Shown: one piece after another, positions 1 to 40,048 of the stretch
Layout of the letters: each line of letters begins with the position of its first letter
Position numbering within the stretch: the stretch's first letter is position 1
Made by a program: the position numbers and the translations under genes
DNA from: Nitrospinota bacterium
GTDB lineage: Bacteria > Nitrospinota_A > UBA7883 > JACRGQ01
Direction: 5' to 3'
DNA: 40,048 bases
NCBI GenBank assembly: GCA_029881495.1
Contig: JAOUMJ010000027.1
Coordinates: forward strand, 1 to 40,048
The notes under the pieces: model-generated
Databases searched by the model: none
The model's input: only the letters and a program-made list of their open reading frames with translations
What the model was told of the DNA's origin: nothing

Positions 1-305
1 ATAAGGTATTTTTCGAGCGCCTTCCCTTCGTTTACATGGCTGTTCCATATCTCATCCGCTTTTCCGGCATCGACCATGCCGTACCACAGGTCGTCGGGAT
101 AGACCGCTACCACCGGCCCCATACCGCAAGGCCCCAGACACGAGGTTACGGAGACTTTTACGGTATCGTACTTCTGCGTCTCCTGGAGTTTTCGGCTGAA
201 TGCGTTTATCGTTTCCGTGGCTCCCCTGTCGGCGCATGACCCCTTTGGGTGCCCGGCAGGCCTTTTGTTTCCACATACAAGAAAATGTATTTTCGGTTTC
301 GGCAT
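1..305 (-). CDS. Thioredoxin-like [2Fe-2S] ferredoxin (3' end outside window)
   Basis: Partial gene: the start is at 305 and the reading frame runs open to base 1 (101 codons visible). The protein begins MPKPKIHFLVC and has four cysteines at about residues 11, 24, 56 and 60, the last two in SCLGPCGMGP. This C-x12-C...C-x3-C pattern is that of the thioredoxin-fold [2Fe-2S] ferredoxins (Shethna/Aquifex Fd4 type, also the NuoE C-terminal fold). Such proteins are cytoplasmic electron carriers; the partner here is unknown because the downstream neighbour is outside the window. The start is supported by an AGAGGAG Shine-Dalgarno six bases upstream. A good sigma70 promoter and an inverted repeat that overlaps the ribosome site lie just upstream. 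The family call is firm; the physiological role is not. Confidence 0.85.
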   Translation of the reverse strand, partial: MPKPKIHFLVCGNKRPAGHPKGSCADRGATETINAFSRKLQETQKYDTVKVSVTSCLGPCGMGPVVAVYPDDLWYGMVDAGKADEIWNSHVNEGKALEKYL

Positions 306-312
306 TTTTTCT

Positions 313-349
313 CCTCTTTGTTTATCGTGTAACCGCTTTTACAAAGAGG
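313..349 (-). repeat. Inverted repeat overlapping the ferredoxin Shine-Dalgarno
   Basis: CCTCTTTGT (313-321, plus strand) and ACAAAGAGG (341-349) are perfect 9-base arms around a 19-base loop. On the minus strand the downstream arm contains the AGAGG of the ferredoxin ribosome site. The upstream arm falls at the predicted transcription start. It could be an mRNA hairpin that hides the ribosome site, or an operator between -10 and the gene. Confidence 0.5.
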
Positions 350-351
350 AA

Positions 352-380
352 AGTATAGCCTTTGACGTGGCGGGTGTAAA
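352..380 (-). promoter_or_regulatory. Sigma70-type promoter of the [2Fe-2S] ferredoxin gene
   Basis: On the minus strand TTTACA (375-380) and TATACT (352-357) are separated by exactly 17 bases. Each hexamer matches the consensus at five of six positions. The predicted start of transcription is near 345, about 40 bases upstream of the ferredoxin ATG. Confidence 0.6.
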
Positions 381-481
381 ACAGTCAATGAGGCGATGTC
401 CGTGGAGAGCCTCTCAATATCGCATTGCCCCATGCGGGATGTAACGTATATTAACCTCTCATTCTTCGGAAAACGCGCCCC

Positions 482-1567
482 TCATGCATACCCACCCTTT
501 TCGACAACATGAAGGAATTCCTCCACCAGCGCCTGGTCGAGCTGTTTTCTGCTCTTCCTCAGTATCGAAGCGCTCTCGGCGTGGGAAAGGCTCGGCTTGT
601 ATACTCTCCTGTCGGAGAGGGCGACGTACATATCGACGATGGCGGACATCCGGGCCAAGGTTCCGATCTCCCCTTCGCGCAGTCCGCGCGGATACCCGGT
701 GCCGTCGATTTTTTCATGATGGTTCCAGCATATTTCCATAACCGCTTCAGGAATACCTTCCGTCCTTTTCAATATCTCCATTCCGAAGTTTACATGACTT
801 TTCATCTCTTCCCATTCGTGTGGCTTGAAGGCGCCCGGCTTGTTAAGAACTTTCAACGGAGTCCTTGCCTTCCCTACATCATGGATGATCCCCCCCTCCG
901 TCACCGTCGCGATGTCTGAATCGCTAAACTCCTTTTTTGACCTGGCGAAGAGGGAGAGGAAAATCCCCACCCTCATGGAGTGGACGAAGGTGTAGCTGTC
1001 GTGCTCCTTCAGCGCCTCAAGGATCGGCTTAACCTTGTTTTTCCCGACGACATTCACTATCTCCCTGCCGGTGTTCCTGTAGTCGTCGTATGGAAGTGGC
1101 CTCCCTTTCAAAACCGCGTCGTGCCCCTTGTCGAGCGTTGTCAGTGTGAGCTTCAGCGCCTTCTCCTGTTCCGGCTCCAGTTTTTTCCATTTAGCCTCCT
1201 CCCTGCTGTTAGCCCATCGGCTTACCTTGTGGAGGAAGTGCCCGGAATCGAACGGCTTTATCACATAATCACACGCACCCAACTGCATGGCCTTCAACAC
1301 CGAGGTCTGGTCGCTGAGAGCAGTTACCATGATGACGGGAGATGCCGCGCTTGCGCTTCCATTTCGAATCTCCTGCAGAACTTCATAACCGTCCATTTTC
1401 GGCATCATTACGTCCAGCAGGATGAGGTCGTAAAACACCCGCTGTGTGCTGGCAAGGCCAGCCGGCCCGTTTTCTGCAACATCTATCGCGTAGGAAAGTT
1501 TCTCAAGAGAATGTTTAAGCAGCATGCGCACAGCCGCATCATCGTCAATAATGAGCACGCGCTTCAT
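482..1567 (-). CDS. Response regulator with HD-GYP cyclic-di-GMP phosphodiesterase domain
   Basis: The 361-residue protein has an N-terminal receiver domain (about 1-120) with acidic pocket D8-D10, phospho-acceptor D52 in LLDVMMP, T82 and K104. A linker leads to an HD-GYP domain (about 190-355) with HD at 229-230 (GIIHDVGK) and HHEKIDGTGYP at 283-293, followed by DMYVALSDRRVYKP. HD-GYP enzymes hydrolyse cyclic-di-GMP to pGpG or GMP; phosphorylation of the receiver probably controls the activity. All core metal ligands that can be read are present, so it should be active. A GGAG site precedes the ATG. It lies 97 bases downstream of lexA in the same direction. No partner kinase is adjacent. Cyclic-di-GMP turnover usually controls motility, biofilm or secretion; the target here is unknown. 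Confidence 0.93.
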   Translation of the reverse strand: MKRVLIIDDDAAVRMLLKHSLEKLSYAIDVAENGPAGLASTQRVFYDLILLDVMMPKMDGYEVLQEIRNGSASAASPVIMVTALSDQTSVLKAMQLGACDYVIKPFDSGHFLHKVSRWANSREEAKWKKLEPEQEKALKLTLTTLDKGHDAVLKGRPLPYDDYRNTGREIVNVVGKNKVKPILEALKEHDSYTFVHSMRVGIFLSLFARSKKEFSDSDIATVTEGGIIHDVGKARTPLKVLNKPGAFKPHEWEEMKSHVNFGMEILKRTEGIPEAVMEICWNHHEKIDGTGYPRGLREGEIGTLARMSAIVDMYVALSDRRVYKPSLSHAESASILRKSRKQLDQALVEEFLHVVEKGGYA

Positions 1568-1664
1568 GATGATCTCCTCGTCGAATTTATTGATACTGAT
1601 TATTATATCCAGATACTTTCCATTCTACTTCAATTCCGGCGAGGAAAAAAACAGATGGAAAAAA

Positions 1665-2273
1665 CTAGAAGCGGCGGAGGATGCCGATTACCTTCCCCTG
1701 TATCTGAACCTGTTCCGGCTCGAAATACATCGGCTCCATCTCCCTGTTCGCAGGCTGCAGGCGTATTCTATTGCTCTCGGGATAAAACCTTTTCAGTGTC
1801 GATTCGGAGCCGTCGATGAGCGCGACAACCTTGTCGCCGGGCCGGGCGGTATCGGCGCGCTGGACTATGACCATGTCGCCGTCGAGTATGTGATCCTCCA
1901 TCATTGAATCACCCTTCACCTTCAGGACAAACGTGTCGCTGTCCGCAACCATCTCCTCGGGGAGGGATATCATCTCGGTGTCGGGGAAAGACTCTATCGG
2001 GCGTCCGGCGGCGATGGAACCGAGAACGGGAACCTTCACACCGACCTGAATCCCGCCATGCCCGGCAGGGATCACCTCGATGGAGCGATGCCTGTTCGGC
2101 GAGCGTCTTATCAGCCCGTTCTCCTCCATGTTTTTCAGATGCTGATGAATTGTCGCCGGAGAATTGATGGAAAACTTCTTCTGTATCTCGGCGATGCTGG
2201 GGGCGTATTCGTTCTCCTCCATGAAGGAGGAGATGAAATCGATGATCTCTTTCTGTCTCTTTGTAATCGACAT
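1665..2273 (-). CDS. lexA: LexA SOS repressor / self-cleaving protease
   Basis: With the start at 2273 the protein has 202 residues, the usual LexA length. The N-terminal winged helix begins MSITKRQKEIIDFI, with the recognition helix in SPATIHQHLKNMEENG. The S24 peptidase domain holds the cleavage site A89-G90 (SIAAGRP), nucleophile S123 (KGDSM) and general base K161 (STLKRF). RecA-stimulated self-cleavage at Ala-Gly should release DNA-damage genes. An upstream in-frame ATG at 2312 would add 13 residues with no family match; neither start has a clear Shine-Dalgarno, so 2273 is chosen by homology. The HD-GYP regulator follows 97 bases downstream. I could not find a convincing LexA box upstream, so autoregulation is assumed from the family only. 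Confidence 0.96.
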   Translation of the reverse strand: MSITKRQKEIIDFISSFMEENEYAPSIAEIQKKFSINSPATIHQHLKNMEENGLIRRSPNRHRSIEVIPAGHGGIQVGVKVPVLGSIAAGRPIESFPDTEMISLPEEMVADSDTFVLKVKGDSMMEDHILDGDMVIVQRADTARPGDKVVALIDGSESTLKRFYPESNRIRLQPANREMEPMYFEPEQVQIQGKVIGILRRF

Positions 2274-2341
2274 GTATAAATAGTAACCGAAAATATAGCG
2301 AAAATCAAACATTAATACGAATGGAGAAAATATCAGGTCGT

Positions 2342-2517
2342 GTCATTGCGAACGGAGTGAAGCAATCCCTCCCACGCAAGAGAGACCGCCACGCTCGCTT
2401 CGCTTGCTCGCGATGACAACCACCACATCGTCATTGCGAACGGAGTGAAGCAATTTCTCCCACGCAAGAGAGACCGCCACGTTCGCTTCGCTTACTCGCG
2501 ATGACAACCACCACATC
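2342..2517. repeat. 88-bp palindromic tandem repeats, left block (two units)
   Basis: Two units of 76 bp (2342-2417 and 2430-2505), each followed by the same 12-base spacer AACCACCACATC. Each 76-bp unit is an imperfect palindrome: it opens GTCATTGCGAACGGAGTGAAG and closes with CTTCGCTTGCTCGCGATGAC, which is nearly the reverse complement. Each could fold as a long hairpin. The second unit carries two linked changes (GTTCG and TTACTCG instead of GCTCG and TTGCTCG). Confidence 0.9.
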
Positions 2518-2540
2518 GTCATGCTAAAAGCAATCTTGCT
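2518..2540. repeat. Degenerate repeat fragment with a 7-bp hairpin at the end of the GIY-YIG gene
   Basis: At exactly the next 88-bp register position (2518) the sequence starts GTCATGCTAAAAGCAATC, a shortened form of the left repeat arm. Inside and just past it AAAGCAA and TTGCTTT (2527-2542) form a perfect 7-bp stem with a 2-base loop; it covers the stop codon of the GIY-YIG gene. Confidence 0.6.
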
Positions 2541-2822
2541 TTACCACTCCTCTGATAAGTCCCGCCATTCCCTATTATCGCTTTCAATCAACTCAACTTT
2601 TTTACTTCTTGATCCAGCTTTCAGCTGTTTCTCCCGTGCAATTGCATCCTTAATCGTCGAACAGACCTCGTAATACACCAATCGGTTTACATTATATTTG
2701 CTTGTAAACCCTTTGGTTATTTTCTTCTTATGTTCATACATTCTTCGCTCTAGATTATTAGTAACACCTATGTAAAGAACAGAAGACTTGCTTGCTAAAA
2801 TATAAACATAGAAATATTTCAT
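2541..2822 (-). CDS. Small single-domain GIY-YIG nuclease family protein embedded in the repeat array
   Basis: The 93-residue protein is a lone GIY-YIG domain: YVYIL (5-9) and YIGVT (17-21) form the two-strand signature, followed by NNLERRMYEHK with the catalytic-type arginine (26/27), LVYYE, and AIAREKQLK with the likely metal-binding glutamate E64. This is the compact YhbQ/UvrC-N-terminal type. It has no extra DNA-binding domain. The gene is clearly more AT-rich than its neighbours and has no strong Shine-Dalgarno. It sits between two blocks of 88-bp palindromic repeats, in a slot bounded by remnants of both ends of a repeat unit. A nick or cut in DNA is the expected activity; whether it acts on the repeats is inference. 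It could also be a domesticated or dying copy. Confidence 0.88.
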   Translation of the reverse strand: MKYFYVYILASKSSVLYIGVTNNLERRMYEHKKKITKGFTSKYNVNRLVYYEVCSTIKDAIAREKQLKAGSRSKKVELIESDNREWRDLSEEW

Positions 2823-2878
2823 AAGATAATTTTCAATTTTATCTTAAATTTAATAGTTTTACAGGATTATGACACATC

Positions 2879-3072
2879 GTCATTGCGAACGGAGTAAAGC
2901 AATCTCTCCCACGCAAGAGAGATCGCCACGTTCGCTTCGCTTACTCGCGATGACAACCACCACATCGTCATTGCGAACGGAGTGAAGCAATCTCTCCCAC
3001 GCAAGAGAGATCGCCACGCTCGCTTCGCTTGCTCGCGATGACAACCACCACATCGTCATTGCGAACGAGTGG
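2879..3072. repeat. 88-bp palindromic tandem repeats, right block (two units plus a truncated third)
   Basis: Units at 2879-2954 and 2967-3042 with the 12-base spacer AACCACCACATC after each, then a third unit that begins at 3055 and breaks off after GTCATTGCGAACGAGTGG near 3072. The unit beginning at 2879 carries the same linked variant (GTTCG/TTACTCG) as the unit at 2430; the one at 2967 matches the unit at 2342. The right pair shares GATCGCC where the left pair has GACCGCC. Just before 2879, ATGAC plus ACATC (2869-2878) is a remnant of the closing end of another unit. Confidence 0.9.
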
Positions 3073-3157
3073 ATGAGAAAAAAGGGAACAGAGCCGGATC
3101 AACGCATTGATGCGCGGGTGGCAAAGAGTGAAAAAAGATTCTCGAAATGAGAGGGGG

Positions 3158-3202
3158 ATAAAAAAAAAGGCCGGGGGAGCTTTTACACTCCCTCCGGCCC
3201 TT
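3158..3202 (-). terminator. Rho-independent terminator of the 3.2-4.9 kb lipoprotein gene
   Basis: On the minus strand a GC-rich stem GGCCGGAGGGAG / CTCCCCCGGCC (3169-3199, one imperfection, loop near 3180-3187) is followed by eight or more T residues (A-run 3160-3168 on the plus strand). It starts about 35 bases past the stop codon at 3234. Confidence 0.85.
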
Positions 3203-3233
3203 TAAGACTTTTCAGAACTACAGGAATACCTGC

Positions 3234-4880
3234 TTACTGTACAGTCAGGTAGTCTTCGCTCTGGTAGACATTACCTTCGGCGTCATAAATATCAAAGCCG
3301 ATGGTGTATCCAACATTCAACTTGACAGCCGTAGCGGCAAGTGAATCGCTAACAGTTCCCGTGCCCCACAGGGTATTCATATTCAGAAGGAACACGGCCC
3401 CGGGGGTATTTCCGCCGAGATTGTTGTTTCCAACGGTAGCGGTCCCTGAACCGTCACAGGCATCTACAACCTGCCAGCTAGCACCGGACCACTGCCCTGT
3501 AATAGCTGTTGGCACATCGTTTTGCAGGGTTGTAACTATGTCTGTACCGTCGCCCACAGTGGTTGAGATCAACCTAACCGTTCCCCATACAAGCTCAGGG
3601 AATACAATTTTTGGAACGGCTGCACCAAGAACCGTCGCATCGCCAGCTTTAATGACAACAGCGGTATCACCGGCGGCGTTTGGCTTGTAGCAGTTGAAGT
3701 TATCAATAGTGATAACAGGTGTATTGCCGATCGTGCCTACACCAGACTGAGTGACATGAAAGCCTGTGCTAAGCGCCAACTGCTTGTCATCAGCCGATGT
3801 GCCTGCGTAATGAACCGTACCCTCGAGCGAGTATTGCTCCCCTTCGGTAAGCGGGGTGGCCGCGTCCGGAGTCACCGTCAACTTTGAACCGGTTACAGCG
3901 GCGGCAACGGTAATTTCCTCTACAGCAGGAAGGATGGTTGCCGTATGGGTCTGGAAATCGTTCCAGTACGACAGCGTCAACGTATCGGCATCAACCGTTA
4001 TCGGGAGATTGTATATGATCTCGATCGGGTCGTCCGCTTTGATAAACGCAATTGGTGTACCGCCAGAATTTGCGCCGCCAATGCGGATGTTGTCTGTAAC
4101 TACCGAGATAGTGGTATCCGGCCCGATAGGGAGAAGCGCCTTCGTTATAACATTAGTGGAGTTAACCCCTGCAGAAGAGAACGCAACAGTTGCTGTCTCG
4201 TGCGTCCATACGCCTTCCGCGTCGGTTACGTTTGTTACAAGCAAGTTTGTTGCCGCTCTTGGAATCGTGATGTCATAGGAACCTGGGGTGGTCGTAGATT
4301 CGGTCGCTACTACGTCCTCGAACCCAATTCCATTAGCGCCGCCGCCTGCCCAGTAAACAGTCGCGCCGGAAACCGCTGCGCCTGAAATGGAGTCGACAAG
4401 GTTAACCGTAACCGCGCGTCCCGCTTCAAGTGCAAACTGCTTGCTTTGTTCCACAGACAAATACATGTTGCTACCACAACTGGTGGAATGGCTTGAATTC
4501 GTCTGCATCAGGCCGGAGGCAAGTGTCGGCTGTACTACAATAGGCACTGTCGTGTAACAGGGGAGGCCGGTGATCTTGTACTCACCTGCTGTAGTCTCCG
4601 CCGCGCCGATCGAAGCCTTCTGCTGGGCTGGAATGCCGCCCGTCGTACCGGCGGAAGTGGTCACGCTAAGCCATGCACCGTTGACTTTGTAGTAGACCTT
4701 TGCGTCGGCCACACCTTCACGGGTATCGGCATCTATCACGCGCCCGGTAAGGGTTACCGAACTTTGCGGGTACAAATTAGTCTGTTCGATTACTGTTGTG
4801 CCCGCCTCGCTGCAGCCGAAGCCGGCGAACGGAAGGGCCATCAAGATGGCCAAAAAAGAACCTTTTAGAAATCTTCTCAT
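3234..4880 (-). CDS. Large secreted lipoprotein with Ig-like / carboxypeptidase-regulatory-like domains
   Basis: From the ATG at 4880 the protein has 548 residues. It begins MRRFLKGSFLAILMALPF and has a hydrophobic signal ending GFGC, a weak lipobox (no Leu at -3), so lipidation is probable but not sure. Two stretches look like carboxypeptidase-regulatory/Ig-like folds: GRVIDADTREGVADAKVYYK near the N terminus, and LVDSISGAAVSGATVYW in the middle. A SbsA-type Ig-like stretch (DDPIEIIYNLPITVDADTLTLSYW) follows. It is Thr/Val/Ala-rich, as expected of an extracellular beta-sandwich protein. An in-frame ATG at 4952 has a better Shine-Dalgarno (GAGGG, 5-base gap) and would add 24 residues before the signal peptide; I prefer 4880 because the signal starts there. 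A terminator follows. Exact function unknown; a surface or periplasmic structural role is inferred. Confidence 0.8.
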   Translation of the reverse strand: MRRFLKGSFLAILMALPFAGFGCSEAGTTVIEQTNLYPQSSVTLTGRVIDADTREGVADAKVYYKVNGAWLSVTTSAGTTGGIPAQQKASIGAAETTAGEYKITGLPCYTTVPIVVQPTLASGLMQTNSSHSTSCGSNMYLSVEQSKQFALEAGRAVTVNLVDSISGAAVSGATVYWAGGGANGIGFEDVVATESTTTPGSYDITIPRAATNLLVTNVTDAEGVWTHETATVAFSSAGVNSTNVITKALLPIGPDTTISVVTDNIRIGGANSGGTPIAFIKADDPIEIIYNLPITVDADTLTLSYWNDFQTHTATILPAVEEITVAAAVTGSKLTVTPDAATPLTEGEQYSLEGTVHYAGTSADDKQLALSTGFHVTQSGVGTIGNTPVITIDNFNCYKPNAAGDTAVVIKAGDATVLGAAVPKIVFPELVWGTVRLISTTVGDGTDIVTTLQNDVPTAITGQWSGASWQVVDACDGSGTATVGNNNLGGNTPGAVFLLNMNTLWGTGTVSDSLAATAVKLNVGYTIGFDIYDAEGNVYQSEDYLTVQ

Positions 4881-5291
4881 TTTTTCAAAATCCCCATACA
4901 AATGGTTAATAAAACTAATTTGAAACTTGTCCACTCTCTCTCCCAATCGCATTCAATCCCTCACTATCAAATGCAACGTCCAAATTTTCAGTCTTAAACA
5001 ATTTTTCCTTATTCCAAGGTCTCCTTTCCAGATTTAAGTGATATAAACTTAATTGAAACAAAACAACAGGTTTGTTTCATTGATAAAAAAACGCGGTAAA
5101 TTATCTGGCATATCTTGTTCCAGTATAACAAATCCTTTCAATATTCCCAAATATCCCCCTTCGAATTGCCGAATAGATTCTCCGACATCCATTTCGCCAT
5201 TAGGCAGACTGTCCCTGCATGGGAGCGCGGCAAGGGGGGATCATCGGGAGGATGACTTTGGGAGATCGCCGGGAAAACATCCAAGTCCCGC
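4881..5291. other. Intergenic region with inverted repeat at 5055-5078
   Basis: These 411 bases are AT-rich and hold the upstream region of the large lipoprotein gene and the 3' side of the propeller lipoprotein. GAAACAAA (5055-5062) and TTTGTTTC (5071-5078) are perfect 8-base arms, 8 bases apart, in the upstream region of the minus-strand lipoprotein gene; an operator is possible. An open frame at 5053-5331 on the plus strand has no ribosome site or family resemblance and was not accepted as a gene. Confidence 0.5.
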
Positions 5292-6437
5292 CTACCATGA
5301 GAAAAATTCAACGCTGTTCTTCGTAATGTAAACCATCTTCTTTCCGCTCCACGAGAGTTCAAAACTGCGCGCCCCGCCTTCCACAGGTGCGTACCAGAGC
5401 GGGTTCCCCTTTTCATCCCATCCGTTGAGCGATAAAACTCCATCTTTCTCGAATCCGGCGACAATATGGAAGCCGTTCTCCTTGCCCATGCCGGTAAGGA
5501 CAACCTTCGAATCGCGTGCGCCGCTCCCTTTCACGGAGTAGTTCCAAACCGCCCCGCCATCGGAACGAAAGAGCGCCACGCTCTGCCCCCCCGCCCCATT
5601 ACCGTAGGCGGCGCAGATAGAGCCGAGCCTTGAACAGCTGAGCGATACCGCCCCGCCATGAAAAGCGGCCACGCCAAGCTCTTCACCCTTGTCGTTGAAA
5701 AAATAAATTTTCCCCTTTTCCCCGCCGGTAGAAACCGCGAGGAGACCACCTTCAAGGAAAGAGGATGAGAGCGCGATAGGGGCGCCTGATATATCTCTTT
5801 TCCATATCTCCTTCCCCCCTTCCCAAAAAGCTACCGACCCTTTCGAAGCTATGAACGACGAGTCCGGATGATTCAGGAACGGGAAGATGATAAGCTCCAC
5901 TCCGGCAGGGTATTTCCAAAGCTCCTTGCCGTCGCTGGAAACTACCGAATAGATACCACCCCTTTTTAGCGCGATGAACTGCCCGGTGTGGGACAAGACC
6001 GCCGACTCCGCTTTCCCCAGGTCGAACCTCTTCCCCGTTTTGCCGAATCCTTCGAAGAGAATGACCTCTCCATCTTCGGTTTGCGCAAGGATGTGCGAAC
6101 CGGAACCGCTTGCTGAGAGCTCTTTTACTTTTCCTTTGATCTCCAGATCGCCTACCGCCTCACCGTTTTGATTGATGGCAAGAATAAGCTCCCTGTACGG
6201 CGCTCCCCCTTTTTCAAAATCGCGGGCAACGAAAAATATCCTCTCGCCATTGAACTGCGTGGCGAGGTTTCCAATATTCGCGGTTGTGAAACTCTTCCGC
6301 CTCGACCACTTCTTCTGCGCTGTCGGAGCTGGAACCGTTATTGACGCGTCATTCGACCACGGAAATTTTTCACATGCTCCAAGCGCCGGAAGAGCGGATA
6401 TGAATAGAAGCGAAACGAGTATATTCCTGAAATTCAT
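5292..6437 (-). CDS. Beta-propeller (PQQ/WD40-like) lipoprotein
   Basis: The 381-residue protein starts MNFRNILVSLLFISALP and has a good lipobox LGAC at about residues 18-21, so it should be lipid-anchored in the periplasm. The rest consists of repeated short beta-strand units ending in patterns such as SSDGKELWKYP, GGKEIWKRD, FNDKGEELG, RSDGGAVWNY and DEKGNPLWY. These are the D-x-G-x-x-x-W blades of PQQ/WD40-like propellers, about seven in all. Such proteins are scaffolds, BamB being the best known; no partner is evident here. An ATG at 6458 is also open, but AAAGGA just before 6437 and the signal peptide position favour 6437. It follows cutA by 123 bases, so it may have its own promoter. 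Confidence 0.8.
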   Translation of the reverse strand: MNFRNILVSLLFISALPALGACEKFPWSNDASITVPAPTAQKKWSRRKSFTTANIGNLATQFNGERIFFVARDFEKGGAPYRELILAINQNGEAVGDLEIKGKVKELSASGSGSHILAQTEDGEVILFEGFGKTGKRFDLGKAESAVLSHTGQFIALKRGGIYSVVSSDGKELWKYPAGVELIIFPFLNHPDSSFIASKGSVAFWEGGKEIWKRDISGAPIALSSSFLEGGLLAVSTGGEKGKIYFFNDKGEELGVAAFHGGAVSLSCSRLGSICAAYGNGAGGQSVALFRSDGGAVWNYSVKGSGARDSKVVLTGMGKENGFHIVAGFEKDGVLSLNGWDEKGNPLWYAPVEGGARSFELSWSGKKMVYITKNSVEFFSW

Positions 6438-6560
6438 AATTCCTTTCAATAATAACATACCGGCCCGAAAAACGTGCCTGCCGTCAGAGATGAAAAATGA
6501 ACCATAACTTCAAGAAAGAGAGCCGCGAACCTGTCGGGGCGCCTCGGAGGGAAGAAACCG

Positions 6561-6887
6561 CTACTGTGTGTTGGACTTTATCCAGTCGAGATAGCCTTCA
6601 AAACCGGCGATCATCGGCAAGGCTATGATCTCCGGCACCTCGTAGCTGTGAAGCGACCTGATCTCCGATGAAAGCTTTTCGAAAAGTTCCCTGCGCGTCT
6701 TTATGATAACGAGGCACTCCTCCCCCTTTTCCAGCTTCCCCTTCCACTCATAGATGGAGGTTACCCCTTTCACGATGTTGCAACAGGCGGCAAGCCTCTT
6801 TTCCACAAGGGCGGCGGATATCCTTTCCGCCTCGTCCGCGCTGGAAGCGGTCATAAGCGCCACGATAAAATCATCTGCTCTTTGCAT
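6561..6887 (-). CDS. cutA: Divalent-cation tolerance protein CutA
   Basis: The 108-residue protein matches CutA1 over its full length: VALMTASSADEAERISAALVEKRLAACCNIV, SIYEWKGKLEKGEECLVIIKT, and HSYEVPEIIALPM near the C terminus. CutA forms a very stable cytoplasmic trimer with a ferredoxin-like fold that binds copper. Its role in metal tolerance is loosely defined even in model species. Here it is the last gene of a probable operon: it starts 5 bases after the 61-aa membrane protein gene and 200 bases after rimO. Nothing in the sequence is unusual. Confidence 0.95.
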   Translation of the reverse strand: MQRADDFIVALMTASSADEAERISAALVEKRLAACCNIVKGVTSIYEWKGKLEKGEECLVIIKTRRELFEKLSSEIRSLHSYEVPEIIALPMIAGFEGYLDWIKSNTQ

Positions 6888-6892
6888 GTTGC

Positions 6893-7078
6893 CTATGATT
6901 TAACACCAAAACTCTTCACAAGGAAATAGCCGGAGTAGAAAAAGAACAGGCCGGAAAAGGCAAGCCTGAACATGAAGCCGGTATCGTGCCACCACTGCCA
7001 GGTGATCAAGGAAGCCAGCACCGCTATCATTCCGAAAAGCTGCAGGAGCCTGCCGACATGGAACAAAAAAGCCTTCAT
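6893..7078 (-). CDS. Small membrane protein, unknown function (61 aa)
   Basis: The protein has two hydrophobic helices (about 10-28 and 35-56) with aromatic-rich edges (TWQWWHDTG in the loop, LFFFYSGYFLV in the second). It carries no recognised domain. The gene lies 7 bases after rimO and 5 bases before cutA on the same strand, which makes translation likely. The loop residues WQWWHD are a candidate conserved motif. Membrane location is inferred from hydrophobicity; the function is not known. Confidence 0.7.
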   Translation of the reverse strand: MKAFLFHVGRLLQLFGMIAVLASLITWQWWHDTGFMFRLAFSGLFFFYSGYFLVKSFGVKS

Positions 7079-7085
7079 AGCTTAC

Positions 7086-8363
7086 TCAGACCTCTTCGCC
7101 GACCAGGTCGTACTCCATGCTCTCAACTATCTTCACCTTGATGATCTCCCCCGGATTAGCCGCGCATTCGCTCAGTATCACTTCGCCGTCCACCTCGGGG
7201 GCCTGCGTCTCAAGACGCCCGACCAGCAGATTGTTCCCGGCATCGAACCGCTCCACAAGAACGGGGAGAATTTTTCCGACCTTCCCCTTGTTCTTTTTTA
7301 AAGACACACTCTTCTGTATCTCCATCAGGCGGGCCTTCCTCTCTTCTTTCTCATCCCCGGAACATGTCTCCTCCATGTCGAAACCCCTTGTCCCTTTTTC
7401 GGGGGAATAGGTAAATACCCCTACATGGTCGAGCTCATTCTCCGAAAGGAACCGCTCAAGTTTTTGAAACTCCTTTTCACCCTCACCCGGGAACCCTGTG
7501 ATGAACGCCGATCTTATTGCCGCATCCGGCATTGTGTGGCGGATTTTTTCTATCAGCCTTTTGATGTCGTCTTCGTTCTCCTGCCGCCCCATCTTCTTTA
7601 ATACGCCACTATCTATATGTTGAAACGGCACATCCATGTAGGCGCAGAGCTTCGGCTCCGAGGCGACCAGTTCGATAAGCTCATCCGTTATCAATGTAGG
7701 ATAGAGGTAATGAAGGCGCACCCACTTGGGATCTACTTCGACAACTTTTTTCAGGAGCTTCACGAGCCCCCCTTTTATTCCGAGGTCAAGGCCATAGCGG
7801 GTCGAATCCTGGGAAACGATGCAAATCTCTTTTATTCCATTTTTCACCAGCCGGCTTGCCTCAACGATGACGTCGTCAACAGGTCTGCTTTTCAGCGGCC
7901 CCCTTATGAGCGGAATAGAACAGAAGGAGCAGGAGTTTCCGCACCCTTCCGCGATCTTGAGATACGCGGATACCGCTCCCGGCTCTATCAAGCGGTCGGT
8001 ATTCGCGGAATCGTAAATTTCGGAAACCTCGCCGTCTGAAAGCCCTACCAGGTAATCGACCTCCGGCAGTTCGGCCTGCATCTCCCCCCTGAAAAGCTCG
8101 ACCATGCAGCCCATGACCGCGAGCTTCAGCGAGGGATTCTGTTTCTTCAACTCGGCGAGCTCCAGGATGGTATCGACCGTCTCTTCCCTTGCTTCGCCGA
8201 GAAATCCGCAGGAGTTGATAAGGATATATTCCGCTTCGGACGGATCCCCTACAATGACACAACCCTGCCCGACAAGCCTGGCCAATGTTTTTTCACTGTC
8301 GACCCGGTTCTTGGCGCATCCAAGCGATACCATGTAGATGCGGAGGTTCCTCAGTTTATTCAT
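7086..8363 (-). CDS. rimO: Ribosomal protein S12 methylthiotransferase RimO
   Basis: With the ATG at 8363 the protein has 425 residues. The N-terminal UPF0004 domain starts IYMVSLGCAKNRVDSE and binds the auxiliary [4Fe-4S] cluster through C16, C52 and C86. The radical-SAM domain has C141-x3-C145-x2-C148 in AEGCGNSCSFC, followed by SIPLIRGPLKSRP, the RimO rather than MiaB signature. A C-terminal TRAM domain (about 365-425) closes the protein. It methylthiolates the conserved aspartate of ribosomal protein S12 in the cytoplasm. A longer open frame with GTG at 8462 overlaps the upstream gene by 76 bases, with no family match, so it was rejected. The true start lies 23 bases after the upstream stop, without a strong Shine-Dalgarno. 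Confidence 0.95.
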   Translation of the reverse strand: MNKLRNLRIYMVSLGCAKNRVDSEKTLARLVGQGCVIVGDPSEAEYILINSCGFLGEAREETVDTILELAELKKQNPSLKLAVMGCMVELFRGEMQAELPEVDYLVGLSDGEVSEIYDSANTDRLIEPGAVSAYLKIAEGCGNSCSFCSIPLIRGPLKSRPVDDVIVEASRLVKNGIKEICIVSQDSTRYGLDLGIKGGLVKLLKKVVEVDPKWVRLHYLYPTLITDELIELVASEPKLCAYMDVPFQHIDSGVLKKMGRQENEDDIKRLIEKIRHTMPDAAIRSAFITGFPGEGEKEFQKLERFLSENELDHVGVFTYSPEKGTRGFDMEETCSGDEKEERKARLMEIQKSVSLKKNKGKVGKILPVLVERFDAGNNLLVGRLETQAPEVDGEVILSECAANPGEIIKVKIVESMEYDLVGEEV

Positions 8364-8386
8364 ATTTACAGTTGCGAAATCGCGGA

Positions 8387-9508
8387 CTAAACCGCCTGCG
8401 TGGTATTCGAGGAGGGCTGGCGCCTTATCCAAAGGCGAAAAAACGGATCTGCAAAGCCCCACTTTTTCCCATCCTTTATCAGGATCGATTTTGCCGCGAG
8501 CCCCCTCAGCGAAGCCTGGAGGTTCGTCGCGGTGCCGAAGCCGTATCTGTTAATGAAATATTCCGAATAGAGATTCTTGTCTCCATCCATGGCAAGTCCA
8601 TAGAGAAGCGATTGTTGTCTGTCCTTATGCTGGTTCCAGAGAGCGTAATATGACGGCGCGCTGGAAACAAGGAACTCGTTCACCGCTTCATCCAGCGCCC
8701 CTTCCCACTCTATTGCGGCGCCGGTTTGGGAAACGGCTTTCTTCATCCTGCCTGAGAGAATAAGCGCGAGCTCTATCCTTCCTGATGTCACGGACAGTAT
8801 CGAATCAAGCAGATCGCCCGGTATATCCTTGCCCGAATCCTTGAACCGCTTGCCGATAAAATCCCTCACCGCGCCGGGAGAGAAAATTTCATCCGCTCGG
8901 CGCTCCAACACTTGGCCGGATATGTTCCCCCCCAGCTTCCGGGCATCGGGAAGGATATCGTATCCCGTAAGGAGATACGATGTGATCGCCTGACGTCCGA
9001 TCTTTTCAAGAAACATTTTCATCCCAGGTTTCCCCAATATCCCTTCCAGCCTTTCAAACCCGGAAAGGACGACGACGGATCTTTTGTTTTCTTCCATCCC
9101 CGCGAGTTCCGGCAGGTCGAGGATAGTTGACATCAGTTTGGAGATCTCCGATTTCGCCGGAACGTCAAAAGACATTCCACCCTCTGCAGTCCTGTCGATA
9201 TTCAGCCGTCCACCCATCGCAAGCCTCTTGATCATCCCCGCCTTTTTCCCCTCGTCTTCAAACGCATCGACCAGGGCCCTTGCCAGTACGATGGCAAAAT
9301 GCCATATCCCGGTAACCATCTGGAGGTCTACATGGAAAACAATGAAATCCTTTCGGAGGCGTTTCGACAGGCTTTGGGCAAAAAGCGATTCGCCGCTAAA
9401 AGGCTTGAAATCAAATCCGCAGTGAAGATTCCTCCCCAGCGCGTCGGAAACCTCCGCGAAACTTTCTTCGGGAAAGATCGTATCGAAAATATTATCGGGA
9501 TCTGGCAT
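8387..9508 (-). CDS. Archaeal-ATPase/STAND-like protein with degenerate Walker motifs
   Basis: The 373-residue protein has the architecture of the 'archaeal ATPase' AAA+ family. After a short lead, KPFSGESLFAQSLSKRL (from about 35) occupies the Walker A position, and VFHVDLQMVTGIWHFAIVLARAL fits the next strand-helix. VVVLSGFERLEG occupies the Walker B position, and TSYLLTGYDIL the sensor region. The C-terminal part (GDKNLYSEYFINRYGFGTATNLQASLRGL...WGFADPFFRLWIRR) is the family's winged-helix and closing motif. The P-loop lysine is replaced by Glu (G-E-S for G-K-S/T) and the Walker B D-E by S-G, so ATP hydrolysis is doubtful. It lies between the CBS gene and rimO. An ATG (9508) and a TTG two codons earlier (9514) are both open; neither has a clear ribosome site. 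Confidence 0.75.
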   Translation of the reverse strand: MPDPDNIFDTIFPEESFAEVSDALGRNLHCGFDFKPFSGESLFAQSLSKRLRKDFIVFHVDLQMVTGIWHFAIVLARALVDAFEDEGKKAGMIKRLAMGGRLNIDRTAEGGMSFDVPAKSEISKLMSTILDLPELAGMEENKRSVVVLSGFERLEGILGKPGMKMFLEKIGRQAITSYLLTGYDILPDARKLGGNISGQVLERRADEIFSPGAVRDFIGKRFKDSGKDIPGDLLDSILSVTSGRIELALILSGRMKKAVSQTGAAIEWEGALDEAVNEFLVSSAPSYYALWNQHKDRQQSLLYGLAMDGDKNLYSEYFINRYGFGTATNLQASLRGLAAKSILIKDGKKWGFADPFFRLWIRRQPSSNTTQAV

Positions 9509-9537
9509 TTTCAATCGTTAAAGTCCGATATCAAAGT

Positions 9538-10302
9538 CTATAGCTGAGCCTGCACGATGTATGTGACAAGCTCCCTCATGGAAACAACCCCGGTAAAATT
9601 CCCCGCATCATCGGAGAGGATGATGTTCCTGAAATCGTTTTTGACCATGTTTATCACCGATTCCCTCAGCGAATCGGTATCCTGCGCGCCGCAGAATTTC
9701 TTTATCATCTTATCTTCCGCCTTGAACTTGAGCGGGTCCTTGAACTTGGCCGCCAGATCCACGAAGAGCGATTCATTGATTATTCCTACCGGTTTCCGGT
9801 TTTTTAATATCACCGTGCAGCTGCGCCTCTCTTCCATCATCATTTTGGCTATTTTTCTGAGGGGAGTGGATGGCGTAGCGGTCAGCCCACCCATTGAAAT
9901 CGTTGCCATAGAGGACCTGTGGTTGAGGGATGTAAGCGTATAGCTCTTTACCACGTCGAGATCGGTCACTATCCCGCATAACGGCCCCCCCTCCTGTATG
10001 ACGATGAACCTTCTCATGTCCATGCTTCTCATCTGCCGGGCGGCTGTTATGAACTCGTCATTCTCGCTTACGGGGAGCACAGGGGTGTGCATCACCGATT
10101 CCACCGTGTTTTTGTCCAAATCTATATTTGACAGAAGAGCGCTGAGTAGATCCCTCCTTGTGAAGATACCTATCGGGATCTTCTTTTCAGTAATGACTAT
10201 ACCGCCGATTTTCTTATCGGCCATCCGCTTTACTGTTTCCTTTATGGTCGCGGTCCGTCTGCCGGTCACAACCGGCTTGGACATTATTTCCCTTATTTTC
10301 AA
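9538..10302 (-). CDS. Protein of four tandem CBS domains
   Basis: The 254-residue protein consists of two CBS pairs only. CBS1 is about 1-60 (REIMSKPVVTGRR...IGIFTRRDLL), CBS2 about 66-120 (VMHTPVLPVSENDEF...CGIVTDLDVV), CBS3 about 130-185 (MGGLTATPSTPLRKIAK...VGIINESLFVDL) and CBS4 about 200-254 (FCGAQDTDSLRES...TGVVSMRELV). CBS pairs bind adenosine nucleotides and act as energy sensors. No effector domain is attached, so it probably acts in trans. The start is TTG at 10302: GAGGA lies 8 bases upstream, and the KIREIMSKPV start matches other CBS proteins; ATG at 10284 is the alternative. The degenerate ATPase gene follows 29 bases downstream, so a nucleotide-sensing partnership is possible but unproven. 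Confidence 0.9.
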   Translation of the reverse strand: MKIREIMSKPVVTGRRTATIKETVKRMADKKIGGIVITEKKIPIGIFTRRDLLSALLSNIDLDKNTVESVMHTPVLPVSENDEFITAARQMRSMDMRRFIVIQEGGPLCGIVTDLDVVKSYTLTSLNHRSSMATISMGGLTATPSTPLRKIAKMMMEERRSCTVILKNRKPVGIINESLFVDLAAKFKDPLKFKAEDKMIKKFCGAQDTDSLRESVINMVKNDFRNIILSDDAGNFTGVVSMRELVTYIVQAQL

Positions 10303-10528
10303 ATACTAAATCCTCGTGGCAAGAAAAGTTCTAAATGCGAAAATTCCACTCTTGGGCCTTGACCCATTAGGTGCATAATATTTCAATTGGCATGGTATTT
10401 ACAACTACTTAACAAAACTCCAGCTTTTTGCCGCCTGCATAACATGGGAAAATATATTTATCTCTTCCCCTGCAAAATATCACTCAGGAAGGTGCGGACA
10501 TCAATCAGCGCGTGTATAATTGCCCCCT
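10303..10528. promoter_or_regulatory. Divergent promoter region with a -10 box close to the metV start
   Basis: This AT-richer gap separates the minus-strand CBS operon from the plus-strand metV operon. TATAAT at 10515-10520 is a perfect -10 box only 8 bases before the metV ATG (10529). It puts the transcription start within about 0-3 bases of the ATG. No good -35 lies 16-18 bases upstream and there is no Shine-Dalgarno. I looked for a SAM or cobalamin riboswitch and saw none. Confidence 0.4.
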
Positions 10529-11194
10529 ATGATTATTACAAAACAAAAATCGCTGGAAGATATCAAAAAGGCCATCGGCGATGTGAGATCTGTTTTCCTT
10601 GTCGGTTGCGGGGACTGCGCCACCCTCTGCCATACTGGGGGCGATGAAGACCTGAGGGAAATGACCAAGATACTGAATGCCGAAGGGATTGAAGTTACAG
10701 GCCAAGCAACCGTGCCCGCCACCTGCCACGAGCTTGATACGAAAAGAATACTGAGAAAAGAGAAGGAAGCGGTCGAAAAGGCCGAAGGGATACTGGTAAT
10801 GGCGTGCGGAGCCGGGATACAGGCTGTCGGCGACAACAGCGAAAAACTCACCGTAAGCGGGTGCGACTCCCTCTTCATCGGAAACTCGCGAAGGCAGATG
10901 CATTTTTACGAGAAATGTTCCGCGTGCGGAAATTGCGTGCTGAACATGACCGGAGGGATATGCCCCGAAACAAGATGCCCAAAGGCGCTTCTGAACGGTC
11001 CATGCGGAGGAGCGGTAAACGGCAAGTGCGAAGTAGACCATGAACAGAACTGCGTATGGATAGAGATTTACGAACGCCTCGTGAAGGTGGGGAGACTCGA
11101 CCTGATGGGGGAGATAATCAGGCCGAAAGATTTCCGCGCATCCGGAAAACCGAGACGGCTTGTTGAACCGCGTAACGCTTCGGGTAAGCGGTAG
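10529..11194 (+). CDS. metV: MetV-type zinc/iron-sulfur partner of methylenetetrahydrofolate reductase
   Basis: The 221-residue protein is cysteine-rich. It begins MIITKQKSLEDIKKAI, continues LVGCGDCATLCHTGGDEDL, and has PATCHE, a CGAGIQAVGD stretch and a C-terminal cluster CSACGNCVLNMTGGICPETRCPKALLNGPCGG, which is the MTHFR-C domain. In acetogens and related bacteria MetV forms a complex with MetF, reducing methylene-THF to methyl-THF and supplying electrons to it. metF follows 9 bases downstream, which fits this role in the cytoplasm. The ATG at 10529 is preferred over TTG at 10520 because the family begins there. No Shine-Dalgarno is present and a TATAAT lies immediately upstream, so the mRNA may be leaderless. 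It heads a seven-gene run. Confidence 0.9.
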   Translation: MIITKQKSLEDIKKAIGDVRSVFLVGCGDCATLCHTGGDEDLREMTKILNAEGIEVTGQATVPATCHELDTKRILRKEKEAVEKAEGILVMACGAGIQAVGDNSEKLTVSGCDSLFIGNSRRQMHFYEKCSACGNCVLNMTGGICPETRCPKALLNGPCGGAVNGKCEVDHEQNCVWIEIYERLVKVGRLDLMGEIIRPKDFRASGKPRRLVEPRNASGKR

Positions 11195-11203
11195 AGCAAC
11201 GCC

Positions 11204-12079
11204 GTGTCTCTAAAGGAAAAACTTGATAGCTCTCTTTTTGCCGTCACGGCGGAAATAGCCCCTCCAAAGGGGAGCGACCCCGAAAAGAGCCTCGCTACCG
11301 CCGAAAAGATCGCCGGGCGCGTTGACGGAATAAACGTAACGGACAACCAGCGCGCAGTGGTAAGGATGTCGGCGCTCGCATTCTGCAAACACCTCATTGA
11401 CGCGGGTTGCGAACCGATTCTCCAGGTATGCGGACGCGACAGGAACCGGCTCGCCATACAGTCGGACCTCCTCGGCGCCTACTCATTCGGAATTAAGAAC
11501 ATCTGCCTCATGACGGGGGATCACACCGCTCTTGGAGATGCTCCCGGAGCGAAGCCGGTATTCGACCTCGATTCTGTCCAGCTGATCCAAATGGCGACCG
11601 ACCTCTCCAGAGGTATTTCCATAACTGGCCAAAAATTGAAAAATTTCCCCGACTTCCTTATCGGAGGAGTTATCAACCCGTTCTACAGCCCTATAGAGAT
11701 GGAGATGCTCAAGACAAGGAAAAAGATCTCAGCGGGGGCCTCATTTTTCCAGACACAGCCGTTTTTCGATACTGCGTCGCTTAAGGCTTTCATCGATACG
11801 GTTAAACCGCTGAACACGAAAATACTCGTCGGGATAACACCGATAAAATCGCTAACGATGGCAGCGTTCCTGAATGACAACGTCCTCACAACGCCTATCC
11901 CCGATAATTTGATGAAGCGGATCGAAGGGGCGAAGGACCAGGCCGGGGAAGGGCTGAAAATTGCCGCGGAATTGGTAAATGAGATCAAAAGCGGTATCGA
12001 CGGCGTAAGCGGGGTCCACCTCATGCCGATAGGACAGGTGGAAAAGCTCCCGATGCTTCTTGAGATGACCGGATGCTAG
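11204..12079 (+). CDS. metF: 5,10-methylenetetrahydrofolate reductase
   Basis: The 291-residue protein is a full-length MetF TIM barrel. It shows TAEIAPPKGSDPEKSLATAEKI at the start, the NVTDNQRAVVRMS stretch with substrate-site features, CGRDRNRLAIQSDLLGA, MTGDHTALGD (FAD site), GGVINPF, SAGASFFQTQPFFD and VGITPIKS. It reduces 5,10-methylene-THF to 5-methyl-THF for methionine synthesis. With the adjacent MetV it probably forms the MetVF complex. The start is GTG at 11204, with a weak ribosome site, and translational coupling to metV is likely (9-base gap). The stop overlaps the first possible lipA start. Family assignment is firm. Confidence 0.95.
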   Translation: MSLKEKLDSSLFAVTAEIAPPKGSDPEKSLATAEKIAGRVDGINVTDNQRAVVRMSALAFCKHLIDAGCEPILQVCGRDRNRLAIQSDLLGAYSFGIKNICLMTGDHTALGDAPGAKPVFDLDSVQLIQMATDLSRGISITGQKLKNFPDFLIGGVINPFYSPIEMEMLKTRKKISAGASFFQTQPFFDTASLKAFIDTVKPLNTKILVGITPIKSLTMAAFLNDNVLTTPIPDNLMKRIEGAKDQAGEGLKIAAELVNEIKSGIDGVSGVHLMPIGQVEKLPMLLEMTGC

Positions 12080-12960
12080 GATCTATGGAAAAAGCCCTGC
12101 CGCTCCGAACGAAAAAACCGGATTGGCTCAGGAAAAAACTGTCATTCAACGAGACCGCGGAGATAAAGCGGAGCCTGAGAAAAAAAAATCTGCATACCGT
12201 CTGCGAATCGGCCCGATGCCCGAATATTGGCGAATGCTTCAGCCGAAAAACTGCAACGTTCATGATACTTGGCGATATCTGCAATCGCACCTGTGGCTAC
12301 TGCGCTGTTCAAAGAGGAATCCCAGCATCACCCGATCCATCCGAGCCGGATAACATCGCCCGCATGGTAAAAGAGCTTGGGATAACGCACGCAGTTATTA
12401 CTTCCGTAACGAGGGACGACCTTCACGACGGGGGGGCAGAGCAGTTTGCCAAAACCGTACGCGCTGTCAGAAGGGATAATCCTTCCACGATGATCGAACT
12501 CCTCATCCCCGACTTCAAGGGGGATACGGACGCGCTTGACGCAGTCCTCCGTGAAAAGCCGGAGATACTGAACCACAACATTGAAACTGTTGAACGGCTC
12601 TACCCCCTTATCAGGCCGCAGGCGGATTTTACGCGCTCTATCGGCGTCCTTAAGCGTTCTTCGCTGAGGAATGTGACCGTAAAATCGGGTATCATGATCG
12701 GATTTGGAGAAGAAGAAAAGGAACTTATGACAACATTTGAAAATTTGAAAGACGCTGGCGTGGAAATATTGACCATCGGACAATACCTCTCCCCGTCGAA
12801 AGGACACCTCCCCGTAGCGGAATACTTTCCGCAGGAACGATTCGACACCCTGGCTGAATCGGCGCGGTCGATCGGGATACCGACCGTATTCTCCGCCCCG
12901 TTTGTGCGGAGTTCGTATATGGCCGAAGATGTGGCCAAACTGGAAAAGAGCGGCTCATGA
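12073..12960 (+). CDS. lipA: Lipoyl synthase
   Basis: The 295-residue protein has both LipA clusters: the auxiliary [4Fe-4S] site C44-x4-C49-x5-C55 ([12 protein letters not shown]) and the radical-SAM site C70-x3-C74-x2-C77 (CNRTCGYC). It also has [22 protein letters not shown]-like [23 protein letters not shown], and the closing VRSSYMAE with the serine that binds the auxiliary cluster. It inserts two sulfurs into octanoyl groups on the lipoyl domains of pyruvate and other dehydrogenases, or GcvH. ATG 12073 overlaps the metF stop; an ATG at 12085 is also possible with AGGA just before it. The stop overlaps alaC (ATGA). No lipB is in the window. Confidence 0.96.
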
Positions 12961-14129
12961 AGTTCAATTTCGCAAGGATAGACCGCCTCCCGCCGTATGT
13001 GCTGGCTGAAGTAACACGCCTGCGCGATGAAGCGAGAAGGCGTGGCGAGGACATTATCGATTTCGGTATGGGAAATCCAGACATGCCGACACCACAGCAC
13101 ATTGTCGACAAGATGATCGATGCCACCCGAAAGGGGCACAACCATCGCTACTCCGCATCACGCGGCATCAAAATGCTCCGGCAGAGGATCACGGACTGGT
13201 ATATGAAAAACCACGGCGTAAGCCTGAATCCCGACACCGAAACGGTGGTGACCATCGGATCGAAGGAAGGGATATCCCACCTTATGCTTGCCTGCATAGG
13301 GCCGGGGGATACTGTGCTTGTCCCGACCCCGACATACTCCATACATACATACGCCGTAGTGATAGCAAACGGCGACGTGATCTCCGTTCCCCTCAGGCAG
13401 GGCGAAGATTTCTTTGAAAAACTTCTTGAGGCTTTCAGTAGCGCATGGCCAAGACCGAAGGCGCTTCTACTGAACTATCCGCACAACCCTACGACGGCAT
13501 GTGTAGATTCCGAATTTTTCGTGAAGGTTGTCGCCTTTGCCAAGGAGCACGAGGTGATGGTTATTCACGATTTCGCCTACGCCGACATCCTGTTCGACGG
13601 CTATAAGGCTCCGAGCTTCCTTGCCACCCCCGGCGCCAAGGATGTCGGAGTGGAGATGTTTACACTCTCGAAAAGCTACAACATGCCGGGATGGCGTGTC
13701 GGGTTCTGTTGCGGCAACAGGGAGATGGTTCAGGCGCTTACCCGTTTGAAGGGATACCTCGATTACGGGATGTTCCAGCCGATACAGATAGCAAGCATCA
13801 TCGCGCTTGAAAGCGAGAGAAAGGTCGTCGAGGATATCTCGGAGGTTTACAAAAAACGTAGAGATGTGCTTATTGACGGGCTGGCGCGAATAGGGTGGAA
13901 GATCGAAAAACCGAAAGCAACGATGTTCGTATGGGCGCCCCTCCCGGAAAAATTCAGGGATATGGGCTCGATGGAGTTCAGCAAAAAACTCCTTGCCGAG
14001 GCCAAGGTAGCGGTTTCGCCCGGTCTCGGCTTTGGAAAGGAAGGGGACGGGTTTGTGCGATTCGCCCTGGTGGAAAACGAACACAGGACAAGGCAGGCGA
14101 TACGCGGAATCAAGGGGATACTTTCATGA
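12957..14129 (+). CDS. alaC: Alanine-type aminotransferase (AlaC/YfdZ family, PLP-dependent class I)
   Basis: The 390-residue protein follows E. coli AlaC closely: [85 protein letters not shown], the PLP lysine in [16 protein letters not shown], and [20 protein letters not shown]. AlaC makes alanine from pyruvate and glutamate. The fold is shared with LL-diaminopimelate and aspartate aminotransferases. Because homoserine dehydrogenase is directly downstream, a role in aspartate-family metabolism cannot be excluded. The ATG overlaps the lipA stop (ATGA) and its own stop overlaps hom (ATGA), so these genes are translationally coupled. Confidence 0.85.
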
Positions 14130-15427
14130 AGAAGATCGGCGTAGGCATTCTCGGATGCGGGGTCATCGGCTCAGCAGTGGTGAAAAACCTCATTCTCGGC
14201 GCGGAGGATATCTCACGCAGGTGCGGCCTTGAGGTGGAGATCAAAAAGATCGCCGAGCTTGATTTCGGCAGGAAAAAAGGGGTACCGGAAAGTGCGGGCC
14301 CTCTATTCACAAAAGACCTCAACGAAATAATCGCCTCGAAAGAGATAGATATCGTGGTGGAACTCATGGGTGGGCTAGACTTCGCCTTCGAAACAATAAT
14401 AAAGGCGATCAAGGCTGGAAAACATATAGTTACCGCGAATAAACACCTGATAGCAAAGAAGGGTGAAAAGATTTACGAAGAAGCCCAAAAGGCTGGCGTG
14501 GAATTCTGCTTCGAGGCGAGCGTGGCAGGAGCGGTGCCGATTATCCGAACTCTCAAGGAAGGGATCGTCGCCGGGAAGATACATTCCGTACTAGGGATCA
14601 TCAACGGAACCGCTAACTACATTCTTACGAAAATGACCGAATCGAACGCGAACTTCGCCGACGTCCTCGCGGAAGCCCAACGGCTCGGCTACGCGGAAAA
14701 AGATCCTACCTTCGACATTGAAGGGATAGACGCGGCGCACAAGATCGCCATCATGGCGTCGCTCTCGTTCGGCACCCCGGTAGACTTCGATTCAATACTT
14801 GTCGAAGGAATATCAAGACTGAATTCCGACGATTTCGACTACGCAAAAAAGTTCGACAAGGTGATAAAGCTCCTCGGCATCGCCCGGATGGATAACGGAA
14901 AGATAGACGTGCGGGTGCACCCGGCGATGCTGGACTGCGGCGAACCTCTCGCGAAGGTCAACGGCGTAACAAACGCTGTGGAACTGAAAGTCTCGCACGC
15001 CGACGAACTTATGCTTATCGGTCCCGGCGCGGGGGGGGATGCCACCTCGAGCGCCGTTATCGCCGATATCGTGGAAATAGCGCGGAACATAAACAGCGGA
15101 TCGGTAGGGCGCGTGGCCCCCGCGGCTTTCATCCAGTCCGCGAGAAAAAATCTGCCTATGAAACCTATCGAAGAGATCGAATGCTGTTACTACCTCCGCT
15201 TCTATGTGGAGGACAGGCCCGGAGTTCTCGCAAGCATGGCGAAAATACTGGGGGACAACAATATAAGCATCTCCACCGCTTACCAGAAGGATGTTCATGG
15301 CGACACTGTACCGCTGATGATAACCACCCACACGGCGCTCGAAAAAAATATCCGCGCGGCGGTGGAGAAGATAGACAAGCTTGAAACGACAAAAGACAAG
15401 ACCGTTATCATCCGCCTGGAAGAGTGA
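14126..15427 (+). CDS. hom: Homoserine dehydrogenase
   Basis: The 433-residue protein has an N-terminal NAD(P)-binding fold with [12 protein letters not shown], then [51 protein letters not shown], the substrate-site [26 protein letters not shown] and the [13 protein letters not shown] region. A C-terminal ACT domain follows (about 350-433, [20 protein letters not shown]). It reduces aspartate semialdehyde to homoserine; the ACT domain suggests threonine feedback. The start at 14126 overlaps the alaC stop (ATGA) and has AAGGGG upstream; a longer open frame from 13895 overlaps alaC and was rejected. The next gene is an ApgM-like protein that may be the homoserine kinase. Confidence 0.95.
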
Positions 15428-15573
15428 TCGTCCGTAATTCGATAAATCTTCTTTCGTTGTCCCGGCAACCCACCCCTTTCCTGAATTTTATCCGCCACCT
15501 GCGCAAGCCGCGCATTTCTCCAATTTGCCTCTTTAAGGTAGAATTCAATCTATAACTAACCGGAAGGACAAAA

Positions 15574-16785
15574 ATGAAAGACAGCGGAAAAAGAATTATT
15601 CTCCTCGGCGACGGAATGCCCGATAGACCCCTCGAACAGCTAGGCGGAAAAACACCTCTCCAGGCGGCAAAGACACCAAACATGGACAGGATGGCGCGTG
15701 AAGGGAGCGCAGGCTTTGTTCACACCGTGCCGGAGGGGTTTGAGCCGGGTTCGGACGTGACCAACATGGGGCTACTCGGATACGACCCGAAGAAATACTA
15801 CACCGGACGCGCACCTCTTGAAGCGGCGGGGATGCACATTCCGCTTGGCAAAAACGACGTGGCATACCGGTGCAACCTCGTTACCCTTTCTCCTACCGCC
15901 GAAGGGGTTTTCATGGAGGACTTCTCCGCCGGGCACATCTCGTCCGGCGAAGCGGCTCAGCTGATAAAAGCTTTAAACGATTACTTCGGCAAGGGGGACA
16001 TAGAGTTCCACCCCGGTGTAAGTTACCGGCACCTGATGATATGGAAAAACGGAAATGAAAAGGCCGAAACCACTCCACCGCACGATATTACAGGGAAGAG
16101 CATAAGAAATTATCTTCCGCGCGGCGATGCCGGGGAGAGGCTCAACATGATCACCACCGAAGCGCAGATAATTTTGAAACCGCATTCCGTAAACGTAAAG
16201 AGAAAGGACGACGGGAAATCCGAAGCGAACTCCATCTGGCTCTGGGGACAGGGGAAAGCCCCCTCAATGCCGAAGCTGAAGGATTTCCGCGGGATCACCG
16301 GGACCATGATCTCGGCTGTCGACCTGATGAAGGGGCTCGGCGTTCTCGCCGGGATGGACGTGATAAACGTCGAGGGAGCGACAGGGTTCATCGACACCAA
16401 TTACGAAGGGAAGATGCGCGCGGCGAAGGAAGGTCTTGCGAAAAACGATTTCGTATACATCCACATCGAATCGCCGGACGAATCGGGCCACCAGGGCTCC
16501 ATCGAAAACAAGATAAGGGCGATCGAAGATTTCGACGCGAAGATAGTCGGCCCGCTCCTTGATGAGATTGCCAGACTGAACGGAAGGGCGATAGTTTTAT
16601 CCGACCACCCTACACCGATAGAACTGATGACACATACCACAGACCCGGTGCCGTTCGCTATCTGGCCGAAACTCAACGGCGCTTCGGCATCAGCCCCCGC
16701 GTTTGACGAATCGATCATCACCATGAACGGCTCGATGAAAATCGCAAACGGTTACGAGCTCTTCGAGAGATTCACGGAAAAATAG
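15574..16785 (+). CDS. ApgM-like phosphomutase, probable homoserine kinase (or phosphoglycerate mutase)
   Basis: The 403-residue protein belongs to the cofactor-independent archaeal-type phosphoglycerate mutase branch of the alkaline phosphatase superfamily. It has the metal aspartate D13 (LLGDGMPDRP), nucleophile-type S60 (GSDVTNMGLLGYDP), TGRAPLEAAGM, AYRCNLVTLS, HIESPDESGHQG, LSDHPTPIELMTHTTDPVPF. One clade of this family, often labelled phosphoglycerate mutase, has been proposed to be a homoserine kinase because it accompanies threonine genes where ThrB is missing (TIGR02535-type). Here it lies 146 bases after hom, and no ThrB is in the window. So I lean to homoserine kinase, with glycolytic mutase as the alternative. 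GGAAGGA lies in the ribosome-site position before the ATG. Confidence 0.85.
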   Translation: MKDSGKRIILLGDGMPDRPLEQLGGKTPLQAAKTPNMDRMAREGSAGFVHTVPEGFEPGSDVTNMGLLGYDPKKYYTGRAPLEAAGMHIPLGKNDVAYRCNLVTLSPTAEGVFMEDFSAGHISSGEAAQLIKALNDYFGKGDIEFHPGVSYRHLMIWKNGNEKAETTPPHDITGKSIRNYLPRGDAGERLNMITTEAQIILKPHSVNVKRKDDGKSEANSIWLWGQGKAPSMPKLKDFRGITGTMISAVDLMKGLGVLAGMDVINVEGATGFIDTNYEGKMRAAKEGLAKNDFVYIHIESPDESGHQGSIENKIRAIEDFDAKIVGPLLDEIARLNGRAIVLSDHPTPIELMTHTTDPVPFAIWPKLNGASASAPAFDESIITMNGSMKIANGYELFERFTEK

Positions 16786-16786
16786 T

Positions 16787-17878
16787 TTGCCAATTCGAGT
16801 CATTAGAGGAAGTCTGCTTATATGCGCGCTCTGCGCCTCTGCACTCCTTCTTACATCGTGCAACACATCGGCATATTACTCGCAGGCGGTTACAGGACAT
16901 CTTAAACTGTACGCGAAACGAAAGCCGATAGAAAAAGTTCTAAGGGATGAGGAGGTCTCCGGCGATCTAAAGGAGAAGCTCAACAAGGTAAGGAAGATAC
17001 GCGCTTTCGCGACCGCCGAAATGAAACTGCCGGACAACGGAAGTTTTACGGGATATGTCGAACTGGACAGAAGGTATCTTGCATGGAGCGTGGTCGCCAC
17101 ACCTGAATTTTCCCTATCCCCATTGAAATGGTGCTTCCCTGTTGCGGGTTGCGTTAGTTATCGCGGGTATTTCAACCGGGAAGACGCCGACGCTTTCGCT
17201 GAGACCCTGCGCGAGGAGGGGTATGATGTTTCGGTCCTCCCGATCGCGGCGTACTCGACGCTTGGATGGTTCGACGATCCGGTGCTGAGCACATTCCTCT
17301 CCTGGCCGGAACAGAACCTTGCAGGATTGATAATCCACGAGCTTACACATGCCAAGATATATATAAAAGACGATTCTGTGTTCAACGAATCGCTTGCGAG
17401 CGTTGTGGAACACGAAGGGGTGATGCGATGGGTAAAAAGCAACGGCAATGAAGCGCAGTTGAACGCCTACAACGATTTTCAGAAAAGAAAAGCGATGTTC
17501 GCCGGGAATGTCATGAAATACCGGGAGCGATTGAAAACGGTTTACGATTCCGGAGCGGGGCCGGATGAAATGCGCGACATGAAAAAAACAATATTGAACG
17601 AGATGCTGGAGGAATACCGGAGGGAATCGGCAACTCCCGGAACCAGAAGCGAATACCGCCAAATGTTCTATAAGGATCTGAACAACGCAAAACTCGCTTC
17701 CGTATACACCTATTACGACCTTGTACCCTCCTTCAGGAGGCTTCTTGACTTAAAAAACGGGAACCTTGATGAGTTTTACGCTGAGGTGAATGAAATCGGC
17801 GCACTCCCAAAAGAGGAGCGCGAACATCGGCTGAACGCGCTGATCCCCGCAGAGGCAAAGCACGCGGGTAGAGAATAG
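16787..17878 (+). CDS. Lipoprotein zinc aminopeptidase (PF10023/DUF2265 family)
   Basis: The 363-residue protein has a signal peptide with lipobox LLTSC (Cys at about 25), so it should be an inner- or outer-membrane lipoprotein facing the periplasm. The catalytic region is HELTHAKIY with a downstream FNESLASVVEHEG: the HExxH zinc site and the third glutamate ligand. The family is annotated as putative aminopeptidase; the substrate is unknown. The start is TTG at 16787, one base after the upstream stop; the only near ATG (16822) is out of frame, and a lipobox follows at the right distance, so TTG is favoured. It ends the metV operon. A weak terminator-like hairpin follows at 17909-17933. Confidence 0.85.
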   Translation: MPIRVIRGSLLICALCASALLLTSCNTSAYYSQAVTGHLKLYAKRKPIEKVLRDEEVSGDLKEKLNKVRKIRAFATAEMKLPDNGSFTGYVELDRRYLAWSVVATPEFSLSPLKWCFPVAGCVSYRGYFNREDADAFAETLREEGYDVSVLPIAAYSTLGWFDDPVLSTFLSWPEQNLAGLIIHELTHAKIYIKDDSVFNESLASVVEHEGVMRWVKSNGNEAQLNAYNDFQKRKAMFAGNVMKYRERLKTVYDSGAGPDEMRDMKKTILNEMLEEYRRESATPGTRSEYRQMFYKDLNNAKLASVYTYYDLVPSFRRLLDLKNGNLDEFYAEVNEIGALPKEEREHRLNALIPAEAKHAGRE

Positions 17879-17908
17879 CAACGCATCTTCTCTTTGACGT
17901 CGTCACTT

Positions 17909-17933
17909 CAGTCCCGCTAACGGACCTGTTTTT
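17909..17933 (+). terminator. Weak rho-independent terminator after the metV operon
   Basis: CAGTCCCG (17909-17916), CTAA loop, CGGACCTG (17921-17928) form a stem of about seven pairs with two bulges. TTTTT follows (17929-17933). It lies 30 bases after the last stop of the plus-strand operon and borders the convergent gspE-like gene. The stem is short, so confidence is low. Confidence 0.35.
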
Positions 17934-19634
17934 CTACTCCTCGAAATAGGCGACGCGGTCAATCTCATCGATCGTAGTTAATCCCCGGAGGACCTTCTTG
18001 ATACCATCGTATCGCAGATTCAGATACCCCTCTTCCTCGGCCGCTCTCTTCAATTCCAGAGTGGAGGCGTTCGCTATCACCATCTCTCTCAATCGCTCGG
18101 TAACAAAGATCATTTCATGGATCCCGATCCGCCCCTTGTAACCGCTCCCGTTGCAGATCTGGCAACCCTTTGGCCGACAGAACTTGACCTCGGTCTTTCC
18201 GTCCCACTCGAAAAGCTCGTCCATCTCTTTTCTGGACGGCGTGTAGCTCTCCTTGCAGTTGTCGCAAAGCATTCTCGCAAGCCTTTGCGACATCACGCCG
18301 ATAATTGATGGCCCGACGATGAAAGGCTCTACCCCTATCTCTATAAGCCGCGTGACCGCCTGTATGGCGTTGTTGGTATGCAGGGTTGAAAGGACCAGGT
18401 GCCCTGTAAGCGCCGCCTCGGTCGCCATTTTTGCCGTTTCCAGGTCTCGTATCTCCCCTATCAGTATTACATCCGGATCCTGCCTCAATATCGAGCGGAG
18501 CACCGTGGAAAAATTAAGGCCTATCGAATGGTTTATCTGCACCTGGTTGATCCCGGGGACTGAGTATTCGACAGGATCCTCTACTGTCATTACATTCAAT
18601 TCCGGTTTGCTGATCCGCTTCAAGGTGGAGAAGAGTGTTGTTGTCTTTCCGCTACCTGTCGGCCCGGTGACGAAGAATACGCCGTTGGATGATTTCACAA
18701 GCCTGATGACCTTGTCATAGATCGCTTTTGAAAGGTAAATATCCTCAAGCTCCGGCACGGTACGCACCTGCACTTCACCAAGGATCCTCAGCACCGCCTT
18801 TTCCCCGAAAACGGTGGGCGCCGTAGAGACCCTGAAGTCGACCGTTTTTTTTGAGAGTAGAATGCTTATCCTTCCGTCCTGAGGTTTGCGTCTCTCCGAG
18901 ATATCCATTCCGCCAAGGATCTTTATTCGCGATATCAGGGGGGCGTGCAGATCCTTGAACAGTTTCACCCTCTCCCGCATCAGGCCGTCTACGCGGAAAC
19001 GGATACGCACCTGCTTTTCAGTCGGTTCGATATGGATGTCGCTGGCCCCCTCCTTCACTCCAAGGAGGAGAATCGACTGTGAAAAATCGATGACCGACTG
19101 ATCCCCCGCCATCCTGTTCAATTCGACTGCGGTTATCTCCCTGCCGGGAGTTATGAGTTTTGAAACGTCGATCTTCCCTAGCTGTTCTTCGAGTTCGTGA
19201 ACGGTCTTGTACTGGATCTCAATCGTATCGAGAATATCCTCGCGGAATGCGAACGACGGGCTTATTTTCGCGCCGGTTATTTTTTCCGCCTCCTTTATCA
19301 CTTTTTGATCCAGAGGATTCGACATCACGGCGGTTATCGCATCTCCTAGCTGATAAACGAGCACTATCTCATGTTTTTTTGAGAATTCCTTTGGTAACTT
19401 GGAAATTACTTCGGGGCGGAACAGTGTTTCATTGCAGTCGAGCCACGCAAATCCGAACCCGTCGCCATACAGCATCCCCCCCTCTTCCCTTGAGACAAGC
19501 CCCTCGCCGATAATGTGAATGAGTATTTCATATGTGTCCTGCTTGTACTGTCTGAGGAGAAGGTTCAGGACTTTTTCATCGACAATTTTCTTCTCGACTA
19601 GAATACTCAGGAATTTCTGGTTTTTATGGCTCAT
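17934..19634 (-). CDS. GspE/PilB-type secretion or pilus assembly ATPase
   Basis: The 566-residue protein has an N-terminal MshEN-like domain (about 1-150). The AAA+ secretion ATPase core follows: ASDIHIEP, Walker A GPTGSGKTTT, the Asp-box VEDPVEY, Walker B DPDVILIGEIRD and the His-box TLHTNNA. A zinc site C-x2-C...C-x2-C is in CDNCKESY...CQICNGSGYKGR. It drives assembly of pseudopili (type II secretion) or type IV pili from the cytoplasmic face of the inner membrane. gspH-K lie 4 kb away, so it may serve that system. The start at 19634 overlaps the stop of the 48-aa gene (ATGA); an upstream in-frame start at 19697 lies inside that gene and was rejected. It is the last gene of a CheY-like/48-aa/ATPase operon. 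Confidence 0.93.
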   Translation of the reverse strand: MSHKNQKFLSILVEKKIVDEKVLNLLLRQYKQDTYEILIHIIGEGLVSREEGGMLYGDGFGFAWLDCNETLFRPEVISKLPKEFSKKHEIVLVYQLGDAITAVMSNPLDQKVIKEAEKITGAKISPSFAFREDILDTIEIQYKTVHELEEQLGKIDVSKLITPGREITAVELNRMAGDQSVIDFSQSILLLGVKEGASDIHIEPTEKQVRIRFRVDGLMRERVKLFKDLHAPLISRIKILGGMDISERRKPQDGRISILLSKKTVDFRVSTAPTVFGEKAVLRILGEVQVRTVPELEDIYLSKAIYDKVIRLVKSSNGVFFVTGPTGSGKTTTLFSTLKRISKPELNVMTVEDPVEYSVPGINQVQINHSIGLNFSTVLRSILRQDPDVILIGEIRDLETAKMATEAALTGHLVLSTLHTNNAIQAVTRLIEIGVEPFIVGPSIIGVMSQRLARMLCDNCKESYTPSRKEMDELFEWDGKTEVKFCRPKGCQICNGSGYKGRIGIHEMIFVTERLREMVIANASTLELKRAAEEEGYLNLRYDGIKKVLRGLTTIDEIDRVAYFEE

Positions 19635-19777
19635 TTGCCGGTTTCTTTTTTTCTTTTCTCTTCGAGCATTTTTCTGATGTCGGCCTGTGAGGCCCATTTT
19701 TTCTCAATCACGACATGAATCTTGCTGTCTTCCTTTATCTCTTCCAGCATCTTCGCAAGATTGTATTTTACCGGCAT
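19631..19777 (-). CDS. Small charged protein between response regulator and secretion ATPase (48 aa)
   Basis: The 48-residue frame starts ATG at 19777 and ends TGA at 19631-19633. The stop overlaps the ATPase ATG (ATGA), and the start lies 2 bases after the stop of the CheY-like gene. AAGGGAAG is a good Shine-Dalgarno 5-6 bases before the ATG. The sequence opens MPVKYNLAKMLEEIKED and closes with a lysine/glutamate-rich helix (ADIRKMLEEKRKKETGK), so it is probably a soluble helical protein. I recognise no family. Position alone suggests a small adaptor or co-regulator of the ATPase. Confidence 0.72.
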   Translation of the reverse strand: MPVKYNLAKMLEEIKEDSKIHVVIEKKWASQADIRKMLEEKRKKETGK

Positions 19778-19779
19778 GT

Positions 19780-20181
19780 TTACTTCCCTTTAATTGATTT
19801 CTGGTAAAAGCCCCACGATTCCTTTATGCTCGCCTTGATCTCGTCGAGCGACGTGTCTTTCCTTATATAGCACGACGCCCCGGCGTCAAGACACTCCTGC
19901 ACGACATTCATCGAGCTTACGGCAGTAAGCATCACGACGAACGCTTTTGGAAATTCCTTCATCACCTGCTTCAGCGCCGCTCTGCCGTCAACTTGAGGCA
20001 TGTTTATATCCAGCAGGAGAATGTCGGGTTTATGCTGACGATACAGGTTTACCGCTTCACTCCCGTTCCCGGCTTCGGCAACAACTTCCGTATTCATGGA
20101 GAGGAATACCCTCTTCATCAGCTCCCTGATATGGAATTCGTCCTCGGCAAGAATAACCCTCACCTTTTTCTTTTCATTCAT
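19780..20181 (-). CDS. CheY-like single-domain response regulator
   Basis: The 133-residue protein is a lone receiver domain: ILAEDE acidic pocket (13-15), phospho-acceptor D58 in LLLDINMPQ, switch threonine in VMLTAVSS, and lysine in YIRKDTS. It has no output domain, so it should act by binding a partner. AGGA precedes the ATG. The 48-aa gene starts 2 bases after its stop and the GspE/PilB ATPase follows, which suggests that phosphorylation tunes the secretion or pilus ATPase. No cognate kinase lies adjacent. The partner is inference from gene order only. Confidence 0.93.
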   Translation of the reverse strand: MNEKKKVRVILAEDEFHIRELMKRVFLSMNTEVVAEAGNGSEAVNLYRQHKPDILLLDINMPQVDGRAALKQVMKEFPKAFVVMLTAVSSMNVVQECLDAGASCYIRKDTSLDEIKASIKESWGFYQKSIKGK

Positions 20182-20304
20182 CCTGGATAAGTCCCGACTT
20201 TAAGGTTTATAACCAATACAATACTTTCTTCACTCAATAATTTAACATTTTTTCATAATAATTGTCTTTTCCTGAAAAATACAGCAACTGGACGGCTGGA
20301 CGAA

Positions 20305-20949
20305 TCAAGGGATATCCAGATATTTATGCATCTGCAGGTTCAGGCGGAAATCGAGTCCGCTGTCGAGTATCCATTGGGCCGCCTCCTCGGCATCAACCTC
20401 CCCGATGGCTGGAGAGATGTTCACCGTGCAGAGCGAAAGGAGACCCTTCTCGGCCGTTTTTTCTACAGCCCACTCAAAATCATTTACTGAAGATATTACA
20501 AACTTTATTTCGTCGCTCTTGCGGATATAAGCAAGATTGGCTTCGACAAAAGTATCAGCCGCCCCGCTGTCGGGACATTTGATATCGACAATTTTTATCA
20601 GTTCATCGGGAAGCCCTGAGAGTTCGAAAGTTCCGTTTGTCTCCATCATCACCTGGTATCCGTCCGCGATGAACCTTTCGGCAAGCTCGATCACACCATC
20701 CTGGAACATCGGTTCGCCGCCGGTAATCTCCACACGTTTGCATCCAAACTCGCCGACTTTGCTGACGATCTCATCTATCGACATGAAATCCCCGTCTTCA
20801 TAGGCATAGGGGGTATCGCAGTACCCGCATCGGAGATTGCAGAGGGAAAATCTTATGAATACTGTTGGGAATCCGGCCCGGCTCGACTCCCCCTGAAGAG
20901 AGTGGAAAATCTCGTTTATTTTCAGCTTCAAAGCGTCGTGAGAGGCCAC
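20305..20949 (-). CDS. queE: 7-carboxy-7-deazaguanine synthase (radical SAM)
   Basis: The 214-residue protein begins with the QueE signature INEIFHSLQGESSRAG and has the radical-SAM motif C37-x3-C41-x2-C44 (CNLRCGYC), then DTPYA, EITGGEPM, METNGT and VDIKCPDSG. It ring-contracts carboxytetrahydropterin to 7-carboxy-7-deazaguanine for queuosine in tRNA. The start is GTG at 20949, two bases after the rnc stop, so translation is coupled. No other queuosine gene is in the window. It closes the acpP-fabF-rnc-queE run. Confidence 0.95.
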   Translation of the reverse strand: MASHDALKLKINEIFHSLQGESSRAGFPTVFIRFSLCNLRCGYCDTPYAYEDGDFMSIDEIVSKVGEFGCKRVEITGGEPMFQDGVIELAERFIADGYQVMMETNGTFELSGLPDELIKIVDIKCPDSGAADTFVEANLAYIRKSDEIKFVISSVNDFEWAVEKTAEKGLLSLCTVNISPAIGEVDAEEAAQWILDSGLDFRLNLQMHKYLDIP

Positions 20950-20951
20950 TA

Positions 20952-21794
20952 TTACTGCCCGAAAATCCTTTCCTCACTGCCGGAATCCATTTTCTTCGCG
21001 CTTTTTCGGCGTTTCTTTTTCTTGCCTTGCGGTTTCTTTTCGACATGGGAGAGCGCTTCTTCGGATTTGAAGAATTCAAGACACTTTTTGGCGGCCTTCT
21101 GCTCTGCATCCTTTTTGGAGCGCCCTGTGCTTTTGCCGAGCATCGTCTCCTTTACCCAGACTTCTATTTCAAATGTCGGCGAATGCGACGGCCCTTTTTC
21201 GGTAACCACCCTGTAATGAGGGTCAGCCCCGAAAAAATCCTGGCTCATCTTTTGGAGTATCCCCTTGTAGTTGCTTGATTCGCGGTCTGGCGGATGTTCG
21301 ACTATGTCATCGGCTGCAAAACGCAGGATGTATCTGCTCGCCTGCTCGAAACCACCGTCAAGGTAGATGGCCCCAACGACAGATTCAAATACGTTGGCAA
21401 GAATGGACGCCTTCCTTCTCCCCCCCGTCCCTGCTTCGCCGGTACCAAAAAGGATGTACTTGCCGAGCTCCATTCGCGTGGCTACGATTGCGAGCGCCTT
21501 CTCGCTGACGACATGGGATTTGATATCGGAAAGGGAACCTTCGCTATAGTGCGGAAAGACCGTATAGATATGACTGCAGACAACCAGGCTCAACACCGAA
21601 TCTCCCAGGAACTCCATCCGCTCATAGTGGGATCTGTCCTTGATCTGTTTTTCATGCAGATAGGAGGGGTGCGTCAAGGCGGTATTGAGAAGGTTTATAT
21701 TCTTAAATCGGTATCCAGCCTTTTTTTCAAACTCCCGAAGAACCTTTTCCCTTGCAGGGTCCCTGACAGCGAGCTTGCGTCTGAAGAAAAGCAC
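20952..21794 (-). CDS. rnc: Ribonuclease III
   Basis: The 280-residue protein has the RNase III catalytic domain with HYERMEFLGDSVLS (E61, D65) and an SLSDIKSHVVSEKALA region, then FESVVGAIYLDGG with the second acidic pair. A dsRNA-binding domain follows (about 185-255, NYKGILQKMSQ...GRSKKDAEQKAAKKCLEFF). A lysine-rich tail (KKPQGKKKKRRKSAKK) is longer than in most RNase III and could aid RNA binding. It processes rRNA precursors and regulatory dsRNA. The start is GTG at 21794, sharing one base with the fabF stop (TAGTG). Place in the acpP-fabF-rnc order is common in bacteria. Confidence 0.96.
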   Translation of the reverse strand: MLFFRRKLAVRDPAREKVLREFEKKAGYRFKNINLLNTALTHPSYLHEKQIKDRSHYERMEFLGDSVLSLVVCSHIYTVFPHYSEGSLSDIKSHVVSEKALAIVATRMELGKYILFGTGEAGTGGRRKASILANVFESVVGAIYLDGGFEQASRYILRFAADDIVEHPPDRESSNYKGILQKMSQDFFGADPHYRVVTEKGPSHSPTFEIEVWVKETMLGKSTGRSKKDAEQKAAKKCLEFFKSEEALSHVEKKPQGKKKKRRKSAKKMDSGSEERIFGQ

Positions 21795-23041
21795 TATTTA
21801 TCCGATTTTCGGAACACCAAGCTAGCGTTCGTCCCCCCGAAGCCGAATGAGTTGGAAATCGCGGCATTCAGACTTTTCTCTATGGCCTTGTTAGGAACAT
21901 AGTTCAGGTCACATTCGGGGTCCGGTTCATTATGGTTGATGGTCGGAGGGAGAATCCCCTCTTCTATCGCCTTAATCGCAAAAATAGCCTCAATGCCCCC
22001 CGCCGCTCCAAGAAGATGACCAGTCATCGACTTTGTGCTCGACACATGAAGTTTGTAAGCGTGTTCCCCGAAGACCCTCTTTACCGCTTTTGTTTCTATC
22101 ACGTCCGCGCCGGTTGAAGTGCCGTGCGCGTTTACGTAGTCAATATCTTCCGGCTTTAGGCCGGAATCGTTTATTGCGTTGGTCATGCACGCGACTGCGC
22201 CGTCACCTTCCGGTGGTGGCGAAGTAATGTGGTAGGCGTCACTGCTCATGCCGTACCCGGCCAGTTCGCAATAGATTTTCGCCCCCCTTTTTCTTGCGTG
22301 CTCATACTCCTCCAGCACAACTACGCCCGCCCCTTCGCCAAGGACAAAGCCGTCCCGATCCTTGTCAAAAGGTCTGCTGGCATGTGCCGGATCGTCGTTC
22401 CTGGTGGAGAGCGCCTTCGCGGCGGCAAATCCCCCCACTGCCAGCGGACATACGCACGCTTCCGTCCCGCCGGCGATCATGACGTCGGCATCGCCGCGCT
22501 GAATTACCTTGAAGGAATCGCCGATTGCGTGCGTACCGGTTGAACATGCTGTGGTTACACAGCTGTTTGGCCCCTTTGCGCCGGTCATCATCGATACATG
22601 GCCTGCAGCCATATTGTTGATAACCATCGGAATGAAGAACGGGGATATCTTGCGAGGTCCCTTTTCAAGGACAACTGAGTGGTAATACTCGATGGCCGGC
22701 AAGCCGCCTATCCCTGAACCGATGATCACCCCCACCCTTTCAGCGGAAATGGAGGAACCTTCACCTATCTTCAGGGAAGCGTCCTCAACAGCCATCATGG
22801 CCGAAGCTATTCCATACTGGATGAAAGTATCGACCTTCTTGATGTCCTTCTTCCCTATCCATACGAGCGGATCAAATCCACGCACCTCGCCTGCAAAGGT
22901 TACCGGATATTCAGATGCGTCGAATTTCGTGATAGGGCCGATGCCGTTCTTCCCGGCCTTTATCCCCGCCCACGTTTCGGAAACACTGTTGCCCAGCGGG
23001 GTGAGCATCCCCAACCCGGTGACAACAACTCTTCTCGCCAT
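21794..23041 (-). CDS. fabF: 3-oxoacyl-[acyl-carrier-protein] synthase II
   Basis: The 415-residue protein has the FabF catalytic triad: Cys of [11 protein letters not shown], His of [16 protein letters not shown] and His of [12 protein letters not shown]. It also has the C-terminal [15 protein letters not shown] glycine loop. It condenses malonyl-ACP with acyl-ACP during fatty-acid elongation in the cytoplasm. AAGG lies 8 bases before its ATG. The ACP gene is 14 bases upstream and rnc overlaps downstream, so these genes are transcribed together. Nothing is unusual. Confidence 0.97.
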
Positions 23042-23055
23042 TAAGAAACCTTGAC

Positions 23056-23289
23056 TTAACCCTTCTTTTTCTTGATATATGTGGTCACGTCGATGACCTT
23101 CTGAATTTTTTCGGCGTCATCATCGGGAATTTCGATGTCGAATGCCTCTTCAAAAGCCATGACAAGCTCCGCGGTGTCCAGAGAATCCGCGCCAAGGTCT
23201 TCGATAAATGACGACTCGGGCTTAATCTCTTCAATCTTTACATCGAGCTGTTGCGCGATGATCTCGTTTACCTTTTCTTCTACGCTCAT
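23056..23289 (-). CDS. acpP: Acyl carrier protein
   Basis: The 77-residue acidic protein matches AcpP over its full length; the phosphopantetheine serine is S36 in [18 protein letters not shown]. It carries acyl chains in fatty-acid synthesis. TGGAGGT is a strong Shine-Dalgarno a few bases before the ATG. A TACAAT -10 box lies on the minus strand at 23330-23335, without a clear -35. It heads the acpP-fabF-rnc-queE operon. Confidence 0.97.
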
Positions 23290-23671
23290 TTTTTAATTTA
23301 CCTCCATTTGATTCATTTAAAACCGATGTATTGTAACATTTTAATGGGAAAAAATAATAGGCAGATTTTCTTTTCCCTTTGAAGACCTGCCATTAACACC
23401 TAACATTTTCAATGTGCCTGCATGACCATACAACTAAACTGCCTCAAAACTAATTTCAAGGATAATACAGGATATTATTTCATACACCTAATTTTATTTT
23501 ATAAATTCCACAAGGTTTACAACGCTCCATTTTCCGCATAACCATCTGTATTTATTGCTTATACAGTTGAACCGGAGTACGGCATAGTAATTGCTCTATA
23601 CATAGGTCAGGGAAGCTGGTTGAAAAGCCAGCTTCTACTTTCTCCTACTCTTCACCGGGGGTGAGTCTCCA
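23290..23671. other. AT-rich intergenic region with a GAAA-tetraloop hairpin
   Basis: These 382 bases separate the acpP promoter from the end of gspK. No ORF is credible. GAAGCTGGTT (23612-23621) pairs with AGCCAGCTTC (23626-23635): a 10-bp stem (one G-U) closed by GAAA. It starts 36 bases past the gspK stop on the minus strand. No T-tract follows, so it may be a 3'-end stabilising hairpin rather than a classic terminator. Confidence 0.55.
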
Positions 23672-24631
23672 CTACTCGCCCCCGACCCTCCCTCCTTCCG
23701 AGGATTCGGATATTGCCGGAACGAAATCTTCTCCGTAATAGTCATCTGTCCAGTCGAGTATCACAATATTTCCATTTGGCAAACGCTTCACGACTGCGCG
23801 GATGTGATGGGCCATCTTGTTCCCTGTAAACCGCCCGGAAGAGACGATGGTAAATACATCCGATTTATCCACAAGAGAGGCAAATCCGTTCATCTCCCTG
23901 AAAGACATTATTTCGTCTATCTCCGCTTCGTTCTTCCCTGATACAAAAAGCGCCTCCGGTGAAGCGGTATTAACATTGATCCCGGTTGCGGGGTAAACGG
24001 TCAGCACCTTTGCGAGTGTTTGATAAACCGATTCGGAAATCCCTCTCACTCTACGCAACTCGTTTAGCGTGTCGAATTCGGAATTTTTTGCTTCGTATGG
24101 ATCAGGAAGCGAAGCATAGTAATCGCTTTCCGCTCCGTTCGGGCGCGAAAGTTCATCCGCGTCGACCCAGTCAAGTATCGAGTCGACTACCAGCGCTATA
24201 TCGACCTCCCCTTCAGAAAAAAGAATGGCAAACAGAAGCGAGAACCTTACAGGATCCTTTGCGAGGACGTTCAAATTCAGCTTCCTGTTTTCATCCTCTA
24301 TCCTGTAGGATACGTACCCATCCCCCAGCGGAATGTTTTCCCTTCTGGTCGGCTCCAGTCGAATGTTTTCTTCGCTCCCTTTGCCAAAAACCAGACCGGC
24401 TTCCTCGGATTCAAAAGTGAAATCGTGCATACGCAGAATCTCCCCTATTCCGAGCTGTACCCCCGCGTACGCCAGATAATACGCCCCACGGTCCTCGCTG
24501 AAATTGGCAACAGCCCTCACATCCCCCTTAACGCTTGCCACCAGTTCGGAAGAGAGCACCGCAAGGAGTACCAGCAGCCAGATTACGATCGCAAGCGCGA
24601 TCCCCTTTTGGTCCGATAAAATACGTCTCAT
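23672..24631 (-). CDS. gspK: Type II secretion minor pseudopilin GspK
   Basis: The protein of about 319 residues begins MRRILSDQKGIALAIVIWLL, the class III signal of GspK: G at -1 and a hydrophobic helix, but no E at +5, as is usual for GspK. It has the SAM-like core with LNLNVLAKDP, DSILDWVDADE, LRRVRGISES and INVNTASPEAL, all GspK features. GspK caps the pseudopilus tip with GspI and GspJ. The start at 24631 shares its A with the gspJ stop (TGATG); GTG at 24634 is possible. It is the last gene of the pseudopilin operon. Confidence 0.92.
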   Translation of the reverse strand: MRRILSDQKGIALAIVIWLLVLLAVLSSELVASVKGDVRAVANFSEDRGAYYLAYAGVQLGIGEILRMHDFTFESEEAGLVFGKGSEENIRLEPTRRENIPLGDGYVSYRIEDENRKLNLNVLAKDPVRFSLLFAILFSEGEVDIALVVDSILDWVDADELSRPNGAESDYYASLPDPYEAKNSEFDTLNELRRVRGISESVYQTLAKVLTVYPATGINVNTASPEALFVSGKNEAEIDEIMSFREMNGFASLVDKSDVFTIVSSGRFTGNKMAHHIRAVVKRLPNGNIVILDWTDDYYGEDFVPAISESSEGGRVGGE

Positions 24632-25332
24632 CACCTGACCGCCACCACGTCCGCTCCGGTTTCATTGAACAGACGTATCTCCTGGGAGGGCCATACAAAA
24701 AAGCCGTCGCCCAGCACCTTTATCATTATCCTCACGCGCTCTGGAAATATGTTCGGCATATCCTCGCCGAAGCTCCCTTCAGGATTCAGATTGACTTCGC
24801 TCACCCATGAATATTCGGGCACTTCCTCTCTCTCCCCGACTCTTCGAGCCTCCGGCACCAGGTATTCGAAACTGAAATCGTCAATTTTCCCAAAACCTAT
24901 TTCAATCGGCTCCCCCATTTCCATATCGGGTGTATAAATACTCCAGAAAGGGATTTCGAAAAAAAGAAATCCCTTCTCTTCGGGTCTGTAAACTATCCGT
25001 TGCAGATAAAGCCCCGACACGTTCGGTCCGGAAGCGAGCCTTGGCGACGGGGTCACATATGTGAGGGATGTTGAATTCCCAACGAAGGCTAGCCTTCGCG
25101 AATTATCGGCAGGGTCGTAGGCATAGACCTTCCTTGAGGTTTTTATCTCCCTGTTGAACATATTCACAGCTTCGGTTACCGAATAGTGCCCGTCTATTCT
25201 CCTTTCAGCGGCCTCCCAAACACGTATCGAGAGGTTGAATCCTTGAGAGAGTACCGCCACCATCCCGGCCAGAAGCGTAATGGCAATCATCAGCTCAAGC
25301 AGTGTAAACCCGCCGTCGCCCAACCTTTTCAC
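24631..25332 (-). CDS. gspJ: Type II secretion minor pseudopilin GspJ
   Basis: The 233-residue protein has the prepilin peptidase site G-G^FTLLELMIAITLL (cleavage after the second G at about residue 8) with E at +5. The globular domain fits GspJ length and includes AERRIDGHYSVTEAVNMFNREIK. The start GTG at 25332 overlaps the gspI stop (GTGA). It joins GspI and GspK at the pseudopilus tip in the periplasm. The call of J among minor pseudopilins rests on gene order (H-I-J-K) and length. Confidence 0.88.
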   Translation of the reverse strand: MKRLGDGGFTLLELMIAITLLAGMVAVLSQGFNLSIRVWEAAERRIDGHYSVTEAVNMFNREIKTSRKVYAYDPADNSRRLAFVGNSTSLTYVTPSPRLASGPNVSGLYLQRIVYRPEEKGFLFFEIPFWSIYTPDMEMGEPIEIGFGKIDDFSFEYLVPEARRVGEREEVPEYSWVSEVNLNPEGSFGEDMPNIFPERVRIMIKVLGDGFFVWPSQEIRLFNETGADVVAVR

Positions 25333-25763
25333 TCAACCTCCACGACTGTCTTGAGAGTTGCGAGATCAACCGTTCTTAGCGAGGATCCTTCGTCCCAGTT
25401 CACCGAAACCGAAAGCCTGTATGTTGCTATCCTCCCGAGCTCGTTTATGCCCGCCTCTTCATCGCTATTGGTGTCAGTTTCTCTGAAATACTCCTCAACC
25501 TCCGATTCCCATCGGTAATCCTTGTTGTCCGGAAAAATCCCGCTCTCCCTCCCGGGCTGGAGCGCTGCTCCCGTCATCAGGAATTCGTTCATCTTTGCCT
25601 CCGCCAGCACGGAGGCGCGCGCGTAACCTTCCGCGTTTGTCACCGTCCGAAGCGAACCGCCAAAGACGCGGAATATCGACGCCACAGCTATGGCAAGAAC
25701 GGTTACCGCGACAAGTATCTCTATAAGAGTGAAACCGTTTTCCCCTTTGCCGCGGAATAACAT
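25329..25763 (-). CDS. gspI: Type II secretion minor pseudopilin GspI
   Basis: The 144-residue protein has the signal ENG^FTLIEILVAVTVLAIA, with G at -1 and E at +5. It is short, as GspI usually is, and has ASVLAEAKMNEFL, the helix with the family's characteristic A-x-x-x-A-E/x-x-x pattern. The ATG shares one base with the gspH stop (TAATG). It lies between gspH and gspJ. A neighbouring TPR protein is upstream in the operon. Confidence 0.87.
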   Translation of the reverse strand: MLFRGKGENGFTLIEILVAVTVLAIAVASIFRVFGGSLRTVTNAEGYARASVLAEAKMNEFLMTGAALQPGRESGIFPDNKDYRWESEVEEYFRETDTNSDEEAGINELGRIATYRLSVSVNWDEGSSLRTVDLATLKTVVEVE

Positions 25764-26290
25764 TATCCTGCTTCCCCTCTCCCTGATTTCACGGATGTCA
25801 ACTTTACCCGGCCCGAGATCGGGTCAATGGAGATTATCCACCCTGCTCCGTTTTCCGACTGCCCCGCGCCGGAGGGGATCACATAAAAAAGTCCCCCGGA
25901 AGATGCCCCAACCGGATGGAAATTGACATAGGCCTTCACTACCTGCTCTCCCCCCTGCCATAGCGTTACGTTTTCAGGGATGAGTTCGACAGGTGTGATA
26001 GCCACCTCTGTTTCACCGCTTTCCCTGTCGGCATCACGCACGGCAAAAACCTTCCGGTTCTCTCCGTCCAGTATCACCGTAAGAGGGATTTTCTCGGATA
26101 CCGACATTAATCGTGATGCGCGAATCGCCGAAGCGATCTTGCCGGCAGAGGCTCGTATCTCGGCCTTTTCGAGCGATGACTGGAAACGCGGCACCCCAAG
26201 ACCCGCCACCATGGCGATGATGAACATGACTATCAGGATTTCAAATATTGAAAAGCCCTGATTAAACCTGCAGTTTCCCATCGCCCCCAT
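25763..26290 (-). CDS. gspH: Type II secretion minor pseudopilin GspH
   Basis: The 175-residue protein has the class III signal NQG^FSIFEILIVMFIIAMVAGLG; the second mature residue is Ser where Thr is common, and E at +5 is present. The beta-rich C-terminal domain fits GspH/FimT. The start at 26290 is preferred; an ATG at 26281 is also open. It is the first of four contiguous pseudopilin genes. The major pseudopilin GspG is not in the window. Confidence 0.83.
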   Translation of the reverse strand: MGAMGNCRFNQGFSIFEILIVMFIIAMVAGLGVPRFQSSLEKAEIRASAGKIASAIRASRLMSVSEKIPLTVILDGENRKVFAVRDADRESGETEVAITPVELIPENVTLWQGGEQVVKAYVNFHPVGASSGGLFYVIPSGAGQSENGAGWIISIDPISGRVKLTSVKSGRGEAG

Positions 26291-26335
26291 TATAGAGAAG
26301 TCATCGATGGAAAGGGATAGCGATGTTTCCGGTTC

Positions 26336-27238
26336 CTAATTTCTCTTTTGAAGGTTTTGCACATTCACAAGTATCCGAGGATCCTTGGGGGAGAGATTCA
26401 GGGCGTTCTTGAACGCCTTTTCGGCATCATCGAATTTCTCCTGAACCTGATATAGAAGGCCAAGATTGAAATAGGCCTTTGTGAACGACGGGTAGATCCT
26501 GATAGCTTCCCTGTATTCAGATTCAGCGGCGGCGTATTTCTCCAATCTCCTGTAGAGAACGCCAAGATTGTTGCGCACAAATGGATTTTCCGGGTCAAAT
26601 TGTACGGCAATCTTGTATATCTCTTCAGCCTTTTCATAATCGCTCAAGTTGAGAAGATAGACGTTGGCGATATTGAAATAGGACCACGGGTATGCATCGT
26701 TTACCAGGCATGCTTCCGTATACTTCTTCAACGCCCAGTCCATTTTCCCCAATTTCTCATAAATGGTTCCAAGCCTGTTGAGCAACGCCGCTCTTACCAT
26801 GGTGTCCTTCGGGTTCATATTGAGTCCCTTAAAAACATCCTCAACCGCCAAATCGTTCCTCCCCTTGCGCCATTCCTGCGTGGCGCGGAGAAGAAAATCT
26901 TCGGGTGAACAGGAATCCTCGGAGCGGGTTATGACCTCTTCGTAAAGGGCTGTAGCTCTAACCGCTTCATCCGGAGTCAATTCGTCGTTTGAAAGCGTCA
27001 CTGCCAGGTGTTTCTCCGATTTGCTGTACCCGGGCCACATCTGCCGCGAATCGACAAGTGAGACAATTTTTCCGCCAATCTTCAGCGGATCAAGGAGAGA
27101 CAGAACCACCAGCAACAGGCCGCAAGTTATGAGAATTGCCATCAGCAAAAACTCCTCTTCTCCTGCGAGATATATCCCAAAGCCAAAAAGGACCAGGGAA
27201 AGAAAAATAACTGCTGTGCGTACGATTATATTTTCCAC
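26336..27238 (-). CDS. Membrane-anchored TPR protein
   Basis: The 300-residue protein has two N-terminal hydrophobic helices (about 7-25 and 31-50) and then a long soluble part with at least four TPR units. Typical units are LLNRLGTIYEKLGKMDWALKKYTEACL, YFNIANVYLL...YEKAEEIYKIAV, VRNNLGVLYRRLEKYAAAESEYREAI and AYFNLGLLYQVQEKFDDAEKAFKNAL. The loop between the helices is only a few residues. The start is GTG at 27238 with a weak ribosome site. It lies 45 bases upstream of gspH and may aid assembly of the secretion system, as TPR proteins often scaffold such complexes. The partner is not known. Confidence 0.85.
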   Translation of the reverse strand: MENIIVRTAVIFLSLVLFGFGIYLAGEEEFLLMAILITCGLLLVVLSLLDPLKIGGKIVSLVDSRQMWPGYSKSEKHLAVTLSNDELTPDEAVRATALYEEVITRSEDSCSPEDFLLRATQEWRKGRNDLAVEDVFKGLNMNPKDTMVRAALLNRLGTIYEKLGKMDWALKKYTEACLVNDAYPWSYFNIANVYLLNLSDYEKAEEIYKIAVQFDPENPFVRNNLGVLYRRLEKYAAAESEYREAIRIYPSFTKAYFNLGLLYQVQEKFDDAEKAFKNALNLSPKDPRILVNVQNLQKRN

Positions 27239-27332
27239 TTGAGTTTATTGCCTCATTCAGATGATGCCTCAATTACAGTTAAACTGGATATTACTATTTT
27301 ACCAATTTTCCCCGTCAGACAAAATCCGGCAG

Positions 27333-27363
27333 AAAATGGGGATATGAAAATCCCCATTTTTTT
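27333..27363 (-). terminator. Terminator after parE
   Basis: AAAATGGGGA (27333-27342) and TCCCCATTTT (27351-27360) form a perfect 10-bp stem around an 8-base loop. On the minus strand it lies about 85 bases past the parE stop, with T-rich sequence after it; on the plus strand a T7 run follows, so it could stop transcription both ways. Confidence 0.75.
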
Positions 27364-27444
27364 CAGGAGTGCGCCAAGACAACGCAAATTAGGGAAAATA
27401 GGCGCCCCGATGGGGCAAACGCAGAAGCCCGCGCTAACAGAAAG

Positions 27445-29331
27445 TCAGACGTCGAGCTCGAAACCTGCCGCGTTCTCCGTAATGAACCGGAAGCGTGGCT
27501 CAGGATCCTTCCCCATCAGATCCTTAAAGACGGAATCGGTATCCTCTTCATCGACAAGCTCAACGCGAAGAAGCGTTCTCCTGCTCTTGTCCATGGTTGT
27601 CTCCTTCAGAACGCTTGCTGGCATTTCACCAAGCCCTTTATAACGGGATATCTCAACTCTTTTCCCTTTGAGTTTTGCGAGGTGCTTCTCCTTCTCATCG
27701 TCGTCAACCGCGTAGAGGACCTCTTTTCCGGCCGAGATCCTGTAGAGAGGAGGAACCGAAAGGTAGACATGCCCGAGCTGAACAAGCTTTTTCATATACC
27801 TGAAAAAGAACGTAAGCAACAGCGCGCTAATGTGCGCTCCATCCACGTCGGCGTCAGTCATTATGATTATCTTGCCGTATCTCAGCTTGTCCATATCAAG
27901 TTTGTCGCCGATGCCTGTCCCTATAGAGAGCGTGAGGGCGTTTATCTCGGCGTTGTTCGTGAGTTTCTCTCCGGACGCGTTCTCCACGTTAAGTATCTTT
28001 CCGCGCAGAGGGAGTATCGCCTGCGTTCTCCTGTCGCGGGCCTGTTTGCTGGAGCCGCCGGCGGAATCACCCTCGACAATAAAAATCTCGGTATCTGCCG
28101 GCTTTGTGGATGAGCAGTCGGCAAGCTTCCCCGGAAGAGTGAGCCTGTGGGAGATTATCCCCTTCCTGCGCACATCTTCCCTCGCCGCGCGCGAGGCCAT
28201 CCTCGCCTTTGCCGAAAGCTCAACACGCGAGATAAGCCTGTCGGCGACCGAGGGGTTTTCTATGAGGTATTTTTCAAAAGCGGGGCGGATAACCGCTTCC
28301 ACCTGTCCCGCAACTTCTGGATTGTTCAGCTTCTCTTTTGTCTGTCCCTGGAACTGCGGGTTTTCTATCAGTATCGATACTATCACCGCAAGCCCTTCCC
28401 TCACGTCGTCAACAATTATCGGGGTAGCCTTCCCTTTCGGTGCGCGCCTCTCCATTACGGCCCTTAGAGTTTTCGTCAGGGCGTTGCGCAATCCGGCCTC
28501 GTGCGTTCCACCATCCGAGGTGTTTATAGAGTTGCAGTAAGATTCGACTTTACTCTCCGTAGTTTCCGTCCACTGGAACGCGGCTTCGCAGTTGATAGGG
28601 TTTTTAGAACCGACGTAGAACGGATCAGGCAGTATCACTTTTTTGCCGTGGAGCACCTTCGCGAGATAATCCTTTATCCCGTTCTGAAAGAGGTATTCCT
28701 TCTCCGCCTTTGTTCGTTCATCCTTTACGGTGAGTTTCAGGCCGGAATTGATGAACGCCTTTGATTCCGCGCGGTCGCAAATAGATTTAAAACTGAAACT
28801 CGTCTTTTTGAATATCTTGCTGTCGGGATGGAAATATATCGACGTCCCACGTTTTCGCGTCGGCTTTCCCTTCTTCAGCTTTGATACCGGCTTTCCGCGT
28901 TCAAACGACTGAGACCATTCAAAGCCGTCGCGCCAGACGGTTACGTCCAGCCTTTCGCTAAGCGCGTTTACAACGGAGATACCGACGCCGTGAAGACCGC
29001 CCGAAGATGAATACGCCTTATTGTCGAATTTTCCACCAGCATGGAGCGTGGTCATGATCAGCTCAAGTGCCGGTTTTTTGAATTTTTTATGTATATCCAC
29101 CGGAATTCCGCGCCCGTCATCGGTTATTGTGATGCCGCCTTCTTCCAGGATATTTATCTCAATGCTTTTGCAGTGTCCGTTGATCGCCTCGTCAACGGAG
29201 TTGTCCACAGCTTCCCATACAAGGTGGTGCAGGCCGTCGTCGCCAGTCCCGCCGATATACATCCCTGGCCTGGTGCGGACCGGATCGAGCCCCTCGAGTA
29301 CCAGAATGTCTTCCGACGTATACCTAGTCAA
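27445..29331 (-). CDS. parE: DNA topoisomerase IV subunit B
   Basis: The 628-residue protein is a type IIA topoisomerase B subunit: GHKL ATPase with [11 protein letters not shown] and [24 protein letters not shown], then the transducer, and the TOPRIM domain with [10 protein letters not shown] and [10 protein letters not shown]. It ends with the [10 protein letters not shown] segment. The length and lack of the long GyrB insertion fit ParE; parC is directly upstream. The start is TTG at 29331, inside the end of parC (8-base overlap); no ATG is available before GMYIG. ParE and ParC separate replicated chromosomes. A gyrase B call cannot be fully excluded without comparison to another copy. Confidence 0.9.
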
Positions 29332-31585
29332 TCAACACCACCATCAGATTTTTTTTCAATCCTCCGTATGAACGGCCGGAGGTCGCCCTCTTGCCGATTT
29401 CAAGCTCGCCTACTTTGAAAAGCGAATCGCGCCCCGAATCGAATACGAGGCGTATCGTATCTTTCTTGTCAACGCACTTTACGGCAATCACCCGTTCCTT
29501 CCCTTTCAGCTTTATCAACTTTACCCCGGCCCCTGCGCCGGAAAGCACCGGCACTTCATCAAGCTTGAAAAGAAGCCCCTTGCCGCCGCTCCCTGCAACA
29601 TAAATAAATTGTTTTTCAGCGTCAACGACGTCGAAAACCGCGTTATCACCCTTTACATTCGCGAATTTCTTCCCTGAACGATTGGTCTCCGCAAGTGAAT
29701 CCTTGGCGAAACGGAAACCGGAGCCATTCTCGAACACGACAAAATATTCCCCCTTCACGTTCTCTTCCTTTGCGAGATGCGGGAGGTATGCGACCGAGAC
29801 AAGCTTTTCGCCGTCGCCGAACTTGAAAAATGTCTGCAACGGTTCGCCGAAACCTGCCGTTTGAGGCATATCGTGGGCCTTTGTAACGTAAACCTTCCCA
29901 GCCGACGTGAAAAAACCTATATGCTCACTCGTATCCATAGGCATTACCCGGAGAAGCGAATCGCCATCCTTGAACCGGAGCTGTTCGGCGTTCGGCTCCT
30001 TCTTCATCCTGCGCACCCATCCGTTCTTGCTTATCACGACGAAACAATCTTCGTGATGGATGAAGTCTGCGGCTGTGTACTCCTCTTCCTCTACCGAGCT
30101 GGACTCAATGGCGGTTTTTCTTTTATCCCCATACTCTTTCTTTACTTCGAGAAGCTCCTTCTTTACCAGGTCCTTTATCTTTTTCTTCCCTCTAGAACCA
30201 AGAATGGACTCTATCTCTTCTTTTTCCTTTTTTAGATTCGCGGCCTCGGTTTTGATCCTGTCCACTTCCATAGACACCAGAGCCGACAGCCTGATATCCA
30301 GCACAGCTGTCACCTGCAGTTCGTCGAGCTTGAACTTCTTCTTCAGCCCATCCTTTGCCTCGTCGCGCGATTTCGATTTCCTGATTATCGCTATCGCGTC
30401 ATCGAGGTTTTTCAGAACGGCAATAAGCGCCACCAGAATATGGAGCCGTTCGTTTATCCTGTTAAGCCTGAACTCAAGACGCTTCTGCGTCATATCCACC
30501 CGGAACTCGCCGAAGATGTTCAGTATCTCAACAAGCGACATCCTTCTTGGGGTGTTCGTGGTATCAAGGGCGGTCATGTTTATCGGGAAGCTGTACTCCA
30601 TGTCGGTATATTTGTAGAGATAGGCCATGATCTTGCCGATATCGGCCTCGCCTTTAACCTCTATCACTATGCGAATATTCTCGTCCGATTCATCCCTTAT
30701 GTCGTGAAGCGCGGGGATCTTCTTTTCGATAATTATCTGGGCGATTTTCTCTATCAGCTTGGCCTTGTTTACCGTGTACGGGATCGCGTGGATAATTATC
30801 TGCCTGTTGCCTCGCACATGAGTTTCGATCTTGTAGTCGCCGCGTATCTTTACGGTTCCGCGCCCTTCTTCATAGATGGAGCGGAGTTCTTTCTTTTCAA
30901 TGAGCATCGTTGCGCCGGTCGGGAAATCCGGCCCTTTTATATATTTCAAAAGTTGATTGGTTTTAAGGGCAGGGTCGTCGATTACGGCGACAAGCGCGTC
31001 GACAACCTCCCCCATATTGTGCGGCGGTATGTTTGTCGCCATACCGACGGCAATTCCCGAAGAACCGTTTATAAGGAGGTTTGGTATCCTTGACGGAAGG
31101 AAAAGCGGTTCTTCAGTTGTAGAATCGTAATTCGGATGAAAAGGGACTGTCTCCTCGTCTATCTCCTTCAAAATCTCGATAGCAACCGGCGTTAGTTTCG
31201 CCTCGGTATACCTCATCGCCGCGGCGGAATCGCCGTCGATGGAGCCAAAATTCCCCTGACCGTCTATCAGCGGATAGCGAAGCGAAAACTCCTGCGCCAT
31301 CCTTACCATTGTATCGTATGCCGCCTGGTCGCCGTGCGGATGGTATTTTCCGAGAACATCTCCAACGACAGCGGCGCTTTTCCGATGCTTGTTATCAGGG
31401 ATGAGGCGCATTCTGTACATGGCGTACAGGATCCTGCGGTGAACAGGTTTCAATCCATCGCGTACATCGGGGAGCGCCCTCGACGCGATAGTGCTTATCG
31501 CGTACCAGAGAAATCTTTTTTTCAGCTCCGCCTTCAGGTCGATAGGGCGAATATTTTCGGTTTCTGTAAATTTCAGCTGTGTCAT
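29324..31585 (-). CDS. parC: DNA topoisomerase IV subunit A
   Basis: The 753-residue protein has the ParC/GyrA fold with [16 protein letters not shown], catalytic Y126 in [15 protein letters not shown], and [17 protein letters not shown]-terminal six-bladed pinwheel begins near residue 500. The GyrA box QRRGGKG is absent, which fits ParC. At the residue equivalent to E. coli GyrA S83 there is Gln (Q87, in [10 protein letters not shown]), as in alphaproteobacterial-type ParC. It overlaps parE by 8 bases. Gene order parC-parE with a TTG start for parE implies equal, coupled synthesis. It relieves catenation and supercoils in the cytoplasm. Confidence 0.9.
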
Positions 31586-31675
31586 CGGCGAATAGCTTAA
31601 CAGCTAACAAAGGCAAATAAACAGATTTTTTAATTTATTCCCTTTCAAAACCGGAACGGGGGAGAAATCAGACGA

Positions 31676-32209
31676 TTATTTTTTCTTGGTCGGGGCCGGA
31701 GCTGAAGCCGGTTCCGGGGAGCTCTTCTTTACCTGCGGAGTTCTCCCTGTCCATACATCGGGATTGGCCACCCATCCTTTATCGCCGTCCGGATCTTCCA
31801 CCTTGTACCATTTGCTGTTCGACTGCACCACTTTGAAAGTGTAATTTTTAGGCGCCTGAAAAAGCACCTGCGAATTTCCGCTCGGTTCCTTCATTACGTT
31901 GGTAGTATTCGCGGTTACGATCGCACCTACCTTTTTTTCCACCGTTGAATAATGGATCCAGCCAACGTCCCCTTCGACGTCGCGCACGATATACCAGAGC
32001 TGTTTCACTTCATCGGTAAATTTCGCCAGCACCTCCAGCGGCGTGTAAAGCCTTGGCTTCCAGAGAACAATGTACGATGTCGCCGGGCCATTCCTTATCT
32101 TGGCCTCAGGGTGGTTAACCATCACCGTTTCTGCCTCCGCGTATACGTACACGGGAGACAAAATGAGCAAGGCAACGAAAACCAGGGCAAATATCTTCCT
32201 GCCAATCAT
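31676..32209 (-). CDS. Secreted protein with two SH3-like (SH3b) domains
   Basis: The 177-residue protein has a signal peptide (about 1-25, hydrophobic IFALVFVALLILSPVYVYA, probable cleavage after AYA/EA). Two bacterial SH3-type domains follow: one about 28-95 (AKIRNGPATSYIVLWK...YIVRDVEGDVGWIHYS) and one about 100-160 (TTNVMKEPSGNSQVLFQ...WYKVEDPDGDKGWVAN). A Pro/Ala/Lys tail closes it. SH3b domains usually bind peptidoglycan or cell-wall peptides, so it may be a periplasmic wall protein. The ATG overlaps the metG stop (ATGA), so it is translated with metG, which is odd for a secreted protein. parC starts 90 bases downstream of its stop. Confidence 0.85.
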   Translation of the reverse strand: MIGRKIFALVFVALLILSPVYVYAEAETVMVNHPEAKIRNGPATSYIVLWKPRLYTPLEVLAKFTDEVKQLWYIVRDVEGDVGWIHYSTVEKKVGAIVTANTTNVMKEPSGNSQVLFQAPKNYTFKVVQSNSKWYKVEDPDGDKGWVANPDVWTGRTPQVKKSSPEPASAPAPTKKK

Positions 32210-34125
32210 GAAACCTTTAAACCCCCATTCATTTCATCCATAGTACAAATCAGTGATAGTTTACCTTCATTATGCGCCGCCAGCAACATCCCCCTTGATT
32301 CTACCCCCATCAACTTCGCAGGCTTGAGATTTGTGACAACAACGACCCTTTTCCCGACAACCTCTTCAGGGGTATAGCTCTCCGCTATTCCAGCGACGAT
32401 CTGCCTCTTTTCGGACCCAATATCGACCTGCAGTTTCAGCAATTTTTTCGATTTCGGCACGTTTTCCGCCTCCAAAACCACGCCTGTGCGAAGCTCCACT
32501 TTTCTGAAATCCTCGACATCGATCAATCCTTCGCCGCTTTTTTCGGCCTCTTTCTTGACTGCGGATCCGCCTATCATCAAAGCCTCCTTTATTTCCTCGG
32601 CTCTTTTCTCGTCGATACGGGGGAACAGCGCCTCCCCTTCCTTGACTGAGGTCCCACTTTCAAGACCGCCCCAGTCATCCGTGCCGTAATGCCCCTTTTC
32701 GATCCCTATATAGGAGAGGAGTGTGCGGGCGGTTGACGGCATGAACGGCATAAGAAGCCTTCCTATTATACGCAACGATTCCGCCGCTCCGTAGAGCACG
32801 GTATCCAGCTCCCCCCCCTTTGCCTCATTCTTTGCAAGGCTCCACGGCTCCATTTCTACGATGAACTTGTTCACCGTATCGCAAAGCGTAATGACCTCTT
32901 CCAGCGCCCTGTTAAACAGGGGAATTTTCAGATGCTCGGCGAAATTCCTTTCAGCCGATTCCGCTGAAAATTTCAACTTTTCCAGCATGTCCGGTTTCGA
33001 GCATGGCGGAACGATACCCCCTCTGTATTTGACTATCATTGAGAGTGTGCGCGACACGAGGTTGCCGAAGTTGTTGGCAAGGTCTACATTTATCCGGTTA
33101 ATAAGCGCGTCGACGCTGAAATCGCCGTCCTGACCAAAAGGGACCTCCCTCATCAGGAAATAGCGGAACGGCTCGATACCGACCGCCTCAACAACTTTCA
33201 TAGGTTCCACAACGTTACCGAGCGACTTGCTCATCTTTTTCCCCTCTACCGTCCACCACCCGTGGGCGAAAACGCGCTTCGGGAGCGGGAGCCCCATAGC
33301 CTTTAGCATCGTGCTCCAGTAGACAGTGTGTGTAATGAGAATATCCTTCCCGATGAGATGAAAATCCGCCGGCCAAATGCCGTTGAACCTGCTGTCGTCC
33401 TTTTTATACCCCGGAGCGGTGATGTAATTCTGCAGTGCGTCGAACCAGACATACGCGACAAACTCGGTGTCGAACGGGAGCTCTATCCCCCACGACATCC
33501 TCGTCTTGGGACGTGATATGCAAAGATCCTCAAGCTTCTTATCGAGATAGCCGAGCACCTCGTTTCGCCTTGTAAGCGGGCCGATGAAATCTTCGTTATC
33601 CTTGATATATTGAATGAGCCAATCCTGATATTTGCTCATCCTGAAAAAATAGTTCTTCTCTTCTATCTTTTCTACCTTCCTGCCGCAATCGGGACAGTTT
33701 CCGGCCACGAGGTCCTTTTCCGTCCAGAACCTTTCGTCGGGGACGCAGTACCACCCCTTGTAGGAATCGGAATATATCTCGCCCCTGTCGAAAAGTTCCT
33801 GCAAAACTTTCTGAACTATGCTCGTATGGCGCTTGTCGGTAGTCCTGATGAAATCGTCATTCGATATCTCAAGGTCTTTCCATAGCTTGCGGAATATCTC
33901 GCTGTGGAAATCGACATGCGCCTTCGTGTCCTGCCCCTTGTCTTTAGCGGCCTGATCCGCCTTCTGCCCATGCTCGTCGGTGCCTGTAAGGAAAAATGCT
34001 TCGCTCCCTTCAAGCCTCTGGTACCGAGCGAGCACATCCGCCGCGACCGTTGTATAGACATGCCCGATATGCGGCTTGTCGTTTACATAATAGATCGGCG
34101 TAGTTACGTAATATTTTTTATTCAT
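32206..34125 (-). CDS. metG: Methionyl-tRNA synthetase
   Basis: The 639-residue protein is a class I synthetase: HIGH box at 19-22 (HIGHVYT), zinc knuckle with C...CPDCG, KMSKS motif in the KMSKSLGNV stretch, anticodon-binding helical domain, and a C-terminal tRNA-binding (EMAP-like/Trbp111) domain (about 530-639, DVEDFRKVELRTGVVLEAENVPKSKKLLKLQVDIG). It charges tRNA-Met. The presence of a single C-x2-C knuckle suggests the Thermus-type subgroup. The ATG at 34125 lies 20 bases after the ricT stop; its own stop overlaps the SH3 protein. Confidence 0.97.
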   Translation of the reverse strand: MNKKYYVTTPIYYVNDKPHIGHVYTTVAADVLARYQRLEGSEAFFLTGTDEHGQKADQAAKDKGQDTKAHVDFHSEIFRKLWKDLEISNDDFIRTTDKRHTSIVQKVLQELFDRGEIYSDSYKGWYCVPDERFWTEKDLVAGNCPDCGRKVEKIEEKNYFFRMSKYQDWLIQYIKDNEDFIGPLTRRNEVLGYLDKKLEDLCISRPKTRMSWGIELPFDTEFVAYVWFDALQNYITAPGYKKDDSRFNGIWPADFHLIGKDILITHTVYWSTMLKAMGLPLPKRVFAHGWWTVEGKKMSKSLGNVVEPMKVVEAVGIEPFRYFLMREVPFGQDGDFSVDALINRINVDLANNFGNLVSRTLSMIVKYRGGIVPPCSKPDMLEKLKFSAESAERNFAEHLKIPLFNRALEEVITLCDTVNKFIVEMEPWSLAKNEAKGGELDTVLYGAAESLRIIGRLLMPFMPSTARTLLSYIGIEKGHYGTDDWGGLESGTSVKEGEALFPRIDEKRAEEIKEALMIGGSAVKKEAEKSGEGLIDVEDFRKVELRTGVVLEAENVPKSKKLLKLQVDIGSEKRQIVAGIAESYTPEEVVGKRVVVVTNLKPAKLMGVESRGMLLAAHNEGKLSLICTMDEMNGGLKVS

Positions 34126-34145
34126 CTGCTGGAGCGCGGCATCCC

Positions 34146-35120
34146 TTACTTTTTGTCTACCGGTGAATCTTCATCCGGGAAATCGTTATCATCGGTTTCC
34201 GTGTCCGCATCCGTTTCGGGCTCAGCCATTTCGGGGCGTCCGTGCTGGCCGCCTCCCCTCTGTTTATTTTTCTTCCCCGAGCCCTTCTGCTGCGGAGGGA
34301 AGAAGAGGCTCACTTCATCGGCGTTGAATGTCATCCGCTCTATTTCGCCTCCGAAATCGACGACGACCTGCTTTTTGAAATAATCGGACGAAATAACGCG
34401 CCCTCTCCCCTGCGGGGTCTTTACCGCTTTGCCCGGTTTTGGAACTATCTTTTGCATTTCGCGATAGAAATCGTTTTCGTAATTCAGACAGCACATCAGC
34501 CTGCCGCAAACTCCCGATATCTTCGCGGGGTTCAGGGAGAGCCCCTGATCCTTCGCCATCCTTATGGACACCGGCGCGAAATCGTCAAGGAAGGATGTAC
34601 AGCAAAGCCCCTCGCCGCATATCCCGCAACCACCAAGCTTCTTCGCCTCGTCGCGTATCCCCACCTGCCTCATCTCAACCTTCAGGTCGAGCTCCGAAGC
34701 TATCGCTTTAACCATATCCCGGAAATCGACACGGTTATCGGCGGTGAAATAGAGTATCACCCGCTTCTCGTCGTATGTTACCTCAAGGTGGCCGAGCCTC
34801 ATTTTCAGCTCGAACTCATCTATTTTTTTCCTGCCGAAACGGTATATCTCCGCTTCTTTCTCAAGTATCCGTTTCTCCTTTTCGAGGTCCTCGCTGGTCG
34901 CTTTCCTTATCACGTTCCTGAGGCGGTGACAGCACTTTCTCCCTACCGCCTTCATCCTCCCGCGGGAAACCTTCCCTATGCTAGGGCCATGCTCCGTGTC
35001 CACCACGCAGGTATCACCCACCTGAAGCGGAAGATGATTGCACCTGTAATCCTCCGGCTTGGCGGAGTGCCTGAAACTCACCCCTACGGTGAAATCGTTT
35101 TCTATCAATTCAGCCTGCAA
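34146..35120 (-). CDS. ricT: RicT/YaaT (PSP1 domain) Fe-S protein
   Basis: The 324-residue protein has the PSP1 domain (about 20-260): VGVSFRHSAKPEDY, RVILYFTADNRVDFRDMVKAIASEL, RQVGIRDEAKKLGGCGICGEGLCCTSFL, and SGVCGRLMCCLNYEND. The cysteines in CGICGEGLCC and CGRLMCC fit the [4Fe-4S]-binding Ric complex subunit of Bacillus. The acidic tail (PETDADTETDDNDFPDE) is a family-poor region. The start is TTG at 35120: GGAG lies 6-7 bases upstream and the frame overlaps holB by 11 bases. In Bacillus RicT acts with RicA and RicF on RNase Y; no ricA or ricF is in this window. The order holB-ricT-metG is common. Confidence 0.92.
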   Translation of the reverse strand: MQAELIENDFTVGVSFRHSAKPEDYRCNHLPLQVGDTCVVDTEHGPSIGKVSRGRMKAVGRKCCHRLRNVIRKATSEDLEKEKRILEKEAEIYRFGRKKIDEFELKMRLGHLEVTYDEKRVILYFTADNRVDFRDMVKAIASELDLKVEMRQVGIRDEAKKLGGCGICGEGLCCTSFLDDFAPVSIRMAKDQGLSLNPAKISGVCGRLMCCLNYENDFYREMQKIVPKPGKAVKTPQGRGRVISSDYFKKQVVVDFGGEIERMTFNADEVSLFFPPQQKGSGKKNKQRGGGQHGRPEMAEPETDADTETDDNDFPDEDSPVDKK

Positions 35121-36174
35121 TTGGCTCTCCTTTCAAAATTATCGACTGCAAGTTCAACAGCGTCGATTCCATTAGCAATTGTACGTTAGGGTTATAGACC
35201 AGTGACGGCCCCCTGTCGATTACCGAGTAATACGCGTCAACAAGCCTTTCGGGGGGGATGGTTCCCAAAACCCGCAAGGCAGACGACATTCTATCAGATG
35301 ATTGGGCCATTGTGCCTCTTGTCGCAAACCTGAGGATCTCGCCGATCCTGTGGAAAAGGAGGGGGATATCGTCGCGCCTCTCCCGCCACCTCTCTGCGAC
35401 GCTGACGACATCCGACGGCCTCATCTCAAGGAGATGCGATAAAAGGTCGTTCGCCTCGCCGTCTATCCCCTTTTCATGCGCCATATCCCCAAGCGCCGCG
35501 CCGGGCCGCCCCTCGGAAAGGGTCGCCGCGGTCAATGCCTCTTCGCTTGAGAAGGAGCGCTCCACCTCCAGGAGTTTCGCCAGTTCGGTCGGCCTCATCG
35601 GAACGAACCTCACAACCCTGCATCGGGAGAGGATGGTCGGCAAAAGAGCGGAGGGGCTGGACGAGACAAGGATGATAACGGTGTTTTTCGGCGGCTCTTC
35701 GAGCGTTTTGAGGAACGCGTTCGCCGGCTCCTTCTTCATAGATTCGGGGGATTCCACGATTACAGCCTTCCACCCGCCGAAATACGATTTGAGCGAGACC
35801 GCGGAGATAAGCTCGCGCACCTGCTCTATCTTTATCGCCCTCCCCTTCAATGCGAGCCCCATCTCTTCCGGGTTCCTTATTATCTCGTGGAAGTTCTCGT
35901 TCTTGCTTTTCGATTCGGTGGGAATGACACCCATGAAATCGGGGTGCGTCCCTCCGTTGAACATCGCGCACGACTTGCATCCGCAATCTTTCAGACCGGG
36001 GGTCGCCTCCCGGCAGAGGATGGCACGCGCGAAGATCTTCGCTATCCCCATCTTCCCGGTCCCTTCCGGCCCGGCAAAAAGGTATGTGGATGCTATCTTT
36101 TTTCGCGCAAGATTTCGCGCGAGCACCTCTTTTGCCTTTGTCTGCCCGAGAACCTCTGAAAATATATTTTCCAT
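35110..36174 (-). CDS. holB: DNA polymerase III delta' subunit
   Basis: The 354-residue protein has the AAA+ clamp-loader fold: Walker A GPEGTGKMG, a zinc-binding cysteine group CREATPGLKDCGCKSC, NAFLKTLEEPPKNTVIILVSS, and sensor SRC in ILSRCRV. The Walker B position reads VIVESPESM, with E where D is usual. It is part of the clamp loader that opens the beta clamp at the replication fork. The ATG at 36174 is the only good start. It heads the holB-ricT-metG-SH3-parC-parE run. The intergenic region 5' of it carries the short-repeat cluster described separately. Confidence 0.93.
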   Translation of the reverse strand: MENIFSEVLGQTKAKEVLARNLARKKIASTYLFAGPEGTGKMGIAKIFARAILCREATPGLKDCGCKSCAMFNGGTHPDFMGVIPTESKSKNENFHEIIRNPEEMGLALKGRAIKIEQVRELISAVSLKSYFGGWKAVIVESPESMKKEPANAFLKTLEEPPKNTVIILVSSSPSALLPTILSRCRVVRFVPMRPTELAKLLEVERSFSSEEALTAATLSEGRPGAALGDMAHEKGIDGEANDLLSHLLEMRPSDVVSVAERWRERRDDIPLLFHRIGEILRFATRGTMAQSSDRMSSALRVLGTIPPERLVDAYYSVIDRGPSLVYNPNVQLLMESTLLNLQSIILKGEPIAG

Positions 36175-36339
36175 CCGCGTATTGTATCCCGTTATCGGTA
36201 AAGGATAAATCCCCGTCTCCGTTTCTCAAGACACAGGCATTAGACACTGCTTCCGGCAAAATGGTAAATATCTACTTCTGCGCAAATTCTCACAGCACAG
36301 GCATTAGCCTCTCTTCCCCGCAAACCTGAAAACCATCCT

Positions 36340-36369
36340 GGTAGCACAGGCACTCTTGCCTGTGCTACC
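36340..36369. repeat. Perfect 13-bp hairpin of the GTAGCACAGGC repeat
   Basis: GGTAGCACAGGCA (36340-36352) and TGCCTGTGCTACC (36357-36369) are perfect inverse copies around the tetraloop CTCT. No T-tract follows, so it is not a standard terminator. The arms reappear nearby in direct orientation, which marks a palindromic intergenic repeat family. Confidence 0.75.
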
Positions 36370-36475
36370 GGAGGGAAAGGGAAGAGTACCTACATGGATT
36401 GGAATTTAAAGGAAGTGGGGATGCTTCGCTATGGCCTGTGCTACCGGCAGGAAAATGTGTTACAGGAGGACTTTT

Positions 36476-36553
36476 ATGAGTATAAAACCGCCGACGAGGA
36501 GAACAGCGAAAGCGACAGTGAGCAGCCAAAAATATTTTACGCTATCGGCGTAA
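36476..36553 (+). CDS. Possible 25-residue peptide gene with an ideal Shine-Dalgarno
   Basis: A perfect AGGAGG (36464-36469) lies 6 bases before ATG at 36476; the frame runs 25 codons (opens MSIKPPTRRTAKATV) and stops at TAA (36551-36553). It is basic and has no recognisable motif. The frame ends inside the hairpin that terminates the opposite gene. Chance, or the remnant of a broken gene, remains possible. Confidence 0.3.
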   Translation: MSIKPPTRRTAKATVSSQKYFTLSA

Positions 36554-36554
36554 A
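36528..36554 (-). terminator. Rho-independent terminator of the TorF-like gene
   Basis: TTTACGC (36536-36542) and GCGTAAA (36548-36554) form a 7-bp stem with loop TATCG. On the minus strand ATATTTTT follows directly (36528-36535). The hairpin starts 4 bases past the stop codon at 36558. Confidence 0.75.
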
Positions 36555-36557
36555 TCA

Positions 36558-37361
36558 TTACTTGACTGGCATGGAATAGCCCAACTGCAATTCGAACCAG
36601 AACTCGCTGTCGAGAAGCGAAGACGGATCGGTATTTTTTTGAGCCTGCTGGTAGAATAGCGACGGTTTTATGGAAAAGCTTGCCGTCTTGAGTTCGAAAA
36701 AGACTCCAGTCTTAATGTGGCTGACCCCTGCAGGCGCGCCGAAGCTGCCGGCACCGTCATCCCAGAAAGCTTCCGCCAGCGCAGTTCCTCCGATGTCAAA
36801 GAGAGAGAAGGGCATTTTCAAGCCAGCTTTCACCCATTGGCTGACGGGACTTGTTTCATTTACCGGTTTGCCGTATGCAAAACCCCAATAGAGAACGGGA
36901 GGCGTCTCTGCAAGCCCCTTGAGCAGGGCCGGATGCGTCACGTTGAGGAGGATTTCGTGGGTGTCCACACCTTCCAGGCGGAAGAATTGAAAGTAGGTGT
37001 AGCTTATGTCGTACTCTACGGATCCGGGCGAGCCATCCCAAAGCGCGCCGTAGATGCCACCGTAATAGTCGTGTTCGTCCCACGACGAACAAACGTCTCC
37101 AAAGGGATCAGCGCAGCCTTGAGCGGTGGAATACGACGACCATATGCCCGCGTAAAGCCCGTTAAAATCAAGAGAGACATCCGGCTGGAATGCAGGGTTG
37201 TCGTTCCAAATGTCGTATCCGCGCCAGATGTATTTTGAAGCGTAGGTCGCTTTAGCGGAAAGTGTGACAGTGGAAAACATCCCTCCATCTTCTGCCGCGG
37301 CCCTGGCCGGGGTTACGAGCAGGCACAGCACCAAAAGAATCAATGTTAAAACAGATCGCAT
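36558..37361 (-). CDS. TorF-like putative porin / outer-membrane protein
   Basis: From ATG 37361 the protein has 267 residues. A signal peptide (about 1-24, TLILLVLCLLVTPARA) is followed by the family start TVTLSAKATYASKYIWRGYDIWNDNPAFQPDVSLDF and NGLYAGIWSSY, as in the TIGR02001-type TorF family. Alternating aromatic strands continue to the terminal FWFELQLGYSMPV, fitting an outer-membrane beta-barrel. GGGAGGA, 4 bases before ATG, decides the start; a longer frame from 37481 has no signal at its start. It lies 10 bases after the hybrid kinase, and a terminator follows. Family members are often near sensors or nutrient systems; the substrate is unknown. Confidence 0.85.
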   Translation of the reverse strand: MRSVLTLILLVLCLLVTPARAAAEDGGMFSTVTLSAKATYASKYIWRGYDIWNDNPAFQPDVSLDFNGLYAGIWSSYSTAQGCADPFGDVCSSWDEHDYYGGIYGALWDGSPGSVEYDISYTYFQFFRLEGVDTHEILLNVTHPALLKGLAETPPVLYWGFAYGKPVNETSPVSQWVKAGLKMPFSLFDIGGTALAEAFWDDGAGSFGAPAGVSHIKTGVFFELKTASFSIKPSLFYQQAQKNTDPSSLLDSEFWFELQLGYSMPVK

Positions 37362-37371
37362 GGCGTCCTCC

Positions 37372-39936
37372 CTATGAGTAACCAAGGTAGCGCTGAACAC
37401 GCGGCATGAATTCACCCTTGGTAAATGGTTTGGTAACAAAATCATTTGCGCCGAGAGCGAAGACGCGGTTGCGTATATCAACTTCTTTGGCGTCGCCCCC
37501 GCTACTCGTTACGGATGTGACTGCAATGACTGGTATGCCATTGAAGAGCGGGTTCCGTTTGACCTCTTCGATAAGTTTAAAGCCGTCCATAACAGGCATG
37601 TTGAGATCGGTCACGACGAGGTGAGGAAGAGTGCGCCGCATTACTGCCAGCGCATCCTGCCCGTTTTCAGCTTCCAGGAAGTCAAGGCCGCTGATGTCGG
37701 AAAGCATATCTTTTATGACTTCGCGTTGAACCTCCATGTCGTCCACGAGCAAGGCAACTGCCCGTACCACGGGGAGAACGGCATAGAATACGGATCCCTT
37801 TCCATTTTGAGATTCTCCCTCAAGGATACCACCGTGCGCGGTCATTATTTCGCGGCAGTACTGCAAACCGAGGCCCGTGCCTTTTTCTCCGCCGGTGCCG
37901 GGAATGGAGGTTCGTATCTCGCCCTTGAAAATACGTTCGAGAGTTTCGGGCGGCATGCCTACACCAGTATCCCGTACGGCAATGGTTCCGGTTTTTTGAG
38001 GCGGGACGAAAAGCGTGACTGTATCCCCCTTGTTCGAAAACTTGATCGCGTTGCCGATGAGGTTATGGAGTACTTCTCCGTACAGAGTGTCGTCGGCGAA
38101 AAGGCGCATCGCGCGCGGAATTTCGTTCCGAATGGCTATCCCTTTCGCCTCTGCGTTGTAGGCAAGCGCGTTGATGTGCAATTCTGCGACGTGATAGGCG
38201 GAAAGAAAACGCTTAGAGAGGATGATTTTCCCGGTTTTAAGCCTGCTGAGATCTAGAAGCTTGTCGATAAGGTTCAACAGACCTTTGGCATTATCCATGG
38301 TCTTGTTGAGAATTTCCTTCCTCTTTGTTTCGTCAAGTTTGTATTTATCGTCCTGCTGCAGGATTTTCAGCATGGAATGGATGCCTCCAATGGGTGAGCG
38401 GAGGTCGTGTGAAACGAGGGAGACGAACTTGTCTTTAAGTACCGTAGCGCTTTCAGCCTCCTCCTTCGCGACGCGAAGCTTTTCCTCTGCGGCTTTGCGC
38501 GCGGATACGTCCCGCACAATGACGATTCGGACGTCCTTGCCTGCGTAATCAATGGAACGCGCCCGGCTTTCTACGAATATTGCGGTGCCGTCCTTTTTAA
38601 CAAGGTTTACCTCAATCATCTTTTCCGAACGATCGGCGTATGTTTTCATGGCGGTTCCCTTGGACTCGGGGGAGACAAACGAGAAAATGTTTTTCCCAAT
38701 GACTTCATCCCGCCCGTAATCGAGCAGCTGTATCATCTGGTGATTGGTATCGAGTATAACGCCTGCTTCATGAATGACAATGCCCTCGAAACCCGCGTCC
38801 GCGAGCTGTCGAAAACGGCTTTCGCTTTCCTGAACGGCTTTTTGAGCTTCCATGATTTCCGTGATGTCATAGAAGTTGAAAACCACCCCTCCGATTGCCT
38901 GGTTGTCGGGATATCCCGATGCTACTGCCGCGAAAGTGAGGATGTTCCCGTCCCGGTGGCGGAAGCGGAACTCGCGCCCATGCGGTGTTCCGGGATTATG
39001 CAGCGCCTTTTCAGTAAGTTGGTCGATTGCGGCAATATCGTCTGGGTGAATGATGTCGAAACGTGCCGCGTGCAACTCATCAGGCTGATAGCCGAGAATT
39101 TTCTCTACTGTAGGGCTAATGTACCTGAAATCGCCGTTTGGCGCGACTACGATAACCATTTCATTGAGGTTTTCAATAAGTGCCCTGAACCACTCTTCGC
39201 TACGGCGCAGTTCCTTGGTGCGAGCGTGGAAGAGTTTTTCCATTGCCCGGTTTAACTGCCCCAATTCGTCTTCGTTCGCCTTGAGCGCCAGGACGATGTC
39301 TGCTGAATTTGCCGGCCCCTGCCGGTCAGAAATTGCAGAAGCTGCCTCTTCGACCTTCCGCGTGGTCAAGAGTATGGGGTGCGTGACAATACGTTTCATC
39401 GCGGTATAGATGGCGGCCACAAGGACGGTTTCAAGCACAAACAAGGCAACGATTATCTGGCGGAGCGCTTCTTCCACGGCTTCGCGCGCTCTCGCGTCGC
39501 TGAAGTAGAACTCCACGCGTCCTATTTTTTCCCCTTCCTTGAGAATATCGGATTTGATGGTACTGTAAAAACTGCCGGAAGGCTGAATCGTCAGATCTGA
39601 TACTGCGTTTTCTGCTCCCAATACCCTGCCTACGAACAGACTCTCATGATTGTCTTCCGTTTGGAATATGAGAATGGCTTCCAGGCCGTTGTACCTGTCG
39701 GCAAGGCGGAAGTCCGCTATCTCGCGAACCCTTTTGTCATCGAAATTGTAGACGGGGTCGCTGATGGTAAGCAGGGTATCCTCGACCAGCGATGAGATGG
39801 ACGAATCCAAGTGGTTATATTCCTTTACCTTGATAGTACGATACTGCAGAATGCCGAAAAAGGCCTGTATGACGAGGACTACAAAAATCGTGACAGCGAG
39901 TATTTTTGCGCTGAAAGTGCCTTTCAATATTTTCAT
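37372..39936 (-). CDS. Hybrid histidine kinase (TM-TM-HAMP-like-PAS-PAS-HisKA-HATPase-REC)
   Basis: The 854-residue protein starts with TM1 (about 11-31), a periplasmic sensor of about 125 residues, TM2 (about 158-180) and a linker/HAMP-like segment. PAS1 is about 245-365 (WFRALIENLNEMVIVVAPNGDFRYISP), PAS2 about 370-490 (FRQLADAGFEGIVIHEAG). HisKA has H-box SLVSHDLRSPIGG, the HATPase has N-box NLIGNAIKFSNKG, G1 DTGVGMP and G2 GTGLGLQYC. A C-terminal receiver (about 735-854) has VDD, the acceptor Asp in VVTDLNMPVMDG and K in FVTKPF. It probably phosphorelays a periplasmic signal. It begins 2 bases after the solute-binding protein stop, so that protein may deliver its ligand. The output regulator is not in the window. 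Confidence 0.93.
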   Translation of the reverse strand: MKILKGTFSAKILAVTIFVVLVIQAFFGILQYRTIKVKEYNHLDSSISSLVEDTLLTISDPVYNFDDKRVREIADFRLADRYNGLEAILIFQTEDNHESLFVGRVLGAENAVSDLTIQPSGSFYSTIKSDILKEGEKIGRVEFYFSDARAREAVEEALRQIIVALFVLETVLVAAIYTAMKRIVTHPILLTTRKVEEAASAISDRQGPANSADIVLALKANEDELGQLNRAMEKLFHARTKELRRSEEWFRALIENLNEMVIVVAPNGDFRYISPTVEKILGYQPDELHAARFDIIHPDDIAAIDQLTEKALHNPGTPHGREFRFRHRDGNILTFAAVASGYPDNQAIGGVVFNFYDITEIMEAQKAVQESESRFRQLADAGFEGIVIHEAGVILDTNHQMIQLLDYGRDEVIGKNIFSFVSPESKGTAMKTYADRSEKMIEVNLVKKDGTAIFVESRARSIDYAGKDVRIVIVRDVSARKAAEEKLRVAKEEAESATVLKDKFVSLVSHDLRSPIGGIHSMLKILQQDDKYKLDETKRKEILNKTMDNAKGLLNLIDKLLDLSRLKTGKIILSKRFLSAYHVAELHINALAYNAEAKGIAIRNEIPRAMRLFADDTLYGEVLHNLIGNAIKFSNKGDTVTLFVPPQKTGTIAVRDTGVGMPPETLERIFKGEIRTSIPGTGGEKGTGLGLQYCREIMTAHGGILEGESQNGKGSVFYAVLPVVRAVALLVDDMEVQREVIKDMLSDISGLDFLEAENGQDALAVMRRTLPHLVVTDLNMPVMDGFKLIEEVKRNPLFNGIPVIAVTSVTSSGGDAKEVDIRNRVFALGANDFVTKPFTKGEFMPRVQRYLGYS

Positions 39937-39938
39937 GA

Positions 39939-40048
39939 CTAAGGCTGCGTATACCCGAAGCGCAGGTAGATATCCCTGTATTCTCCGTCACTTTTCATGG
40001 CGTCGAGCGCGCCCTGCCATTCGGCGATCACCTTGTCGGGCGTAGAAC
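39939..40048 (-). CDS. Periplasmic solute-binding protein, C-terminal end (5' end outside window)
   Basis: Thirty-five codons are visible, ending TAG at 39939-39941. The frame reads STPDKVIAEWQGALDAMKSDG then EYRDIYLRFGYTQP. This is the usual C-terminal helix of family 3 (SBP_bac_3) solute-binding proteins, where IA-x-W-x-x-A-L-x-x-M-K-x-D-G-x-Y-x-x-I-Y recurs. Its stop lies 2 bases before the ATG of the hybrid kinase, so it is co-transcribed with that sensor. The ligand cannot be seen from this fragment. The only frame open to the window edge is this one. Confidence 0.7.
   Translation of the reverse strand, partial: STPDKVIAEWQGALDAMKSDGEYRDIYLRFGYTQP

Follow-up and report, generated by a model that had tools for sequence, protein, structure and literature searches.

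Routes by which chemosensory or two-component signalling reaches the motors of pili and secretion systems are known in few lineages. The accessible text of PMC9126983 assigns the binding of phosphorylated CheY (CheY-P) in FliM and FliY to the EIDALL motif, and presents CheF as an archaeal adaptor, separate from CheY, between CheY-P and the archaellum. In Synechocystis, the PATAN-CheY regulators PixE and PixG act on the ATPase PilB1, according to the available parts of PMC7690835 and PMC12288463. Other ATPases of this superfamily answer to PilZ/FimX (PMC11656802, as available in part) or to c-di-GMP through an MshEN domain (PMC5013675, likewise). Here, we describe a three-gene locus that has something in common with each of these systems. 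It lies in a window of 40,048 nucleotides, the whole stretch of DNA that was analyzed, which is one contig (C27) of a 2.8-Mb genome that is 97% complete. Its features are as follows.

17934 to 19634, minus strand: PilB/GspE-superfamily ATPase, 566 aa (PF00437, 3.6e-124; PF05157, 4.4e-10)
19631 to 19634, minus strand: ATGA, shared by the stop codon of the 48-aa frame and the start codon of the ATPase (from the sequence)
19631 to 19777, minus strand: 48-aa protein of an uncatalogued family, defined by homologue searches, without Pfam or NCBIfam match
19664 to 19696, minus strand: FliM-like segment WASQADIRKML, residues 28-38 of the 48-aa protein (FliM-derived matrix)
19780 to 20181, minus strand: stand-alone CheY-like receiver, 133 aa (PF00072, 4.6e-26, and relatives)

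The 48-aa protein moderately resembles the N-terminal peptide of FliM/FliY: its [SA]Qx[DE]I and the hydrophobic residues after it would make up a short helix, and its partner would be a CheY-like receiver. However, here the helix belongs to a stand-alone protein of 46-54 aa encoded before a PilB/GspE-type ATPase, not to a flagellar switch. Its proposed role, as a separate adaptor joining CheY to an appendage motor, is reminiscent of CheF, but the two are set apart by description, since the accessible text of PMC9126983 presents CheF as a large dimer that has PH-like domains and contacts CheY on a different face. Control of a pilus extension ATPase by a receiver recalls PixE and PixG, in which, as far as the available parts of PMC7690835 and PMC12288463 go, the PATAN domain is on the receiver protein itself, whereas the present locus pairs a bare receiver (no PATAN domain fused to it was found in the family search) with a separate small gene. 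PilZ, too, is a small PilB cofactor, but one of about 120 aa in the available text of PMC11656802, as against 48 aa here with two predicted helices in a modelled relative. Finally, the c-di-GMP motif of MshEN-type ATPases, as given in the accessible part of PMC5013675, does not occur in any of the six cassette ATPases tested. We found no such small adaptor in the literature searched, which was seen in part and had subscription papers and preprints outside its scope.

On the minus strand, the receiver is followed by a 2-base gap, the 48-aa frame, the ATGA overlap and the ATPase. An earlier note on this DNA had described these junctions exactly, coordinates included; the interval it gave (19631-20181) encloses the receiver and the 48-aa frame and leaves the ATPase outside, and the Shine-Dalgarno that it rated as good is present (AAAGGGAAG, 6-14 nt ahead of the ATG) but fair, not strong. 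The small gene of one relative, G018, has a clear GGAGG upstream. Scanning for promoters and terminators yielded no helpful site. Since the longest possible ATPase frame begins at 19697, within the 48-aa gene, an automatic annotation could overlook the small gene.

The small protein is conserved in place. A single-sequence search of 97 genomes found homologues in G018 (E 5.2e-7) and G022 (E 0.0016), both flanked by the same receiver and ATPase genes. A three-row profile run on 385 genomes at E 0.001 matched four, its three own rows and G315, a member of another GTDB phylum in which the small frame again lies between receiver and ATPase. Within that phylum (77 genomes), a four-row profile added G426 and G410; G408 emerged when a six-row profile was run on 387 genomes. 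This gives seven loci in two GTDB phyla, the window included, all with a frame of 46-54 aa between receiver and ATPase that begins 1-13 nt past the receiver stop. In the closest pair, G410 and G408 (one genus), dN is 0.17 and dS 1.07 for the small protein, compared with 0.16 and 0.92 for the receiver, and the other two reading frames hold stops. The small protein is under purifying selection in this pair, and the 48-aa frame is a genuine gene. The earlier note had proposed checking whether relatives carry it with the same two neighbours, which six more genomes do, and had named frameshifts or lack of protein-level conservation as grounds for giving it up; these selection values and the seven intact frames out of seven speak for keeping it.

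Two segments stand out in the small proteins, an N-terminal one with the pattern [FYI][DN]LxxMxxEIxx[DE] and a C-terminal one with [SA]Qx[DE]I. In the six-row alignment the invariant residues are M1, the L, M, E and I of the N-segment, and the Q and I of the C-segment. No family was found in Pfam-A or NCBIfam (best E 0.12, in one of six members), and the protein is new to these libraries. A PDB profile search with it gave nothing meaningful. Genome contigs gave no match to the single protein and one to the three-row profile, once more in G018; viral contigs gave none. Several candidates were discarded as chance: 11 of the 15 matching genomes of the single-sequence search (frames of at least 246 aa), a 59-aa frame with other neighbours in G023, the profile matches in G005 and G010, and those of the six-row profile in G433 and G118. 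An internal repeat of the two helices was likewise rejected (p was 0.003 for the window protein but 0.05-0.96 for the five others tested).

The ATPase belongs to the PilB/GspE superfamily, with a T2SSE domain, the Walker A sequence GPTGSGKT and two CxxC motifs, while falling under the NCBIfam cut-offs of both PilB (TIGR02538, 514.8 of 675.65 bits) and GspE (TIGR02533, 528.2 of 630.25). Its N-terminus is a partial MshEN domain without the c-di-GMP motif. When the 24-residue RLGxx motif was sought with the relaxed pattern of PMC5013675 (from its available text), it was found in none of six cassette ATPases (one partial match; G408 left out), compared with 20 of the 39 PilB/GspE-type proteins outside the cassette whose N-terminus is long. 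Judged by sequence, the cassette ATPase is a separate clade. In the window's phylum (24 genomes), the G018 protein scored 704 bits and the next protein 405, the G022 ATPase, cut by a contig end, being below the cut-off; in the other phylum (77 genomes), four ATPases scored 933-999 bits and the next 552, three of the four being rows of the profile and G408 not. In both searches, the genomes with this ATPase clade are the genomes with the small protein.

The window's genome encodes four further PilB/GspE-type ATPases. By eye, one lies in an apparently full type II secretion operon on another contig, two have a PilC/GspF-like frame nearby, and the fourth (730 aa) has none. In the window, the neighbourhood of the cassette showed no PilC/GspF-like frame. 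The cassette ATPase thus resembles an orphan motor, one that would work on a pilus or type II secretion platform whose genes lie at another place.

As for the receiver, PF00072 covers residues 9-119 of 133, and the only other family match is a chance one. The phospho-acceptor D58, the acidic pair E13/D14, T86 and K108 are all present, and identity to six relatives is 48-53%. A histidine kinase gene immediately precedes the receiver in four of the seven loci (G018, G426, G410 and G408), and G315 has a hybrid kinase downstream of the ATPase; no adjacent kinase is present at the window or G022 locus. The best candidate for a cassette-type kinase anywhere in the window's genome scored 185 bits, against 447-453 for the kinases of G015 and G016, which are rows of the profile used. 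As the genome is 97% complete, loss of this kinase is likely, though not certain. G015 and G016 carry a kinase-receiver pair of the cassette families without small protein or ATPase (L083 5608-6921 and L084 4828-6141), and G022 has a further cassette-like receiver at a contig end, making three such receivers that lack both.

We next consider the C-segment, which moderately resembles, in sequence, the FliM helix that binds phospho-CheY. It reads WASQADIRKML, WASQDEIKKLA, SASQDEIKKLV, NLAQDDIKKMI, TVSQNDILNLL, KLSQKEILEMM and KLSQKEIKEKL in the seven loci; FliM of the window's own genome starts MSQVLSQDEVDALLRG. A FliM-like regular expression had been devised after viewing the small proteins and was therefore kept out of the evidence, a matrix derived from FliM only being used instead (12 distinct peptides from 23 of 30 FliM loci, the other seven being left out because the wrong frame was picked). 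With this matrix, the best-scoring stretch is the aligned C-segment in all seven small proteins (shuffle p 0.0008-0.030). Among 127,154 background windows, between 9 and 214 reach the score of a given small protein, 214 being the figure for the window's protein, and the small proteins score 2.7-10.4 compared with 23-33 for FliM-like N-termini. The aspartate of EIDALL is lost, its place being taken by K, R or L. More generally, S-x-x-[DE] is a common helix cap.

AlphaFold2 (AF2) modelling of the G315 small protein from six sequences predicts two helices, 3-27 and 33-48, with a mean pLDDT of 68.8 and the highest confidence (81) in residues 41-50. When the G315 receiver and small protein are modelled as one chain, the receiver is confident and the small protein scores 54-59, except residues 171-180 at 74; confidence in the C-segment does not rise above the 81 that it has alone, which speaks neither for nor against docking. 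The receiver model is closest in fold to Thermotoga maritima CheY, and its nearest solved structures include entry 4iga, CheY with the FliM peptide.

The likeliest single reading of the small protein, with about an even chance of being right, is that of an adaptor. We put forward, with the same balanced confidence and from sequence comparison, that the three genes may be a conserved signalling cassette in which a micro-adaptor docks the receiver on an orphan pilus or secretion ATPase. The histidine kinase would phosphorylate the receiver, which would grip the small protein by its C-terminal helix, as CheY-P grips FliM by its N-terminal one. The N-terminal helix of the small protein would hold the ATPase, probably at its N-terminal domain, and the ATPase would thereby be recruited, activated or stopped on its platform. 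We infer the binding steps, the platform and whether the effect is to start or to stop the motor; the links made by the adaptor are drawn from gene order, co-occurrence and the motif. Several findings favour such docking: the trio is kept in seven genomes of two phyla, co-occurs with the ATPase clade and adjoins a kinase in four loci, the FliM matrix picks out the same segment in every member, the MshEN motif is absent, and the modelled G315 receiver matches T. maritima CheY best. G022, moreover, has the trio although FliM was not found in its genome (81% complete), nor in those of its genus mates G015 (94%) and G016 (91%), which disfavours a flagellar role. Docking is weakened by the moderate FliM likeness, the lost aspartate, the three lone receivers, the in-frame stops in the G410 and G408 ATPases (see below) and the missing cassette-type kinase. 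The earlier suggestion of a receiver controlling the ATPase through a small adaptor thus fits the conserved trio, the four adjoining kinases, the receiver residues and the FliM-like segment, and fits poorly with a window genome that lacks such a kinase. If the proposal is true, a minimal four-part cassette of kinase, receiver, adaptor and motor would make the link testable with purified proteins, and a CheY-docking helix would exist as a gene of its own. More tentatively, and with a chance of only about one in three, these proteins may define a new class, that of free-standing two-helix micro-adaptors of 46-54 aa, whose FliM-like CheY-docking helix and motor-binding helix would have taken a PilB/GspE-type motor out of c-di-GMP control and placed it directly under a two-component receiver.

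A somewhat unlikely alternative would make the small protein a constitutive subunit or stabilizer of the ATPase, unrelated to phosphorylation, with the receiver regulating the ATPase directly. It would account for the tight spacing and overlap with the ATPase gene and for co-occurrence with the ATPase clade, and it has parallels in Xanthomonas PilZ, which binds and stabilizes the N1 domain of PilB (PMC11656802, available in part), and in the PATAN-CheY regulators, for which the accessible text of PMC7690835 and PMC12288463 describes binding to PilB1 and mentions no adaptor. However, the receiver is just as conserved in place, and the C-segment is like a CheY-binding peptide, both of which sit better with an adaptor.

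Phosphatases or inhibitor peptides that act on a receiver or kinase are exemplified by CheZ and Sda. That the small protein is of this kind, acting on the receiver or kinase only, with the ATPase as an ordinary output, is improbable: its gene does come directly after that of the receiver, and one of six members has a weak RapH_N match (E 0.36), but three receivers of the same family, two of them in kinase-receiver pairs, do without it, whereas the cassette ATPases seen have one. As for the 48-aa frame being a spurious part of a mis-started ATPase, an idea invited by the 19697 start inside it, the separate frame in seven of seven loci and the purifying selection refute this almost entirely.

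The adaptor reading, which we retain, has to accommodate signs of instability. The cassette ATPases of G410 (L131) and G408 (L132), from the same genus, have one in-frame stop each, reflecting either early decay or assembly error, so the ATPase may be dispensable there. Downstream of its intact cassette, G018 has the small protein and the ATPase N-terminus a second time, in tandem and decayed (L021 2690-3237). Together with the two stops, this second copy suggests that the cassette is at times copied and lost.

Other features were noted around the cassette. In G426, a STAS-domain protein and, by eye, a second STAS-like frame lie upstream (L091 4393-5123) and a further stand-alone receiver downstream (L091 437-820), while in G408 two tandem receivers are found between kinase and small protein (L097 610-1496). 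In the window itself, GspK and three N_methyl pseudopilin-like genes with no adjoining ATPase or platform occupy 23672-26290 on the minus strand, 3.5-6 kb from the receiver, with apparent housekeeping genes between.
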